Part shown: piece by piece, positions 1 to 64,000 of the stretch
Position numbering within the stretch: the stretch's first letter is position 1
How the letters are laid out: every line of letters starts with the position of its first letter
Source: Aneurinibacillus soli
Lineage (GTDB): Bacteria > Bacillota > Bacilli > Aneurinibacillales > Aneurinibacillaceae
Direction: 5' to 3'
Assembly (NCBI RefSeq): GCF_002355375.1
Contig: NZ_AP017312.1
Span: 1,753,001-1,817,000 of the forward strand
DNA length: 64,000 bases
The notes under the pieces: generated by a model
Database searches by the model: none
Seen by the model: only the letters and a program-made list of their open reading frames with translations
What the model was told of the DNA's origin: nothing
Position numbers and translations under genes: made by a program

Positions 1-330
1 GCGGGTGATTCCATCAATCATATTCGATGGGTAGGCGAGACAACGCAAGATGTCTCTTACCCAGCTTATTCCCGTTCCGGTGTGACAGGGGGGTGGAGCA
101 TTGGCAATGCGTTGCATGTCAAAGTGTTTGCCAAAACCCCTGGAACCTATCTTTTGAAGCATGGGATTTACGGAGAGAACGGGAAGACGATTATAGAGTA
201 TCGGGCTGATGGATTAGTCAATTATATTTGGCGCTGGCTTCCTGCTGCGGATAAAACATGGAAGATTGTCGAGAAGATGACGCCTGTCTATGACATAAAC
301 GGCGTAGCAACAGATTGGGGGATAGCATAA
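1..330 (+). CDS. Phage structural or tail-associated protein, 3' part
   Basis: The frame is open from base 1 and ends at a TAA at 328-330, so the gene begins upstream of the window; 109 residues are visible. The sequence shows no motif I recognise. It reads like a beta-rich phage domain, with aromatic residues and short alternating strands (for example ADGLVNYIWRWLP). Its stop overlaps the start of the next gene by one base (TAATG), which indicates translational coupling in a late phage operon. Tail, tail-fibre or baseplate role is inferred only from position ahead of a glycine-rich tail-like protein and the lysis genes. Confidence 0.6.
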   Translation, partial: AGDSINHIRWVGETTQDVSYPAYSRSGVTGGWSIGNALHVKVFAKTPGTYLLKHGIYGENGKTIIEYRADGLVNYIWRWLPAADKTWKIVEKMTPVYDINGVATDWGIA

Positions 331-1277
331 TGTTCGGCATGATGGAAGGAGTCTATGCGTTCCTGACCCGAATGGTAGGGAACAGGATGGAAACAGGGGA
401 TCCAGATGGAAGTTTACATGCGAAGATCAGGGCAGGTCAGGGGATCGTATTTCCTTTCTTGAAACGATTCGGAGATGGGGCAGATGGCGATCTGACCGTA
501 GCTGCAAACACGACTTTAACGAGTGGATTGTATCGGTATAATAATCTGACGGTAAATGCAGGTAAAACTCTCACATGTACGAGAGGAAAGAATACAGGCG
601 TTTTGGTTTTGCTAGTAAAAGGAACATTGACCGTAAATGGATTGATAACGGTGAGCGGGCTAGGAGCACCAGGTGGAATGTATGGGAATGATCCAGGCGG
701 AACTGGTGCGAACGGAAGCCCCGGACAAAACGGATTTATAGGTGGCAGTGGGGGCGCAGGTGGGGGCTCTTATGTCTATGGAATAAAAGGAGGAGGGGAT
801 GGAGGAAACACAGGCGTCCTCGGAGGGATCGGTGTTTCCCAAGGTCCTTCTACTTCTGGCACAACAGATAATCTAATCGCTAAGTTACTAGGAAATATGG
901 ATGCTGGAGGCGGAGCAGGCGGTGGAGGCGGCGCTGCGTATGGTAGAACGAGAGGAGGGATGGGTGGCGCAGGAGGCGGTGTCATTATCATCGAAGCGAG
1001 GAATATCATCATTAACTCTGGTGGAGCGATCAGGGCCGATGGAGTGAATGGGGAAAATGGTAGCTATGATAGCTCAACAACCGACTCACGAAGCGGAGGC
1101 GGTGGAGGAGGCGGTGGAGGTTGCATTGTTTTGCTTTCACTAAACACAACAAATAACGGGATTGTTTCCGCAGCAGGTGGGATCGGTGGTTCGTATGGAA
1201 AGATTCCTTCCGGAAACGTTATTCCTTATAATGGAGCAGGCGGCGGGAATGGAGTAATCGCACAGGTGGTGTTATAG
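330..1277 (+). CDS. Glycine-rich phage tail or receptor-binding protein
   Basis: A 315-residue protein from the ATG at 330, whose A is also the last base of the previous stop; GGGGGAT at 316-322 is the ribosome-binding site. A frame extension to a TTG at 315 is less likely. Residues 40-105 are beta-rich, resembling a right-handed parallel repeat (TTLTSGLYRYNNLTVNAGKT). From about residue 110 onward glycine becomes extreme, with runs such as GAGGGGG and GGGGGGGGG, interspersed with short hydrophobic strands (GVIIIEARNIIINSGG). Glycine-rich sheets of this type occur in phage tail-tip adhesins and in surface proteins. A receptor-binding role is inferred from composition and position. Confidence 0.6.
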   Translation: MFGMMEGVYAFLTRMVGNRMETGDPDGSLHAKIRAGQGIVFPFLKRFGDGADGDLTVAANTTLTSGLYRYNNLTVNAGKTLTCTRGKNTGVLVLLVKGTLTVNGLITVSGLGAPGGMYGNDPGGTGANGSPGQNGFIGGSGGAGGGSYVYGIKGGGDGGNTGVLGGIGVSQGPSTSGTTDNLIAKLLGNMDAGGGAGGGGGAAYGRTRGGMGGAGGGVIIIEARNIIINSGGAIRADGVNGENGSYDSSTTDSRSGGGGGGGGGCIVLLSLNTTNNGIVSAAGGIGGSYGKIPSGNVIPYNGAGGGNGVIAQVVL

Positions 1278-1526
1278 ATGGCACGTATTGAACAACAGGG
1301 AAACGAATTATGGATGATTGAAGAGGAAGGCGAATGGTTATATGGAATGGTGGAGGAGAAGCAAGAAGAAACATCTGTAGATCAACAACAGGAAGCGCTG
1401 GATGCCATTATGTCTGGTCTGATGGATACGAGCGTCCAAAGTGCAGATGCGAATGAAGCAATCATGAGTGCACTCATTGATATTCAAGCACAAATTGACG
1501 AAATAAAAAATGGAGGTGGCGTCTGA
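1278..1526 (+). CDS. Small acidic phage protein of unknown function
   Basis: 82 residues, beginning directly after the previous stop codon (TAG at 1275-1277, ATG at 1278). The protein is strongly acidic and glutamine-rich, with a predicted coiled-coil or helical C-terminal half (DANEAIMSALIDIQAQIDEI). Small helical proteins in this place, between a tail-fibre gene and the holin, are common in Gram-positive phages and are often tail-fibre accessory or chaperone-like proteins. No family is recognised. The stop TGA shares one base with the ATG of the next gene. Confidence 0.55.
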   Translation: MARIEQQGNELWMIEEEGEWLYGMVEEKQEETSVDQQQEALDAIMSGLMDTSVQSADANEAIMSALIDIQAQIDEIKNGGGV

Positions 1527-1681
1527 TGGCTTCAATTTACGCTTATAAAATCAATTATTCCGGTATGACATGGGCAGAAGTTCCGGTGCGGTATAAGGCA
1601 GACACCGAGCGAATCTTGCGCGAGAAATATAGCTGGATAGATGAACAACTGAACACTTTGAAAGATTCAGTTGCAGCATAA
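1526..1681 (+). CDS. Short phage protein, 51 residues
   Basis: ATG at 1526 overlaps the preceding TGA by one base and follows GGAGGTGG at 1512-1519, a good ribosome-binding site. The product begins MASIYAYKINYSGMTWAEVP and ends with KDSVAA. It has a short beta-like N-terminus and a charged helix (RILREKYSWIDEQLNTLK). It is the last gene of the tail operon and is followed at once by a terminator. It resembles the very small XkdX-type proteins in position, but not in sequence. Function is unknown. Confidence 0.55.
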   Translation: MASIYAYKINYSGMTWAEVPVRYKADTERILREKYSWIDEQLNTLKDSVAA

Positions 1682-1683
1682 CA

Positions 1684-1718
1684 AACGGCTTTCTTATATG
1701 AGAAGGTCGTTTTTATTT
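1684..1718 (+). terminator. Terminator of the tail operon
   Basis: AACGGCTTTCTTA pairs with TGAGAAGGTCGTT around a short loop, using two G-U pairs, and is followed by TTTTATTTT. It lies three bases after the last tail-operon stop codon. Confidence 0.7.
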
Positions 1719-1758
1719 TGCCTAACCTACAAATTTAAGTTTTGTAAGATAAATAAAT

Positions 1759-1788
1759 CAAAAGTTGGCAGGAACTCATCCTGCCAAC
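1759..1788 (-). terminator. Terminator of the minus-strand gene at 1807-2043
   Basis: GTTGGCAGGA (1764-1773) and TCCTGCCAAC (1779-1788) form a perfect 10-bp stem with a 5-base loop. On the minus strand the stem is followed by TTTTG. It sits 19 bases past the stop of the minus-strand gene. Confidence 0.75.
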
Positions 1789-1806
1789 ACTGCTTCTGAC
1801 TGTAAG

Positions 1807-2043
1807 TTATTGTGGAAAAAAGCTTGGATTAGATTCAATCATAATAACTATCTCATCGGCTTTGTTTCTATTTTTTACAAGTTCATGTTTTAATGCCTTT
1901 CCTGAGTATTTTACTGCTTCACCAGCATACATCTTTGCTGCTCTTTTGTAACAACCTGGGTGTTCCTCTAGGAAAGCTTTCGTCGCTTCAGGAAACAAAA
2001 TTTCGCGTAGTTCTTCATTAGATATGTTGGCCAATATAATCAC
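1807..2043 (-). CDS. Small cytoplasmic prophage protein, unknown function
   Basis: 78 residues from a GTG at 2043, or 75 residues from a TTG at 2034. The TTG is the better placed, since GGTGAT ends four bases before it on the minus strand. The protein looks all-helical and charged (EELREILFPEATKAFLEEHP, then ALKHELVKNRNKADEIVIMI). No family is recognised. It is transcribed against the surrounding phage genes, has its own terminator, and has a 6-bp inverted repeat (ATTATC at 2061-2066, GATAAT at 2075-2080) in its upstream region. This arrangement, a lone reversed gene between tail and lysis modules, is typical of a phage cargo gene expressed in the lysogen. Confidence 0.55.
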   Translation of the reverse strand: MIILANISNEELREILFPEATKAFLEEHPGCYKRAAKMYAGEAVKYSGKALKHELVKNRNKADEIVIMIESNPSFFPQ

Positions 2044-2115
2044 CCTTTGTATTTTTTCTTATTATCACCAAGAAGATAATTTTTATTAAATCGATATTTA
2101 TTAGTGTTTTCGAGC

Positions 2116-2134
2116 GCCTAATTAGGCTTTTTTT
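2116..2134 (+). terminator. Terminator upstream of the lysis genes
   Basis: GCCTAATTAGGC is a perfect palindrome followed by seven T. It lies 30 bases before the holin start on the same strand, so transcription into the lysis genes must read through it or start after it. It may serve as a control point for late lysis expression. Confidence 0.6.
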
Positions 2135-2164
2135 GCCCAGAAGGGCGGTGAGGAGGATGTAGGA

Positions 2165-2347
2165 ATGGAAGAATGGTTGTTTAAAATTGCTAAGGAATAC
2201 GGGTTGTTCGTGGCATTGGTTGTCTATGTATTGTGGGACAGCAGACAGCGAGAGACAAGGCTCATCGGTATTATTGATAAGCTATCTGATAGCTTTCAGG
2301 AAATTAAAAACGACATTGAATTGATCAAAGATAAATTATGGGGGTAA
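2165..2347 (+). CDS. BhlA/UviB-family holin-like peptide
   Basis: 60 residues. A short N-terminus (MEEWLFKIAKEYG) leads into one membrane segment at about residues 14-26 (LFVALVVYVLW), followed by DSRQRETR and a charged coiled-coil tail. This is the layout of the BhlA/UviB bacteriocin or holin family of Bacillales phages and plasmids. The ATG follows GGAGGATGTAGGA at 2152-2164. The endolysin gene begins four bases after its stop, making a classical holin-endolysin pair. In this family the peptide is thought to permeabilise the membrane so that the amidase reaches the wall. Holin activity is inferred from family and context. Confidence 0.85.
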   Translation: MEEWLFKIAKEYGLFVALVVYVLWDSRQRETRLIGIIDKLSDSFQEIKNDIELIKDKLWG

Positions 2348-2351
2348 TCGT

Positions 2352-3104
2352 ATGAGCAAAATCGTAGTAATCGGCGCAGGTCATGGACTTCCAGATCCGG
2401 GTGCTTGCGGAATCGTGCAGGAATACAAAGTAGTGCTGCAATTGGCACAGCTGGTTGAGGAGGTGCTAAAGCGGCATGGCGTTAAAACAGTCATGCTTCG
2501 TACAGGGGAACGCTCCCTATCGGGTGCAGCGGACTTAAAACAAAATAAACGTGAGGACCTGGAACGCCGGGTAGCAATCAGCAACCAGTCGAGTGCAGAC
2601 TTCCACTTGGAGCTGCACATGAACGCTGGTGGCGGCACTGGCTATGAAACACTATGCTACAGCGAGAATGAGCAGATTCGTACCCTACACAATTCAGTCA
2701 TGCAGTACTTGCGTCCGTTCAATATCCGGGATCGGGGCATCAAGATTCGTACCGATGTGCGTGTGCTGCAAGTAAAAGTGAAAGTAGCGCTGCTGGAATG
2801 TCTGTTCGTTGATCACCCGAGCGATGCGGCATATATGAAAGACTCGGCATTCCTGTCTGGATTGTCCGAAGCAATCGGACGCGGCGTATTGGCGGCAATC
2901 GGCGTAGCGTATGTCCCAGCAAAGCAACCGACAACAACTACTCAGAAGGAGGAACCGAAGATGAAACAAGCAGACGCGGAGAAAGTGATTGCATATTTAC
3001 AGGCGGCGTGGAAGGAAGCCAAGAATGCAGATGAGCAGAAGGAGATCGGTCGTCTGGCTGATGAGGTACGTGTAGTAGCTGGTATGAGAAAGGTAAATGG
3101 ATAG
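2352..3104 (+). CDS. Endolysin, N-acetylmuramoyl-L-alanine amidase (Amidase_3)
   Basis: 250 residues. The catalytic domain (about 1-185) is an Amidase_3 zinc amidase that cleaves the bond between N-acetylmuramate and L-alanine in peptidoglycan. The expected zinc ligands and catalytic acid are visible: His11 in GAGHG, Glu24 in QEYK, His89 in ELHMNAG and Glu149 in LLECLFVDH. There is no signal peptide, as expected for a holin-dependent enzyme. A Pro/Thr-rich linker (about 190-203) leads to a small helical C-terminal region (204-250), probably for wall binding or oligomerisation. The ATG at 2352 follows GGGGGT of the holin's end. An exact Shine-Dalgarno sequence inside the linker suggests a second, shorter product. 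Confidence 0.92.
   Translation: MSKIVVIGAGHGLPDPGACGIVQEYKVVLQLAQLVEEVLKRHGVKTVMLRTGERSLSGAADLKQNKREDLERRVAISNQSSADFHLELHMNAGGGTGYETLCYSENEQIRTLHNSVMQYLRPFNIRDRGIKIRTDVRVLQVKVKVALLECLFVDHPSDAAYMKDSAFLSGLSEAIGRGVLAAIGVAYVPAKQPTTTTQKEEPKMKQADAEKVIAYLQAAWKEAKNADEQKEIGRLADEVRVVAGMRKVNG
2946..2963 (+). promoter_or_regulatory. Internal ribosome-binding site and start within the endolysin gene
   Basis: AAGGAGGA (2946-2953) is followed after 7 bases by an in-frame ATG at 2961, codon 204 of the endolysin. This is the strongest Shine-Dalgarno match in the neighbourhood. The product would be the 47-residue C-terminal region alone (MKQADAEKVIAYLQ...). Some Gram-positive phage endolysins are known to make a separate wall-binding subunit in this way; for this gene it is inferred from sequence. 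Confidence 0.6.
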
Positions 3105-3217
3105 ACTCCGTAATTAAGCATGGCATGACGTGCTAAAAGTAACATGAGATCCGGGGCTGGATATGTTCAGTTATACGCCAATTGGTGCTGGTGTGGTATT
3201 TAGCTATAGGAAAAGGT

Positions 3218-3247
3218 AAAACCCACCGACCTAGGTTAGTGGGTTTT
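3218..3247. terminator. Bidirectional terminator between endolysin and cyclase genes
   Basis: AAAACCCAC (3218-3226) and GTGGGTTTT (3239-3247) form a stem with runs of A and T at the two outer ends. It can therefore terminate the rightward lysis transcript and the leftward Pycsar-like transcript, whose last stop codon is at 3252. The 147 bases between the two genes hold nothing else that I can support. Confidence 0.8.
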
Positions 3248-3251
3248 ATGA

Positions 3252-3980
3252 TTAGTTCACTTTCTTAATATACCATTCTGGTTCATCTAGGCTTCTCTGT
3301 AAACCTTGGGAGGTAGGAAGTTTATCATATGTATTTTTAGATACCCATATTTCATTATGTCCGTGGGATTTCTTTGCTGCCATATTTACACAGTCGCCAA
3401 GTGCTTTTGTATCAAACGTTCCATCTGTTCCTGTTTTAGTAACAACAACAGGACCGCTATCGATACCAACACCAAACACAACTGAAGGGATATTGTCAGA
3501 TAATAGAATAGGATTTACAACCCTGCTTATAGAGCTGAGCAACTCTTCTCCGCAACAAACAGCTAGCTCTTTAGTATTTAAGTCCTTTTTACTTTCTGAC
3601 CATTGAATAGACTTCCTATTCTCGCCTTCTTTAAATAGTGCCATAATACCATCTCCAGGCAGATCGATAACATACCCACCATATTTTTCAACAATATATA
3701 TTAGTGCAGGCATGACAGCATGAAGGGTTAAAAAGTTATCCTCTGGCCTTAAGTCCTTTGCTCGTTTACTCGAGCCGCGCATATCGGCAAAAAAAGCGAC
3801 AAATTCATCTTTATGGTATGCTCCAAATTTCATTTTTTCAGCTTCATATCCGGGGATACGATCTGAAACTGCAGCACCATATTTTTCTAGTAAGAGTTTG
3901 TTAGTATTTAAAGTTTGCTTAGCTTGTCCATATTTTTCTAATATTACTCTTTTAAGTTCGTCTTCTTTAATTATCGCCAT
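3252..3980 (-). CDS. Class III nucleotidyl cyclase, Pycsar PycC-like
   Basis: 242 residues from the ATG at 3980, chosen because GGGAGTTGAG lies 5-15 bases upstream; an upstream start at 4037 would overlap the effector gene and has no such site. After a helical N-terminus (1-55), a class III cyclase fold runs to the end. The metal-binding aspartates are Asp66 in FFADMRGSS and Asp110 in PGDGIMALF. The transition-state Asn is Asn199 in DCVNMAAKK. The usual Arg four residues later is Lys203, and the purine-selecting Lys position before GDG is Asp106, so base choice is unlikely to be adenine or guanine. It lies 25 bases downstream of a PycTM-like gene. Together they fit a pyrimidine cyclase making cCMP or cUMP on phage infection. 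Substrate is inferred. Confidence 0.8.
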   Translation of the reverse strand: MAIIKEDELKRVILEKYGQAKQTLNTNKLLLEKYGAAVSDRIPGYEAEKMKFGAYHKDEFVAFFADMRGSSKRAKDLRPEDNFLTLHAVMPALIYIVEKYGGYVIDLPGDGIMALFKEGENRKSIQWSESKKDLNTKELAVCCGEELLSSISRVVNPILLSDNIPSVVFGVGIDSGPVVVTKTGTDGTFDTKALGDCVNMAAKKSHGHNEIWVSKNTYDKLPTSQGLQRSLDEPEWYIKKVN

Positions 3981-4005
3981 TAATCTCAACTCCCTGTTTG
4001 TATTT

Positions 4006-4671
4006 TTATGTAAAAAGATTTTGGATAACAACGACAAAAGTAACTGCTATGAGAATCAGAGTTCCGTATCCTAAAAACTTTATTGACCATTTAACCCGTT
4101 GAATTTTCATTTCACGTATATAAGAAACTTTTTGTAACTCATACACTAATATGTGTTGTATTTTTGCAACAGTAAGATGATCTAACTCATTTAAAAGATA
4201 GCTTGTTGGCGAGGTCAATTTAAAAGTACCTTCTTCATCATTAAAAATATTTGATTCTTCGATCGATGGTTCTAACTCATTTAAATAAAATAAGTTTGGA
4301 ATTGATTTGGGAGTATCTTTTTTTATGCTTTTAATCGGACCACTTTTTGGGGAGATAACTAGAAGCGCAAGCCTAATAGCACGTATTATGAAATATATTC
4401 CTAATAAGCTCATTGATATATATGCAAGGGAAGCAAGAACTTCAAATCCACTAGTAGATTCTTTGTATAGTAGCCCTTTTATGAATGTATAAAAGTCTTT
4501 AGAAAATCCTGAAAAGAAGGTTATAACAATACCGGTAAGAACCAAGATTGCTCCGGCTTTAGTATCTGTAAAGCGAATGGTATTTTGATTATCTTCGATC
4601 GCTTTATAAAGCAACTCTATTTTCTTGTCCTCGACTTTTTCATCTTGGGGATTGTTAGTGTCATTTATCAC
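4006..4671 (-). CDS. Pycsar effector, DUF5706/PycTM-like membrane protein
   Basis: 221 residues from a GTG at 4671 preceded by GAGGAGG on the minus strand. The N-terminal helix carries NQNTIRFTDTKAGAI (residues 28-42), matching the N..I...D.KA signature of DUF5706 effectors. Hydrophobic segments lie at about 40-57, 77-106 and 196-219, with a soluble region of about 90 residues between the second and third. In characterised Pycsar systems such proteins sense cCMP or cUMP and damage the inner membrane, stopping phage growth by abortive infection. Here the effector precedes the cyclase in a two-gene minus-strand operon; the order effector then cyclase should be compared with known loci. The region is much more AT-rich than the host genes. 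Confidence 0.8.
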   Translation of the reverse strand: MINDTNNPQDEKVEDKKIELLYKAIEDNQNTIRFTDTKAGAILVLTGIVITFFSGFSKDFYTFIKGLLYKESTSGFEVLASLAYISMSLLGIYFIIRAIRLALLVISPKSGPIKSIKKDTPKSIPNLFYLNELEPSIEESNIFNDEEGTFKLTSPTSYLLNELDHLTVAKIQHILVYELQKVSYIREMKIQRVKWSIKFLGYGTLILIAVTFVVVIQNLFT

Positions 4672-4721
4672 TTTCTGCCCTCCTCATAATTTTTAGCTAT
4701 ATCGTACCTAATTTCTAAATA

Positions 4722-4751
4722 ATTATAAGGTATTTCGATCCCTCTATGCAA
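4722..4751 (-). promoter_or_regulatory. Promoter of the effector-cyclase operon
   Basis: On the minus strand, TTGCAT (4751-4746) and TATAAT (4727-4722) are 18 bases apart. Transcription would start near 4715, about 45 bases before the GTG at 4671. This is a sigma-A-type match. Confidence 0.6.
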
Positions 4752-4758
4752 AAAAATG

Positions 4759-4786
4759 TTGGAAATCTATTCTAAAAAATTATAAT
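4759..4786 (+). promoter_or_regulatory. Promoter of the second cyclase gene
   Basis: TTGGAA (4759-4764) and TATAAT (4781-4786) are 16 bases apart. Transcription would start near 4793, giving a leader of about 22 bases that holds AAGGGGGGGA at 4801-4810 before the ATG at 4815. The -35 boxes of this and the opposing promoter are only 7 bases apart, so one bound regulator could control both. Confidence 0.65.
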
Positions 4787-4814
4787 AATTATAGAGCTAC
4801 AAGGGGGGGATTGT

Positions 4815-5948
4815 ATGAAAGAAGTCGGTAATTCTCAGGTAGAAGAAGTGGATAGTACTCAGATAGAAGAGGTGGATAGTACTCAGGTAGGGGAAGTAGA
4901 GATTGTTCATGTTGATTATGTTTTTTTGGATATTGTAGATTATACGAAAGATCGAAGTGTTGAAGCTCAGGCTGATATAATAAGTAGTTTAAACAACATT
5001 GTCAAAAAAGCTGTGTCTGAGATTGTAAAAGAAGCTCCAAAAGATGATAGAATGCCAGCTAATGTTATTTATTCTCCTTCTGGTGATGGCATGTGTATAG
5101 GATTGATTAATAGAAATTTTAAATATGATGCCGCTATGATATTAGCGTTAAATATATTAAAGGAGATTGAGTTGCATAATGGAGAGGTCATGGATCCGGA
5201 ATTAAATTTTAGGGTTCGTATTGGTATAAATTCTAATAGGGACAATTTAATCGAAGACATAAATGATAATTTGAACTTAGCTGGTTCAGGAATAAATACG
5301 GCACAGAGAATAATGGATTTGGCAGATGCTGATCAAATTTTAATTGGTCAATCTGTATATGATATATATTCTAAACGCAGACAATATAGGCACTCTTTTA
5401 GAGACTATACAGCTAAAATTAAACATGGTGATACATTATCAGTTTATCAGTATGTTAATCATGTAATAGATTATCTCAATACAGATGAGCCTCTGTTTAT
5501 TCATAAACCACCGGTGGAGATAGAAGAAAGCCTAGACAAAAGAACTGCGTACTATATGGCGCAGGCTATTAAAAATAAAGAGTTTCTTCTTAGCAAAGTA
5601 GAGGAAAATGCATCGTCTTACATATGTATGGTTATTCTTTGGTTTTTGGCCATTGACTCTGAAGGTAAAGATAACTCTACGCCTATGAAGCCGTACAAAC
5701 TTCGAACACCTGAATTTGAAAATGGCGGAATTGCAGGTACCTATAAGTACATTAAATCTGTTGAGTATTGGATTTATTGTGAATTTAGTGAACTAATTCT
5801 TTACAATCTCGAAAAATTCCGTGAGTATTTTCATAAAGGAATTCCGTTTGCTGATTTTCGTTTCGTTAATTCTAGAGGGGAGAAGGAACTTAAAAAAGAA
5901 TACCCTGATATTTGGGAACAGTTTGAACTTGATAAATTTGTTAATTGA
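4815..5948 (+). CDS. Second class III nucleotidyl cyclase with unknown C-terminal domain
   Basis: 377 residues. Residues 4-27 are three 8-residue repeats. A cyclase homology domain follows (about 33-215): Asp39 in FLDIVDYT and Asp91 in SPSGDGM are the metal ligands, and Asn161 and Arg165 (GINTAQR) are the canonical transition-state pair. The purine-selecting Lys position is Ser87, so the base is open. Residues 235-377 are a helical domain I do not recognise, with a hydrophobic stretch at 268-281 (SYICMVILWFLAI) too short to call a membrane span with confidence. The gene diverges from the effector-cyclase pair and is AT-rich like it. It may be a second signal-making arm, a fused cyclase-effector, or a regulator of the pair. 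It is not a duplicate of the other cyclase. Confidence 0.7.
   Translation: MKEVGNSQVEEVDSTQIEEVDSTQVGEVEIVHVDYVFLDIVDYTKDRSVEAQADIISSLNNIVKKAVSEIVKEAPKDDRMPANVIYSPSGDGMCIGLINRNFKYDAAMILALNILKEIELHNGEVMDPELNFRVRIGINSNRDNLIEDINDNLNLAGSGINTAQRIMDLADADQILIGQSVYDIYSKRRQYRHSFRDYTAKIKHGDTLSVYQYVNHVIDYLNTDEPLFIHKPPVEIEESLDKRTAYYMAQAIKNKEFLLSKVEENASSYICMVILWFLAIDSEGKDNSTPMKPYKLRTPEFENGGIAGTYKYIKSVEYWIYCEFSELILYNLEKFREYFHKGIPFADFRFVNSRGEKELKKEYPDIWEQFELDKFVN
4824..4895 (+). repeat. Three tandem 24-base coding repeats
   Basis: Units at 4824-4847, 4848-4871 and 4872-4895 encode VGNSQVEE, VDSTQIEE and VDSTQVGE. The last two share GTGGATAGTACTCAG exactly. The repeat can vary in number by slippage without changing frame and sits before the cyclase domain. 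Confidence 0.85.
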
Positions 5949-6033
5949 CTAAAAGATCTATCTAAATAAGGGCTCTGCATTATTTTTTGTTGAAATTCTT
6001 ACTATACTATAGAAGTGTCAGGAAATAAGACAA

Positions 6034-6066
6034 CCCCACTGCCCGTTTGGGTGGAGGGGATTTTTT
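6034..6066 (+). terminator. Terminator after the second cyclase gene
   Basis: CCCCACTGCCC pairs imperfectly with GGGTGGAGGGG around GTTT, followed by six T. It ends the cyclase transcript about 90 bases after the stop codon. Confidence 0.7.
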
Positions 6067-6124
6067 CCTTAGCACGACTATAAGATTAAATTTATCTGTA
6101 TAGCTTTTTTAATCTTCATAAAAC

Positions 6125-6304
6125 TCATTTGACGTCGTAACTGACGTATAAGTAAAACAATAGGGCACAGATAGTAATGCCGATGATACCTAAACATCCT
6201 ATGAAAAATTTTCCTGCTGGATGCATTTTTAGTTTTGCACCACAATGCGGGCAAGTTATAGCGCTTTTTGCTACTTCTTTCTTACATACTTTACATGGAA
6301 CCAT
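6125..6304 (-). CDS. Zinc-ribbon single-pass membrane peptide
   Basis: 59 residues from the ATG at 6304, which has AGGAG eight bases upstream on the minus strand; a GTG three codons earlier overlaps that site and is rejected. The N-terminus is a zinc ribbon with two CxxC pairs (CKVC and CPHC, 14 residues apart). One membrane segment follows (about 32-54, FFIGCLGIIGITICALLFYL). Such minimal zinc-ribbon and membrane proteins are frequent small cargo genes in Firmicutes phages. Function is unknown. It converges on the second cyclase and is transcribed with no partner. Confidence 0.7.
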   Translation of the reverse strand: MVPCKVCKKEVAKSAITCPHCGAKLKMHPAGKFFIGCLGIIGITICALLFYLYVSYDVK

Positions 6305-6456
6305 GCGATTCACTCCTATTTATCTATGTTTATATTTTAAGTATAATTCTGTAAAAAATTTAAAAGTCCTTTTTATTTCTCGTTTGTTAGAATAAATGTA
6401 TTTTATTCCCTTTTCATCCTGTTACTTGTATAATAGGGCAAAGGGGGATGATGTAG

Positions 6457-6621
6457 ATGGAATATCGGTTGAAGGTTGATGAACACGGTCGAGTCCCAAT
6501 CCCGGAAGAAATTCGTGAGCAACTTGGATACGGCGCACTTACGTTCCAGGCGATAGAGAATCTGATTGTCATCTCTAAGAATAAACCCGAAAAAGAATTT
6601 ATATGGACACCACAGAAATAA
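6457..6621 (+). CDS. AbrB/SpoVT-like swapped-hairpin DNA-binding protein
   Basis: 54 residues. MEYRLKVDEHGRVPIPEEIR followed by EQLG is the classic AbrB/MazE/SpoVT strand-turn-helix pattern, in which two chains form the DNA-binding unit. The ATG at 6457 follows AAGGGGGATG; a good -10 box TATAAT at 6429-6434 lies upstream, with a weak -35. A strong terminator follows directly, so it is a single-gene unit. It has no adjacent toxin gene on its strand, so it is more likely a prophage regulator than the antitoxin of a pair. A role in controlling the cyclase genes is only a guess from proximity. Confidence 0.75.
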   Translation: MEYRLKVDEHGRVPIPEEIREQLGYGALTFQAIENLIVISKNKPEKEFIWTPQK

Positions 6622-6625
6622 GAAG

Positions 6626-6654
6626 AGCCCGGCGCTGACCGGGCTTTTTGTTTT
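6626..6654 (+). terminator. Terminator of the AbrB-like gene
   Basis: AGCCCGG (6626-6632) and CCGGGCT (6639-6645) form a 7-bp GC-rich stem with a 6-base loop, followed by TTTTTGTTTT. It begins five bases after the stop codon. Confidence 0.85.
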
Positions 6655-6717
6655 ATAGGACAGTGTTTAATTTTTTTCTTCCTTATAATACAGTTTATTG
6701 TTCAACTATTTGACTGT

Positions 6718-7185
6718 CTAGTCTGACAATTGCGTTCTGATGAATTCGTCAACAGCTAATTTATTTTCTGGAGAAGGAATAGCTTCATCACGTTCCCAAC
6801 TACAGACCGATCTATGACTCGCTGAAAGTATTTGCGCTAACTCTGATGAGATCAACCCAGCATAAAGCTTTGCTTTTCGCAAACGCTGACCTAACGTATC
6901 TTCAGGTAGGTTTTCAAAGCAGCCTAGATACCAGATCGGTATATCGAGTGCTTCAGATAATTTTTTCAGGGTTTTAATTTTGGGAGTGTAAACACCCCTT
7001 TCGATCATAGAAATCATTTCCTTAGTCAATTTGGCTTGTTTAGCTAACTCAACAATGAACAAATTTCTATCCATCCTGCTTTTTCTAATTCTTCCGCCAG
7101 GTGTGTTCAGAAAATCAGTCTGCTTCGCTACCGGGAGTGATCGCTGTTTCGTTATACTGTTATCCAAACTGTTATCTGCACGCAT
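6718..7185 (-). CDS. XRE-family regulator with two helix-turn-helix domains
   Basis: 155 residues from the ATG at 7185; the frame is open to 7233. Two XRE-type HTH domains are visible: about 36-90 (GGRIRKSRM, then TKEMISMIERGVYTPKIKTL) and 100-150 (GQRLRKAKL, then SELAQILSASHRSVCSWERD). The start is uncertain: no candidate start has a good ribosome-binding site, and the domain proper begins near residue 36. The 5' end lies on the attachment-site junction, so the native promoter and first codons may differ between the integrated and the circular phage. It is the last phage gene and may be a lysogeny regulator or a control of excision. Confidence 0.7.
   Translation of the reverse strand: MRADNSLDNSITKQRSLPVAKQTDFLNTPGGRIRKSRMDRNLFIVELAKQAKLTKEMISMIERGVYTPKIKTLKKLSEALDIPIWYLGCFENLPEDTLGQRLRKAKLYAGLISSELAQILSASHRSVCSWERDEAIPSPENKLAVDEFIRTQLSD
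7156..7176. repeat. Direct repeats next to the attachment site
   Basis: ACTGTTATC occurs at 7156-7164 and 7168-7176, spaced by 12 bases centre to centre and about 10 bases from the start of yifB homology. Such spacing and position fit integrase arm-type or regulator-binding sites. They also encode the repeated residues DNS in the XRE frame. Confidence 0.5.
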
Positions 7186-7202
7186 GCAACTGCGGCTATT
7201 AT
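7183..7202. other. Probable attR, prophage junction in yifB
   Basis: YifB-like coding sequence begins at the conserved Cys-x-Cys-Gly-Tyr-Tyr motif (codons from 7185), whereas the preceding bases have no YifB similarity. The crossover is therefore in or just before TGCAACTGCGGCTATTAT. The matching attL is outside the window, so the core length cannot be read. Confidence 0.6.
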
Positions 7203-7667
7203 CAATTTGAAGATCAGACAAATGTTTGTACATGTACAGAACTTGAAGTCAGGCGGTATCGGCGTAAGTTGTCCGGTCCGTTGCTTGACCGGATGGACAT
7301 GCATGTAGAAGTGCCGAGGGTGGAAGCAGAAGAACTAGATCGTCTGTCGGTATCTTCTTTGGACATGCGCAGACGTGTCGAAGAGGCGCGTGCTCGTCAG
7401 AGTGAGCGTTATGAAAAAACGAACTATAAGTATAACGCGGATTTGTCCGGCGCGGTTCTGCGTACACATGTGCAGCTTTCCAGAGAGGGGGAGCGCTTTT
7501 TATCTGCCATTTATCGAACGACTGGGCTAAGTAATCGTTCCTATGATAAAATTCTCAAGATATCGCGCTCGATAGCTGATCTGGATGGATGTGAAGAAAT
7601 ACATGAAGAACACATAGCGGAAGCTCTTCAGTATCGGGTGCTTGATCGAGCTGATTGGAAACGATAA
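7185..7667 (+). pseudogene. yifB: C-terminal fragment of YifB/ComM-like ATPase, cut by the prophage
   Basis: About 160 residues of a protein that is normally near 500. Visible are the paired-cysteine segment CNCGYYQ...CTC, the conserved RYRRKLSGPLLDRMDMHVEVP region of the Mg-chelatase-like AAA+ family, and the C-terminal helical domain ending in RVLDRADWKR. The family includes ComM, a helicase that helps branch migration during natural transformation. The ATP-binding Walker motifs and start must lie left of the prophage, outside the window. No start codon with a ribosome-binding site exists for the remnant, so it is presumably silent in the lysogen. Excision would rebuild the gene. Confidence 0.85.
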
Positions 7668-7703
7668 ATCGACAGCCGAAAAATTTTTTTCGACATGATT
7701 CGC

Positions 7704-7792
7704 TGTGGATAACAATATCAACAGAAAAAACGCAGGTTTTATCGAATAATTTACAAAGTTTAAACATTTTATTCACAGAAGCATGTGGATAA
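7704..7792. promoter_or_regulatory. Three DnaA boxes upstream of sda
   Basis: TGTGGATAA at 7704-7712, TTATTCACA at 7769-7777 and TGTGGATAA at 7784-7792 all match the consensus TTATNCACA, two on the minus strand and one on the plus. The last ends eight bases before the -35 of the sda promoter. In B. subtilis, DnaA directly activates sda through such boxes. Confidence 0.85.
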
Positions 7793-7799
7793 GCGCGAG

Positions 7800-7828
7800 T
7801 TGTTCGGCTTTTTTTAAAATGCTACAAT
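7800..7828 (+). promoter_or_regulatory. sda promoter
   Basis: TTGTTC (7800-7805) and TACAAT (7823-7828) are 17 bases apart. The likely start near 7835 gives a short leader with AAGGAGGAG at 7849-7857. Confidence 0.75.
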
Positions 7829-7862
7829 ATGGGAAAAGAGTAATAGATAAGGAGGAGAAAAG

Positions 7863-7991
7863 ATGGAGCTTCTTTCAAACGAAGTATTGCTTGAAGCATA
7901 TTTTAAGGCAATTGCTCTGGATTTAGGAACAGACTTCATTGTACTACTCCAGGATGAAATTTCCCGACGTGATTTAAAATACGCCATCTAA
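7863..7991 (+). CDS. sda: Sda, DnaA-controlled checkpoint inhibitor of sporulation
   Basis: 42 residues: MELLSNEVLLEAYFKAIALD, then LGTDFIVLLQDEISRRDLKYAI. The pattern LS.E.L.E.YFKA....L..DFI.L...EI.RR.L is that of Sda, an antiparallel helical hairpin that binds the dimerisation domain of sporulation histidine kinases such as KinA. It blocks phosphorelay activation when replication is perturbed. It has a strong ribosome-binding site (AAGGAGGAG, five bases before the ATG), a promoter with three DnaA boxes, and its own terminator. It is easily missed because of its length. Its place between yifB and sucC is host DNA, not prophage. Confidence 0.9.
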   Translation: MELLSNEVLLEAYFKAIALDLGTDFIVLLQDEISRRDLKYAI

Positions 7992-8008
7992 AAATATACA
8001 CAGGAGTT

Positions 8009-8041
8009 AGCAGCGGGTAAAGCGCTGCTGCTTTTTTTTTA
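8009..8041 (+). terminator. sda terminator
   Basis: AGCAGCG (8009-8015) and CGCTGCT (8023-8029) form a stem followed by GC and a run of ten T. Confidence 0.85.
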
Positions 8042-8077
8042 GAAAAAATTAAAAATTTCTACATATTTAACAGGAGT

Positions 8078-8106
8078 TTGCCGAATTATGACGAATAAGC
8101 TATACT
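8078..8106 (+). promoter_or_regulatory. sucCD promoter
   Basis: TTGCCG (8078-8083) and TATACT (8101-8106) are 17 bases apart. The leader of about 75 bases includes the inverted repeat CTTGTC (8122-8127) and GACAAG (8143-8148), a possible hairpin or operator, before AGGAGG and the sucC ATG. Confidence 0.7.
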
Positions 8107-8187
8107 GTACTAGCATGACTGCTTGTCCAATGAAAACTGTGTGACAAGTTGAGTGCGTTTATATGAGAAAGGTTAGGAGGATGGAGA

Positions 8188-9348
8188 ATGAATATCCATG
8201 AGTATCAAGGCAAAGAGATACTTAAACAGTACGGTGTCGTTGTACCGAATGGCCAAGTAGCTTTCACCGTAGAAGAAGCAGTTGAAGCAGCTAAAACATT
8301 AACTTCCAGCGTGTATGTAGTAAAAGCACAAATTCACGCAGGTGGCCGTGGTAAAGCGGGCGGCGTTAAAATTGCCAAAAATCTGGACGAAGTTCAGACA
8401 TATGCCAAGGAAATTCTCGGAAAAGTGCTGGTGACACACCAGACTGGCCCAGAAGGCAAAGAAGTAAAGCGCTTACTTATCGAAGAAGGCTGCGATATTC
8501 AGAAAGAATACTACGTAGGGGTAGTTGTTGATCGCAATACGAACCGTGTAGTACTCATGGCTTCTGAAGAAGGTGGTACAGAAATCGAAGAAGTAGCAGA
8601 AAAAACGCCAGAAAAAATCTTTAAAGAAGTTGTTGACCCTGCGGTAGGTCTGCAAGTATTCCAGGCACGTAAACTGGCACTCGCTATTAACATTCCAAAA
8701 AATCTTGTAAATAAAGCAGTGAAATTTATGATGGCGCTTTATCAAGCATTCGTTGATAAAGATTGCTCAATCGCAGAAATCAATCCGCTCGTTGTAACAG
8801 GCGACGGTAATGTTATGGCACTTGATGCGAAACTGAACTTTGATTCTAATGCCCTGTACCGTCACCCGGATGTACAGGAACTGCGTGACCTTGATGAAGA
8901 GGATGCGAAAGAAATCGAAGCATCTAAATACGATCTGAACTACATCGCGCTCGATGGTAACATCGGTTGCATGGTTAACGGTGCAGGTCTTGCAATGGCG
9001 ACAATGGACATCATCAAGCATTACGGTGGCGACCCGGCGAACTTCCTCGATGTTGGCGGCGGCGCGACAACTGAGAAAGTAACAGCTGCATTCAAGCTCA
9101 TCCTGTCTGATGAGAATGTAAAAGGTATCTTCGTTAACATCTTTGGTGGCATCATGCGATGTGACGTTATCGCGGAAGGTGTTGTCGAAGCGGCGAAACA
9201 GGTGAGTCTTGACCGTCCGCTCGTTGTTCGTCTTGAAGGGACAAACGTTGAGCTTGGCAAGAAGATTCTGAATGAATCTGGTCTTGCTATCGAGGCGGCG
9301 GAGTCCATGGCAGACGGCGCAGAAAAAATCGTTAAACTTGTGCAATAA
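8188..9348 (+). CDS. sucC: Succinyl-CoA synthetase (ADP-forming) beta subunit
   Basis: 386 residues, the usual length. The enzyme interconverts succinyl-CoA and succinate with ATP formation in the TCA cycle, as a complex with SucD. The ATP-grasp N-terminal half begins [17 protein letters not shown] and carries the glycine-rich loop [11 protein letters not shown] (about 52-62). The C-terminal CoA-ligase half holds FLDVGGGA and the [10 protein letters not shown] motif. The ATG follows GGTTAGGAGG. It is the first gene of a two-gene operon ended by the terminator after sucD. Confidence 0.97.
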
Positions 9349-9375
9349 TAATCCGGGAAAGGTAGGGCTTAGGAA

Positions 9376-10284
9376 ATGAGTATTCTCATTAATAAAGATA
9401 CAAAAGTCATCACTCAGGGTATTACTGGGGCGACAGGTTTGTTCCATGCGAAAGGCTGCCGTGATTATTACGGAACACAAATGGTCGGTGGTACTACACC
9501 TGGTAAAGGTGGTACAGAGGTTGAAGGATTCCCTGTATTCGATACGGTTCAAGAAGCGGTAAAAGAAACAGGTGCAAATGCTTCTGTTATTTATGTTGCT
9601 CCAGCGTTCGCAGCGGATGCAATCATGGAAGCGGTTGACGCAGAACTCGAACTTGTTGTATGTATCACAGAAGGTATTCCGGTACTCGACATGGTAAAAG
9701 TTAAGCGTTTTATGGAAGGCAGCAAAACCCGTCTCATCGGACCGAACTGCCCGGGTCTTATTACACCAGGCGAATGCAAAATTGGTATCATGCCTGGCTA
9801 TATTACTGCACCAGGTAAAGTTGGTATCGTATCCCGCTCTGGAACGCTTACATATGAAGCGGTTCACCAGCTTACAACAAATGGTATCGGCCAGTCCACT
9901 GCGGTTGGTATCGGTGGCGACCCGGTTAACGGCACAGACTTCATCGATTGTCTCCGTCTGTTTAATGAAGATCCAGATACAGAAGCGGTTATCATGATCG
10001 GTGAGATCGGTGGTACAGCGGAAGAAGAAGCGGCTGAATGGGTAAAAGCAAACATGAAGAAGCCGGTAGTAGGATTCATTGGCGGTCAGACTGCTCCTCC
10101 AGGAAAACGTATGGGACATGCTGGCGCGATCATCTCTGGCGGTAAAGGTACAGCAGCCGAGAAGATCAAGACAATGGAAGCATGCGGCATTCCAGTAGCG
10201 AAAACTCCGTCTGTAATGGGTGACACGATGATTGAAGCGCTCAGACAGCATAATCTGCTTGAAATTTGCAAAACGATTAAATAA
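9376..10284 (+). CDS. sucD: Succinyl-CoA synthetase alpha subunit
   Basis: 302 residues. An N-terminal CoA-binding Rossmann domain begins [21 protein letters not shown]. The phosphorylated active-site histidine is His248 in [11 protein letters not shown]. The GPNCPGLI and SRSGTLTYE motifs of the family are present. It starts 27 bases after sucC, with AAAGGTAGGG upstream. Both subunits are needed for the TCA-cycle reaction. Nothing unusual is seen. Confidence 0.97.
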
Positions 10285-10303
10285 TAAAGAAGTGATTACA
10301 GGG

Positions 10304-10333
10304 AGAGGGCGTCATAGACGTCCTCTTTTTTTG
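10304..10333 (+). terminator. sucCD terminator
   Basis: AGAGGGCGTC (10304-10313) and GACGTCCTCT (10317-10326) pair across a 3-base loop (one G-T pair), with a run of T at 10326-10332. Confidence 0.9.
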
Positions 10334-10397
10334 TTGAGGAAGGATTTCCAATTATTACCTAGAAAAAGATAAAGAGACCTAATAGGGAGGAATGGAA

Positions 10398-11498
10398 ATG
10401 GAAAACTTGACAGAAATGATGCTTGCATTATCAATGATTCCAGGAGTAGGCAGAATGGTTATGCGTCGTGCCCGCCAATTGGCTGAACCTATTGATTTTA
10501 CATCTTGTACAGCACTGGATATTCAGCACATGCTCGGTGTGCGAGAGAATATAGCAGAACAGATCCGTCGGAAGTATGATCTTGCGGCAGCTCGGAAAAA
10601 CAGGGAAGAATGGGAACGTAGAGGGATTACCGTGCTTGTTTATGGAGATGAAAAATATAGCGAGTGGCTGTACGAGATCCCGGACGCACCTGAGCTGTTA
10701 TATGCAGACGGAAATTTCGATTTACTTACGCGTCCTGCCTTTTCGATTGTAGGGACGCGGACACCGACGCAATATGGTCGGCAGCTAGCGCGTCAGTTCG
10801 GCAGGGAGCTCGCAGAAAGGGGGCTGGTTGTTGTATCGGGTATGGCTCGCGGTATCGATGCAGAAGCGCATACAGGAGCACTTGAAGCTCGTGGCGGTAC
10901 GATTGCTGTCCTTGGCTGTGGAATCGACTGGTTGTATCCCGCAGAAAACCGGCAATTAGGTGCGAGGATTCGAAAGCAAGGCCTTCTGCTGTCTGAGTAT
11001 CCTCCCGGAACACGGCCACAGCGTGGCTTTTTCCCCGAACGCAATCGGATTATAAGTGGGCTTGCACACGGCATCCTTGTGATTGAAGCCGCATCTCGCA
11101 GTGGGTCTCTTATTACGGCTGATCTCGCAACCGAACAGGGACGTGATGTATTTGCTGTTCCGGGGTCCATTCATTCACCAAAAAGCGCCGGTTGCCACTG
11201 GCTTATTCAGCAGGGCGCTAAATTGGTTCAGCACGTTCATGATATTGTGTTTGAATATCCTGAGCTTGCATTGGATACACATGTAGGAAATGCAGAAGTT
11301 GCCGGTGCGCCCGAATCACTCAGTAGCGAAGAAGCGGCGCTCTTGCGCATGATTCCGTGGGAGTCAGTGTCGTATGAACAGATTTTATGTCGAACGGAGT
11401 TTTCTCCTTCCTATTTACACTTTCTTCTGTTATCTTTGCAGATGAAGAAACAGATCATGCAACTGCCTGGACAGGCGTATATTCGGGTAAAGCCATAG
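10398..11498 (+). CDS. dprA: DNA-processing protein DprA (RecA loader in transformation)
   Basis: 366 residues from the ATG at 10398; GGGAGG at 10385-10390 is too close to the ATG at 10392. DprA binds incoming single-stranded DNA and loads RecA during natural transformation. A helical N-terminal region (about 1-75) precedes the extended Rossmann domain: FSIVGTRTPTQYG, SGMARGIDAEAHTGALE, LGCGIDWLYPAEN and ERNRIISGLAHGILVIEAA. The C-terminal 65 residues form the winged-helix-like domain. The host thus keeps a transformation gene close to the yifB/comM-like gene disrupted by the prophage. Confidence 0.96.
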   Translation: MENLTEMMLALSMIPGVGRMVMRRARQLAEPIDFTSCTALDIQHMLGVRENIAEQIRRKYDLAAARKNREEWERRGITVLVYGDEKYSEWLYEIPDAPELLYADGNFDLLTRPAFSIVGTRTPTQYGRQLARQFGRELAERGLVVVSGMARGIDAEAHTGALEARGGTIAVLGCGIDWLYPAENRQLGARIRKQGLLLSEYPPGTRPQRGFFPERNRIISGLAHGILVIEAASRSGSLITADLATEQGRDVFAVPGSIHSPKSAGCHWLIQQGAKLVQHVHDIVFEYPELALDTHVGNAEVAGAPESLSSEEAALLRMIPWESVSYEQILCRTEFSPSYLHFLLLSLQMKKQIMQLPGQAYIRVKP

Positions 11499-11506
11499 AA
11501 AGAGGT

Positions 11507-11535
11507 TTGACAAACGTAAGTTTTGTAATTAATAA
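11507..11535 (+). promoter_or_regulatory. Probable topA promoter
   Basis: TTGACA (11507-11512) is 17 bases from TAATAA (11530-11535). It lies in the 76-base gap between dprA and topA. Confidence 0.6.
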
Positions 11536-11574
11536 TAGGAGGAATTCTTTTCTTTATAAAAGGGGGAAACTTGC

Positions 11575-13656
11575 TTGGCAGATTCACTGGTAATAGTGGA
11601 GTCTCCCGCAAAGGCGAAGACAATTGGAAAATACTTAGGTAAAAAATATATTGTGAAAGCATCCATGGGCCATGTACGAGATTTGCCAAAAAGCCAGATG
11701 GGCGTCGATGTCACAAGCGGCTTCGAGCCGAAGTACATCACCATCCGTGGCAAAGGCGACGTATTAAAAGAGTTACGGGATGCCGCCAAAAAAGTAAAGC
11801 GCGTCTATCTTGCAGCTGACCCCGATCGCGAAGGGGAAGCGATCGCCTGGCATCTGGCTCATAGTTTGAATATAGACCATAGCGGCGAATGCCGCGTTGT
11901 ATTTAATGAAATTACGAAGCAGGCAGTGAAGGAGGCATTTAAGAATCCGCGCAAGATCGATATGGATCTGGTTAATGCGCAGCAGGCACGCCGTATTTTA
12001 GACCGTCTAGTCGGCTACAATATCTCTCCGCTTCTCTGGAAAAAAGTAAAAAAAGGTTTGAGTGCTGGCCGTGTTCAGTCCGTAACTGTGAAGCTAATCA
12101 TTGACCGAGAAAAAGAAGTCAATGCATTCGTGCCAGAAGAATACTGGTCGGTAACCGCACATCTTGCATCAGCAGGTGGAGCATTTGAAGCAAAGTTTTA
12201 CAGCTATGGGCAGGAAAAAACAGAACTTGCTTCAGAAGCGGATGTAAACAAGCTGCTTGATCATTTGAAAGATGGGACATTCCGTATTACAGATGTAAAA
12301 CGTAGAGAGCGCAAGCGCAATCCGGCAGCGCCTTTTATAACGAGTTCCTTGCAACAGGAAGCGGCCCGCAAGCTGAACTTCCGCGCTGCTAAAACCATGA
12401 TGGTAGCTCAGCAGCTGTACGAAGGGATTGACCTTGGCAAAGAAGGCACAGTGGGTTTGATTACATACATGCGTACGGACTCGACACGCATTTCCCAGAC
12501 TGCGCAGGAAGAAGCAAAAACATATATTATTGATGCGTACGGACAGGAATATTCACTTAGTGAACCACGCCAGTTTGGCAAGAAAGAAAAAGCACAGGAT
12601 GCGCATGAAGCGGTTCGTCCCACATTTGTTTCATACAGTCCAGCAGCTCTAAAGGAATATTTATCCCGTGATCAGCTTAAACTGTATCGTCTGATCTGGG
12701 AACGCTTTATCGCAAGCCAGATGGCGTCTGCGGTGCTTGATACGGTCACAGCGGATATTGTCTCTGGAGATGCTGTATTCCGGGCAAGTGGCTCACAGGT
12801 TAAGTTCCCAGGCTTTATGAAGGTATATGTAGAGGGAACAGATGACGCGCAGGCAGAAGATGATAAAATGCTACCGCCGCTTGAAGCAGGACAGGAAGTG
12901 GTTGCAGAGCAGATTGAGCCGAAGCAACACTTTACCCAGCCGCCACCGCGTTATTCAGAGGCGCGTCTTGTCAAAACACTCGAAGAGCTCGGCATTGGCC
13001 GCCCGAGTACGTATGCGCCGACGCTTGATACGATTCAGAAGCGGGGGTATGTGGCGCTTCAGGAGCGTCGTTTTGTTCCGACTGAATTAGGTGAGATCGT
13101 ACTTGGTCTAATGGAAGAATTCTTCCCAGAAATTCTGGATACGAAGTTTACCGCCAAGATGGAAGATGACCTCGACCATATTGAGGAAGGCAAAGAAGCC
13201 TGGGTGCGCGTACTCGAAGAATTTTATGACCCGTTCGCGAAACGTCTGGAAGTTGCCGAACAGCATATGCAAGAAGTCGAGATCAAGGATGAAGTATCTG
13301 ACGTCATTTGCGATAAGTGTAATAGCCCGATGGTGTATAAGATGGGGCGGTATGGCAAATTTCTTGCGTGTTCGGCTTTTCCAGATTGCCGGAATACGAT
13401 GCCAATTGTCAAAGAAATTGGGGTTACGTGTCCAAAATGTGAAACCGGACACATCGTAGAACGTAAAAGTAAGAAGAATCGGATGTTTTACGGGTGCAAC
13501 CAGTATCCGGACTGCGATTTTGTATCCTGGGATAAGCCGTTGCCGCGCACGTGTCCGAAATGTTCAGGGATGCTGGTAGAGAAGAAGGGGAAAGGCAAGA
13601 ACAAAGGCCCTTCTGTCCAGTGTGTAGCATGCGATTATGAGGAAGAAACGTTATAA
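11575..13656 (+). CDS. topA: DNA topoisomerase I
   Basis: 693 residues from a TTG at 11575, with AGGGGGAAAC just upstream. The type IA enzyme relaxes negative supercoils. The TOPRIM domain (about 1-140) begins [19 protein letters not shown] and has the acidic DPDREGEA motif. The active-site tyrosine is near residue 298 in [14 protein letters not shown]. The C-terminus carries three cysteine-rich zinc ribbons (CDKCNSP, CPKCETG, CPKCSG) that bind single-stranded DNA. Length is typical. trmFO follows 21 bases later and is probably cotranscribed. Confidence 0.98.
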
Positions 13657-13677
13657 CGTAAGGAGCATACAGACAGC

Positions 13678-14985
13678 ATGGAAAAAGTAACCGTCATCGG
13701 CGCAGGTCTTGCGGGCAGTGAAGCTGCCTGGCAGATTGCCGAACAAGGTATCGATGTGATTTTATATGAGATGCGCCCGGTAAAGCAGACACCGGCTCAT
13801 CATACAGACAAATTTGCGGAGTTAGTATGCAGCAACTCACTGCGTGCCAATTCCTTGACAAATGCAGTCGGTATTCTTAAGGAGGAGATGCGACGCTTCT
13901 CATCTATCATTATGCGTTCAGCAGACAACTGCTCCGTGCCAGCAGGGGGCGCACTTGCGGTAGACCGCCATGAGTTTGCGGAAGCTGTCACGAACAGCGT
14001 GCGCAATCATCCTCGTATTGAAGTACGGCACGAAGAGATTACAGAAATTCCTGATGGAATTGTAGTCATCGCAACCGGACCGCTTACATCTCCGGATATG
14101 TCTGCGCAGCTGCAGAAACTGACCGGGCAAGAGTATTTGTACTTCTACGATGCTGCCGCGCCGATCCTTGATAAAGAAACAATTAATATGGAAAAAGTGT
14201 TTCTTGCTTCGCGCTACGACAAAGGAGAAGCTGCCTACTTGAACTGTCCGATGAATGAGGAAGAGTTCAATGCCTTTTATGAGGCGTTGATTACGGCAGA
14301 AGAAGTGCAGTTGAAAGAATTCGAGAAGCAGGTTTTCTTTGAAGGATGTATGCCGATTGAAGTAATGGCGAAGCGTGGCAGACAGACGATGCTGTTTGGT
14401 CCGCTTAAGCCGGTCGGATTGAATGATCCTCGTACAGGCAAGCAGCCATACGCGGTTGTGCAGCTGCGTCAGGACAACAGTGCAGGTACGTTGTATAACA
14501 TTGTCGGATTCCAGACACATCTGAAGTGGCCGGAGCAGAAGCGGGTGTTCAGTATGATTCCAGGACTTGAGAACGCCGAGATTGTACGCTACGGTGTCAT
14601 TCATCGGAATACGTTTATCAATTCGCCACGCCTGTTGAAACCGACATATCAATATAAGGATCGGGAAACGCTATTCTTCGCGGGACAGATGACCGGTGTA
14701 GAAGGATATGTAGAATCAGCAGCATCCGGGATGGTAGCTGGGATAAATGCCGCTCGCCTGGCAAGAGGACTTGAGCCCATTGTCTTCCCGCCGGAAACAG
14801 CAATGGGAAGTATGGCACATTATATTACAACCGCGAACCCGGATAACTTCCAGCCGATGAATGCTAACTTCGGACTTCTTCCGCCGCTTGAGAAAAAAAT
14901 TCGGAACAAAAAAGAACGATATGAAAAAATGGCTGAACGAGCACTGGATAAAATTCAGAATTGTACCGAGATGATCTCCAATTAA
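13678..14985 (+). CDS. trmFO: TrmFO, folate/FAD-dependent tRNA U54 C5-methyltransferase
   Basis: 435 residues. The FAD-binding motif [12 protein letters not shown] begins at residue 8. The enzyme methylates U54 in the T-loop of tRNA, using methylenetetrahydrofolate and FADH2, in contrast to the SAM-dependent TrmA of enterobacteria. The nucleophilic cysteine region [11 protein letters not shown] (Cys51) and [15 protein letters not shown] are present. The C-terminal [16 protein letters not shown] motif is intact. It follows topA as in B. subtilis. Confidence 0.97.
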
Positions 14986-14986
14986 G

Positions 14987-15015
14987 TTGCGACAGCTACG
15001 CGGGTGTGTTATACT
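14987..15015 (+). promoter_or_regulatory. Promoter of xerC-hslVU-codY
   Basis: TTGCGA (14987-14992) and TATACT (15010-15015) are 17 bases apart, overlapping the trmFO stop region. Transcription would start near 15022, giving an untranslated leader of about 110 bases. Confidence 0.7.
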
Positions 15016-15074
15016 AACCACGATTAAAAGCAAGGTTTTCCCTGCAAAGAGTGTATTTTCGGTAGATTATTACA

Positions 15075-15103
15075 AGTAAGGCGTGTGTCTCACACGCCTT
15101 GCT
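15075..15103 (+). other. Strong hairpin in the xerC leader
   Basis: AGTAAGGCGTGTG (15075-15087) pairs with CACACGCCTTGCT (15091-15103): ten Watson-Crick pairs from the loop, then a T-G and two more pairs, around TCT. No T run follows, so it is not a simple terminator. It ends 29 bases before the xerC start and may protect or regulate the operon mRNA. Confidence 0.7.
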
Positions 15104-15131
15104 AATCGTTACCCGGTGAGGGGGTACACGT

Positions 15132-16034
15132 ATGAAAGATGCGCAACCAGATACGATGCGCGTGCTCTTTAAGCAATACTTGCAGATCGAGAAAAATGCA
15201 TCACCCTTGACGATTACGAACTATGAGAAGGATATTCGCGACTTTACCGCCTTTTTGGGGCAGCATGTGGCTGTAGATTATGCTGCTGTTTCGTATGCAC
15301 GCGTACGACAATACTTGTCTGAGTTGCATGCACGAGAGTATTCGCGCCGTTCGATTGCCCGCAGGCTGTCATGCTTGCGTAGCTTTTACAAGTTTTTGCT
15401 CCGGGAAGAACTAGTAGAACACAATCCGTTCGCGATGGCTGCAACACCCAGGCTCGAAAAGCGATTGCCTACCTTTTTATTTCCAAAGGAGGTGGAGCAG
15501 CTACTTGCCCTTCCGGATACAGCTACACCATTCGGGTTGCGGGATCGGTTAATTCTCGAAATTTTATACGGAAGCGGCATTCGTGTCTCTGAACTGGTTG
15601 GAATGACCCTGTCATCTGTTGACGTAGTAGTGGGGACTGCACTTGTGCTTGGCAAGGGTGCAAAAGAGAGGTATGTACCGCTTGGTCAGCATGCGCTTTG
15701 TGCGTACCGTGCCTATATAGAGAGGGGAAGACCGGCTCTTGTAAAACAAAGCGCACCCCTGGCGTTGTTTTTGAATACAAGGGGGCAGGCAATGAGCGAC
15801 CGCAGCGTACGGCGGATGCTGACAGACTATGTAGAACAGGCGAGTGATGTGCTGAAAGTGAGCCCCCATACGTTTCGGCATACATTTGCGACACATCTGC
15901 TGGAGAATGGTGCAGACCTGCGTAGTGTACAGGAAATGCTCGGTCACGCCAGCATTTCATCTACTCAGATTTATACGCACGTAACCCGTGAACGAATGCG
16001 CGCCGTCTATAATCAGGCGCACCCGCGGGCTTAA
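15132..16034 (+). CDS. xerC: Tyrosine recombinase XerC (CodV)
   Basis: 300 residues. It resolves chromosome dimers at dif together with XerD. An N-terminal SAM-like core-binding domain (about 10-95) precedes the catalytic domain with the complete set Arg151 (GSGIRVSEL), Lys175 (GKGAKERYV), His246 and Arg249 (HTFRHTF), His272 (LGHASI) and nucleophile Tyr281 (TQIYTH). It is in the conserved xerC-hslV-hslU-codY order and so is the host enzyme, not the prophage integrase. The ATG follows GAGGGGGTACACGT. Confidence 0.95.
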
Positions 16035-16057
16035 AATTGTGAAGCGGAGGGAATGCA

Positions 16058-16603
16058 ATGGATATGACTTTTCATGCGACAACGATTTTTGCGGTGCGGC
16101 ATAACGGTAGCGGGGCGATGGCAGGTGACGGACAGGTCACATTCGGCAACAGTGTGGTAATGAAGCAGACCGCTAAGAAGGTTCGCCGTTTGCACCATGG
16201 TCAGGTCATCGCAGGATTTGCTGGTTCCGTTGCAGACGCCATTACATTGTTTGAGAAGTTTGAAGCGAAATTGGAAGAGTATCATGGGAATTTGCAGCGT
16301 GCAGCGGTTGAACTGGCGAAAGACTGGCGGCTCGATAAAGTGCTGCGTAAGCTCGAGGCGCTTATGATCGTGATGAACAGTGATCATATGCTTCTTATTT
16401 CCGGAAACGGTGAAATTATTGAGCCGGATGATGGTATTCTCGCGATCGGTTCAGGTGGGAATTATGCGCTGGCAGCAGGGCGCGCGCTCAAGCAACATGC
16501 GGAAGGAATGACGGCGCGAGAAATCGCGACGGCGGCTCTGACGGTAGCGGCAGATATTTGCGTGTACACGAATCATAATTTAGTTGTAGAAGAAATCAAC
16601 TAA
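16058..16603 (+). CDS. hslV: HslV/ClpQ peptidase subunit of the HslUV protease
   Basis: 181 residues. It forms the proteasome-like double ring that degrades proteins unfolded by HslU. The sequence begins [17 protein letters not shown] and then [11 protein letters not shown]. The conserved nucleophile is expected to be Thr8 after removal of a 7-residue leader. In B. subtilis the protein has serine near its very N-terminus and has been described as a serine-type enzyme; here residue 2 is Asp. The ATG follows GGAGGGAATGCA. hslU starts 13 bases after the stop. Confidence 0.95.
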
Positions 16604-16616
16604 AGGGGGCTTTGCT

Positions 16617-18014
16617 TTGAATAAGGCAGAACGTTTTACTCCGAAACAAATTGTTGAGCAACTGGATCAGTTTATTGTCGGGCAAAAGCAGGCGAAGCGT
16701 TCCGTGGCGATTGCACTGCGTAATCGGTACCGCCGCAGTTTGCTGCAAGAATCGATTCGTGATGAGATTGTTCCCAAAAACATTTTGATGATCGGGCCAA
16801 CAGGCGTTGGTAAAACAGAAATTGCCCGTAGGCTTGCTAAATTGACTGGGGCACCATTTATTAAAGTAGAAGCAACCAAATTCACAGAAGTCGGCTATGT
16901 GGGTCGAGATGTGGAATCTATGGTTCGTGACCTGATTGAAACAGCTATTCGGATTGTGAAAGTCGAAAAAATGGAGACCGTGAAGGACCGAGCGGAAACA
17001 TTGGCGAATGAACGCCTTGTTCAGTTAGTCGTGCCAGGCAAAGTAGATAACAAGCCATATAAAAATCCGCTTGAGATGTTTTTCGGTGGTCAGCAATCTT
17101 CTACTTCTTCCCATTCTGAGTCTGAAGATGCTTCTGTGGTCCAGCAGCGCAGACAGGTTGCGCATCAACTTGCGATGGGTCAGCTTGAAGAAACGATTGT
17201 AGAAATTGATGTCGAAGATGCAGCTCCGTCTATGTTTGATATGTTTGCGGGTTCAGGTATGGATCAGATGGGGATGAATATGCAAGAGATGCTCGGAAAT
17301 CTACTTCCAAAGAAAATGAAAAAACGGAAACTTCCGGTTCGGGAAGCCCGGAAAGTTTTGATAACACAGGAAGCGCAGAAATTAATCGACATGGATGATG
17401 TTATTCAGGAATCGGTTATGCGAGCAGAACAGAGCGGAATCATCTTTATCGACGAAATTGACAAAATCGCAGGAAAAGAGTCAAATAGCGCACAAGTTTC
17501 GCGGGAAGGCGTACAGCGTGATATTCTGCCGATTGTAGAAGGATCAACTGTAATGACGAAGTACGGTCCAGTTAAAACCGATTATGTACTATTCGTTGCG
17601 GCCGGGGCTTTCCATATGGCGAAGCCTTCCGATTTAATTCCGGAGTTGCAGGGACGTTTTCCGATTCGTGTAGAATTAGATAGCCTAAAAGTTGAGGACT
17701 TTGTGCAAATTTTAACAGAGCCGAAAAATGCTTTAACCAAGCAATATATAGCATTATTAGAAACAGAAGGAATAAAAGTGGAATTTTCTGACGATGCTAT
17801 TAAAGAGATTGCGAAACTAGCAGCTGAAGTCAATCAGAATACCGATAATATTGGTGCGAGAAGACTTCATACGATTCTTGAGAAGCTACTAGAAGACCTT
17901 TCATTTGAAGCGTCGGATGTTACACTTGAAAAAGTGGCCATTACGCCGCAATACGTACGAGAGAAACTTGCGACGATTGTAGAAGATCGCGATCTGAGTC
18001 GCTATATTTTGTAA
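16617..18014 (+). CDS. hslU: HslU/ClpY ATPase subunit of the HslUV protease
   Basis: 465 residues from a TTG at 16617, with AAAGGGGGC upstream. An AAA+ unfoldase: Walker [15 protein letters not shown] (about 62-70), pore motif GYVGRD (about 93-98), Walker [12 protein letters not shown] and the arginine-finger region [12 protein letters not shown]. The I-domain insertion (about 140-250) contains a low-complexity Ser/Glu stretch. The C-terminus ends in RYIL, matching the HslV-activating tail of the family. It acts in the cytoplasm with HslV and is followed by codY. Confidence 0.97.
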
Positions 18015-18037
18015 AATTTTAAGGAGGATTCACACTA

Positions 18038-18817
18038 ATGGACTTACTGTCAAAAATCCGTCGCATCAACGGTATGCTTCAAAAAACAGCAGGGCATCCG
18101 GTTAACTTTATGGAGATGGCGGAAGTATTAAGCGAAATCATCGAGGCAAATATATTCGTATTAAGCCGCAAAGGTAAAATTCTTGGCCATGCGCTTGCAC
18201 AGGAAATTGACAATGAACGCATTCACAAAATGCTTGAAGAACGCCGTTTTCCGGGAGATTACAGCACGCAATTGCTTCGCGTGGACGAAACATCTTCAAA
18301 TCTGGATATCGAAAGCCCGTATACGGCTTTCCCTGTAGAAATGAAAGATTTATTCCGCAAAAGCCAAACAACGATTGTTCCGGTCATTGGTGGTGGGGAT
18401 CGTCTTGGTACACTCGTGCTGGCGCGAGTTAATGGTCAATTTGTTGATGATGAGCTGGCACTTGCAGAAGTAGGAGCTACCGTTGTCGGTATGGAGATCC
18501 TGCGTGAGCGTGCTGAAGAAATTGAACATGAAGCACGTAGTAAAGCTGTCGTACAGATGGCCATCGGTTCTCTCTCGTATAGTGAGCTGGAAGCTGTGGA
18601 ACATATTTTTGAAGAACTGGATGCAAGAGAAGGTCTTCTCGTTGCGAGCAAGATTGCAGACCGAGTTGGTATTACGCGTTCGGTAATTGTAAATGCTCTG
18701 CGTAAACTAGAAAGTGCTGGTGTTATCGAATCGCGTTCCCTTGGTATGAAAGGTACTTATATCAAGATCTTGAATGAAAAGCTCCTCCCAGAGTTGGAAA
18801 AATTAAAGACTTCGTAA
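18038..18817 (+). CDS. codY: Global regulator CodY
   Basis: 259 residues, the standard length. The GAF domain (about 1-155) binds branched-chain amino acids; it includes the family's [15 protein letters not shown] and FPVEMKDLF stretches. The winged HTH (about 195-255) contains [22 protein letters not shown]. With GTP and isoleucine, leucine or valine it represses genes of stationary-phase adaptation, including motility genes in some Bacilli. The fla/che cluster begins 194 bases downstream, but I saw no clear copy of the AATTTTCWGAAAATT box there. The ATG follows AAGGAGG. Confidence 0.97.
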
Positions 18818-18840
18818 TAGCTTAAAATTTATGTTCGGTA

Positions 18841-18875
18841 ACAAAGCCCTATCTTGAAGATGGGGCTTTGTTCGT
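18841..18875 (+). terminator. Terminator after codY
   Basis: ACAAAGCCC (18841-18849) and GGGCTTTGT (18863-18871) pair, with further ATCTT/AAGAT pairing inside; TTCGTTT follows. It separates codY from the flagellar cluster. Confidence 0.75.
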
Positions 18876-19011
18876 TTACAACTATCTGGTAATATAGTAG
18901 ATGTTAACTTGATACATACAGAAAAAGTGTAATTACATGAAATAATTCCCTTTTGTGGAATGACAATTCTTGAAAAAAGCGCGAAAAAAGTTATAGGACG
19001 GAGGGGAACAT

Positions 19012-19419
19012 ATGCTTATAACACCGACATTTTCTGCTTTAGAAAAAGCATTAGATGCTGCTTCGATGAGGCAAAAGGCTATAAATAACAACATTGCTAA
19101 TGTAAATACACCGTATTATAAAACACAAAGCGTTACTTTTGAATCGGAGTTACAAGAAGCGATGCAGAAGTCAGCGACGACTTTTAGCGCATATAGGACT
19201 GATCAGAAACATCTAGCTTTTGGAACACCGAACATTAACGAGGTACAGCCTCATCTCCAAGTAGATTCTTCAACAGGCCCTATGCAGAATTCAGCAAATA
19301 ATGTAGATTTAGATTATGAAATGACGAATCTTGCACGTAATCAGCTCTGGTATAATGCTTTAGCTCAGCAGGCAGGTGGAAATTTCGCTAAACTTCGCAT
19401 GGTTATTGGAGGTAAATAA
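19012..19419 (+). CDS. flgB: Flagellar basal-body rod protein FlgB
   Basis: 135 residues. A proximal rod subunit exported by the flagellar type III apparatus. The N-terminal rod motif NNNIANVNTPYYK (about 25-37) and the C-terminal coiled-coil-like segment NNVDLDYEMTNLARNQLWYNAL are typical. It opens the fla/che cluster. The 140 bases upstream after the codY terminator hold no unambiguous sigma-A or sigma-D promoter; TTGATA at 18910 with TAATTA 15 bases on is the best weak candidate. GGAGGGGAAC precedes the ATG. Confidence 0.96.
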   Translation: MLITPTFSALEKALDAASMRQKAINNNIANVNTPYYKTQSVTFESELQEAMQKSATTFSAYRTDQKHLAFGTPNINEVQPHLQVDSSTGPMQNSANNVDLDYEMTNLARNQLWYNALAQQAGGNFAKLRMVIGGK

Positions 19420-19421
19420 GT

Positions 19422-19883
19422 ATGGCACTATTTGGAGGGTTCGATATTAGTGCTTCAGCCCTGAGTGCAAATCGGGTACGTATGGATGTAGTAGCGGGCA
19501 ATATTGCTAATGCAAACACAACACGCGCTGAATTTGTAAATGGGAAATGGCAGCCGTATCGTCGTAAAATGGTAGAGGTGGAGCCAATTAATGGTGGATT
19601 CGACAGTGTTTTGAAAGCGTCGATGAATCCAGGTGGAGCACCACCTGCAGAAGGTGGAGTTCGGGTTACGTCTATAGTAGGAGACAAGACACCGTTTAAG
19701 ACAGAATATGATCCTTCTAATCCAGATGCGGATGCGAACGGGATGGTTTCATACCCGAATGTAGACATGTTGAAAGAAATGGTAGACCTTATGGAGGCGA
19801 CACGGGCGTATGAATCGAATGCGGCTGCGATTAACGCTTCTAAAGCAATGGCAACCAAAGCGCTTGAAATCGGAAAAGCATAA
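19422..19883 (+). CDS. flgC: Flagellar basal-body rod protein FlgC
   Basis: 153 residues, two bases after flgB. The N-terminal SASALSANRVRMDVVAGNIANANT and C-terminal NVDMLKEMVDLMEATRAYESN segments match the rod/hook family ends that polymerise as coiled coils. It forms the proximal rod with FlgB and FliE. GGAGGTAAATA upstream is the ribosome-binding site. Confidence 0.96.
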   Translation: MALFGGFDISASALSANRVRMDVVAGNIANANTTRAEFVNGKWQPYRRKMVEVEPINGGFDSVLKASMNPGGAPPAEGGVRVTSIVGDKTPFKTEYDPSNPDADANGMVSYPNVDMLKEMVDLMEATRAYESNAAAINASKAMATKALEIGKA

Positions 19884-19909
19884 GACGTATTAAACAAGGA
19901 GAAATTTTT

Positions 19910-20215
19910 ATGATCGAAAAAATTTCCATGGGCCTACCGACTGCGTCGGTGCAGGGGATTGCGCAGACACCTACCCCTACACCGAATGAAGTAACCGAAT
20001 CATTTGCTTCTTATTTGCGAGATGCTATAAATGATGTGAACGGCTTACAAAAAACAGCAGATAAAATGAATGAGGGTCTTGCTACCGGACAGGTGCAGGA
20101 CTTTCACCAGGTAGCGATTGCTTCGCAAAAAGCAAGTATTGCGCTCGAAATGACGATGCAAGTGCGCAATAAAGCAGTTGAGGCATATCAAGAGATTATG
20201 AGAATGCAAATTTAG
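19910..20215 (+). CDS. fliE: Flagellar hook-basal body protein FliE
   Basis: 101 residues. It joins the MS ring to the rod. The family features are the C-terminal helical region DFHQVAIASQKASIALEMTM and RNKAVEAYQEIMRMQI. AAGGAG precedes the ATG. Confidence 0.96.
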   Translation: MIEKISMGLPTASVQGIAQTPTPTPNEVTESFASYLRDAINDVNGLQKTADKMNEGLATGQVQDFHQVAIASQKASIALEMTMQVRNKAVEAYQEIMRMQI

Positions 20216-20248
20216 TAATTATTTTTATGGTCATTGGCGGGGTGGAGG

Positions 20249-21865
20249 ATGAACGAAAGAGTACAGCAAATGCGGGAGAAGCTAGCAGGTTTTTCGAACC
20301 GCTTTACAAGAAAGCAAAAAGTAATTGCCGGGGCGATAGCCGCATTTCTTCTTATTTCAGCAGCGCTGGGCATTTATATCGCATCTCGACCGACGTATGT
20401 TCCGCTTTTTGGTGGGAATCTAACGGAAAGTGATGTAGCCCAGATTAAACAAGAGCTGGATACGATGGGATATCAGGGTAAATATCAGTTGAATGGCACG
20501 TCCGTACTGGTTCCTGAGAAAGAAAAATACACCCTGGCTGCCGATCTGACAGCAAAAGGTGTACCGAAGGGTGAAGGCGTACGGTTGGATATCTTTAGCC
20601 AGAATATCGGCATGGGCATGACAGATCGCCAGTTTAGTGTTGTGGAACGGGATGCAATGCAGACGCAGCTTGCCGACTTGCTGAAGACGATAGATGGGGT
20701 ACAGAAGGCTAATGTCATTCTGACAATGCCTCAGGAAAGCGTATTTGTGCGTCCGAATGAAGACACACAAAAAGCGACAGCTACTATTGTTGTAACAGTA
20801 GAACCGGGTCGAGAATTGACACAGCCGCAAATTGATGGGCTGTATAATCTTGTATCCAAAAGCGTACCGAATCTTCCAAAAGAAAACATTGTGATTACGG
20901 ATCAAAGCAGTAGAATGCTTGAAGCAAGTAACGGGGAAGACGCAGCATATGGGCTTGATCAATATGACAAGCAGCGCAAGATCAAGAAAGATATCGAAAA
21001 CGATATTCAGAAAAATCTTCAAAATCTGCTTGGCAGCATTCTCGGACAAAATAAAGTCATTGTGTATCCGTATGTAAAACTGAATTTTGACAAAACGCAG
21101 GCAGAAGAGAAGCTGGTAGAACCGGTAGACAAAGACAATAATGAAGGAATTGTCATTAGCTCCGAGAAAATTCAGGACACATCCAGCGGGAAAGGCACGC
21201 AAGCAAGCGGCACAACTGGGACTGGACAATCACAAATCCCAGGGTATCCGGGTGCAGGTAATTCTGGTGGCGCAGAAAGTCAGCATGAGCACACTGAAGA
21301 TCGTGTGAACCGTGAAGTGAACCGTATTACTAAAAATATCGTCGGACAGCCGTACAAAATTGAGGATATTTCGATTAGTGTCGCTGTAGACCCAGCATTA
21401 TTACAGTTACAACAGCCACAACAGCAAGGTGGTTCTGTTACCCTCCCAGGTAACACAAAGACGAATATTGAGAATGTTGTATCTAACGTTGTTCGGACTA
21501 CTTTAGCTGCTCAAGGTACAGCACTTACGCCAGCAGAAATTACTAGCCGTGTGCAAATTTACCCAGGGAATTTTGTGATTCAGAATACAAATACGAGTAG
21601 CGGAACTAATCCATGGATCATATACGGTAGTATCGGACTGGTTGTATTAGCGGCGATTGTTGCATTTATTATCATTCGTCGACGTCGTAACCAGTCTATC
21701 GAAGAAGTTCAGGCAGCACCAGCGCCAGGAGCACTTGAGGTTCCGGATCTTGAGTATGCAGATGATGGGGAAGAGGCACTTGTGCGCAAGCAGCTGGAGA
21801 AGCTGGCAGGTCAGCGTCCGGAAGAGTTTGTCAGCCTGTTGCGATCTTGGTTAGCAGACGAATAA
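20249..21865 (+). CDS. fliF: Flagellar MS-ring protein FliF
   Basis: 538 residues from the ATG at 20249 (MNERVQQMREKL); a TTG at 20234 lacks a ribosome-binding site. It builds the membrane ring on which the motor and export gate assemble. Membrane segments lie near residues 24-43 (VIAGAIAAFLLISAALGIYI) and 450-475 (PWIIYGSIGLVVLAAIVAFIIIRR). The periplasm-side region holds the YscJ/FliF domain and a low-complexity Gly/Ser/Gln insert. The C-terminal tail (LVRKQLEKLAGQRPEEFVSLLRSWLADE) is the FliG-binding segment. Confidence 0.96.
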   Translation: MNERVQQMREKLAGFSNRFTRKQKVIAGAIAAFLLISAALGIYIASRPTYVPLFGGNLTESDVAQIKQELDTMGYQGKYQLNGTSVLVPEKEKYTLAADLTAKGVPKGEGVRLDIFSQNIGMGMTDRQFSVVERDAMQTQLADLLKTIDGVQKANVILTMPQESVFVRPNEDTQKATATIVVTVEPGRELTQPQIDGLYNLVSKSVPNLPKENIVITDQSSRMLEASNGEDAAYGLDQYDKQRKIKKDIENDIQKNLQNLLGSILGQNKVIVYPYVKLNFDKTQAEEKLVEPVDKDNNEGIVISSEKIQDTSSGKGTQASGTTGTGQSQIPGYPGAGNSGGAESQHEHTEDRVNREVNRITKNIVGQPYKIEDISISVAVDPALLQLQQPQQQGGSVTLPGNTKTNIENVVSNVVRTTLAAQGTALTPAEITSRVQIYPGNFVIQNTNTSSGTNPWIIYGSIGLVVLAAIVAFIIIRRRRNQSIEEVQAAPAPGALEVPDLEYADDGEEALVRKQLEKLAGQRPEEFVSLLRSWLADE

Positions 21866-21880
21866 AAGTGGGGGATGTAC

Positions 21881-22894
21881 ATGGCACGTTCGGCAAAGGA
21901 GCTAAGCGGGAGACAAAAGGCCGCGATTCTTTTGATCTCGCTCGGTCCGGAAGTCTCTGCCCAGGTGTTTAAGCATCTGCGCGAAGAAGAAATCGAGCAA
22001 CTCACGCTTGAGATTGCCAATGTGAGAAAAGTTGATATTTCAGAGAAAGAAACCGTTCTAACAGAATTCCATCAGATTTGTGTAGCTCAGGAATACATCT
22101 CGCAAGGTGGTATTAATTACGCGAAAGAAATTTTGGAGAAAGCACTTGGTCAGCAAAAAGCATTTGATATTATTAATCGTCTGACCGCTCATCTTCAGGT
22201 TCGTCCGTTTGATTTTGCAAGAAAAGCAGACCCGGGTCAGATCCTCAACTTTATCCAAAATGAGCATCCGCAAACGATCGCCCTTGTGCTTTCCTACCTG
22301 GAGCCAGAACAGTCCGCAATCATTCTGTCTGCTCTTCCGCAGGAAAGTCAGGCGGAAGTAGCACGCCGGATTGCGCTAATGGAAAGTACATCACCGGATG
22401 TTATCAGTCAGGTGGAAAGTGTGCTGGAGCAGAAGCTGTCTTCAACTGTTGTTCAGGATTATACACAGGCCGGCGGTATCGAAGCAGTTGTTAACATGTT
22501 AAATAATGTAGACCGTAGTACAGAGCGCATTATTCTCGATACGCTTGAGATTCAGGACCCAGAGTTGGCCGAAGAAATCAAGAAGCGTATGTTCGTATTC
22601 GAGGATATTGTTGTACTCGACGACCGTTCCATTCAGCGTGTGATTCGCGAGGTGGAAAATGCGGATCTTATGCTTGCGCTTAAAGTGGCAAATGAAGAAG
22701 TGCGAAATGTTGTATTCCGCAATATGTCGAAGCGTATGGTGGATACGTTTAGAGACGAAATGGAATTCATGGGACCTGTACGCTTGCGTGATGTAGAAGA
22801 AGCGCAAACCCGTATTGTTGGCGTCATCCGCCGTTTAGAGGAAGCAGGTGAAATCATTATCGCCCGTGGTGGAGGAGATGAGATCATTGTCTAG
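21881..22894 (+). CDS. fliG: Flagellar motor switch protein FliG
   Basis: 337 residues from the ATG at 21881, six bases after GTGGGGG. It couples the rotor to the stators. The N-terminal FliF-binding domain starts ARSAKELSGRQKAAILLISL; the middle domain has the EHPQTIALVLSYL motif; the C-terminal torque helix includes DDRSIQRVIREVENADLMLAL with conserved charged residues. It overlaps the start of fliH by 17 bases. Confidence 0.97.
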   Translation: MARSAKELSGRQKAAILLISLGPEVSAQVFKHLREEEIEQLTLEIANVRKVDISEKETVLTEFHQICVAQEYISQGGINYAKEILEKALGQQKAFDIINRLTAHLQVRPFDFARKADPGQILNFIQNEHPQTIALVLSYLEPEQSAIILSALPQESQAEVARRIALMESTSPDVISQVESVLEQKLSSTVVQDYTQAGGIEAVVNMLNNVDRSTERIILDTLEIQDPELAEEIKKRMFVFEDIVVLDDRSIQRVIREVENADLMLALKVANEEVRNVVFRNMSKRMVDTFRDEMEFMGPVRLRDVEEAQTRIVGVIRRLEEAGEIIIARGGGDEIIV

Positions 22895-23690
22895 AATTAT
22901 TAAATCCTCCTTTTATTCAGCGGTAGAAGATAAGCGAGTTATCGAAGCAGTAGTGTTTCCCTCCTCAGATCCTGATCCTTTAGAGGATGCGGATATGACG
23001 CTGGAAGAAGATGAAACCGCACGATTGCATCAGGAACGGTTGCGGCAGGCAGAAGAAGAGGCACAATCCATTCTCGAGGAAGCACGCCAGCAGGCAAGGA
23101 AGATGATGGAGGAAGCGCAAAGTGAGATGGATGCCTGGTGGGAGGCTAGACGCCAGGAAGATGAGATTGTCCGCGGACAAGCGTCAGAAGAAGGTTTCAT
23201 CTCCGGTGTCGAGCAGGGGCGTGAACAAGGGCGCCAGGAAGCCTTAGAAGAGTATTCTCATGCACTTGCAGAAGCCCGCTCGATTCTCGCAGAGGCGCCT
23301 GCTTGGAAGAGAAGGAAGATTGGGGAAGCAGAGCCATTTGTACTAGAGCTTACGCTTGAGATTGCTCGTAAAGTCATTAAAGAACAGTTTGAATGTGACC
23401 AGGAGCATCTTCTTACACTCATTCGCCGGGCGCTCTCTCATACGCAGGAATACAAAACGATTACAGTAGCGGTAAATCCGGATTCATATACATACGTGCA
23501 AGAGAACCGTGCACGGCTTGTCGATGTTCTCGATAGTCAGGTGGAATTGACGGTTGTGCCGGATGAATCTGCTGTGGATGGAGGCTGTATTGTTCGGACA
23601 TCACTTGGTAATATTGATGCACGGGTAGATACTCAGCTTGCAGAGATAAAAAAGGCACTGCTTGAGATTCAGGCAGGAGAAAGTGAGTAA
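22878..23690 (+). CDS. fliH: Flagellar export regulator FliH
   Basis: 270 residues from the ATG at 22878 inside the end of fliG; GGTGGAGGAG is directly upstream. The protein is a long coiled coil (about 40-125, rich in Glu, Gln and Ala, including [20 protein letters not shown]) followed by a globular C-terminal domain ([19 protein letters not shown]). FliH dimers hold the FliI ATPase at the export gate. Start is chosen by the overlap and by the family's short N-terminus. Confidence 0.92.
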
Positions 23691-23694
23691 GGAC

Positions 23695-24999
23695 ATGTTT
23701 ACGCTTGAAAAATATATGTCTGTCCTTCAAAATTTGAATCCAATCCGCGTGAATGGGAAAGTATCTCAAGTAATCGGGTTGACGGTAGAGTCGATGGGGC
23801 CAGCTGTACGTATCGGTGAGGTATGTCATATTTATCCGGCTAACTCTAGCGCTCCTGTTCAAGCAGAAGTTGTCGGGTTTAAAGACAATAAGGTGCTGCT
23901 TATGCCGCTTGGGGAGCTTGGATCTATCGGGCCAGGATGTGATGTTGTGGCTACTGGAAAACCTTTGACGGTAAAAGTAGGTCCGGAATTGCTTGGTAAA
24001 GTGCTCGATGGGAACGGACGCCTGATGAGTGGAGGGGCTTTTCCTGACACATTATCAGAATATCCAGTTGATAATCAACCACCGAATCCGCTGTCTCGCC
24101 CGCGTATTACAGAACCGCTTTCTGTAGGAGTACGGGCGATAGATGGGCTACTAACAGTTGGGAAAGGACAGCGCATCGGGATTTTTGCCGGGAGCGGTGT
24201 CGGCAAAAGTACGCTGTTAAGTATGATTGCCCGCAATACAGAAGCGGATGTGAACGTAATTGGTCTTATTGGAGAGCGGGGACGTGAGGTTGCTGACTTT
24301 ATTGAACGCGATCTTGGAGAAGAAGGATTGCGCCGTTCGGTTGTAGTTGTCGCTACATCTGACCAACCAGCACTTGTTCGGATTAAAGGTGCGCTTTTGA
24401 CAACGGCGATTGCGGAATATTTTCGTGATCAGGGCTTAAATGTCATGATGATGATGGACTCTGTTACTCGATTTGCAATGGCACAGCGCGAAGTAGGACT
24501 GGCTATTGGAGAACCGCCTGCTACCAGGGGGTATACACCTTCCGTATTTGCTCTATTACCACGGCTTCTTGAGCGGGCCGGGACATCACCTGCAGGATCG
24601 ATTACTGCGTTTTACACGGTGCTTGTCGAGGGGGATGATATGAACGACCCGATTGCTGACTCGGTACGTGGTATTCTAGATGGACATATCGTACTAAGTC
24701 GTAAACTTGCACATAGCGGTCACTATCCTGCTATTGATGTGCTGGCAAGCGTGAGCCGTGTAATGAAGGAGATTGTTACACCTGAGCATCAGGCAGCGGC
24801 GAATGAGTTAAAACGATTGCTTGCTGTATATCGGGATGCGGAAGACTTGATTAACATTGGAGCGTACAAGTCAGGAGCCAGTCGGGATATTGACATGGCT
24901 ATTCAGTACAGGGATACGATTTTACGATATACTAATCAAGGGACGGATGAAGTATCCACGCTTGAAGATGCCATTGCGCAGTTGACCAGTACGTTTTAA
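23695..24999 (+). CDS. fliI: Flagellum-specific ATPase FliI
   Basis: 434 residues from the ATG at 23695; a GTG at 23683 would overlap fliH and is possible because GGAG lies just before it. Walker A is [14 protein letters not shown] (about 162-175) and Walker B is [12 protein letters not shown], as in F1-beta-type ATPases. The adjacent [19 protein letters not shown] segment is diagnostic for FliI and type III secretion ATPases. It energises substrate unfolding for export. Confidence 0.97.
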
Positions 25000-25019
25000 A
25001 CCATAGACAGGAGGCTTTC

Positions 25020-25466
25020 ATGTCATTTGTTTATTCGTTTCAAAAAATTCTTGATGTTAAAGGCAAGGAAAAAGAGCAAGCGGAGATGAGTTATAGTCAT
25101 TCCGTTCAAGCGCTTCGAATCAAAGAGCAAAAGCTTACACATCTAGAACAGAATAAGCAGGAGATGGAACAAAAGCTTCAGCAAGAAAGTCAGATCTCCC
25201 TTGCTGAACTGCGAAGTGGCTACGAGTATATTGGACATTTGCAGCGCATGATCATAGAAGCGGCATGTACAAAGCAGCAGGCTGAAAAAGAAGTAGAGTC
25301 CAAGCAGGAGCTTTTGACAGAGCGGGTTATGGATGAAAAAGTCTGGTTGAAGCTTAAAGAGAATGCATATGAACAATATAGGGAGCTGCAAAAACAAACG
25401 GAGCAGAGAGAGCTGGATGAAATTGCGGTAGCACGCTATTTCAGACAAAAAGTGAATTCGGTCTAG
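25020..25466 (+). CDS. fliJ: Flagellar export chaperone FliJ
   Basis: 148 residues, almost entirely coiled coil, beginning MSFVYSFQKILDVKGKEKEQ and rich in Glu, Gln and Lys. FliJ inserts into the FliI hexamer and helps couple export to proton-motive force. Assignment rests on length, coiled-coil pattern and place after fliI. GACAGGAGGC precedes the ATG. Confidence 0.92.
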   Translation: MSFVYSFQKILDVKGKEKEQAEMSYSHSVQALRIKEQKLTHLEQNKQEMEQKLQQESQISLAELRSGYEYIGHLQRMIIEAACTKQQAEKEVESKQELLTERVMDEKVWLKLKENAYEQYRELQKQTEQRELDEIAVARYFRQKVNSV

Positions 25467-25477
25467 GGGTGTTTTTT

Positions 25478-26383
25478 ATGGAAGAAATAGCAGAGGAACA
25501 ATCCTATAGTAAGATGGAATGGTTCTTTTACATTATTTTTATCCCTTTGCTATTTACGCTTGTATTATCGGCGATTATTGCGCAGATGTTTGGCTATAAC
25601 GTCGTGGGGATGCTGGCGAAGGGATTGAATCAAGTGCCGGTGGTTGAGAAGCTAATCCCGGATTCAGCTGCGCCAAATTCAAAAAAGACGACACAGACTG
25701 AGACTACACCCGCCAAGTCAGATGCGCGTGTGAGTGATTTGCAAAAGCAGCTTGACTTAAAAAATAAAGAGATTGACAAATTGAAACAGAAACAACAAGA
25801 AGAAAAGAAAATGCAGGATCAGGCCCAGCAGGCTACGTCTGCACAGACGACAGCTGCACAAGCATCACAGCAGAAGGCTACAGAAGAACGCCTGAAAGAA
25901 ATGAAGCAGTTAGCTAAAATATATACAGCGATGTCTGCTGGTAAAGCAGCTCCCATTTTTGAGAAAATGCCTCCTGAAGAAGCGGCTAATCTTCTTCAGG
26001 TTATGAAGCCAGAAGATCGTTCTTCTATTATGGCCAAGATGAATCCTAAAAAAGCAGCCGATATGACCGTACTCATTCAGAAGATGAGTCTGGGACAGAT
26101 GCCGGATGCTACGCCAGAAGCACAGGCAGCTATCCAGAACGAAATTAAAATTGTAAAAAATAACGCATCAGCTGAAGAAGTGGCAGCCTCAATCGCAACG
26201 ATGCAACCAGCAAGTGCTGCTGTTCTAGTTGAAAACTTGTTCCGGACTGATGAGCAAAAAGCGCTTGCAGTCATGCGTAACATGGATCAGCAGAAGCGAG
26301 GAGACATTTTATCAAGCATTACAAATGACCTGAAAAAAGGTGCACTCGCGGCAAAAATTAGCCAGAAACTGATGGCGTATTAA
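25478..26383 (+). CDS. ylxF: YlxF-like MgtE_N-domain flagellar-locus protein
   Basis: 301 residues from the ATG at 25478. One N-terminal membrane segment (about 16-40, WFFYIIFIPLLFTLVLSAIIA) is followed by a Thr/Lys-rich linker and a coiled coil (QLDLKNKEIDKLKQKQQEEK). The C-terminal half resembles the MgtE intracellular N domain (AAPIFEKMPPEEAANLLQVM, AASIATMQPASAAVLVENLF). YlxF occupies this place between fliJ and fliK across Bacillales, and its motility role is poorly defined. It overlaps neither neighbour. Confidence 0.88.
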   Translation: MEEIAEEQSYSKMEWFFYIIFIPLLFTLVLSAIIAQMFGYNVVGMLAKGLNQVPVVEKLIPDSAAPNSKKTTQTETTPAKSDARVSDLQKQLDLKNKEIDKLKQKQQEEKKMQDQAQQATSAQTTAAQASQQKATEERLKEMKQLAKIYTAMSAGKAAPIFEKMPPEEAANLLQVMKPEDRSSIMAKMNPKKAADMTVLIQKMSLGQMPDATPEAQAAIQNEIKIVKNNASAEEVAASIATMQPASAAVLVENLFRTDEQKALAVMRNMDQQKRGDILSSITNDLKKGALAAKISQKLMAY

Positions 26384-26420
26384 TGCGTCAAACAGTAAGT
26401 AGAGAAAGGAGGTGAAAAAC

Positions 26421-27716
26421 ATGGTACAGGGGACAAATAAACTGGATGTAATGATGCCGAAACCAGCTGTCACATCGAAATCAACTGCTGCATCGAAACC
26501 GATCGCGTCCTCTTCATTTGCTGATCGACTGGAGAAAGCAACTGCAGCACCGGTAAATGACAAAGTGGAGGAAAGTAGTTCGGTTCAAACGGGAAGTAAA
26601 CAGGAGCAGATGGACAGCATTCTTGACGAGATCTTGCAGACTATAAAAGAAGACGGTCTGCCAGCAAAGCTCGAAGATAACCCGGCACTGCAAACACTTA
26701 TTCAGCAACTGTATGCTCTTATGAATGCGCAATTGCCACAAAAAGAGTCTGCTTTGCAGCAGCCAGCCGAGGGGAACGGTGTTCAGTCTATACTACCGAA
26801 CGCTTCCCCAGAAGAATGGATGAAAAAGATGTATGATATGCTTGTTAGTATGCAGAAGGCAGCCGAAGTAAATCCAATCAAGGGTATGTCGCAAGGGCTT
26901 CAGGCAAAATTCGAGCAGGTACTTACTATGTTAAAAGGCGCGAATATACCGACTGTTGCCACAAACTCTGTAAAGTTGGAAGCAAGCGCTGAACAAGCAA
27001 AAGGTATACAGGAGATGGCTGTTGTACTGCCGATGAAACCACAGACTGCCACCGAGCAGGGAGCATTGTCTCAGCAGCAATCTGGTAAAGATCAGGAGAA
27101 GTCTGGAACCTCTATGCCGACAGTTGCAACTGCTGAAGAAATAGAAACGGTTGTTCCGGGCGAAGGAGATGCAGTGAAGGCCATGCATCATCAGTTGAGT
27201 GATGTTACACCTATTGGGAGTAAAGAGGTGGCTTCAGCAGGAAAAGCCCATATCCCGCTTGTCCCGTCCCGTTTCTTTGTAAATGAGATGGAAACATTGG
27301 TCCTGAAACAGGTTCAGTTGAATCGAGGTACAGGGGCGATGGAAACAGTCATTCGTCTTTTTCCGGAAAATCTTGGTCAGGTTGATGTGCGCATCAGTGC
27401 ATTGAACGGAAATATTATGGCACAGTTCATTACAGCAAACGCTGCTGGGAAAGAGGCTGTGGAGCAGCATTTAAACCAGCTCCGTCAGGCTCTGATGCAG
27501 CACGGACTCCATGTAGAGAAGCTGGAAGTAACACAGTTGCAGACATCTGCCGGTAATTCCTCAACGAATCAGGATACGCTGAATGGACAGGGCAAGGAGC
27601 AATCTTCTCAACGAGAACAGCAACAAGCTTCTAAAGAGGAAGAGGAGAAGCCAGCCTTTAATCTGGAAGATTTGTTGAATGAAGAAGGAATAGCTGAAGA
27701 AACTGAGGTGTTATAA
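26421..27716 (+). CDS. fliK: Flagellar hook-length control protein FliK
   Basis: 431 residues from the ATG at 26421, seven bases after AAGGAGGTG. A long, disordered N-terminal region rich in Ala, Lys, Gln and Ser (1-275) acts as the ruler. The C-terminal hook domain (about 290-390) contains ETVIRLFPENLGQVDVRISA and GKEAVEQHLNQLRQALMQHGL, the conserved switch region that contacts FlhB. A Gln/Glu-rich tail ends the protein. Confidence 0.92.
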   Translation: MVQGTNKLDVMMPKPAVTSKSTAASKPIASSSFADRLEKATAAPVNDKVEESSSVQTGSKQEQMDSILDEILQTIKEDGLPAKLEDNPALQTLIQQLYALMNAQLPQKESALQQPAEGNGVQSILPNASPEEWMKKMYDMLVSMQKAAEVNPIKGMSQGLQAKFEQVLTMLKGANIPTVATNSVKLEASAEQAKGIQEMAVVLPMKPQTATEQGALSQQQSGKDQEKSGTSMPTVATAEEIETVVPGEGDAVKAMHHQLSDVTPIGSKEVASAGKAHIPLVPSRFFVNEMETLVLKQVQLNRGTGAMETVIRLFPENLGQVDVRISALNGNIMAQFITANAAGKEAVEQHLNQLRQALMQHGLHVEKLEVTQLQTSAGNSSTNQDTLNGQGKEQSSQREQQQASKEEEEKPAFNLEDLLNEEGIAEETEVL

Positions 27717-27746
27717 TGATTTCATAAAGAGAGGAGGAACAGATAC

Positions 27747-28235
27747 ATGCCTATAATCGACACCACGATGTACAAGAACTCTTTTCAGAATGTAAATAAG
27801 ACGGCAGAAGAAAAATCTATGCTTGGGAAAGATGACTTTTTGCGAATTCTCGTAACTCAGCTACAAAATCAAGATCCGACTCAACCACTTCAGGATCGTG
27901 AATTTATTGCCCAGATGGCCCAATTTAGTACGCTTGAGCAGATGACGAATATGAACAAGATGATGAGTACGCTAGCAGAATCCCAGACACTTGGTGGTCT
28001 TTCTGGAATGATTGGTAAGAATGTAACCTGGACGGAGAAGGTGCAAGAAGTAGATGCCATGGGAAACACGACGTACAAAGATGTGCCGAAGCAGGGCGTT
28101 GTAAAGTCGGTAAGTATGAAAGACGGAACAACCCAGCTTATTATGGAAGATGACGCTAAAGTAGCGATAGGACTTGTTGAGACGCTTACGAACCCAACCA
28201 CTTCTGCTCAAACGAATCAAAGGTCAGCATCATGA
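27747..28235 (+). CDS. flgD: Flagellar hook assembly (capping) protein FlgD
   Basis: 162 residues. The N-terminal segment LGKDDFLRILVTQLQNQDP, then TQPLQDREFIAQMAQFSTLEQM, is diagnostic. The C-terminal part is shorter than in enterobacterial FlgD, as usual in Bacilli. It caps the growing hook. AGAGAGGAGGAACAG lies upstream. Its stop overlaps the next start (ATGA). Confidence 0.95.
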   Translation: MPIIDTTMYKNSFQNVNKTAEEKSMLGKDDFLRILVTQLQNQDPTQPLQDREFIAQMAQFSTLEQMTNMNKMMSTLAESQTLGGLSGMIGKNVTWTEKVQEVDAMGNTTYKDVPKQGVVKSVSMKDGTTQLIMEDDAKVAIGLVETLTNPTTSAQTNQRSAS

Positions 28236-28609
28236 ACCAGATAAAGGCAGGACGGGTTTTTTATCCTCAGCCTCAACCGATTGCAAAGCCAGCCTCTTCT
28301 TCACAGCAGGGAATATCATTTGAGGCTATTTTTTCGCAGAAAATCAAAGAGCAGCAGTCGATCGAATTTTCGAATCATGCCATACAGCGGCTTGAAAAGC
28401 GGGGAATTCAGCTAAGCAGTGAAGACTTAAACCGTCTCTCATCCGCTGTGAAGAAAGCAAAAGCAAAAGGGGCAAACGAGTCGCTTATTCTTATGAACGA
28501 TATTGCATATATCGTCAATGTCCCAAATCAAAAAGTAATTACAGCTGTTGACCGTTCTTCGATGGGAGATAATGTGTTCACAAATATTGACAGTGCGGTA
28601 ATCTTGTAA
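28232..28609 (+). CDS. TIGR02530-like flagellar operon protein
   Basis: 125 residues, overlapping the flgD stop by four bases. The C-terminal half, FSNHAIQRLEKRGIQLS through LILMNDIAYIVNVPNQKVITA, matches a small protein family found only next to flgD and flgE in Firmicutes fla/che clusters. Its N-terminus is disordered and rich in Pro, Gln and Ser. Function is not established; a hook assembly or regulatory role is inferred from its fixed position. A GGGCCGGCCC palindrome (28616-28625) follows the stop. Confidence 0.85.
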   Translation: MNQIKAGRVFYPQPQPIAKPASSSQQGISFEAIFSQKIKEQQSIEFSNHAIQRLEKRGIQLSSEDLNRLSSAVKKAKAKGANESLILMNDIAYIVNVPNQKVITAVDRSSMGDNVFTNIDSAVIL

Positions 28610-28693
28610 AAGTACGGGCCGGCCCTTACAGAGGAAGCTCGGTATCGCTGACTGACAGACGCGGTACATTTTAAAAACAGGGGGAAACAAATT

Positions 28694-29752
28694 ATGTTAC
28701 GTTCGATGTATTCAGCTATTGGTGGTTTGCGCGGATTCCAGAACAAGCTTGACGTAATCGGAAATAATATTGCGAACGTGAATACGGTAGGGTTTAAAAA
28801 GGGTCGGATCGAATTCCAGGACATGTTAAGTCAGGCGATGTCCGGAGGGAATGCTCCGACTGCTACTTCCGGCGGTACAAATCCGAAGCAGGTTGGTCTT
28901 GGTTCTACAATCTCAACCATTGATACGATCCATACACAAGGTGGAGCAATGACGACAAATGTGCCTACGGATCTAATGATTCAGGGAAATGGATTCTTCA
29001 TTGTTTCCCCAACAGGTAAAGTGGATGCCACTAAAAATGCCATGACCAAGGAAGATTACTTTCTGACTCGTGCGGGTAACTTTGGTGTAGACGCAGATGG
29101 AAATCTTGCTACCTCTAATGGAATGTATGTAATGGGTACGGTGACAGATGGTAATGCAACAACACCTACTACACTTCAAAAGATTAATCTTTTACAAGAT
29201 AAGGCAGGAAACCGTCTTGCGGTAGCACCGACTGCTCCGGCTACAAATGGTGTTCCAGTAAAAGTGAAAAGCTTCTCGATTGGTACAGACGGCAGTATAA
29301 CAGTAGTATATGATCAAAAACCGACTGGGACAGTTCCTGCTGCAGGCGGAGCTCTTATGGTATTTCCTGCTGCAAACTCAAATGAAGTAAGCAAAATGGT
29401 AGTAGGTCTTGCAACAGTAGCAAACCCGGGTGGTTTAGAAAAGTCAGGAAACAATCTTTATAAAGTTAATGGTTCCTCTAATGGTAACATGGCTGATGAT
29501 ACGGTTCTGTTTATGGCAGGAGATACGACGGCAGGTCATGCTCCAACAGGTGGTGCTAAAGGGGTAATGATTGGAGCGCCAAACTCTGCAGAACGTGGTC
29601 CGGTGTATTCAGGGATGCTTGAAATGTCCAACACGGACCTTTCTGAAGAATTCACCGAGATGATCGTCGCACAGCGTGGTTTCCAGGCAAACTCCCGAAT
29701 TATCACAACATCTGACTCGATTCTTGAAGAACTTGTAAACTTAAAACGATAG
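28694..29752 (+). CDS. flgE: Flagellar hook protein FlgE (FlgE/FlgG family)
   Basis: 352 residues. The N-terminus MLRSMYSAIGGLRGFQNKLD and VIGNNIANVNTVGFKKGRIEF, with the C-terminus SNTDLSEEFTEMIVAQRGFQANSRIIT and then DSILEELVNLKR, form the coiled-coil ends of the hook tube. The central domain, with Gly/Thr-rich stretches, is the surface-exposed part. Position after flgD identifies it as the hook rather than the distal rod. A terminator follows its stop. Confidence 0.94.
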   Translation: MLRSMYSAIGGLRGFQNKLDVIGNNIANVNTVGFKKGRIEFQDMLSQAMSGGNAPTATSGGTNPKQVGLGSTISTIDTIHTQGGAMTTNVPTDLMIQGNGFFIVSPTGKVDATKNAMTKEDYFLTRAGNFGVDADGNLATSNGMYVMGTVTDGNATTPTTLQKINLLQDKAGNRLAVAPTAPATNGVPVKVKSFSIGTDGSITVVYDQKPTGTVPAAGGALMVFPAANSNEVSKMVVGLATVANPGGLEKSGNNLYKVNGSSNGNMADDTVLFMAGDTTAGHAPTGGAKGVMIGAPNSAERGPVYSGMLEMSNTDLSEEFTEMIVAQRGFQANSRIITTSDSILEELVNLKR

Positions 29753-29777
29753 ATTTCATCATACTATAATATAGAAA

Positions 29778-29809
29778 GGGGAGGACTTCACTCCTCCCCC
29801 GCTTTTTTT
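29778..29809 (+). terminator. Internal terminator between flgE and swrD
   Basis: GGGGAGGA (29778-29785) and TCCTCCCC (29792-29799) form an 8-bp GC-rich stem followed by CGC and seven T. It lies inside the fla/che cluster, all on one strand, so some transcription must end after the hook gene. Confidence 0.85.
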
Positions 29810-29824
29810 ACTGGAGGGATGTAG

Positions 29825-30064
29825 ATGATCCGCCTGACCCGATTGAATGGAAAAGAATACATTGTAAATGGATTGTTGATCGAAAGTGTAGAAGCAACAC
29901 CGGACACGATGATTACATTGGTCAACGGAAAAAAGTTTGTTATCAGAGAATCTATTCCCGAGGTTCTTTCAGCCCTGACCAATTTTTATAGAGAGATTAA
30001 TGTGATTAAAACAATGCAGTTACAGAAACGAGACCGTAAAGCGGAGGGGTTGGAAGATGCTTAA
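29825..30064 (+). CDS. swrD: FlbD/SwrD family flagellar protein
   Basis: 79 residues beginning MIRLTRLNGKEYIVNGLLIE, then SVEATPDTMITLVNGKKFVI, the FlbD/SwrD pattern. In B. subtilis, SwrD increases torque of the flagellar motor and is needed for swarming. It starts 15 bases after the internal terminator and overlaps fliL by eight bases. CTGGAGGGATGTAG is the ribosome-binding site. Confidence 0.9.
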   Translation: MIRLTRLNGKEYIVNGLLIESVEATPDTMITLVNGKKFVIRESIPEVLSALTNFYREINVIKTMQLQKRDRKAEGLEDA

Positions 30065-30524
30065 AGGGTTATTCAAAAACAAATTGATTAACATGATGAT
30101 CATTTTGCTCATTGCGGTAACACTTCTGGGTGTGGTAGCGTTTGTGCTCTGGCAAACATATCTTAAGCCAGCGCCAGCAGCAAAGTCGGATCAGCAGGAA
30201 ATCCAGCAGATGAGTGCTACTGAATTCCAAAAAGTTACATTTGAAACAGATGAGATTCGGACTAATCTTATCGATGGTAAGCTTATTCTAGCCAAGTTTG
30301 CCATTCAGGCTGAGAATGAGAAGACAAGACAAGAGCTAGAGTTACGTAAGCCTCAAGTTATACATATTATTATCACAACTTTATCTTCGATGAAACCGGA
30401 AGATATTCAGGGTGCTGGTGGAATTGCGAAAATGGAAGACGCGATAAAAAAAGGGCTGAATCCGCTTCTCACAGAAGGTAAAGTTCTGAAGGTTATTACA
30501 ACACATAAAATTATTGACATGTAA
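30057..30524 (+). CDS. fliL: Flagellar basal body-associated protein FliL
   Basis: 155 residues with one N-terminal membrane helix (about 11-33, NMMIILLIAVTLLGVVAFVLW) and an extracytoplasmic domain (KVTFETDEIRTNLIDGKLILAKFAI). It surrounds the stator units and supports torque. It overlaps swrD by eight bases. Confidence 0.93.
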   Translation: MLKGLFKNKLINMMIILLIAVTLLGVVAFVLWQTYLKPAPAAKSDQQEIQQMSATEFQKVTFETDEIRTNLIDGKLILAKFAIQAENEKTRQELELRKPQVIHIIITTLSSMKPEDIQGAGGIAKMEDAIKKGLNPLLTEGKVLKVITTHKIIDM

Positions 30525-30562
30525 GTGCAGGTTATTATGACGCAGATAAGGGGGTGACACTT

Positions 30563-31561
30563 ATGAGTGAAGTTTTGTCCCAATCGGAAATTGATGCGCT
30601 GCTTGCAGCGATTTCATCCGGGGAAATGAACGCGGAAGAGCTGAAAAAAGAAGAGTTGGAGAAAAAAGTAAAAGTATATGATTTCAAGCGGGCGCTGCGT
30701 TTTTCCAAAGACCAGATTCGTACACTGACACGTATCCACGAGAATTATGCGCGATTGCTTACTACTTATTTTTCAGCGCAGCTCCGAACGTTTGTGCAAA
30801 TAAGTGTTGCATCTGTTGACCAGCTTCCTTATGAGGAATTCATTCGTTCGATACCGAAGATGACTATCTTGAATATATTTGAAGCGGAGCCACTTGAAGG
30901 TCGTATGGTGATGGAGGTAAATCCAAATATTGCTTATGCGATGCTTGAGCGTCTTTTAGGAGGAGCGGGCACAACATCAAATAAAACAGGCGCGCTTACA
31001 GAAATCGAAACCATTATTATGGAACGAATTTTCAGTCGAGCTTTGGACAGTTTTATGGAAGCATGGAAAAATGTAGTCGACATGGAGCCAGAACTTGAAC
31101 TGCTAGAAGTGAATCCTCAGTTTATGCAGATTGTGTCACCGAATGAGACAGTGGCTGTAATCTCCTTTAGTACAAAAATCGGAGAGACAACCGGGATGAT
31201 CAATCTCTGTTTGCCACATGTTGTGCTTGAGCCGTTAATGGTGAAGCTTTCTGCTCATTATTGGTTATCCACACAAAAGAAGACTCGGGATGAGCGTGAA
31301 ATAGAAATTCTTCAGGAAAGAGTGCGAATCGCAAAGCTCCCTCTGATTGCAGAGCTTGGAACATCTACAATTTCTGTTAGCGAGTTTTTAAATCTAGCTC
31401 TAGGAGACGTCATCCAGCTCGATCAGCGGACGGAAGATAAAGTAAAAGTTCTGATTGGACGCAAGGCGAAGTATCTTGCCACGCCGGGAACTTCTAGAGG
31501 TCGGTCCGCAATATTGATTGAAAAAGCGTTGGAGGAAGAAGGGGTGGAAGAAGATGAGTAG
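30563..31561 (+). CDS. fliM: Flagellar motor switch protein FliM
   Basis: 332 residues from the ATG at 30563, preceded by GGGGGTGA. The N-terminal EVLSQSEIDALLAAI motif is the binding site for CheY-P. The middle CheC-like domain contains LGGAG and the C-terminal SpoA-like domain starts near VRIAKLPLIAELG. It links CheY signalling to rotor direction. It overlaps fliY by eight bases. Confidence 0.97.
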   Translation: MSEVLSQSEIDALLAAISSGEMNAEELKKEELEKKVKVYDFKRALRFSKDQIRTLTRIHENYARLLTTYFSAQLRTFVQISVASVDQLPYEEFIRSIPKMTILNIFEAEPLEGRMVMEVNPNIAYAMLERLLGGAGTTSNKTGALTEIETIIMERIFSRALDSFMEAWKNVVDMEPELELLEVNPQFMQIVSPNETVAVISFSTKIGETTGMINLCLPHVVLEPLMVKLSAHYWLSTQKKTRDEREIEILQERVRIAKLPLIAELGTSTISVSEFLNLALGDVIQLDQRTEDKVKVLIGRKAKYLATPGTSRGRSAILIEKALEEEGVEEDE

Positions 31562-32840
31562 GGAAATGCTTTCCCAGGATGAAATTGATGCTTTGTTAAC
31601 GCAAAACAATCTGGAAGATGAAGGGGAAGAGACCGGAGATCAGCAGGAGCTTAATATTGATGATATCTTATCCCCGCTTGAGCAGGATGCACTCGGTGAG
31701 ATTGGAAACATCACATTTGGCAGTGCAGCCACAGCACTTTCTAGTCTTCTTGGTCAGATGACGGATATTACAACACCAAAAGTTGGTGCGATTCGTCGTG
31801 AGGATGTACAGAGTCAGTTTCCGCAGCCGTATGTGGCTGTGCATGTAGAATATACCGAAGGTTTTCAAGGAATCAATCTGCTTGTGATACGTACCCAGGA
31901 TGCGCAAATTATCGCTGACTTAATGATGGGAGGCGATGGTACAAGTCCGCCACAGGAACTGAGCGAGATTCACCTGAGTGCTGTACAGGAAGCGATGAAC
32001 CAGATGATGGGATCAGCTGCTACATCGATGTCAACAATTTTCAATAAACTGGTTAATATTTCTCCGCCAGGAATTGATATGATGGATCTGGCACATGGAG
32101 AAGGAACAGAGAACATTCCGCAAGATGATATTCTTATTAAAGTTTCGTTCCGCCTGAAAATCGGAACACTCATTGATTCAAACATCATGCAGCTCATACC
32201 AATTCCATTTGCAAAATCGATGGTAAATATGCTTATTGGTGGCATGGGGGAAGAACCGGCAGCACCGATGCCAGACTCAACTCCAGCTCCGACTGTACAG
32301 GAAATACCACCGGCTATTCCGCAGCCTATGCCGCAACAACAGCCAGTTTCCGCTGGGATGGGACATGACTATGGGCAACCGCCACAGCAGCCCCCAGCCG
32401 CTTATCCACCACCGTATATGGATCCAAGTCTGTACCAGCAGCAGCCGGCTTATCCACCATATCCGCCATATCCACCACAAGGATATGCAGCCTATCCGCC
32501 GCAGCCACCACAGCCACAGGCAAATGTACAGCCTGTGCAGTTCTCGGCATTTGGAAATAGCACTGTGCCGCAGGGATTGCCGCAAAATATGGATATGTTG
32601 CTTGATATTCCGCTTAAAGTAACGGTTGAACTTGGACGTACTAAAAAATTAATTAAAGATATTTTAGATCTTTCACCGGGTTCGATCATCGAACTTGATA
32701 AACTAGCGGGTGAGCCAGTTGATATTCTAGTAAATAACAAACTTGTCGCTAAAGGGGAAGTGGTTGTTATTGATGAGAATTTTGGTGTGCGTGTAACGGA
32801 TATCATTAGTCAGTGGGATCGTATGCAGAAATTACAATAA
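31554..32840 (+). CDS. fliY: Flagellar switch phosphatase FliY (FliN/CheC type)
   Basis: 428 residues from the ATG at 31554. An N-terminal CheY-binding motif (EMLSQDEIDALLTQN) is followed by two CheC-type phosphatase motifs, Glu49/Asn52 (LGEIGNITFGSAATAL) and Glu146/Asn149 (VQEAMNQMMGSA), and a C-terminal FliN/SpoA domain (about 345-428). It dephosphorylates CheY-P at the switch. A linker of about 100 residues (233-335) is rich in Pro, Gln and Tyr, with PPYP-type repeats, and is unusually long. Otherwise typical of Bacilli. Confidence 0.95.
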   Translation: MSREMLSQDEIDALLTQNNLEDEGEETGDQQELNIDDILSPLEQDALGEIGNITFGSAATALSSLLGQMTDITTPKVGAIRREDVQSQFPQPYVAVHVEYTEGFQGINLLVIRTQDAQIIADLMMGGDGTSPPQELSEIHLSAVQEAMNQMMGSAATSMSTIFNKLVNISPPGIDMMDLAHGEGTENIPQDDILIKVSFRLKIGTLIDSNIMQLIPIPFAKSMVNMLIGGMGEEPAAPMPDSTPAPTVQEIPPAIPQPMPQQQPVSAGMGHDYGQPPQQPPAAYPPPYMDPSLYQQQPAYPPYPPYPPQGYAAYPPQPPQPQANVQPVQFSAFGNSTVPQGLPQNMDMLLDIPLKVTVELGRTKKLIKDILDLSPGSIIELDKLAGEPVDILVNNKLVAKGEVVVIDENFGVRVTDIISQWDRMQKLQ

Positions 32841-32871
32841 TGGTAGATGCAAGTAAGGAGGGTATTTAAAT

Positions 32872-33234
32872 ATGAGCAATAAAGTTCTGATTGTAGATGA
32901 TGCTGCGTTCATGCGCATGATGATTAAAGAGATTCTGACGAAAAATGGATTTAATGTAGTTGGGGAAGCTAGCGATGGTGCTCAGGCAGTCGAGAAGTTT
33001 AAAGAGCTGTCCCCGGATCTTGTCACAATGGATATTACAATGCCGGAAATGGATGGAATTACAGCGCTGAAAGAAATTCGTAAATTGGATTCAAGTGCTA
33101 AAGTGATCATGTGTTCAGCAATGGGTCAGCAGGCAATGGTAATTGATGCGATTCAAGCTGGAGCAAAAGACTTTATTGTAAAACCATTTCAGGCAGATCG
33201 GGTAATCGAAGCAATTAAAAAGACGTTAGGATAG
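32872..33234 (+). CDS. cheY: Chemotaxis response regulator CheY
   Basis: 120 residues, a single receiver domain. Acidic pocket IVDDAAFMR, phosphorylation Asp in LVTMDITMPEMDG (about residue 54), Thr/Ser switch replaced by MCSAMGQ, and Lys in IVKPF. In Bacilli CheY-P binds FliM and causes smooth swimming. GTAAGGAGGG precedes the ATG. It lies between fliY and fliO/Z, as in B. subtilis. Confidence 0.96.
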   Translation: MSNKVLIVDDAAFMRMMIKEILTKNGFNVVGEASDGAQAVEKFKELSPDLVTMDITMPEMDGITALKEIRKLDSSAKVIMCSAMGQQAMVIDAIQAGAKDFIVKPFQADRVIEAIKKTLG

Positions 33235-33250
33235 AAAAGAGCCATCTGAT

Positions 33251-33865
33251 ATGAAACACAGAATACATTTGAAGGTATGTAGCTTTCTGACAGGTATATG
33301 GTGGGCAGTGGGAGCGGGGCAAACGTATGCGAATGCTCCGCTTCCGACTAAGTCCGCTCTTAATGAACCTGAAGTAATTTCGAATTCACCGACGACAAGC
33401 ATGCCGATGTTGCTGATTCAAACTATGTTAGCTCTTGCTCTGATTATTGGACTCATTTACATATTGTTTCGCTTTTTAGGAAAGAGAACGAACATCTTTT
33501 TTGGAAGAACAGCAATTCGATCTCTAGGTGGTTGCTCTGTGGGGCCGCAGAAATCGGTACAAATCATCCAGGTGGGGTCTTCTCTTTACCTAGTTGGTGT
33601 AGGAGAAGATATTAATCTGCTACGTCATATTGAAGGGGAAGAAGTAGATGAGATTATTTCTCTGCTCGAATCGCAGGGGCAACAGTCTGTCTCTTCTATC
33701 TCAAGCTTTCAAACTCTAATGGGCCGAATCTCTAAGAAACAAATTGATAAAGGGCAACCAGCGGATCGAAACTTTCAAGCACTGTTTCAGTCTAAGATGG
33801 AAGAGGCAAAGCAGCGGCGCCAGCGTGTAGAGAAAGAATTGTTTAATGAAGAGGAGAAGGAATAA
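33251..33865 (+). CDS. fliZ: Flagellar export protein FliO/FliZ
   Basis: 204 residues. A cleavable-looking signal sequence (about 1-30, with an A-x-A near YANA) precedes a lumenal spacer, one membrane helix (about 56-75, LLIQTMLALALIIGLIYILFRF) and a cytoplasmic domain ending in a basic, Glu-rich tail. FliO helps assemble FliP. Assignment rests on position before fliP and membrane layout. Confidence 0.88.
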   Translation: MKHRIHLKVCSFLTGIWWAVGAGQTYANAPLPTKSALNEPEVISNSPTTSMPMLLIQTMLALALIIGLIYILFRFLGKRTNIFFGRTAIRSLGGCSVGPQKSVQIIQVGSSLYLVGVGEDINLLRHIEGEEVDEIISLLESQGQQSVSSISSFQTLMGRISKKQIDKGQPADRNFQALFQSKMEEAKQRRQRVEKELFNEEEKE

Positions 33866-33870
33866 GAAAT

Positions 33871-34629
33871 ATGAAACGTTTGCACATAATGGCGTCTGTA
33901 TTGCTGGTAGTGCTTTTTCTCTTCGTACCTGAAACCGGTCATGCGGCGTCTGTGCCTATCCCGGGAATCGATATTAAGCTAGGGACGTCCAAAAATCCAG
34001 AAGATGTATCAGTAGCGCTGCAAATTTTACTGCTGTTTACGATTCTTTCACTGGCACCTTCTATATTGATTATGATGACGTGTTTTACGCGTATTATCAT
34101 TGTCCTATCATTTACGAGAACAGCACTGTCTACGCAGCAGGCACCACCTACACAAGTTCTGGTAGGACTTGCATTGTTCCTTACGTTTTTTATCATGGCA
34201 CCTACGTTTTCACAGGTAAATACACAGGCGGTTCAGCCGTATTTGCACAAGCAGATTACACAGGAACAGGCGCTGGAAAGAGCGGTTGATCCTTTTAAGA
34301 ACTTTATGGTAAAACATACGCGTGGGAAAGACTTGAACTTGTTTTTGGATTATACAAAAACTCCAAAACCGAAGACAGTAAAAGATATACCGCTGACCGC
34401 GCTCGTTCCAGCGTATGCAATTAGTGAATTAAAAACAGCGATGCAGATGGGGTTTATGATTTTTATTCCCTTTATTGTTATTGACATGGTAGTAGCTAGT
34501 GTTTTGATGGCGATGGGGATGATGATGCTTCCACCGGTAATGATTTCACTTCCATTTAAAATTTTGCTGTTTATTCTAGTAGATGGCTGGTATCTCGTTG
34601 TTAAGTCTTTGTTGCTAAGTTATCAATAG
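33871..34629 (+). CDS. fliP: Flagellar export gate protein FliP
   Basis: 252 residues with a signal peptide (about 1-25) and four membrane segments. SIGNATURE stretches are MTCFTRIIIVLSFTRTALST and GMMMLPPVMISLPFKILLFI. It forms the export-gate core with FliQ and FliR. GAGAAGGAATAAG precedes the ATG. Confidence 0.96.
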   Translation: MKRLHIMASVLLVVLFLFVPETGHAASVPIPGIDIKLGTSKNPEDVSVALQILLLFTILSLAPSILIMMTCFTRIIIVLSFTRTALSTQQAPPTQVLVGLALFLTFFIMAPTFSQVNTQAVQPYLHKQITQEQALERAVDPFKNFMVKHTRGKDLNLFLDYTKTPKPKTVKDIPLTALVPAYAISELKTAMQMGFMIFIPFIVIDMVVASVLMAMGMMMLPPVMISLPFKILLFILVDGWYLVVKSLLLSYQ

Positions 34630-34644
34630 GAGTGAGAGTAGACA

Positions 34645-34914
34645 ATGTCACAGGAATTTATTATCTCACTTGCCCAAAAAGCAGTGTTTACCCTGCTGCT
34701 TACAAGTGCGCCTCTAGTAGGGATTGCACTTATAGTCGGCCTTTTGGTTAGTATTTTTCAAGCGACAACATCCATTCAAGAAGCAACACTTGCTTTTGTA
34801 CCAAAGATTGTGGCTACGATGGTAGCCTTAGTTATATTCGGACCATGGATGCTTAATCACTTGCTTGATTTTACTTCTACTATTTTGGCTAATTTATACA
34901 AATTTATAGGGTAG
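34645..34914 (+). CDS. fliQ: Flagellar export gate protein FliQ
   Basis: 89 residues with two membrane helices (about 14-38 and 52-76), including LLTSAPLVGIALIVGLLVSI and FQATTSIQEATLAFVPKI. It wraps around the FliP/FliR core. The next gene begins four bases after the stop. Confidence 0.96.
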   Translation: MSQEFIISLAQKAVFTLLLTSAPLVGIALIVGLLVSIFQATTSIQEATLAFVPKIVATMVALVIFGPWMLNHLLDFTSTILANLYKFIG

Positions 34915-34918
34915 CCGC

Positions 34919-35698
34919 ATGATGCAATTAGTAGAATTACTGCCAGCCTTCTTACTTGTGTTTATTCGAATTACGGCGTTTTTTGTAGTAGCACCTATTT
35001 TTTCTGCACGAAACATACCGGCCATGTATAAAGTAGGGCTTTCTTTTTTTCTGGCACTTATTGCATTTCCGCTAGTTAAAGCGAGTGGTACCATTCAATT
35101 GGATTGGGAGTATGTATATCTTGCTTTGAAAGAAGTACTGGTAGGACTCATTCTTGGGTTCATTGGGTTACTTCTTTTGTCGGCTATTCAAACGGCGGGT
35201 TCTTTTATTGATATGATGTTAGGTTTAGCCATGGCATCAGTTATTGATCCGTTAACGGGCATGAACTCCCCGCTGATGGGTAATTTCAAATATGTTCTAA
35301 CATTACTATTTATTTTATCGGTCAATGGGCATCATTTATTAATTGAAGGTGTGCTGTCTAGTTATCAGGCCATTCCGCTTGACAAATGGATGAGTGGGTG
35401 GGGAGATGGTTCTATTTCCGGATTTTTGCTGGAGAAGTTTTCATACATGTTTATGTCGGGAATGCTGCTTGCTGCACCACTTGTCAGTTCTCTATTTGTA
35501 ATGGACGTGGCACTTGGCATTGTAGCTAAGACGGTACCGCAGATGAACATTTTCGTTGTGGGTATGCCGGCTAAGCTTCTGGGTGGTTTTCTTGTGTTGA
35601 TTGTTGTGTTTCCGGCGTACTTTTTCGTAATCGGCCGTCTGTTGGAAGTGGTCTTCTCTTCTATGGCACAGATGATTAAGATAATGGGGGCCGTTTAA
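34919..35698 (+). CDS. fliR: Flagellar export gate protein FliR
   Basis: 259 residues, six hydrophobic segments, including LVFIRITAFFVVAPIFSARN and LGLAMASVIDPLTGMNSPLM. It completes the FliP5-Q4-R1 gate. Two tandem ATG codons (34919, 34922) could serve; the first is seven bases after AGGG. Its stop shares a base with the flhB start. Confidence 0.95.
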   Translation: MMQLVELLPAFLLVFIRITAFFVVAPIFSARNIPAMYKVGLSFFLALIAFPLVKASGTIQLDWEYVYLALKEVLVGLILGFIGLLLLSAIQTAGSFIDMMLGLAMASVIDPLTGMNSPLMGNFKYVLTLLFILSVNGHHLLIEGVLSSYQAIPLDKWMSGWGDGSISGFLLEKFSYMFMSGMLLAAPLVSSLFVMDVALGIVAKTVPQMNIFVVGMPAKLLGGFLVLIVVFPAYFFVIGRLLEVVFSSMAQMIKIMGAV

Positions 35699-36786
35699 TG
35701 TACATGCTTCACGTCCAGATGGACTTGCAGTCTTTTGCTGGAGAAAAAACAGAAAAAGCAACCCCAAAGAAAAAGCAGAAGGCGAGAGAAGAAGGACAAG
35801 TAGCCAAAAGTCAGGATATTTCTGCTGCATTGCTTTTGTTGGCTATATTTTTGTTGCTGTTTTTTGCAGGAAAAAGCATGGGGGAGCAGATGAAGCAGTT
35901 TTTCCTTAGCTTCTTCAATCGTTATTTGCTACTGGAACTTACACCAGAAAACATACGGAATTTAATGATTGAAATGTGCTATCAGAGCTTCTTGATTGTC
36001 TGGCCTTTTTTACTTGTTGCGCTCGTTATTTCTTATTTTGCAAACTATATCCAGGTGGGGATGTTGTTTACTACTGAGCCTCTTAAGTTTAAATTGAGTG
36101 CGCTTGACCCGATTAAAGGTGCAAAAAAAATTTTTTCGATGCAGGCGGTTGTGAATTTATTCAAATCAGTTTTTAAGACAGTGGTAGTTGGCCTAGTTGC
36201 TTGGCTAGTGTTATGGAATGGAAAGGAAGATCTTCTGACACTAGCAACTAAGACTATCGGAGATATGATTACGGTTATCGGAAAGCTGATTATACAGCTT
36301 GGTTTTGCAATAGCTATTCTGCTTATTGTGCTGGCTGTTCTGGACTATGTGTATCAAAAATTCCAGCATGAAAAGCAACTTCGAATGTCTAAACAGGATA
36401 TAAAAGATGAGTATAAGATGATGGAGGGGGATCCGCAGATCAAGGGGAAAATTAAGCAGAAGCAGCGTGAAATGGCTATGCGCCGCATGATGCAAGAGGT
36501 TCCCAATGCTGACGTAGTTATTACCAACCCAACGCATTTTGCTGTGGCGATTAAATACGACGGAGAGACCATGAAAGCTCCCGTTGTAATTGCCAAAGGG
36601 CAGGATTTTGTTGCTCTTAAAATACGGAAAGTTGCTGAGGAAAATAGCATCATCACAATGGAAAACAAATTACTGGCACGTACACTGTATGCACAGGTAG
36701 AGATTCACCAACCGATCCCAGAAGATCTGTTCCAGGCGGTAGCGGAAGTTCTTGCTTATGTATACAGATTAAAAGGAAAAATCTAA
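35698..36786 (+). CDS. flhB: Flagellar export switch protein FlhB
   Basis: 362 residues beginning at the ATG that overlaps the FliR stop. Early basic motif EKTEKATPKKKQKAREEGQV, four membrane helices, and the autocleavage motif NPTH in VVITNPTHFAVAIKY near residue 278. Cleavage between Asn and Pro switches export from hook to filament subunits in concert with FliK. Confidence 0.97.
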   Translation: MYMLHVQMDLQSFAGEKTEKATPKKKQKAREEGQVAKSQDISAALLLLAIFLLLFFAGKSMGEQMKQFFLSFFNRYLLLELTPENIRNLMIEMCYQSFLIVWPFLLVALVISYFANYIQVGMLFTTEPLKFKLSALDPIKGAKKIFSMQAVVNLFKSVFKTVVVGLVAWLVLWNGKEDLLTLATKTIGDMITVIGKLIIQLGFAIAILLIVLAVLDYVYQKFQHEKQLRMSKQDIKDEYKMMEGDPQIKGKIKQKQREMAMRRMMQEVPNADVVITNPTHFAVAIKYDGETMKAPVVIAKGQDFVALKIRKVAEENSIITMENKLLARTLYAQVEIHQPIPEDLFQAVAEVLAYVYRLKGKI

Positions 36787-36811
36787 GAAATGGATGGAAG
36801 GAGGAGAAACG

Positions 36812-38845
36812 ATGGGTCGTAGAGATTTGGTTGTCATGGGATTTGTCATTGCTATTGTCGTGATGCTTGTTATTCCCATGCCGAATCCCCTCCTCGATTT
36901 TCTTTTAATTATAAATATCTCGATATCGCTTACTGTTTTGCTTGTAGCGATGAATACGAATGATCCATCGCAGTTTTCGGTCTTCCCATCAATCCTGCTT
37001 ATTACAACAATTTTCCGTCTGGCGCTTAACGTTTCATCTACACGAAATATTCTCTCCCACGCCGAGGCGGGAAAAGTTATTGAGGCGTTTGGTTCGTTTG
37101 TAATCGGGGGGAACGCTGTTGTCGGTTTTGTTGTCTTTTTAATTCTGACTCTCATTAACTTCATGGTTATTACGAAAGGTTCGGAGCGGGTAGCAGAAGT
37201 AGCAGCACGTTTTGCACTTGATGCGATGCCGGGGAAACAGATGGCGATTGATGCAGATTTGAATGCAGGTGCCATCTCGGATACAGAAGCACAGCAGCGT
37301 CGTAAAAAAATTAGTCAGGAATCTGAGTTTTACGGAGCGATGGATGGTGCAACCAAATTTGTAAAAGGGGATGCCATTGCAGGGATTGTTATCTTCATTA
37401 TTAATATCATTGGTGGCCTGATCATCGGAATGGTCATTCATAATATGGGGTTTTCTGAGTCGGCTACTACGTTTACATTGCTGTCTGTTGGTGATGGACT
37501 AGTCAGTCAGGTACCAGCCCTGTTGCTTTCTACGGCGACCGGTATCATTGTAACGCGAGCCGCTTCTGATGGAAACATGGGTGACGATTTAGCGAAACAG
37601 ATGCTTGCCTACCCGAGACTGCTCTATATTGTAGCGGCTACGGTATTATTGATGGGGGTGTTTACACCAATTGGCCTGCTTCGTACGGTTCCGGTAGCTG
37701 GAATGCTGGCTTTCCTTGCTTTTCGCCTTCAGCGAAATATGGAACCAGACACAGCTTCGCTTGAAGCATCTGTAGAGGAAGCAGAGATGGATGAGGTACG
37801 TAGTCCGGAAAGTGTAGTGAGTTTGCTGCACATTGATCCGATTGAGTTTGAATTTGGATATGGTCTGATTCCACTTGCGGATACAAACCAGGGTGGGGAC
37901 TTGCTTGACCGGGTTATTATGATTCGTCGTCAGTGTGCGATTGAACTTGGAGTTGTTGTGCCAGTTATTCGTATTCGTGATAACATTCAGCTTCGCCCAA
38001 ATGAATATGTTATTAAAATTAAAGGAAATCAGGTTGCGCATGGCGAAATTATGTTAGACCATTATCTGGCAATGAGTCCGGGTATTGAGGATGACTCTGT
38101 TGTCGGGATTGAAACGGTGGAGCCTGCTTTTGGTTTGCCGGCTCTCTGGGTGACGGAAGAGGTGAAAGAACGTGCGGAAATGGCCGGTTACACGGTAGTA
38201 GACCCACCTTCTGTTGTAGCTACACATCTGACGGAGATTATTAAGCGCTATGGACATGAACTGCTAAATCGCCAGGAAACAAAGGCGCTCATCGACAATG
38301 TACGCGAGACATCGCCTGCGCTTGTTGAGGAACTTATTCCAAATGTTATGTCTATTGGGGATGTACAGAAGGTGCTACAGAAACTGTTGCGTGAGAAGAT
38401 CTCGATTCGCAACTTGCCAACGATTCTTGAGACGTTGGCTGACTATGGACCGTACACGAAAGATACTGATTTGCTCACAGAGTATGCTCGTCAGTCGCTT
38501 TCCCGTCAGATTACGTTGCATTATGCAGTACCTGGTGAACCGTTGCGTGTTATTACAGCAGGTCCGACCTTAGAAAAGAAAATTGCGGACGCTGTGCAGC
38601 AAACAGAGCAGGGAGCATATCTAGCGATTGATCCGGAAACCTCACAGCGTATTTTCAACTCTCTTTCGGAACAGGTAAACCATATGTTGCAGACAGGCCA
38701 GCAGCCGCTTATCCTGACATCGCCTGCAATTCGGATGTATTTGCGCCAGCTTGTTGAACGTATGATGCCTGAAATTCCTGTTCTTTCGTATAATGAGCTG
38801 GAACCGGACGTTGAGATCCAGAGCATAGGGGTGGTGAGCGTATAA
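36812..38845 (+). CDS. flhA: Flagellar export component FlhA
   Basis: 677 residues from the ATG at 36812, five bases after GGAGGAG. The N-terminal half has about eight membrane helices, with the conserved cytoplasmic loop GSERVAEVAARFALDAMPGK. The C-terminal half (from about 330) is the chaperone-docking ring domain, with YVIKIKGNQVAHGE and the ETVEPAFGLPALWV motif. Its stop overlaps the flhF start. Confidence 0.97.
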   Translation: MGRRDLVVMGFVIAIVVMLVIPMPNPLLDFLLIINISISLTVLLVAMNTNDPSQFSVFPSILLITTIFRLALNVSSTRNILSHAEAGKVIEAFGSFVIGGNAVVGFVVFLILTLINFMVITKGSERVAEVAARFALDAMPGKQMAIDADLNAGAISDTEAQQRRKKISQESEFYGAMDGATKFVKGDAIAGIVIFIINIIGGLIIGMVIHNMGFSESATTFTLLSVGDGLVSQVPALLLSTATGIIVTRAASDGNMGDDLAKQMLAYPRLLYIVAATVLLMGVFTPIGLLRTVPVAGMLAFLAFRLQRNMEPDTASLEASVEEAEMDEVRSPESVVSLLHIDPIEFEFGYGLIPLADTNQGGDLLDRVIMIRRQCAIELGVVVPVIRIRDNIQLRPNEYVIKIKGNQVAHGEIMLDHYLAMSPGIEDDSVVGIETVEPAFGLPALWVTEEVKERAEMAGYTVVDPPSVVATHLTEIIKRYGHELLNRQETKALIDNVRETSPALVEELIPNVMSIGDVQKVLQKLLREKISIRNLPTILETLADYGPYTKDTDLLTEYARQSLSRQITLHYAVPGEPLRVITAGPTLEKKIADAVQQTEQGAYLAIDPETSQRIFNSLSEQVNHMLQTGQQPLILTSPAIRMYLRQLVERMMPEIPVLSYNELEPDVEIQSIGVVSV

Positions 38846-40095
38846 TGCGCGTAAAAAAATATATCGTAGATTCTATGTCGGATGCGTTGGAACAAATACG
38901 TTCCGAATTAGGAAAAGATGCGATTATTTTAAATACAAAGCCAGTAAAAACCGGTGGATTTCTCGGGATGTTTGGAAAAAAACAAATTGAAGTGATTGCA
39001 GCAATAGATCCGAATGCTGAAAAACCACGTCCGCGTCGAACGGAGCCGACAAAGACGACACCACCACCTGTACCGGCTGTCGCCACTCCGATCGAGGTTG
39101 TGCCCGTATCAAAAGCAAGCTTTGGTAAAAAAGACAGCGAAACGGTTGATTTTTCTGCTGTCCTTTATCAAAAAGCTGTACAGGAGAATATACCACCGGC
39201 GCCGGAAGTAAACGTTCAAGTGCTGACAAAAGAGATTGGCGATATGAGAAATATGCTGTGGAAACTGATGCTGACAGATGAGAAAGCAGCTGCTATGCCG
39301 TCGGTTTTTATGACCATTCGCCAGCGCCTGCAAAGGCAGGAAGTAGAAGATGATATTATTGTTTCGCTGTTTGAGAGAGTTATGAAGCAGTTATCATCAG
39401 AAGAATTAAGCCAGGAAACAAAGGTATGGGCAGAAGTTAGAAAACAGCTCACCGCCTGGATGGATGAATCTCAGCTAGTACCGGGACCGCTAAACCAGGA
39501 TGCGGCATTTGTAAGCTTTGTTGGGCCAACTGGTGTAGGAAAAACAACTACGCTTGCCAAGCTAGCAGCTGCCAGTGTACTGCATCATAAGCGGAAGGTT
39601 GGAATGATTACATCTGATACATATCGAATTGCAGCTGTTGAACAGCTAAAAACATATGCCAATATTTTGAATGTCCCGCTGAAAGTCGTATATGCAGCAG
39701 AGGAGCTTCCACAGACGATTGAGCGTTTGACTGGCTGTGATCTGATTTTTATGGATACAGCTGGCCGTAATTATCGCAACAAAGAATATGTAGAAGAAGT
39801 AAACCGACTGCTTGTTTCTCATCAGCCGATTGAGACGTTTCTTGTCGTAAGCTTGACCGCAAAGTATGAAGATATTAAAGCAGTTGCAGAAAGCTTCCGT
39901 CATGTGCCGATCCAGAAAGTCATTTTTACAAAGGTAGATGAGACACGTTCCTATGGAGCCATTGTGAATCTTGTACTGGAGCGAGGGCTTTCTCTCTCTT
40001 ATTTTGCAAACGGGCAAAATGTTCCGGATGATATTGAACAGGCCACATCTGAGCGTGTTGTTTCTCTGGTGTTAGGAGATCGTGAACATGAATGA
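38845..40095 (+). CDS. flhF: Flagellar SRP-type GTPase FlhF
   Basis: 416 residues. A Thr/Pro-rich linker (about 55-110) separates the N-terminal basic region from the NG GTPase domain: P-loop [18 protein letters not shown] (about 223-240), SDTYRIAAVEQLKTYA, DTAGRNY and TKVDETRSYG. It places and numbers flagella with FlhG. It overlaps flhA by one base and flhG by eight. Confidence 0.96.
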   Translation: MRVKKYIVDSMSDALEQIRSELGKDAIILNTKPVKTGGFLGMFGKKQIEVIAAIDPNAEKPRPRRTEPTKTTPPPVPAVATPIEVVPVSKASFGKKDSETVDFSAVLYQKAVQENIPPAPEVNVQVLTKEIGDMRNMLWKLMLTDEKAAAMPSVFMTIRQRLQRQEVEDDIIVSLFERVMKQLSSEELSQETKVWAEVRKQLTAWMDESQLVPGPLNQDAAFVSFVGPTGVGKTTTLAKLAAASVLHHKRKVGMITSDTYRIAAVEQLKTYANILNVPLKVVYAAEELPQTIERLTGCDLIFMDTAGRNYRNKEYVEEVNRLLVSHQPIETFLVVSLTAKYEDIKAVAESFRHVPIQKVIFTKVDETRSYGAIVNLVLERGLSLSYFANGQNVPDDIEQATSERVVSLVLGDREHE

Positions 40096-40972
40096 CCAGG
40101 CACAGCAGCTTCGTGAAAAACTACTTCAGCAATCATCTCATCCATCCGTTTTGCAGCATGGTAGCCGCAAAACAAAAGTAATTGCAGTGGCAAGTGGAAA
40201 AGGTGGAGTAGGAAAATCAAACATTGCACTTAACTTTTCCCTGGGCTTGCTACAAAAAGGACAACGTGTTGTTGTTATGGATGTGGATGTGGGTTTTGGA
40301 AACATTGATATTCTTTTAGGTATTTCTTCACAAAAAAATATTGTTGATCTCATAGACAAAGGTCTCTCTATCTGGGATATTATTGAGAAGGGGCCTAATG
40401 GACTACAGTTTATAGCGGGAGGTTCCGGGCTGTCGCAAATTTTTCAGCTGGACGAGAGTAAACTGCGATACTTTTTTGAACAGCTAGCCCAGCTTCACGG
40501 CTATGCAGATGTCATTATTTTGGATACAGGAGCCGGCATGTCGGAAAATTCACTTCGTTTTTTGTTGGCGGCTGATGAAATTCTGGTTGTCACGACGCCA
40601 GAACCAACTGCATTGACGGATGCGTATGCCTTAATTAAAATGACGCATAGTCGAAAGCCTGACGCACATTTTCAGATTATTGTCAATCGGGCAGCCAGTG
40701 CAAAAGAAGGGAAGTTCGTGGCAGATAAACTTTCTCTTGTTTCTCGACAGTTTCTTAATTTGGAAGTTGGATCGCTAGGGTTTGTGTTTGATGATGATCA
40801 TGTTGCTAGAGCTGTGAAAAAACAGCAGCCGTTCTCACTGGTGTACCCTTCTAGCAAAGCCGCCCACAGTATGCGTGACCTGGTTCTCTCCTATTTACAG
40901 CAAGAAAACGAACAGACAAAACAAACAGGTATGAAAGGATTTATTTCACGTTTGCGCTCGTTTTGGAAATAA
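40088..40972 (+). CDS. flhG: MinD-like ATPase FlhG (YlxH)
   Basis: 294 residues from the ATG at 40088, overlapping the flhF stop. The deviant Walker A is VASGKGGVGKSNIALNFSLG (about residues 36-50), and DVDVGFGNIDILLGI follows. The N-terminal basic/Gln-rich stretch (about 4-25) contains the region that activates FlhF GTPase. The C-terminus ends in an amphipathic helix (GMKGFISRLRSFWK) for membrane attachment. Confidence 0.95.
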   Translation: MNDQAQQLREKLLQQSSHPSVLQHGSRKTKVIAVASGKGGVGKSNIALNFSLGLLQKGQRVVVMDVDVGFGNIDILLGISSQKNIVDLIDKGLSIWDIIEKGPNGLQFIAGGSGLSQIFQLDESKLRYFFEQLAQLHGYADVIILDTGAGMSENSLRFLLAADEILVVTTPEPTALTDAYALIKMTHSRKPDAHFQIIVNRAASAKEGKFVADKLSLVSRQFLNLEVGSLGFVFDDDHVARAVKKQQPFSLVYPSSKAAHSMRDLVLSYLQQENEQTKQTGMKGFISRLRSFWK

Positions 40973-40990
40973 AGCGAGAGGAGGGGGAGT

Positions 40991-42147
40991 GTGTTGCGTC
41001 CGATCCGAGCTGTTATTATCGATGATTCGGCTTTTATGAGGAAGATTATTGAAGATATTTTAGCAAGTGATCCTGACATTGAAGTTGTCGCGAAAGGGCG
41101 TAATGGGAAAGATGCGGTTGAGCTTGTAGAAAAATTTAAGCCAGATGTGATTACGCTCGATATCGAGATGCCTGTCATGAACGGGTTGGATGCGTTGTCT
41201 GTTATTATGAAGACACATCCACTGCCAGTGCTAATGCTCAGCAGTTTGACCAGTCAGGGGGCGACTGAAACGATTCGAGCACTTGAAATGGGGGCTGTCG
41301 ATTTTATTTCAAAGCCATCTGGTGCAATCTCACTTGATCTTCATAAAGTTGGAGCCGATATAATAAAAAAAGTAAAGGCAGCAGCGCAGGTGAATATAAC
41401 TCATCTTCGCAAGGGAAGCGAGATGCTATCTCGCATTCATCAGCGCTCCATAGCAAGTAGGAGGGTACAGCAGCTATCTATGTCTGCAACTGATACATCA
41501 CCAAATGCAAAAACAATGGTAACTCCTGCGGAGGGAGCAAGAAAGACGAGTCTTCCTGTGCAGGGGGGATTGGTCATTTAATTGCAGTAGGTACGTCAAC
41601 AGGCGGACCTAAGGCGCTTCAAGTTTTTTTGAGTGGACTGCCAGCTAACCTGAACGGTTCTCTTGTTATTGTGCAGCATATGCCAGCTGGATTTACGCGT
41701 TCACTGGCCCAGCGTCTGGATTCGTTGTGTGCAATTAGTGTGATGGAAGCGGAAGATAATCAACCGCTTCGCAAGGGCTGTGCTTACATTGCACCGGGTA
41801 ATTATCACATGGAAGTATGTCAGAAGCGTGACGGGACTTTTTATCTCTCGCTTAATCAAAAAGAGCTACGAGCCGGCCACAGGCCATCGGTTGACGTGCT
41901 TTTTGAATCAATATCTCGGCTTTCTTACTCTGCTAAACATGCAATTATTATGACTGGTATGGGAAGTGATGGAACAGCCGGAATTAAGGCGATGAAAGAA
42001 ACGGGCATTCAGACAGTCATTGCCGAAGACGAGTCAACCTGTATTGTATTTGGAATGCCGCGTGCAGCCATTCAGGCAGGTGTTGTCGATAAAGTTGTAC
42101 CTTTGCATGAAATTTCAGACCAGCTTGTTCGTTGTTTGAATTGTTAA
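40991..42147 (+). pseudogene. cheB: Chemotaxis methylesterase CheB, split by a one-base frame change
   Basis: The receiver half (frame from the GTG at 40991) has the phospho-acceptor in VITLDIEMPVMNG and continues through a linker to QGGLVI and a TAA at 41578-41580. The methylesterase half continues in the -1 frame: GHLIAVGTSTGGPKALQ, then VQHMPAGFTRSLAQRLDS and MTGMGSDGTAG, with the Ser-His-Asp catalytic residues present. The two frames meet at six G (41563-41568). Seven G would make one uninterrupted 386-residue protein. It may be a sequencing error, a real mutation, or slippage: the bases also form G GGG GGA, a -1 slippery heptamer. CheB removes methyl groups from receptors; loss would disturb adaptation. 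Confidence 0.9.
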
Positions 42148-42162
42148 GGGGGGTGGATGGTT

Positions 42163-44223
42163 ATGGAAATGAATCAATACTTAGATATGTTTATCGAAGA
42201 ATCAAAAGAGCACATTCAAGCCATCAATGATAACCTGCTTGTGCTAGAGAATGATCCGGAAAGTGTAGATTTGATTAACGAAATTTTTCGTTCAGCACAT
42301 ACACTAAAAGGAATGGCAGCAACAATGGGATTTGAAGACATGGCGGCACTTACGCATGAGATGGAAAATGTGCTTGATCAAGCACGGAACCATAAGCTTG
42401 TCATTAATTCTGACATTATGGATGTCATTTTCAAATGTGTAGATTTGCTTGAAACCATGCTGTATTCTATTGCAGGCGGCGGAGATGGTAAAGAAAATGT
42501 AAGCCATGTTGTCGCGATGCTACAGGCAATTTTAAGCGGTGATTTCTCTCCGGCAGCAGAAGAGGAAACGTCAGAAGTAGCAGTGGCGGAAGCGGTCTCT
42601 GTACCTGAAGCGGATGAACAGCAGAAATTGGGCAACTTAGATGAATATGAACTGACTGTAGTTGAACAGTCACAGCAGACAGGCTTCCAAGCATATTGGA
42701 TTAAAACTTCAGTTCAAGACAACTGCATTCTGAAAGCGGCACGTGCATATATGGTATATGACAGTCTTGACTCGCTTGGAGAAATTATTAAAACAACACC
42801 GAGTGTAGAAGAGATTGAAGAGGAAAAGTTCGAAAAATCCTTTGAGATTGTGCTGCTAACAAAAGAAAATATCGAAAAAGTCGAAAAGACAGTGCTTAAC
42901 GTCTCGGAGATTGAATCGGTAGAAGTGCTTGTGATTGATCCAAAGAAGTATAAAGAACAACAGAAAACTGTAAAAGCACCAGAAGCTAAACCGATTACTG
43001 TACAGTCTGCAGAGGTGAAGGAAGTAGCAGCTAAAGAGGAGAAAGCTGCTCCTGTAAACAAAAAGCCAGCAGCAAGCAAAACGATTCGTGTGGATATTGA
43101 ACGCCTTGATGTGCTGATGAATCTGTTCAGTGAACTTGTCATTGATCGTGGTCGTCTTGAGCAGTTGGCACGTGAGTCTGGACAGAGTGCGCTTATGGAG
43201 ACAGTTGAACACATGAGCCGCATTAGTGGAGATTTACAAAGCATTATTCTGACGATGCGTATGGTCCCGGTTGAGCAGGTGTTTAATCGCTTCCCACGTA
43301 TGGTGCGTGATCTTGCGAAAGATTTAAATAAAAAGATCAATCTGGAGATTATTGGTGCAGAAACAGAACTTGACCGTACTGTTATTGATGAAATTGGAGA
43401 TCCGCTCGTTCACTTATTACGCAACTCGCTTGACCACGGGGTGGAATCAGCAGAAGCGCGTATTGCGGCAGGAAAGCCAGAGGAAGGACTTGTTCAACTA
43501 AAGGCTTACCATGGTGGTAACCATGTCTTTATCGAAGTAAAAGATGATGGTGCCGGGATCAATCGTGAAAAAGTATTAGCGAAATCAATTGAACGCGGTA
43601 TTGTCACGGAACAAGGTGCTGCTAATCTTTCTAATAAGCAGATTGACGAACTTTTATTCGCTTCTGGTCTGAGTACAGCTGATAAAATTTCAGATGTATC
43701 TGGCAGGGGAGTTGGACTGGATGTTGTAAAAACAAAGATTGAATCCCTTGGGGGGGCAGTCGGTATTGATTCCACTCCAGGCGCTGGAACGACATTCTTG
43801 ATTCAGCTTCCGCTTACACTGTCTATCATTTCAGCAATGCTTGTACAGGTGGAAGATGAAAAGTTTGCTGTACCACTTAGCTCCATTATCGAAACAGCAG
43901 TATTCACACCGGATGAAATTATGCATGCTCACCAGCAGGATGTTATTGACTTCCGTGGCCGGATTGTACCGCTTGTATCCTTGAAATCGATTTTCAACAT
44001 TCCAGATAGTGAAGAGTCGAAGGAAAGTGATATCTCTGTTGTGATTGTACGCAAAGGGGATAAAATGGCTGGTCTTGTTGTCGACTCCTTTATTGGACAA
44101 CAGGAAATAGTACTGAAATCCTTAGGCAAGTATCTGGTTAATGTGTTTGCCATTTCGGGTGCCACAATTCTTGGCGACGGTCAGGTAGCGCTTATTATTG
44201 ACTGCAACGCATTAATTAAATAA
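42163..44223 (+). CDS. cheA: Chemotaxis histidine kinase CheA
   Basis: 686 residues from the ATG at 42163. Domains in order: HPt with phospho-acceptor His46 in FRSAHTLKGMAA; a CheY-binding P2-like region (about 165-260); dimerisation helices; HATPase with N box DPLVHLLRNSLDHGVE, DDGAGIN and GRGVGLDVV; and a C-terminal CheW-like domain. It phosphorylates CheY and CheB in response to receptor state. AAGGGGGGTGG precedes the start. Confidence 0.97.
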   Translation: MEMNQYLDMFIEESKEHIQAINDNLLVLENDPESVDLINEIFRSAHTLKGMAATMGFEDMAALTHEMENVLDQARNHKLVINSDIMDVIFKCVDLLETMLYSIAGGGDGKENVSHVVAMLQAILSGDFSPAAEEETSEVAVAEAVSVPEADEQQKLGNLDEYELTVVEQSQQTGFQAYWIKTSVQDNCILKAARAYMVYDSLDSLGEIIKTTPSVEEIEEEKFEKSFEIVLLTKENIEKVEKTVLNVSEIESVEVLVIDPKKYKEQQKTVKAPEAKPITVQSAEVKEVAAKEEKAAPVNKKPAASKTIRVDIERLDVLMNLFSELVIDRGRLEQLARESGQSALMETVEHMSRISGDLQSIILTMRMVPVEQVFNRFPRMVRDLAKDLNKKINLEIIGAETELDRTVIDEIGDPLVHLLRNSLDHGVESAEARIAAGKPEEGLVQLKAYHGGNHVFIEVKDDGAGINREKVLAKSIERGIVTEQGAANLSNKQIDELLFASGLSTADKISDVSGRGVGLDVVKTKIESLGGAVGIDSTPGAGTTFLIQLPLTLSIISAMLVQVEDEKFAVPLSSIIETAVFTPDEIMHAHQQDVIDFRGRIVPLVSLKSIFNIPDSEESKESDISVVIVRKGDKMAGLVVDSFIGQQEIVLKSLGKYLVNVFAISGATILGDGQVALIIDCNALIK

Positions 44224-44238
44224 AGGAGGGTAACAATC

Positions 44239-44715
44239 GTGTTGGATCATAAAGATATCGTTGAAGAAATCAAAGTGATTGTGTTCCGTCTGAAAGATGA
44301 AGAATACGGGGTAGAAGTCAACCAGGTAAAATCAATTGAACGTCTAGAACACATTACACGAGTTCCACGCACCTCCTATTTCGTAAAAGGGGTCATCAAT
44401 ATGCGTGGTATTGTAACCCCGATTGTTGATCTTCGCCGACGCTTCGGTCTTGAAGAAGCAGTATATAATGAGACGACGCGTGTCATCATTGTTGCCGTTG
44501 GTGAAATTGAGGTTGGGCTTATTGTTGACTCGGCCAACGATGTCATTGACATCCCGATTAATGCAATCGAACCACCGCCGGAGGTAGTAGGCGGTATCGA
44601 GGCAGTATATTTGCGTGGTGTTGCGAAACTTGACCGTCGGTTGCTTATTCTCTTAAACCTTGACAAAGTATTGAATACGGATGAAATTAAACAATTAGAA
44701 AATCTTGAGGCATAA
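44239..44715 (+). CDS. cheW: Chemotaxis coupling protein CheW
   Basis: 158 residues. A single CheW domain with VKGVINMRGIVTPIVDLRRR, which links receptors to CheA. GGAGGGTAACAATC lies upstream. A GTG (44239) is the apparent start. cheC begins two bases after the stop. Confidence 0.96.
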   Translation: MLDHKDIVEEIKVIVFRLKDEEYGVEVNQVKSIERLEHITRVPRTSYFVKGVINMRGIVTPIVDLRRRFGLEEAVYNETTRVIIVAVGEIEVGLIVDSANDVIDIPINAIEPPPEVVGGIEAVYLRGVAKLDRRLLILLNLDKVLNTDEIKQLENLEA

Positions 44716-44716
44716 T

Positions 44717-45334
44717 ATGAAATTTGATCAGTTCGGTGACTTTCAGCTTGATGTGCTGCGTGAAGTTGGAAACATTGGAGCCGGCAACGCAGCCACCGCA
44801 CTGTCACGGTTAATCTCTAAGGAGATTGACATGAAAGTGCCACAAGTAAAAATAATTGCGTTTGATGAAATTGCAGACTCTGTAGGAGGGAATGAATCAC
44901 TTGTTGTATGTGTATTTCTGCAGGTGAAAGGTGACATTCCCGGGAATATGTTTTTTATCATTTCTCTTTCTTCTGCTAAAAAGTTGCTTCGTGAACTGAT
45001 GGGGATTGAGACAGATGATGATGAGTGGTTTGATGAAATGGAATTATCTGCTCTCAATGAGATTGGAAACATTTTAACAGGCTCTTATTTGTCATCTCTT
45101 GCGGATTTTACGAGATTGAATATGCAGCCTTCTCCTCCGGCTGTTGCTATTGATATGGCAGGAGCAATCTTGTCATACGGGTTGCTGGAGATCGGTCATG
45201 CTGGAGATTTTGCCCTGACAATTGATACTGCATTTTTTGAAGGAAACGAAGAGTTGGAAGGCCACTTCTTCCTGTTGCCGGATCCGGCATCTCTTCCACA
45301 ATTATTCCGCGCGCTGGGAGTGCCGCTTGAATGA
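44717..45334 (+). CDS. cheC: CheY-P phosphatase CheC
   Basis: 205 residues from the ATG at 44717, two bases after the cheW stop. Both phosphatase motifs are intact: Glu16/Asn19 in LREVGNIGAGNAATAL and the second in ALNEIGNILTGSYLSSL. CheC lowers CheY-P and is stimulated by CheD. It overlaps cheD by four bases (ATGA). Confidence 0.96.
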   Translation: MKFDQFGDFQLDVLREVGNIGAGNAATALSRLISKEIDMKVPQVKIIAFDEIADSVGGNESLVVCVFLQVKGDIPGNMFFIISLSSAKKLLRELMGIETDDDEWFDEMELSALNEIGNILTGSYLSSLADFTRLNMQPSPPAVAIDMAGAILSYGLLEIGHAGDFALTIDTAFFEGNEELEGHFFLLPDPASLPQLFRALGVPLE

Positions 45335-45813
45335 ACATTGTAAAAGTTGGAATGGCTGATTTAAATATCACAAAATCTCCAAATCGTATCCGTACTACAG
45401 GTTTGGGCTCCTGTGTAGGGGTTGTATTATTCGACAGCCAAAGCAAAATTTCTGGTATGGCACACGTAATGCTTCCTGATTCTTCATTGAGTAAAGGCTT
45501 GCTGAATGTTGCTAAGTATGCAGATACGGCTATTCCAAAACTCATTGAAGATATGGAACGAGCTGGAGCAAATGCACGTCGAATTGTTGCCAAAATGGCA
45601 GGTGGAGCGCAGATGTTTGCTTTTACCTCCACAAGTGATACGATGCGCATTGGACCTCGCAATGTGGAAGCATGTCGCATAGCGCTTCAAGAAGCAAGAA
45701 TTCCAATTGTAGCAGAAGATACAGGAGGAAATTGTGGCCGTACAATCGAATTAGATAGCTGTACAGGGATGTTAAACATTCGTACAGTAAATCAAGGTGT
45801 AAAGGAAATTTAA
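45331..45813 (+). CDS. cheD: Chemoreceptor glutamine deamidase CheD
   Basis: 160 residues. The catalytic cysteine and histidine are Cys28 in TTGLGSCVGVVLFD and His45 in MAHVMLPDS. It deamidates receptor glutamines and, with CheC, forms the third adaptation system of Bacilli. It overlaps cheC by four bases. Confidence 0.96.
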   Translation: MNIVKVGMADLNITKSPNRIRTTGLGSCVGVVLFDSQSKISGMAHVMLPDSSLSKGLLNVAKYADTAIPKLIEDMERAGANARRIVAKMAGGAQMFAFTSTSDTMRIGPRNVEACRIALQEARIPIVAEDTGGNCGRTIELDSCTGMLNIRTVNQGVKEI

Positions 45814-45814
45814 A

Positions 45815-46228
45815 ATGCGGACTGGCACATTGAAGTGGAATTTTATATTATCCGGTATCGTAAGCATGCTTACTTTTATATTTTCTTTCATAAATAATCT
45901 GATCGTAGAGAGTTTGATTCGATCTTTACTTATTTTTAGTATTTTCTTTTTTGTCATCATGGTTGCTCAGTTTGTAATGCGGTGGACTTTAGGAACAGTT
46001 CGTCCGCCGCATGAAGAATCAACTGAAATCGGGCAGCACGTCAACTTTGTGACACCTGAAGAGACATCTATGTCACCTGTGGAAACAGGGAAAGATCAGC
46101 AGCGTCGTGCAGAGGGAGATTTTGCGGAGTTTTCTCCGAATAATTTCCCTCGTGTTGCACGCAATGAATCATCAACCCTTGATCCTGAAGAAATTGCACA
46201 GGCTCTGCGGGTATTCTCCAATGAATAG
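45815..46228 (+). CDS. Two-helix membrane protein between cheD and sigD
   Basis: 137 residues. Two membrane segments (about 8-30 and 35-55, FILSGIVSMLTFIFSFINNL and LIFSIFFFVIMVAQFVM) are followed by a soluble tail of about 80 residues rich in Glu and Ser, ending STLDPEEIAQALRVFSNE. The gene begins one base after cheD and ends 16 bases before sigD, so it is in the operon. I do not recognise the family; B. subtilis has no gene here. A motor or regulatory role is inferred only from location. Confidence 0.7.
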   Translation: MRTGTLKWNFILSGIVSMLTFIFSFINNLIVESLIRSLLIFSIFFFVIMVAQFVMRWTLGTVRPPHEESTEIGQHVNFVTPEETSMSPVETGKDQQRRAEGDFAEFSPNNFPRVARNESSTLDPEEIAQALRVFSNE

Positions 46229-46244
46229 AAAGGGGTAACCTACG

Positions 46245-47033
46245 GTGGCGCGAAAGGCAAAGAAGCAGGTAGATATTGAAAAGTGGAAACGCTGGCGGGA
46301 GCAAGGGGATCGCCAGGCTGAACTTGAACTAATTGAGCAGTATTTGCCTCTTGTAAATTATGTGGCAACACGACTTTCTATGGGGCTCCCGGATACAGTA
46401 GAAAAAGATGATCTCATCAGTTTTGGTAGATTTGGACTGCTTGATGCATTGAAAAAGTTCGATTACATGCGGGGTCTCCAATTTGAAACATACGGAATGT
46501 GGCGGATTCGTGGTTCTATGATTGATGGACTACGTGTAAATGACACGATTCCACGTTCTATTCGTGACAAAGCAAAAAAGATTGAAGAAGCCTATACCAT
46601 TCTTGAACAGCAGCATTTGCGTGCTGTGACGGATGAAGAGGTAAGTGAATACTTAAATGTATCAACAGCAGAATTGAACCAGACGCTTCTTGATGTGTCT
46701 TTTGCCTCCGTTCTTTCGCTGGATGAGCCGATTCAAGATGATGAGGATCATAAACAATCCAGGCAAACAGTCGTTACTGATGAAAACGCTGAAAAGCCGG
46801 AAACAGCGCTTCATAAAGAACAGCGAAAACAGATTTTGGCGGAAGCGATTGATAAATTGCCCCCTAAAGAAAGAACAGTAGTTTCGCTTTTCTATTATGA
46901 AGAATGCTCTCTTACTGAAATTGCAGAAATTATGGGGTTATCCGCTTCGCGCATTTCGCAGCTTCATTCCAAAGCGATCTTTCGGATGAAAGGTGCATTA
47001 CAGCGATCAAAAGAATACTTACTAAATGAATAA
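46245..47033 (+). CDS. sigD: Motility sigma factor SigD (FliA/WhiG type)
   Basis: 262 residues from a GTG at 46245, with AAAGGGGTAAC upstream. Region 2 is seen in YLPLVNYVATRLSMGLPD and YGMWRIRGSMIDGLR; region 4 in VVSLFYYEECSLTEIAEIMG and RISQLHSKAIFRMKG. It directs transcription of late flagellar, chemotaxis and autolysin genes from TAAA/GCCGATAT promoters, and is held inactive by FlgM. It is near the distal end of the cluster, as in B. subtilis. Confidence 0.96.
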   Translation: MARKAKKQVDIEKWKRWREQGDRQAELELIEQYLPLVNYVATRLSMGLPDTVEKDDLISFGRFGLLDALKKFDYMRGLQFETYGMWRIRGSMIDGLRVNDTIPRSIRDKAKKIEEAYTILEQQHLRAVTDEEVSEYLNVSTAELNQTLLDVSFASVLSLDEPIQDDEDHKQSRQTVVTDENAEKPETALHKEQRKQILAEAIDKLPPKERTVVSLFYYEECSLTEIAEIMGLSASRISQLHSKAIFRMKGALQRSKEYLLNE

Positions 47034-47053
47034 CAGGGAAGAAGAGGGTGAAT

Positions 47054-48484
47054 ATGGAGGATTTTGAGAACGAAAAAAAAGAGACGTCGCCCCCGAAAAC
47101 ATTTGCGGATGTAGCCAAAATTCAGATTGCAAAAGATAAGCTTACTGCTGTTATGGAGTTTGATATTGAAGAAGGAATGACTTTCACATATGATGAGGTT
47201 GTTTCTGTGCTCGAAAAAAACAAAGTGTACTTCGGTCGGGATGAGGAGTTGCTTCGCAAAGTAGCGGAAAGTCCGCGTAGTTATTCACATGAGAACCTAA
47301 CAGTTGCGCATGGGAGTGCTCCTGTGCACGGCATAGATGGAAAAATTGAATATATGATCCACTCCTCCGGAAAAACAGGCCCTCAGGAAAAGGAAGACGG
47401 AAATGTGGATTATTATAACGTCCTTACTCTTCTTAACGTCTCCAAAGGACAGATGCTCGCCAAGAAAATTCCAGCTACAAAAGGCACACCAGGTAAATCT
47501 GTAACGGGTGACGAAATTGTAGCGAAAGATGGAAAAGAAGCACGTTACCAGATCGGGAAAAATGTGCTTCTTGATCAGGAGAAAGTGCATGCGTATGCAG
47601 CCATTGATGGGCAGGTTTCCATTACAGATAAAGGGAAGCTAAATGTGCTTTCTGTCTATGAGGTAAAAGGAGATCTTGATTTCAGTGTAGGGAATATTGA
47701 CTTTGTCGGAAGTGTTGTTGTACGGGGAAATGTGCATCCGGGTTTTACCGTTAAAGCGGGGGGAGATATTCGGATTGCTGGAAGTGTAGAGGGTGCTACA
47801 CTTGAAGCCAATGGGACAATTGAAATTGCCCAGGGAGTGATTGGTCAGAATAAAGGATATATTAAAGCTGGACATGATGTGAAAGCTGGTTTTATCCAGG
47901 ATGCGCTTGTAACGGCGGAAAATGACGTGATTATTTCACAGGTTATTATGCACAGTAATGTTAGTGCTGGGCACCAGGTGATTTGTCGGGCTACGAAAGG
48001 CTTAATTGTTGGTGGTTCAATTAAAGCAGGCGAAAGTGTACTGGCAAAAATCGTCGGTAACGCAACTAATACACCGACTAGTATAGAGGTTGGGGTAAAG
48101 CCGCAGTTGCGTGAAGAATTACAAAATTTAAAAAAAGAAGTAAAAGAACATACAGCTTCCGTGTTGAAGGCTGATCAGGGCCTGCGTTTTCTCGATCAGC
48201 TTGCTATGCAAGGGAAGCTTACGGCTGATAAAAAAGCCATGCAGATTAAATTTACGAATTCCAAGTTGTTGTCCGAAAAAAAACTGGCACAGTCTAAAGA
48301 GCGCTTGCGTGAAATTGAAGAAATGTTAAGCGGTATGCAAAGCGCACGGGTTGAATGTTCTGGTATTATGTACAGTGGCACAAAGCTTGTATTCGGAAGT
48401 ACCGTACGATTTATCAAGGAAAACTACAGTCGTTCCGCTTTTTATCTGGGAGAAGATGGCCAAGTGACCTCAACCATTTTGTAG
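47054..48484 (+). CDS. DUF342 (FapA) family protein
   Basis: 476 residues from the ATG at 47054; a GTG two codons earlier is an alternative. The central part is a right-handed beta-helix of polar repeats (GSVVVRGNVHPGFTVKAGGD, then IRIAGSVEGATLEANG and further copies at about 215-345), the DUF342 signature. A coiled coil (about 355-445) follows. FapA proteins are found in bacterial motility loci and are thought to act in localisation or surface sensing. Here it follows sigD in the operon. Function in this organism is inferred. Confidence 0.85.
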   Translation: MEDFENEKKETSPPKTFADVAKIQIAKDKLTAVMEFDIEEGMTFTYDEVVSVLEKNKVYFGRDEELLRKVAESPRSYSHENLTVAHGSAPVHGIDGKIEYMIHSSGKTGPQEKEDGNVDYYNVLTLLNVSKGQMLAKKIPATKGTPGKSVTGDEIVAKDGKEARYQIGKNVLLDQEKVHAYAAIDGQVSITDKGKLNVLSVYEVKGDLDFSVGNIDFVGSVVVRGNVHPGFTVKAGGDIRIAGSVEGATLEANGTIEIAQGVIGQNKGYIKAGHDVKAGFIQDALVTAENDVIISQVIMHSNVSAGHQVICRATKGLIVGGSIKAGESVLAKIVGNATNTPTSIEVGVKPQLREELQNLKKEVKEHTASVLKADQGLRFLDQLAMQGKLTADKKAMQIKFTNSKLLSEKKLAQSKERLREIEEMLSGMQSARVECSGIMYSGTKLVFGSTVRFIKENYSRSAFYLGEDGQVTSTIL

Positions 48485-48501
48485 GCAATGGAGGAGAAAA
48501 G

Positions 48502-48822
48502 ATGACATTGCGAGCACTTGAACTGCAGATCGCAATTCCACGCATGCAGGATATGGGGAAAATAGCAGAGCAACTCCAGGAACGTCCGCAGCAGGAGCAG
48601 GCATCACTAGCTCTTAAACAGCAGGAGGAAGATGAACGAAACAGCTCCCGTACCATTCGGGCTGAGCATGTGGAAGAAGGGACCATTGATCAGCATCAGA
48701 AGGAAAAGCAAAATGAACACAAAGGGCATGGAAAAAGCCGTCGAGCTAAAGCATTGAACGATGAGGAGCATGAAGAAAGTCTTCATCCGTATATTGGTCA
48801 TAAACTCGATATTTCGCTTTAA
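48502..48822 (+). CDS. Conserved small charged protein of the fla/che tail
   Basis: 106 residues from the ATG at 48502, preceded by GGAGGAGAAAAG. Begins MTLRALELQIAIPRMQDMGK, is rich in Gln, Glu, His and Lys throughout, and ends HPYIGHKLDISL. The ends look conserved-type, with a disordered middle. I recall similar sequences near sigD in Paenibacillaceae, but no function is known to me. A longer frame from 48355 overlaps the DUF342 gene and is rejected. Confidence 0.7.
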   Translation: MTLRALELQIAIPRMQDMGKIAEQLQERPQQEQASLALKQQEEDERNSSRTIRAEHVEEGTIDQHQKEKQNEHKGHGKSRRAKALNDEEHEESLHPYIGHKLDISL

Positions 48823-48843
48823 TATATACACATAAAATGAAAG

Positions 48844-48879
48844 GGAGAAAACGAGGCTTATACATGCCTCGTTTTCTCC
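48844..48879. other. Long perfect hairpin before the swrB-like gene
   Basis: GGAGAAAACGAGGC (48844-48857) and GCCTCGTTTTCTCC (48866-48879) form a perfect 14-bp stem with an 8-base loop. It lies 11 bases before the next start codon and has no downstream T run. It may end or attenuate transcription from sigD, or be a processing site. Confidence 0.75.
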
Positions 48880-48889
48880 TGTATGGTAG

Positions 48890-49390
48890 GTGGAACAAGT
48901 GACAACAGTATGGTTAGCAGGACTGACTGTCGGCCTGTTACTTCTTGCACTATGGATGATCCAGGTGGGAAGACGAACAGTTGAAGGCAACACGGCAGAA
49001 GAAGCCCTGGCCACAGTTATGCAGGAATTCGATCAGGAAAATAAGGAGCTGCTTCGTTCCATTACTCAATTGAAACGGGCACATGATATCGAGATGACAG
49101 GAATGAAAGCAGAACTTGCTTCGGTACTGGAGAAGATACATATGCTTCAGGGACAGCAGGAAGAACTCATCCAGAAACTTGCCAATCAGCCGGCACATGT
49201 TACAGGTCAGGCAGACAGGCTTATGCCTTCTGCACAGCCGATGCTCTACTTAAAAGAAGACTACAGAGAAGTTCCGGCCTTGTATGAGGAAGGGATGTCG
49301 CCACACGAAATCGCACGTAAGCTTGGTATTGGTGACGGAGAAGTTGCGATGGTCATTCAGATGCTTAAAAAACAGGGTTTTTTTTCATAA
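48890..49390 (+). CDS. swrB: SwrB/YlxL-like membrane-anchored protein
   Basis: 166 residues from a GTG at 48890. One N-terminal membrane helix (about 7-25, WLAGLTVGLLLLALWMIQVG), a coiled coil (about 40-95), and a C-terminal helix-turn-helix-like region (LYEEGMSPHEIARKLGIGDGEVAMVIQ). The same three-part layout and place, last gene before rpsB, are those of B. subtilis SwrB, which activates the flagellar type III export switch. Sequence identity to SwrB is expected to be low; the name rests on architecture and synteny. Confidence 0.75.
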   Translation: MEQVTTVWLAGLTVGLLLLALWMIQVGRRTVEGNTAEEALATVMQEFDQENKELLRSITQLKRAHDIEMTGMKAELASVLEKIHMLQGQQEELIQKLANQPAHVTGQADRLMPSAQPMLYLKEDYREVPALYEEGMSPHEIARKLGIGDGEVAMVIQMLKKQGFFS

Positions 49391-49399
49391 AGTAGTGAG

Positions 49400-49428
49400 T
49401 TGCATTTTTTTAGCACCTATGGTATATT
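49400..49428 (+). promoter_or_regulatory. rpsB-tsf promoter
   Basis: TTGCAT (49400-49405) and TATATT (49423-49428) are 17 bases apart. The leader, from about 49435 to 49566, is 130 bases long and holds the hairpin GTGTA-AAAA-TACAC (49437-49450) and further pairing (CTTGAA with TTCAA at about 49478-49505). Such leaders are used for autoregulation by S2 in other bacteria; this one I cannot classify. Confidence 0.65.
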
Positions 49429-49566
49429 TACTAGCGGTGTAAAAATACACACGTTCTTCAATCCGGGTGACGGTGCTTGAAGCGGGAAAACTGCTGCAAG
49501 TTTCAACTGGAGATGCGAAGAACGGAGGCATTACAAAAAACCATTTTAGAGGAGGTGTCGTTGGAG

Positions 49567-50283
49567 ATGGCAGTAATTTCTATGAAACAATTACTCGAAG
49601 CAGGTGTGCATTTCGGTCACCAAACACGTCGTTGGAACCCAAAAATGTCCCGCTATATCTTCACCGAACGTAACGGTATTTACATTATCGATCTGCAAAA
49701 AACAGTGAAAAAAGTTGACGAAGCTTACAACTTTGTACGCGAAATTGCAGCAAACGGTGGCAAAGTCCTGTTTGTAGGTACAAAAAAACAAGCTCAGGAA
49801 TCTGTAGCAGAAGAAGCAGCTCGCTGCGGCATGTACTACATTAACCAACGCTGGTTGGGTGGTACACTGACTAACTTCAGCACAATCCAGAAACGTGTAT
49901 CTCGTCTGCACCAGCTTGAAAAAATGGAAGTAGACGGCACATTCGAACTTCTTCCGAAAAAAGAAGTTATCATTCTCCGTAAAGAGAAAGATCGCCTGGA
50001 AAAATTCCTCGGCGGTATCAAGAACATGAAGGGGCTTCCGGATGCGATTTTCGTAATCGATCCACGCAAAGAGCGTATCGCTGTTGCAGAAGCTCGTAAG
50101 CTTGGTATCCCGCTCGTAGGTATCGTTGATACAAACTGCGATCCGGATGAAATCGATTATGTAATTCCGGGTAACGATGACGCTATCCGTGCTGTTAAAC
50201 TATTAACAGGTAAAATGGCAGATGCAATCCTTGAAGCTAACCAAGGTCAAGGTGAAGAAGCTGCACCGGTTGCAACTGTATAG
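49567..50283 (+). CDS. rpsB: 30S ribosomal protein S2
   Basis: 238 residues from the ATG at 49567, nine bases after AGGAGGTG. Begins [20 protein letters not shown] and carries [34 protein letters not shown] and [14 protein letters not shown] frame open to 49477 is not used, since the S2 N-terminus is at the later ATG. Followed by a terminator. Confidence 0.98.
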
Positions 50284-50299
50284 GTTCCACAAGAAAAGT

Positions 50300-50343
50300 A
50301 AGGGTGGGCGGAGGGTATCGTAACCTTTCCCACCCTTTTCTTA
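50300..50343 (+). terminator. Terminator between rpsB and tsf
   Basis: AAGGGTGGG (50300-50308) and CCCACCCTT (50329-50337) pair, with inner GGGT/AACC pairing, followed by TTCTT. It probably attenuates tsf rather than separating it, since tsf has no obvious promoter of its own. Confidence 0.8.
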
Positions 50344-50380
50344 CAAAAAAAGCACATACAATTCTTAGGAGGATTTTCCC

Positions 50381-51265
50381 ATGGCAATTAGTGCAAGCAT
50401 GGTAAAAGAACTGCGTGAGCGCACAGGCGCTGGTATGATGGATTGCAAAAAAGCGCTACAAGAAACAGATGGAGATATGGAAAAAGCAATTGACCTTCTC
50501 CGTGAAAAAGGGATTGCAAAAGCAGCGAAAAAATCTGATCGTGTTGCAGCAGAAGGTCTGGCTGCAGTTGCAGCAGAAGGCAGTATTGCTTGCATCGTAG
50601 AAGTTAACTCCGAAACTGACTTCGTAGCGAAAAACGAAAACTTCCAAAACTTCGTAAAAGAAATCACAGATCACCTTTTAGGTCAGCGTCCGGCTTCTGT
50701 TGAAGAAGCAATGGGCCAGGCTTTCAAAGGTGAAGGTGCTGCTCTGCAGGAAGTTCTGAATGAAAAAATCGCAACAATTGGCGAAAACATGAACCTTCGC
50801 CGTTTTGAAATTCTTGAAAAACCAGAAGGCAATGTATTCGGTTCTTACATTCACATGGGTGGCCGAATCGCGGTTCTGATCGAGCTTACTGGCGGTAATG
50901 AAGAGCTTGCAAGAGACCTAGCAATGCAAGTTGCAGCTGCTCGTCCTACATACGTGAAACGAGAAGAAGTTGACACAACTGAACTCGATCGTGAGCGTGA
51001 AGTTCTGACTGCACAGGCGTTGAACGAAGGCAAGCCGGAAAACATCGTACAGAAGATGGTAGAAGGCCGCTTGAACAAATACTACGAAGAAGTTTGCCTT
51101 GTTGAGCAAGTATTCGTAAAAGATTCTGACAAGAAAGTGAAAAACCTCTTGAAAGAAAGCAACGCAGATGTTGTTCGTTTCGTACGCTATGAAGTGGGCG
51201 AAGGCATTGAGAAAAAAGTGGATAACTTCGTAGAGGAAGTTATGGCACAAACTAAAAAACAATAA
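50381..51265 (+). CDS. tsf: Elongation factor Ts
   Basis: 294 residues. It recycles EF-Tu by GDP release. The N-terminal UBA-like domain ([20 protein letters not shown]) and the dimerisation-type core with [18 protein letters not shown] are intact. AGGAGGATTTTCCC precedes the ATG. Confidence 0.98.
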
Positions 51266-51281
51266 GAACGGGAAACCGAAG

Positions 51282-51314
51282 AAAAATAGGGAACACATTG
51301 TGTTCCCTATTTTT
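51282..51314 (+). terminator. Terminator after tsf
   Basis: AAAAATAGGGAACA and TGTTCCCTATTTTT form a perfect 14-bp stem with a 5-base loop (51296-51300). It can work on both strands and ends 41 bases before pyrH. Confidence 0.9.
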
Positions 51315-51316
51315 AA

Positions 51317-52078
<762 letters not shown>

Positions 52079-52080
52079 AC

Positions 52081-52638
52081 ATGCCACAGCAAATTATTAA
52101 AGAAGCTGAAGAGCGTATGGAAAAAGCGATTGCGGCTTTGAAACGCGAATTAACAACGCTGCGTGCGGGACGTGCAACGCCTGCTCTTCTGGACCGTGTT
52201 ATGGTTGATTATTATGGATCTCCGGTTCCAGTCAGTCAGGCGGCTAACATTAATACGCCAGAACCACGCTTGATCCTCATTCAGCCGTGGGAAAAAACAA
52301 TGCTTGGCCCGATTGAAAAAGCGATTTTAAAGTCCGATCTTGGACTGACACCAACAAACGATGGCAGCGTCGTGCGTATTTCGATTCCAGCGCTTACAGA
52401 GCAGCGACGTAAAGAACTGGTGAAGCTTGCAAAAAAAGAAGGCGAAGAAGCAAAAGTTGCAGTTCGTAATATTCGTCGTGATGCGAATGACAGCATCAAA
52501 AAGCTTGAGAAAAACGGGGATATCACGGAAGATGATATGAAGCATCATCAAGAGCTTGTACAAAAAGCAACGGATAAATATGTGGCACTTGTTGATAAAA
52601 CCGTAGCGGATAAAGAGAAAGAAGTCATGGAAGTGTAA
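52081..52638 (+). CDS. frr: Ribosome recycling factor
   Basis: 185 residues. Splits the 70S ribosome with EF-G after termination. Motifs [33 protein letters not shown] and [17 protein letters not shown] are present. It begins two bases after pyrH. Confidence 0.98.
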
Positions 52639-52646
52639 GACGTATG

Positions 52647-52670
52647 CCCCCTCCGTAAAGAGGGGGTTTA
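52647..52670 (+). terminator. Hairpin after frr
   Basis: CCCCCTC (52647-52653) and GAGGGGG (52660-52666) pair across CGTAAA, followed by only three T. Probably a weak terminator or attenuator before uppS. Confidence 0.6.
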
Positions 52671-52699
52671 TGACATTTGGTTGCGCGGGGGAACTACGT

Positions 52700-53473
52700 A
52701 TGCTTGATAAACTGACCAGGTGGATGCAGAAAAGCGGGGAGAGCACGCTGCCAGAAGGGCTTACGCTTGACCCGGATAACATTCCACAGCATGTGGCCAT
52801 TATTATGGATGGGAACGGTCGTTGGGCCCGACAGCGTGCGCTGCCTCGTGTCATGGGCCACCGGGCGGGTATGAAAACTGTGAAAGAAATTACAAAAGCT
52901 GCGGATGAGATTGGTGTTAAGGTGCTGACTCTGTACGCCTTTTCCACAGAAAACTGGAAGCGTCCCACAGATGAAGTGGAGTTTCTTATGAAGCTTCCAC
53001 GGGAATTCCTTACAATTGAGCTGGGTGAGTTAATCGAGCGCAACGTACAGGTGCGAATGATGGGAGACCAAACGAAGCTCCCGTCGCATACCCTTCAGGC
53101 TATCATAGAGGCACAGGAAAAAACAAAAACGAATACAGGGCTCATTTTGAATTTTGCGCTGAACTACGGAAGTCGCGCCGAAATGCTTGGTGCGGTGCGG
53201 CACATTGCAGAAGATGTACGGAATGGTACCCTAGCAGAAGCAGATGTTACGGAGGATGTGTTCAGTTCATATCTGGAAACAGCAGGACTACCTGATCCGG
53301 ATATGCTGATTCGTACGAGCGGGGAGTTGCGATTGAGTAATTTTCTGCTGTGGCAGCTTGCGTACAGCGAGTTTATTTTTCATGATGGCTTCTGGCCGGA
53401 TTTTTCGCAGCAGGACTTTTATAATGCGATTGGGGAATACCAGCGGCGCAGTAGGCGATATGGAGCGCTGTAA
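52700..53473 (+). CDS. uppS: Undecaprenyl diphosphate synthase
   Basis: 257 residues from the ATG at 52700, after GGGGGAACTACGT. It adds isoprene units to make the C55 carrier lipid for wall synthesis. HVAIIMDGNGRWARQR holds the catalytic Asp; LYAFSTENWKRP and RTSGELRLSNFLLWQ are the substrate motifs. Confidence 0.97.
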   Translation: MLDKLTRWMQKSGESTLPEGLTLDPDNIPQHVAIIMDGNGRWARQRALPRVMGHRAGMKTVKEITKAADEIGVKVLTLYAFSTENWKRPTDEVEFLMKLPREFLTIELGELIERNVQVRMMGDQTKLPSHTLQAIIEAQEKTKTNTGLILNFALNYGSRAEMLGAVRHIAEDVRNGTLAEADVTEDVFSSYLETAGLPDPDMLIRTSGELRLSNFLLWQLAYSEFIFHDGFWPDFSQQDFYNAIGEYQRRSRRYGAL

Positions 53474-53493
53474 CAACAATAGAGGTGGAGTGC

Positions 53494-54267
53494 TTGAAAA
53501 CTCGTATTATAACGGGAATTGTAGGGGCGGCCGGGTTTCTTCTGCTTTTGTATTTGGGAAGTGTCTGGTATACGGCCCTTGTTTTTTTTCTGGCAACACT
53601 GGCTTATTTTGAATTGATGCGTATGAAGCAGATTGCGATTACTGATGTGCACGGAATCATGGGGCTCTTCTTCACATGGCTGATTGTGCTGCCAGGTTGG
53701 ATGTGGAACGGAGACTTGCTCCGGACAGATTACTTGTTTTTATTTGTGCTGCTGTTGCTTTTTTTAACGGTGGCTTCTAAAAACCGCATTGAATATCCAG
53801 ATGTCGCTTATGTGCTGTTGGGATGTTTGTATGTTGGATTTGGTTTTCATTACATAAACGTGACTCGGATCGAAAACGGTCTGGCTGTGACGCTGGCTGT
53901 GCTGTTTAGTATATGGGCGACAGATTCCGGCGCGTATTTTGTAGGGAAAGCAGTTGGGAAAACAAAGCTATGGCCGGCGATTAGCCCGAATAAAACAGTG
54001 GAAGGATCAATGGGCGGCATTGTACTTGCGATGCTGGTCATGGTGTTGTTCGCTGTTGGTGGGGTAGTTACGCTGATGCAGGCACTTTTGATGGGGGGAG
54101 TGATTGCGATCAGCGGGCAGATCGGTGACTTGATTGAATCGGCTGTTAAGCGTACATTTAATGTGAAAGATTCCGGTACGTTTCTTCCGGGACATGGTGG
54201 GGTACTTGACCGCTGTGACAGTTGGATTATTGTATTCCCTGTTCTGCATGTACTCCATTTATTATAA
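53494..54267 (+). CDS. cdsA: Phosphatidate cytidylyltransferase
   Basis: 257 residues from a TTG at 53494, after GAGGTGGAG; a GTG at 53485 overlaps that site. Makes CDP-diacylglycerol. About seven membrane segments; the C-terminal signature DSGTFLPGHGGVLDRCDS is complete. Confidence 0.95.
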   Translation: MKTRIITGIVGAAGFLLLLYLGSVWYTALVFFLATLAYFELMRMKQIAITDVHGIMGLFFTWLIVLPGWMWNGDLLRTDYLFLFVLLLLFLTVASKNRIEYPDVAYVLLGCLYVGFGFHYINVTRIENGLAVTLAVLFSIWATDSGAYFVGKAVGKTKLWPAISPNKTVEGSMGGIVLAMLVMVLFAVGGVVTLMQALLMGGVIAISGQIGDLIESAVKRTFNVKDSGTFLPGHGGVLDRCDSWIIVFPVLHVLHLL

Positions 54268-54285
54268 AATGAAAGAAGAGGAACC

Positions 54286-55425
54286 ATGAAGAAACTAGCT
54301 ATTCTCGGTTCAACTGGATCAATCGGAACGCAGACATTGGATGTAGTGCGCCAGCATCCTGATGAATTCGCGGTCACAGCACTTGCGGCGGGACGCAATG
54401 TTGCTCTCCTAGCTGAGCAGGCATGTGAATTTGTGCCGAAACTCGTATCAGTACAGACGAAAGAGCTGGCAGAACAGCTGCGTGGTCGTATTCCGGACTC
54501 CGTTCGCATCTTGTGGGGGGACGAGGGTGCATTAGACGTTGCCACGCATGCGGAGGCTTCGTTTCTTGTTGCTGCTATGGTGGGAAGCGCAGGGCTTGCG
54601 CCGACGCTAGCGGCGATTGAAGCCGGCAAGACAATCGGACTGGCCAACAAGGAAACGCTTGTGACAGCTGGGCATCTGGTGACCGATCTTGTGCGAAAAC
54701 ACGGCGTTCCGCTGCTCCCGATTGATAGCGAGCATTCGGCGATTTTCCAATGCTTGCAGGGAGAACGGGTGGAGCAGGTTCGCCGCTTGATTCTGACCGC
54801 ATCGGGCGGCTCGTTCCGTGATAAAACACGGGATGAACTGGCAGGTGTCACAGTGGAAGCAGCTCTTTCTCATCCGAACTGGAGTATGGGGGCTAAAATT
54901 ACGATTGATTCGGCAACAATGATGAACAAAGGGCTGGAAATCATTGAGGCGCACTGGCTATTCGGGGTGCCGTACGACAAAATTGAAACGGTGCTGCATA
55001 AAGAAAGCATCATTCACTCCATGGTAGAGTTTACAGACCGTGCAGTGATGGCGCAGCTTGGAACGCCAGACATGCGCATTCCGATTCAATATGCACTTAC
55101 GTACCCGGATCGACTTCCGCTTGAATCAGAGCCGCTTGATTTGATCAAGATGGGTACACTGCATTTTGCCGCCCCGGATTTTGAGCGGTATCCGTGTCTT
55201 GGGTTTGCTTATGAGGCGGGAAGAAAAGGTGGGACAATGCCGGCCGTGCTAAATGCGGCGAATGAAGTGGCTGTTTCTCGCTTCCTTGCGGGAGAGATTC
55301 CATTTCTAGCGATTGAAGACATTATCGCTTCTGTCATGGCGAAGCATCAGGCAATTGCTGCTCCAAGTCTGGATGAGATTGTAGCGACGGATGCGTGGGC
55401 ACGCCGTGCGGCAGAACAGGAGTAG
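54286..55425 (+). CDS. dxr: 1-deoxy-D-xylulose 5-phosphate reductoisomerase
   Basis: 379 residues. Second step of the MEP isoprenoid pathway. NADPH-binding [20 protein letters not shown]; active-site [10 protein letters not shown] and [13 protein letters not shown]. With uppS nearby the region covers several steps toward the wall carrier lipid. Confidence 0.97.
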
Positions 55426-55467
55426 TGGCCTAATGAAGGCCAAACAACCAGGAAAGGTGGAACCCCG

Positions 55468-56706
55468 TTGATAAAGGTTTTAGCCATTGTTCTTGTGTTT
55501 GGATTGCTAGTGTTTATTCATGAACTTGGCCATTTGTTGCTTGCGAAGCGGGCCGGTATTTTGTGTCGAGAGTTCGCGATTGGAATGGGGCCAAAAGTTT
55601 TCTCCTTTGTGCGTGGAGAGACGCGCTACACGCTTCGTCTGCTGCCGATTGGTGGTTTTGTACGCATGGCCGGGGAAGATCCGGAAGTAATCGAGATTCA
55701 GCGCGGTCAGGATGTTGGGCTTGAATTTGACCAGGATGGTCTTGTGACACGTATTGTTCTGACGGATATCCTTCATCATCCGCATGCCACGATTGTGACG
55801 GTGGAGGAAACCGATCTCGAACATAATCTGTTTATTCGTGGTACAGAAGACGGAGAGCCCGTGCGCTATGCTTTGCATCCACAGGCGAAAATTTTGCACA
55901 AAAATGAAGAAACACAGATTGCGCCATATGATCGCCAATTCGGAGGCAAAACAGTCGGACAGCGGGCAGCAGCGATTTTTGCTGGGCCGATGGCGAATTT
56001 CCTGCTGGCATTTGTATTGCTGACAGGTCTTGGTCTGGCGTACGGTATTCCGGCAAATGATCCTGTCATGGGTCGGATGATTCCGGGGCAGGCTGCACAA
56101 AAAGCTGGGCTGCAACAAGGCGATAAAGTCATCTCGATTGACGGAAAAGCAACTCATACATGGAAAGACATTGTACAGGTTGTAAGTGCGTCACCGAACA
56201 AAAAGCTGAATTTTGTCATTGAGCGTGACGGCGGACAGTTCGCCCTGCCGGTAACCCCGGGTACCGATGGGAAAGTTGGCAAAATCGGCGTATATGCACC
56301 TACATCCAAGTCAGTCATTGGAGCAGCCAAGTACGGGGCTGTCACGACGTACGAATTTTCGAAGTTGATTTATACGATGCTTGGTCAGTTATTTACCGGC
56401 CAGGTACCGGTTCAGGAGCTGTCCGGCCCGGTCGGCATCTTTAAGTACACCGGAGATGCGGCCGAGAAAGGCCTGATGATTCTCATCCAGTGGGCGGCAG
56501 CACTCAGTGTGAACCTTGGAATTATGAACCTGCTTCCGCTGCCAGCGCTTGACGGTGGACGCCTTGTATTTATCGGGATTGAAGCGGTACGTGGACGCCC
56601 GATTGATCCAAGGAAGGAAGGTATGGTGCATTTTCTTGGTTTTGCATTTTTAATGGTATTAATTCTTGTCGTGACATGGAACGACATTCAGCGTTTTTTT
56701 AGTTAA
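55468..56706 (+). CDS. rasP: Site-2 metalloprotease RasP (RseP)
   Basis: 412 residues from a TTG at 55468, after GGAAAGGTGG. Cleaves regulatory proteins within the membrane, such as anti-sigma factors. Zinc motif HELGH (His18, Glu19, His22) in the first membrane segment, one PDZ domain (about 195-270), and the LDG motif in LLPLPALDGGRLVF. Confidence 0.97.
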   Translation: MIKVLAIVLVFGLLVFIHELGHLLLAKRAGILCREFAIGMGPKVFSFVRGETRYTLRLLPIGGFVRMAGEDPEVIEIQRGQDVGLEFDQDGLVTRIVLTDILHHPHATIVTVEETDLEHNLFIRGTEDGEPVRYALHPQAKILHKNEETQIAPYDRQFGGKTVGQRAAAIFAGPMANFLLAFVLLTGLGLAYGIPANDPVMGRMIPGQAAQKAGLQQGDKVISIDGKATHTWKDIVQVVSASPNKKLNFVIERDGGQFALPVTPGTDGKVGKIGVYAPTSKSVIGAAKYGAVTTYEFSKLIYTMLGQLFTGQVPVQELSGPVGIFKYTGDAAEKGLMILIQWAAALSVNLGIMNLLPLPALDGGRLVFIGIEAVRGRPIDPRKEGMVHFLGFAFLMVLILVVTWNDIQRFFS

Positions 56707-56742
56707 AGAAGCAAGGGAAGTCGAGTCTGGAGGTCGAATGAG

Positions 56743-58452
56743 TTGAAACAGTCTACATTATTACTCCCAACGCTGCGGGAAGTGCCGGCAGAAGCGGAAA
56801 TCATCAGTCACAAACTGATGGTACGTGCCGGCCTACTCCGCCAGCTTGTATCCGGCGTATATACATACTTGCCGCTCGGATACCGCGTGCTACGCAATGT
56901 GCAGCGAATTGTACGTGAAGAGATGGACCGCGCCGGTGCGCAGGAAATCTCGATGCCAGCGATTCAGCCGGCTGAATTGTGGAAGGAAACTGGACGATGG
57001 GAAGCATACGGTCCGGAATTGATGCGGTTGAAAGATCGTCATGATCGTGACTTTGTACTCGGGCCAACACACGAAGAAGTTGTGACAAGCCTCGTGCGTG
57101 ACAACTTGAATTCGTATAAGAAGCTACCGATCAATCTGTATCAGATTCAGACGAAATACCGCGATGAAGTACGCCCGCGTTTTGGCGTGATTCGCTCCCG
57201 TGAATTCGTGATGAAAGATGCGTACAGTTTCGATACAAGCCGAGAAGGACTGGATGCAAGCTATGACAGCATGTACGGGGCATACTCTCGTATCTTTACA
57301 CGTGCGGGTTTGAATTTCCGTCCGGTTGAAGCAGATGCCGGTGCCATTGGCGGTAAGGGCACGCATGAATTCATGGCGCTGTCAGAGATCGGGGAAGATA
57401 CAATTGCGTATTGCACATCGTGCGATTATGCGGCGAACCTTGAAAAAGCGGAAGTGGTATATAAGCAGGAGGATCGCGTAGCATCAGCAGGCGAACTGGA
57501 AAAAGTACCGACACCAGATGTAAAAACGATCGAGCAGTTAATGAACCATTTCAATTTCGAAGCGCGCAGTTTCATTAAAGCCCTGGTGTTCAAAGCGGAT
57601 GATCGTTTTGTGATTGGGCTTGTGCGCGGTGATCACGAATTGAACGATGTGAAGCTGAAAAATATTGTGGATGCGAATGTACTGGAAATGGCGTCGGAAG
57701 CAGAACTTGCACAGCTCGGTCTACCGCTCGGATTCATCGGACCGTTCAACCTGCCAGATGAGATCGAAGTATATGCTGACTCGCTCGTACAGGATATGAT
57801 CGATGTAATTGCGGGTGCAAATGAAGTGGATATGCATTACCGTAATGTCGTGCCGGGTCGTGACTTTAACGTGAAAGCATATGCGGATCTTCGTAATGTA
57901 GTAGAAGGCGATGAGTGCCCGCGCTGCGGCGGACATATCGCATTTGCACGTGGGATCGAGGTTGGTCATGTCTTTAAACTGGGCACACGCTACAGCGAAA
58001 AGATGGGCGCGAAGTTCCTTGATGTGAATGGGAAAGAGCAGCTGATGGTTATGGGGTGCTATGGAATTGGCGTCTCCCGTACAGCAGCTGCGTGTGTGGA
58101 GCAGAATAATGACGAGAATGGCATCATCTGGCCGTGGGAGATGGCGCCGTTCCACGTTCATGTTGTGCCGGTTAATGTAAAGAATGAGGAGCAAAAGCAG
58201 CTGGCTGAAGACATTTATAGCAAGCTGTGTGAAGCTGGTTATGATGTACTGCTCGATGATCGGGCAGAACGTGCTGGCGTGAAGTTTAAAGATGCGGATC
58301 TGATCGGTCTACCAATCCGGATTACGGTTGGTGCCAAAGCGGGCGAGGGTATTGTCGAATGCAAACTGCGCCGTAGTGGAGAAGGTCAGGATATTCATAT
58401 GGACGAGCTGTTGGCGCACGTTGCACAACTTGCAGGCGAACTGCAGGCATAA
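56743..58452 (+). CDS. proS: Prolyl-tRNA synthetase
   Basis: 569 residues from a TTG at 56743, with GGAGG upstream. A bacterial-type class II enzyme. Motif 2 area [23 protein letters not shown] (written in two parts in the protein), the YbaK-type editing insertion at about 230-390, motif 3 [10 protein letters not shown], and an anticodon-binding C-terminal domain. It follows rasP as in B. subtilis. Confidence 0.97.
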
Positions 58453-58474
58453 AGGCAGCCACAGGCATCAGGTG

Positions 58475-58512
58475 CGCAGGTACCCCGAGTTGGGTGCCTG
58501 CGTTTACTTTTT
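58475..58512 (+). terminator. Terminator after proS
   Basis: CGCAGGTACCC (58475-58485) and GGGTGCCTGCG (58492-58502) pair over 11 positions with one T-G, followed by TTTACTTTTT. polC begins 20 bases on. Confidence 0.8.
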
Positions 58513-58531
58513 ACGGGAGGGGTGGATAAGT

Positions 58532-61500
58532 ATGGCGACAACGAACAAATCTGTCCAGCGCGAGCGATTCAACATGTTGCTCACTCAGCTGGCGATTCCA
58601 CCTGAATTTGTTGATCAATATTTTTCTGGCGGGCTGCTGGAGAAAGTGGACGTGTATCGCAAGGAGAAAAAATGGCACTTTTCATTTCGGCTTCCAGCCT
58701 GGCTTCCGGTGAATGTGTATCAGGCGTTCCAGACGAAGCTCACCCAGACGTTTCAAGACATTGCAACGATAGATTGCAGTCTTCGCTATGAGGAGCCGGT
58801 GCTGCTGCCTGAGTTTGTCGGGGAATACTGGAAGGTGCTAGTGGACCGAATTGCCCCGCACATTAATTCGACGGCTGCGCATTTGTATACGGCTCCACAT
58901 GAAGTGCGCGATCAGATGATTCAGATTGGTGCACCGAACGAAGTCATATTGGAGAGAATGAAGCAGCGTCGGGTGGAAGACTGGCTTTCTGGCGCAGTCG
59001 AGCAAATAAGTGGCATTCGTCCGTCTGTAGGCTATCATATTGTACAAAACGAGGAGACGCATCAGCAATTCGTCGAGCAACGAGAAGAAGAAGACCGTTC
59101 TCGTGCACTCGAAGCGCTCCTTGAGAAGCAGAAGGAAAAAGATCAGCTCCAGACAGCAGAAACATCCGTGGCAGCTTCCAACGAAATGCTACAGCTTGGC
59201 TACGAAATTAAAGATGATCCGGTACCGATTAGTGAAATTACAGAGGAACAGGGTCGGACGTGCATTCAGGGTCTTATATTCGGATTAGATATACGGGAGC
59301 TGCGCAGCGGGCGTACGCTTTGTACGTTTAACATAACCGACTATACAGACTCACTTCAGGTAAAGATGTTTGCGGGAGATAAAGAAGATGTACCAAAGCT
59401 GAATCTCTTAAAGAACGGCATGTGGATTCGCGTTCGGGGGCCGGTACAGGAAGATACGTATGCGCGTGAGCTTGTCATGACCGCCCGTGATTTGAAACAG
59501 GTTAAGCCTGCGGCATCCCGCATGGATACGGCGGAAGAGAAGCGAGTAGAATTCCATGCGCATACGAATATGAGTGCGATGGATGGCATCGCGTCTGCTG
59601 ACCGCATTGTGAAGCAGGCAGCAGAGTGGGGACATAAGGCGATTGCGATTACAGATCATGCAGTAGCTCAGGCTTTCCCGGAAGCTTTCTCATCCGGGAA
59701 GAAGCATGGGATCAAAGTGCTGTACGGCATCGAAGCGAATGTCGTACCAGATACAGCTGTGATTGTGCACCAACCACAGGAGCGTGAGCTGGCGGATGAT
59801 ACGTATGTTGTATTTGACGTAGAGACAACCGGCTTGTCTGTTGTTAATAATACGATCATTGAGCTTGCCGGTGTGAAGATGAAGAATGGGGAAATTATCG
59901 ATCGTTACGAGACGTTTGTCAATCCGCATGAGCCGATTCCTCTGAACATTCAGCAGCTCACGAACATTACAGATGACATGGTGAAGGATGCACCGGAACT
60001 TGATCAGGCGATTCGGGAGTTTGTTGAATTTGTTGGAGATGCTGTGTTAGTTGCCCATAATGCAAAGTTTGATATGGGTTTCCTGCAGGCCAGCTGCAAG
60101 CAGGTGGGGCTTCCGCCTGTGAACAATCCGTTCCTGGATACGCTGGAACTTGCGCGTTTCCTGTATCCGACGATGCGCAATCACCGTTTGAATACACTTG
60201 CAGATAAGTTTAACGTTAGCCTCGAAAGCCACCACCGGGCTGTAGATGACTCGGAAGCGACTGGATATGTGTTTTTTGTGCTGCTTAAAGAAGTGTTAGA
60301 ACGAAGCATTACGAATCTGGCAGACTTGAACAATCATGTTGGGCTTGATCTGCACAATTCTCGCCCGTTTCATTGCAATATTTATGCGCTGAATGAAGTC
60401 GGAAAGAAAAATTTGTACAAAATCATCTCGCTGTCCCATACCGAGTTTTTGTATAAAACACCACGCATTCCACGGGCGAAGATCAATCAGTATCGGGACG
60501 GGCTGCTCGTTGTTTCAGGGTGCGAGAAAGGCGAGCTGTTTGAAGCGGTGCTGAATAAAAGTCCGGAAGAAGCGGAAAAAGTGGCGCAGTTTTATGATGT
60601 GCTGGAAATTCAGCCGATTGAAATGAATCGCCATTTGATTATGAAGCAGCTGGTTGCCAATGAAGCGGCACTGATGGATGCCAATCGCCGCATTGTCGAG
60701 CTGGGAGAAAAGCTTGAGAAGCCAGTCATTGCGACCGGGAATGTTCACTATGTTCATCCACTTGAGAAGGACTATCGTGAGATTCTGATTAACGGGATTA
60801 CCGGATTTAGTCCGCTAAAAGAGCAATACAAGCCGGACGCGCATTTCCGCACGACGAATGAAATGCTCGAAGAGTTCATGTACCTGGGGGAAGAAAAAGC
60901 GCGAGAAGTCGTCATTACAAATCCGAATGCGATCGTGGACCGCTTCGAAGAGCTGCAAATCATTCCAAAAGATTTGTACACGCCGAAGATCGAAGGGGCC
61001 GATGAGGAAATTCGGTCGATGAGCTATAACAAAGCACGTGAGCTGTACGGAGAGGAAATACCGGAGATTGTAGAGAAGCGGCTCGAAAAAGAGCTGAACA
61101 GCATCATTACTCACGGATTTGCGGTTATTTATCTGATCTCACACAAGCTTGTAAAAAAATCAATTGATGACGGTTATCTCGTCGGAAGCCGGGGGTCTGT
61201 TGGGTCTTCATTCGTAGCGACGATGACGGAGATTACGGAAGTAAATCCACTGCCGCCACATTATCGCTGCCCGAGTTGTAAGCATAATGAATGGTTCCTT
61301 AAAGGGGAGTATGGCTCTGGTTTTGATCTGCCACCAAAAACCTGTCCAGAATGCGGAACTGCTATGCTCGGCGATGGGCACGATATCCCATTCGAAACAT
61401 TCCTCGGATTTAAGGGAGATAAAGTTCCCGATATTGATTTGAATTTCTCCGGGGAATATCAGCCGCAGGCGCATAACTATACGAAAGTGCTGTTTGGCGA

Positions 61501-62848
61501 GGAATATGTATACCGTGCGGGAACGATTGGTACAGTTGCCGAGAAAACAGCATACGGTTTTGTGCGGAAATATGCAGAGGAAAAAGGGCGACAATGGCGA
61601 AATGCTGAGATGGGACGCTTAGCCGCTGGTTGTACCGGCGTTAAGCGGACGACGGGTCAGCATCCAGGGGGCATCATCGTCGTACCTGACTATATGGAAA
61701 TTTACGACTTCTGTCCGATTCAGTTCCCGGCGGATGATCGTGATGCCGAGTGGAAGACGACGCACTACGACTTCCATTCCATTCATGATAATCTCTTAAA
61801 ACTTGATATTCTCGGTCACGATGACCCGACCGTTATCCGCATGCTGCAAGATTTAACGGGACTTGATCCAAAAAACATTCCGGTTGGAGATCCGGAAGTG
61901 ATGAAAATTTTTAGCAGCACCGAAGTGTTAGGCATTACACCGGAGCAGATTGACAGTAAAATCGGTACGCTTGGTATTCCGGAGTTCGGGACGAAATTCG
62001 TCCGTCAGATGCTTGAGGATACTCGCCCATCGACGTTTGCTGAGTTGGTGCAAATCTCAGGTTTGTCACATGGTACGGACGTGTGGCTTAATAATGCACA
62101 AGAGCTTATTCGCAATGGCACGTGTACACTGAAAGACGTAATTGGCTGTCGGGATGACATCATGGTGTATTTAATGTATAAGGGGCTTGAGCCATCATAT
62201 GCATTTAAGATTATGGAATCCGTGCGGAAAGGGAAAGGTCTTACGCCGGAGATGGAAGAAGAGATGAAGAACAACAACGTACCGGACTGGTATATCTGGT
62301 CGTGCAAGCAGATCAAGTACATGTTCCCAAAGGCGCACGCCACTGCGTACGTTCTGATGGCAGTACGAATTGCGTATTTTAAAGTGTATTATCCGATTCA
62401 TTTTTATGCGACATACTTTACGGTTCGTGCCGATGATTTTGATGTGGAGCTTGCTGCGCAGGGAGCAGAAGCGATTCGCGCCCGCATGAAAGAAATCGCC
62501 GAAAAAGGCAATGACGCACAGCCGAAAGAAAAGACGCTATACACAGTGCTTGAGATGTGCCTCGAGATGTGTGAACGCGGCTTCAAGTTCAAAAACATTG
62601 ACTTGTACCGCTCTCATGCGAGCCAGTTTATCATTGACGGAGACAGTCTAATCCCGCCGTTCAATGCACTTGCCGGTGTTGGCACGAGTGCCGCGATTAA
62701 TATTGTGAACGCACGTGAGAACGGAGAGTTTCTTTCTGTGGAAGATCTCCAGCAGCGGGCACGTTGCTCCCGTTCAGTGATTGAGCTATTGCAGCAGCAG
62801 GGTTGCTTAAGCAATTTGCCGGAGACAAATCAGCTGTCTTTGTTCTAG
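58532..62848 (+). CDS. polC: DNA polymerase III PolC
   Basis: 1438 residues from the ATG at 58532, preceded by GGGAGGGGTGG. The replicative polymerase of low-GC Gram-positives. Domains in order: N-terminal region; OB fold (about 240-320); PHP domain split by the exonuclease; proofreading DEDD exonuclease starting VVFDVETTGLSVVNNTIIEL (about 420-590); a zinc-binding CPSCKHNEW...CPEC; polymerase core; and C-terminal helix-hairpin-helix region. Length matches the family. An earlier in-frame start would lie inside proS and is rejected. Confidence 0.98.
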   Translation: MATTNKSVQRERFNMLLTQLAIPPEFVDQYFSGGLLEKVDVYRKEKKWHFSFRLPAWLPVNVYQAFQTKLTQTFQDIATIDCSLRYEEPVLLPEFVGEYWKVLVDRIAPHINSTAAHLYTAPHEVRDQMIQIGAPNEVILERMKQRRVEDWLSGAVEQISGIRPSVGYHIVQNEETHQQFVEQREEEDRSRALEALLEKQKEKDQLQTAETSVAASNEMLQLGYEIKDDPVPISEITEEQGRTCIQGLIFGLDIRELRSGRTLCTFNITDYTDSLQVKMFAGDKEDVPKLNLLKNGMWIRVRGPVQEDTYARELVMTARDLKQVKPAASRMDTAEEKRVEFHAHTNMSAMDGIASADRIVKQAAEWGHKAIAITDHAVAQAFPEAFSSGKKHGIKVLYGIEANVVPDTAVIVHQPQERELADDTYVVFDVETTGLSVVNNTIIELAGVKMKNGEIIDRYETFVNPHEPIPLNIQQLTNITDDMVKDAPELDQAIREFVEFVGDAVLVAHNAKFDMGFLQASCKQVGLPPVNNPFLDTLELARFLYPTMRNHRLNTLADKFNVSLESHHRAVDDSEATGYVFFVLLKEVLERSITNLADLNNHVGLDLHNSRPFHCNIYALNEVGKKNLYKIISLSHTEFLYKTPRIPRAKINQYRDGLLVVSGCEKGELFEAVLNKSPEEAEKVAQFYDVLEIQPIEMNRHLIMKQLVANEAALMDANRRIVELGEKLEKPVIATGNVHYVHPLEKDYREILINGITGFSPLKEQYKPDAHFRTTNEMLEEFMYLGEEKAREVVITNPNAIVDRFEELQIIPKDLYTPKIEGADEEIRSMSYNKARELYGEEIPEIVEKRLEKELNSIITHGFAVIYLISHKLVKKSIDDGYLVGSRGSVGSSFVATMTEITEVNPLPPHYRCPSCKHNEWFLKGEYGSGFDLPPKTCPECGTAMLGDGHDIPFETFLGFKGDKVPDIDLNFSGEYQPQAHNYTKVLFGEEYVYRAGTIGTVAEKTAYGFVRKYAEEKGRQWRNAEMGRLAAGCTGVKRTTGQHPGGIIVVPDYMEIYDFCPIQFPADDRDAEWKTTHYDFHSIHDNLLKLDILGHDDPTVIRMLQDLTGLDPKNIPVGDPEVMKIFSSTEVLGITPEQIDSKIGTLGIPEFGTKFVRQMLEDTRPSTFAELVQISGLSHGTDVWLNNAQELIRNGTCTLKDVIGCRDDIMVYLMYKGLEPSYAFKIMESVRKGKGLTPEMEEEMKNNNVPDWYIWSCKQIKYMFPKAHATAYVLMAVRIAYFKVYYPIHFYATYFTVRADDFDVELAAQGAEAIRARMKEIAEKGNDAQPKEKTLYTVLEMCLEMCERGFKFKNIDLYRSHASQFIIDGDSLIPPFNALAGVGTSAAINIVNARENGEFLSVEDLQQRARCSRSVIELLQQQGCLSNLPETNQLSLF

Positions 62849-62875
62849 TTAGAAATGGAAGCTTTGGCAGAGCGG

Positions 62876-62904
62876 TTGCCTGGGGCAATCGCATATGCTA
62901 TAAT
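62876..62904 (+). promoter_or_regulatory. rimP-nusA promoter
   Basis: TTGCCT (62876-62881) and TATAAT (62899-62904) are exactly 17 bases apart. The start near 62911 gives a leader of about 90 bases containing a terminator. Confidence 0.8.
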
Positions 62905-62943
62905 ATTTTTTGGTAATACTAAGGATACGTATTCAAACGACGC

Positions 62944-62973
62944 AAAGAGTGGGGCAACCCACTCTTTCGTTTT
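62944..62973 (+). terminator. Leader terminator before rimP
   Basis: AAAGAGTGGG (62944-62953) and CCCACTCTTT (62958-62967) pair perfectly across GCAA, followed by CGTTTT. It is about 33 bases after the predicted rimP start point, so it can act on transcripts from polC and on those from the rimP promoter. Confidence 0.85.
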
Positions 62974-63000
62974 AGCTAACATACTAGGAGGTTTGTTTTC

Positions 63001-63459
63001 TTGAGCCAGGATGTCATCGCCGTGACAGAACAGCTTGTCACACCGATTGTTGAAGCAGAAAATCTCGAACTTGTCGATATCGAGTATGTGAAGGAAGGCA
63101 GCAACTGGTTTCTGCGCGTGTATATCGATAAGGAAGACGGCGTGGACATTGAGGATTGCGGCCGCGTGAGTGAGCAACTCAGTAAAAAACTCGATGAGGT
63201 GGACCCGATTCCGGTGGCGTATTTCCTTGAAGTATCCTCTCCGGGAGCGGAACGACCGCTGAAACAAGAGAAAGATTTTGAACGGGCGGTTGGCAAGCAT
63301 GTTCACGTGACGACAACCGAGCCGGTAAACGGCGACACCGTATTTGAAGGTGAATTGATCGCGTACGACGGGATTCAGCTGACTATTAAAGAAGCGAAGG
63401 CAGCTGTGGAAGTTCCGAAAGAGAAAATCGCAAGCGCCCGTTTGGCGATTGTGTTTTAA
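63001..63459 (+). CDS. rimP: Ribosome maturation factor RimP
   Basis: 152 residues from a TTG at 63001, nine bases after AGGAGG. Assists 30S assembly. Family motifs [33 protein letters not shown] and [14 protein letters not shown] are present. It is the first gene of the nusA operon. Confidence 0.97.
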
Positions 63460-63487
63460 GAAGAAGTAAGGAGGATTAGGGATTACA

Positions 63488-64000
63488 ATGAATGCTGAGT
63501 TTATTGAAGCATTGAGTGAGATTGAACGGGAGAAGGGGATTGGCAAAGAGGTGCTGATCGAAGCCATTGAAGCAGCCCTTGTCTCCGGTTATAAGCGGAA
63601 TTTTAATTCCGCACAAAATGTGCGTGTCGATATTAATCGTGAGCTGGGAAACGTTCGTGTATTTGCGCGTAAAACAGTTGTAGATCAAGTGACCGACCCG
63701 CGTTCGCAAATCTCGCTCGATGAAGTGCTTGAGATTGATCAGAACTATGTAGTCGATGACATCATCGACATGGAAGTTACTCCGCGCGACTTTGGACGCA
63801 TTGCAGCACAGACGGCTAAGCAGGTTGTTACACAGCGTATTCGTGAAGCGGAACGAGGTATTATTTACAGCGAGTTTATTGATCGCGAGCAAGATATCGT
63901 AACGGGTATCGTGCAACGCCAGGACGGTCGTTTCTATTATATTGACCTGGGCAAGGTGGAAGCGCTGATGCCGGTTAATGAGAAAATGCCGAACGAGATA
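63488..64000 (+). CDS. nusA: Transcription factor NusA, 5' part
   Basis: 171 codons from the ATG at 63488, after GGAGGATTAGGGATTACA, with the frame open to the end of the window. Begins MNAEFIEALSEIEREKGIGK and EVLIEAIEAALVSGYKRNF, the N-terminal RNA polymerase-binding domain, and enters the S1 domain (IVTGIVQRQDGRFYYIDLG). It modulates pausing and termination. The KH domains lie outside the window. Confidence 0.97.
   Translation, partial: MNAEFIEALSEIEREKGIGKEVLIEAIEAALVSGYKRNFNSAQNVRVDINRELGNVRVFARKTVVDQVTDPRSQISLDEVLEIDQNYVVDDIIDMEVTPRDFGRIAAQTAKQVVTQRIREAERGIIYSEFIDREQDIVTGIVQRQDGRFYYIDLGKVEALMPVNEKMPNEI

Follow-up and report, generated by a model that had tools for sequence, protein, structure and literature searches.

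The window analysed here is a 64,000-nt stretch of the Aneurinibacillus soli genome (G000:C1:1753001–1817000; the genome is a single contig of 4.1 Mb). Its left edge holds the right-hand part of a prophage that lies inside yifB and measures 43,330 bp, the distance between the two crossover points. The yifB 5′ part stands at the left end of the prophage and the 3′ part at the right end, with phage genes between them (Table 1), as the original prediction had proposed. That prediction also described a yifB tail of 160 codons after the phage, a break in the Cys-x-Cys-Gly region and a nearby dprA, all of which are borne out: the crossover falls on the first Cys codon of the NP-C-x-C-G motif, and dprA starts 2.7 kb past yifB. 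The N-terminal yifB part and attL, which it placed to the left of the window, were located there beside a gene for a large serine integrase (a large serine recombinase, LSR). Phage matches were found in 8 of the 10 prophage proteins scanned (i.e. large terminase, Clp-type protease, capsid, HK97-gp10-like, tail tube, tape measure, HNH and Sak), and an amidase is also encoded. The prophage further carries a Pycsar-type anti-phage pair ∼2.5 kb from attR and, divergent from it, a second cyclase-like protein that has no PADLOC match at E ≤ 0.01.

Table 1. Features of the prophage and its surroundings in A. soli (window positions, or contig positions where marked C1).
Feature	Position	Strand	Remarks
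yifB 5′ part	C1:1715769–1716856		ChlI 1.4e-42, Mg_chelatase 1e-63
Large serine integrase (LSR) gene	C1:1716847–1718445	-	Runs through attL
Separate repressor-like gene	C1:1722324–1722698		Counterpart in phage Harrison: Harrison_45
Prophage, right-hand part	window 1–7184	.	Remainder C1:1716857–1753000, left of the window
Pycsar-type pair	window 3252–4671	-	PADLOC: PycC 8.6e-20, PycTM 2.4e-12
Second cyclase-like protein	window 4815–5948	+	Guanylate_cyc 3.7e-05
HTH 3′ piece of the split gene (tandem XRE/HTH tail)	window 6718–7185	-	HTH_3 7e-13
attR region	window 7160–7210	.	∼25 bp either side of the core, extent approximate
attR crossover dinucleotide TG	window 7185–7186	+	First Cys codon of yifB NP-C-x-C-G; attL counterpart C1:1716855–1716856
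yifB 3′ part	window 7185–7667	+	160 codons and stop; Mg_chelatase_C 9e-30
sucC	window 8188–9348	+	Conserved right flank of yifB; named by eye from sequence
sucD	window 9376–10284	+	Conserved right flank of yifB; named by eye from sequence
dprA	window 10392–11498	+	Ordinary syntenic neighbour

When the two flanks are joined, they give a single yifB ORF of 522 aa, which reads NPCNCGYYQFEDQTN across the site; the matching stretch of the intact yifB in a genome of the same genus (G006) is NPCNCGHYQFEDQTN. G006 represents the empty site, where the two yifB parts abut exactly (identities of 86% and 87%), and 112 of 138 bases are identical across the restored site. The neighbours of yifB in G006 are the same as here, with rnhB and yraN on one side and sucC, sucD, dprA and topA on the other. 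A second, intact yifB copy, which would have spoken against the original prediction, was not found: the only match in the genome to Mg_chelatase_C (PF13335, E ≤ 0.001) is the 3′ part, and ChlI matches strongly only in the 5′ part. Three further ChlI matches elsewhere (E 4e-11 to 7e-10) are taken for putative Lon/RadA-type proteins.

The core was assigned to TG because the restored 522-aa YifB then reads as in G006. A shared GG had initially been placed as the core, and was replaced by TG after inspection of the NPCNCG of G006 and of both ends of other prophages. The left arm of attR derives from attP, whose inverted repeat doubles as coding sequence for a linker described below, and the right arm derives from attB in yifB.

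The attP site sits within the phage's own integrase gene. In the lysogen, the integrase has 532 aa, the last two codons and the stop being supplied by yifB antisense DNA, and all three predicted LSR domains remain (Resolvase, Recombinase and zinc beta ribbon by Pfam, 1.2e-32, 6.3e-16 and 4.6e-15). Ser10, which we take to be the catalytic serine, is invariant in 17 aligned integrase relatives. Three LSR domains, a 2-bp core and an inverted-repeat attP together are what is expected of a large serine recombinase. In the circular phage, the integrase frame stays open through attP and continues into the HTH piece at the opposite prophage end to form one ORF of 685 aa (hereafter int-HTH). This HTH piece matches PHROGs phage transcription regulators, and a profile built from seven such pieces matches SinR, P22 C2 and 434-type repressors in the PDB. 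The prophage also has the separate repressor-like gene listed in Table 1, which would be the immunity repressor.

We then collected relatives of the integrase from phage records, IMG/VR, 100 related genomes and GTDB species genomes. Besides the window's own genome, 6 of the 100 related genomes have an integrase match at E ≤ 1e-60. The GTDB species genomes yielded 50 integrase loci, of which 31 adjoin a yifB half (22 the 5′ half and 9 the 3′ half); among the remaining 19 are incomplete genes, loci at contig ends, integrases that are more distant, and L123, which is described below. The HTH was sought in 36 integrase-bearing genomes and matched at E ≤ 1e-10 in 28, the weakest match (G135, 2.5e-11) being perhaps an unrelated HTH. 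Prophage ends were examined as 31 pairs, 26 from the HTH-matched set and 5 from the genomes of other relatives; G123 and G135 were never paired (partial or weak HTH), and one of two HTH loci beside yifB was used for G132. Four pairs (G111, G112, G124 and G128) lacked a yifB half on one side and were dropped, leaving 27 pairs, or 26 distinct prophages once G080 was removed as a copy of the G104 prophage.

The joined ORF of integrase and HTH is in frame and open in 26 of the 27 pairs and in 25 of the 26 distinct prophages. The exception is G127 (P. alvei), whose ORF stops prematurely at residue 452, still inside the integrase, with the HTH in a different frame; the HTH match of G047 is only partial. 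Between the core and the HTH domain, the integrase frame is open in 25/26 prophages and the other two frames in 4/26 and 2/26. The in-frame excess has P ∼2e-11 at an expectation of 1/3, and the count is the same under the first-placed GG core. A TG/CA core occurs at both ends in all 27 pairs and at the same Cys codon (TG on the yifB strand), a count helped by the fact that the core position was sought among small in-frame offsets favouring TG/CA; the offset chosen for G105 looks wrong by 9 nt. On average over 24 pairs, 15.75 of the 24 positions of the inferred attP are symmetric, whereas shuffled arms give 6.1 (G080, G105 and G127 were left out of the att consensus).

Several loci in this survey have a different layout. 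Both yifB halves lie together near an integrase relative at L123. In a Veillonellaceae MAG (L099), the lysogen's integrase ORF, which extends to 6130, reads on in frame into the yifB 3′ part, giving a fusion of 709 aa. L176 (G009:C67) has a full yifB followed by ∼8 kb with, by eye, tyrosine recombinase-like and lysis-like genes. Beyond these come an HTH piece and an additional 3′ fragment of yifB; the 140 residues listed for this fragment are those of the full copy's C terminus, apart from the start residue. The locus may be a duplication, a remnant or an assembly of mixed states. Contig 115 of G132 (L140, L154) and contig 18 of G134 each contain at least two fragments that represent the same yifB half, perhaps from elements stacked at the site. 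In Pelosinus fermentans (L098/L149) and P. propionicus (L085/L148), HTH relatives lie ∼2.3 kb from a full-length yifB and the integrase relatives have early stops, so these loci are possibly relics. Outside the Bacillota, a 37% identical integrase relative adjoins the yifB 5′ half on a Desulfobacterota contig (L112).

The uncut gene is present in phages and in contigs with no yifB next to the integrase. In the Paenibacillus larvae phages Harrison and Paisley, int-HTH of the same integrase family is one annotated CDS of 2088 nt, labelled in the records only as integrase or serine recombinase. In Harrison it starts one base past an HTH gene that is taken for the CI repressor, so the two would be made together. 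The IMG/VR contigs L017 and L019, whose integrase DNA is identical (1644/1644 bases), match Harrison over 1588 nt and then continue at attP into a yifB 3′ part, read in another frame as CPCGYLSAEHETQGCTCTP. This stretch matches the yifB of Paenibacillus L096 and L104 (E ∼1e-8 and 6e-8), and the host of L017 and L019 is taken to be P. larvae, the host of Harrison. Uncut genes of 686–701 aa with no yifB beside them are found in L035, L191, L192, L193, L194 and L207 (L191–L194 being closely alike), and L217, from a more distant clade, has an uncut ORF of 670 aa. The integrases of that clade (L217, L212 and L213) are 39–40% identical and carry a C-terminal HTH in the same ORF after another linker; the L212 and L213 ORFs run off their contigs. 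The viral scan recovered one locus with a three-row HTH profile and ten with a seven-row profile.

The HTH tail is not universal among these integrases. No HTH match at E ≤ 1e-10 was found in 8 of the 36 genomes with an integrase relative, some of which are drafts; in three of the eight, the yifB match is nearly full length, one with a stop. Among the 62 IMG/VR and phage loci scanned, where lysogen ends cannot show an HTH in the integrase ORF, 15 have such a match, which is only partial in L201, L202 and L205 and in the contig-end loci L196, L212 and L213. The integrase passes attP but stops ahead of the HTH domain in L197, L198, L201, L202, L203 and L205, and it ends before attP in L012. These observations indicate that (i) an attP within the integrase gene is more widespread than the HTH tail, which may be absent, and (ii) the tail is dispensable for an LSR.

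Expression and selection bear on whether the HTH piece belongs to the integrase. An in-frame ATG precedes the domain in 11 of the 27 HTH pieces, and ATG, GTG or TTG in 22; a start together with a Shine–Dalgarno match occurs in 2, and an own start is not conserved in the family. In the window's copy, an ATG coincides with the core, and the ORF of the lysogen begins at window 7233, in antisense yifB. In a simple scan of window 6600–7700, nothing promoter-like turned up ahead of the HTH piece; a single minus-strand match lies at its 3′ end, a count below the shuffled mean. The simplest reading of these data is that the HTH would be translated as part of the integrase. Its dN/dS values are 0.104/0.758, 0.211/1.386 and 0.371/1.807 (∼0.14, 0.15 and 0.21) in three of four pairs, dS being saturated in the fourth; for the integrase, the values are ∼0.05 and 0.06 in the two pairs with estimable dS. 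As judged from these substitution rates, the HTH is under purifying selection. In the AlphaFold model of the L035 fusion, the LSR part is good and the tail is poor (block pLDDT at most 56).

Prophage orientation is variable. The integrase points into the yifB 5′ half in 17 of the 26 distinct pairs, where the core is CA on the integrase strand, and into the 3′ half in the other 9, where it is TG. On the integrase tree (42 rows, 38 labelled), orientation changes at least five times on well-supported branches; outside the pairs, the labels were set by hand from the adjoining yifB halves or a visible attP. A labelling of the same tree by presence or absence of the HTH was set aside, as several rows marked 'none' had no HTH examination. 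Because CA and TG on the integrase strand track the opposite orientations, core polarity seems to set prophage orientation, and these prophages offer a natural experiment on core polarity.

Taken together, the split gene, the restored frame and the uncut phage ORF are evident from the sequences themselves, and we favour the following proposal, to which we assign a probability of about 0.72: the element is a temperate tailed phage with an LSR whose attP lies inside int-HTH, so that integration severs the gene. Before integration, one ORF encodes the LSR, followed by a linker that stems from the inverted repeat of attP and by two HTH domains of the XRE type. The LSR would integrate the phage at the NP-C-x-C-G codons of yifB, and, as the sequences show, a single crossover cuts both yifB and int-HTH. 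The integrase of the lysogen keeps its LSR domains and the HTH piece is stranded at the far prophage end without a conserved start; excision would rejoin both genes. Int-HTH would probably be made as one protein and act as the integrating form, and the shortened Int, with a directionality factor, as the excising form. With less assurance, we suggest that the HTH tail might bind a phage operator or att-flanking DNA only before integration, so that its loss would signal integration.

A regulatory role of the tail is our first choice, at slightly less than even odds, and a role in recombination comes second. In the latter case, the tail would help in finding or pairing attP or in directionality, and the tail-less Int of the lysogen would be inactive unless a directionality factor is present. 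Its location on the integrase itself, from which it is removed by the very reaction that would be controlled, fits this role, but relatives without a tail exist and, to our knowledge, LSRs in general lack such an HTH tail; we regard it as possible but rather unlikely. The absence of the tail from several lineages could also mean that it is a passive, dispensable hitch-hiker. We consider this unlikely, given that dN/dS ranges from 0.14 to 0.21 for three pairs and that six other HTH pieces have 31–43% identity to the window's copy.

The benefit might instead lie with the host. Reversible loss of YifB would then be advantageous, with excision timed to competence or sporulation. Bacillus subtilis is naturally transformable, and comK of Listeria is a competence-related gene that phage A118, through a serine integrase, interrupts and restores in active lysogeny. 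The present prophage resembles comK/A118 in having a serine integrase and an interrupted, restorable, competence-related gene, but the gene is different, and regulated excision is known there, whereas here we have restorability in sequence alone. The original prediction, which had put forward this gene switch, stands to the extent that lysogeny interrupts the only yifB copy found and that precise excision would restore it, as seen from the 522-aa ORF and the empty G006 site. A single copy, exact restorability and a recurring target are consistent with active lysogeny, as is the enrichment of competence genes among LSR targets in the part of Durrant et al. (PMC10083194) available to us. Against it, regulated excision has no support in the present sequences, both prophage orientations occur, and the target may have been chosen merely for its conserved codons. 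Moreover, a Mg_chelatase_C (PF13335) match occurs in 8 of 14 control genomes, but B. subtilis does not belong to these eight. The proximity of dprA is synteny, shared by the phage-free G006, and the presence of ComEC is no proof of competence, the control matching in E. coli as well. A competence link in the group of this host is therefore weak, and active lysogeny at yifB appears improbable.

Very improbable is an independent HTH gene that shares its frame with int across attP by chance, since the ATG at the core, the lysogen ORF from window 7233 and the in-frame start codons of 22/27 pieces stand against an in-frame arrangement in 25/26 prophages, where the two alternative frames are mostly closed, a start with Shine–Dalgarno in 2/27, and a single CDS in phage genomes.

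Insertion of LSRs into yifB-type genes is already known; the new part is attP within a serine integrase gene. In the accessible text of Durrant et al. 2022 (PMC10083194), LSRs that target the same kind of gene, magnesium chelatase/ATP-dependent protease genes, make up 12.4% of the predicted site-specific integrases, and we found there no mention of an attP in the integrase or of an HTH tail. Nor was the int-HTH arrangement mentioned in the accessible portions of three P. larvae phage papers (PMC6070908, PMC11860570 and PMC9341999), the last of which lists a YifB-family protein among prophage proteins. Literature searches, for which sources were partly accessible and subscription journals little covered, returned no serine integrase described as having attP within the gene that encodes it.

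Two known systems are comparable. As far as the available part of a review goes (PMC8371274), self-splitting integrases are exclusively archaeal. Like these SSV-type 'suicidal' integrases, the gene described here contains attP and is split on integration. The SSV-type enzymes are, however, archaeal tyrosine recombinases whose parts are called inactive, whereas the present ones are serine integrases of bacterial phages that keep the LSR domains and lose a regulator-like tail. In the integration-dependent immunity of mycobacteriophage BPs and its relatives (PMC4557955 and PMC8092301, as excerpted), attP likewise lies in a gene, and the C termini of the virus and prophage products differ. In those phages, the repressor gene contains attP, what is lost is a short end with a degradation tag, and the integrase is of the tyrosine type; here, attP is in the serine integrase gene int-HTH, not in that of the putative immunity repressor, and the tandem HTH is lost.

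LSRs are used as genome-engineering tools, and a main mining program for them compares genomes with and without integrants. For the yifB-specific family, integrases derived from lysogens are shortened and have a host-coded end, and the phage-encoded protein is ∼150 aa longer. We tentatively suggest, at somewhat below even odds, that the arrangement, which recurs in related phages of many bacteria, acts as a widespread integration sensor, in which one crossover would insert the phage, inactivate yifB, free Int of its regulatory tail and end the transcriptional activity of that tail. Such a sensor would amount to a lysis–lysogeny switch operating through the integrase, and the first bacterial as well as the first serine-family self-cutting integrase. 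Biologically, the finding extends to bacterial phages an archaeal principle, whereby the recombinase is altered by the recombination itself, and it points to a simple means by which a phage may sense its own integration.
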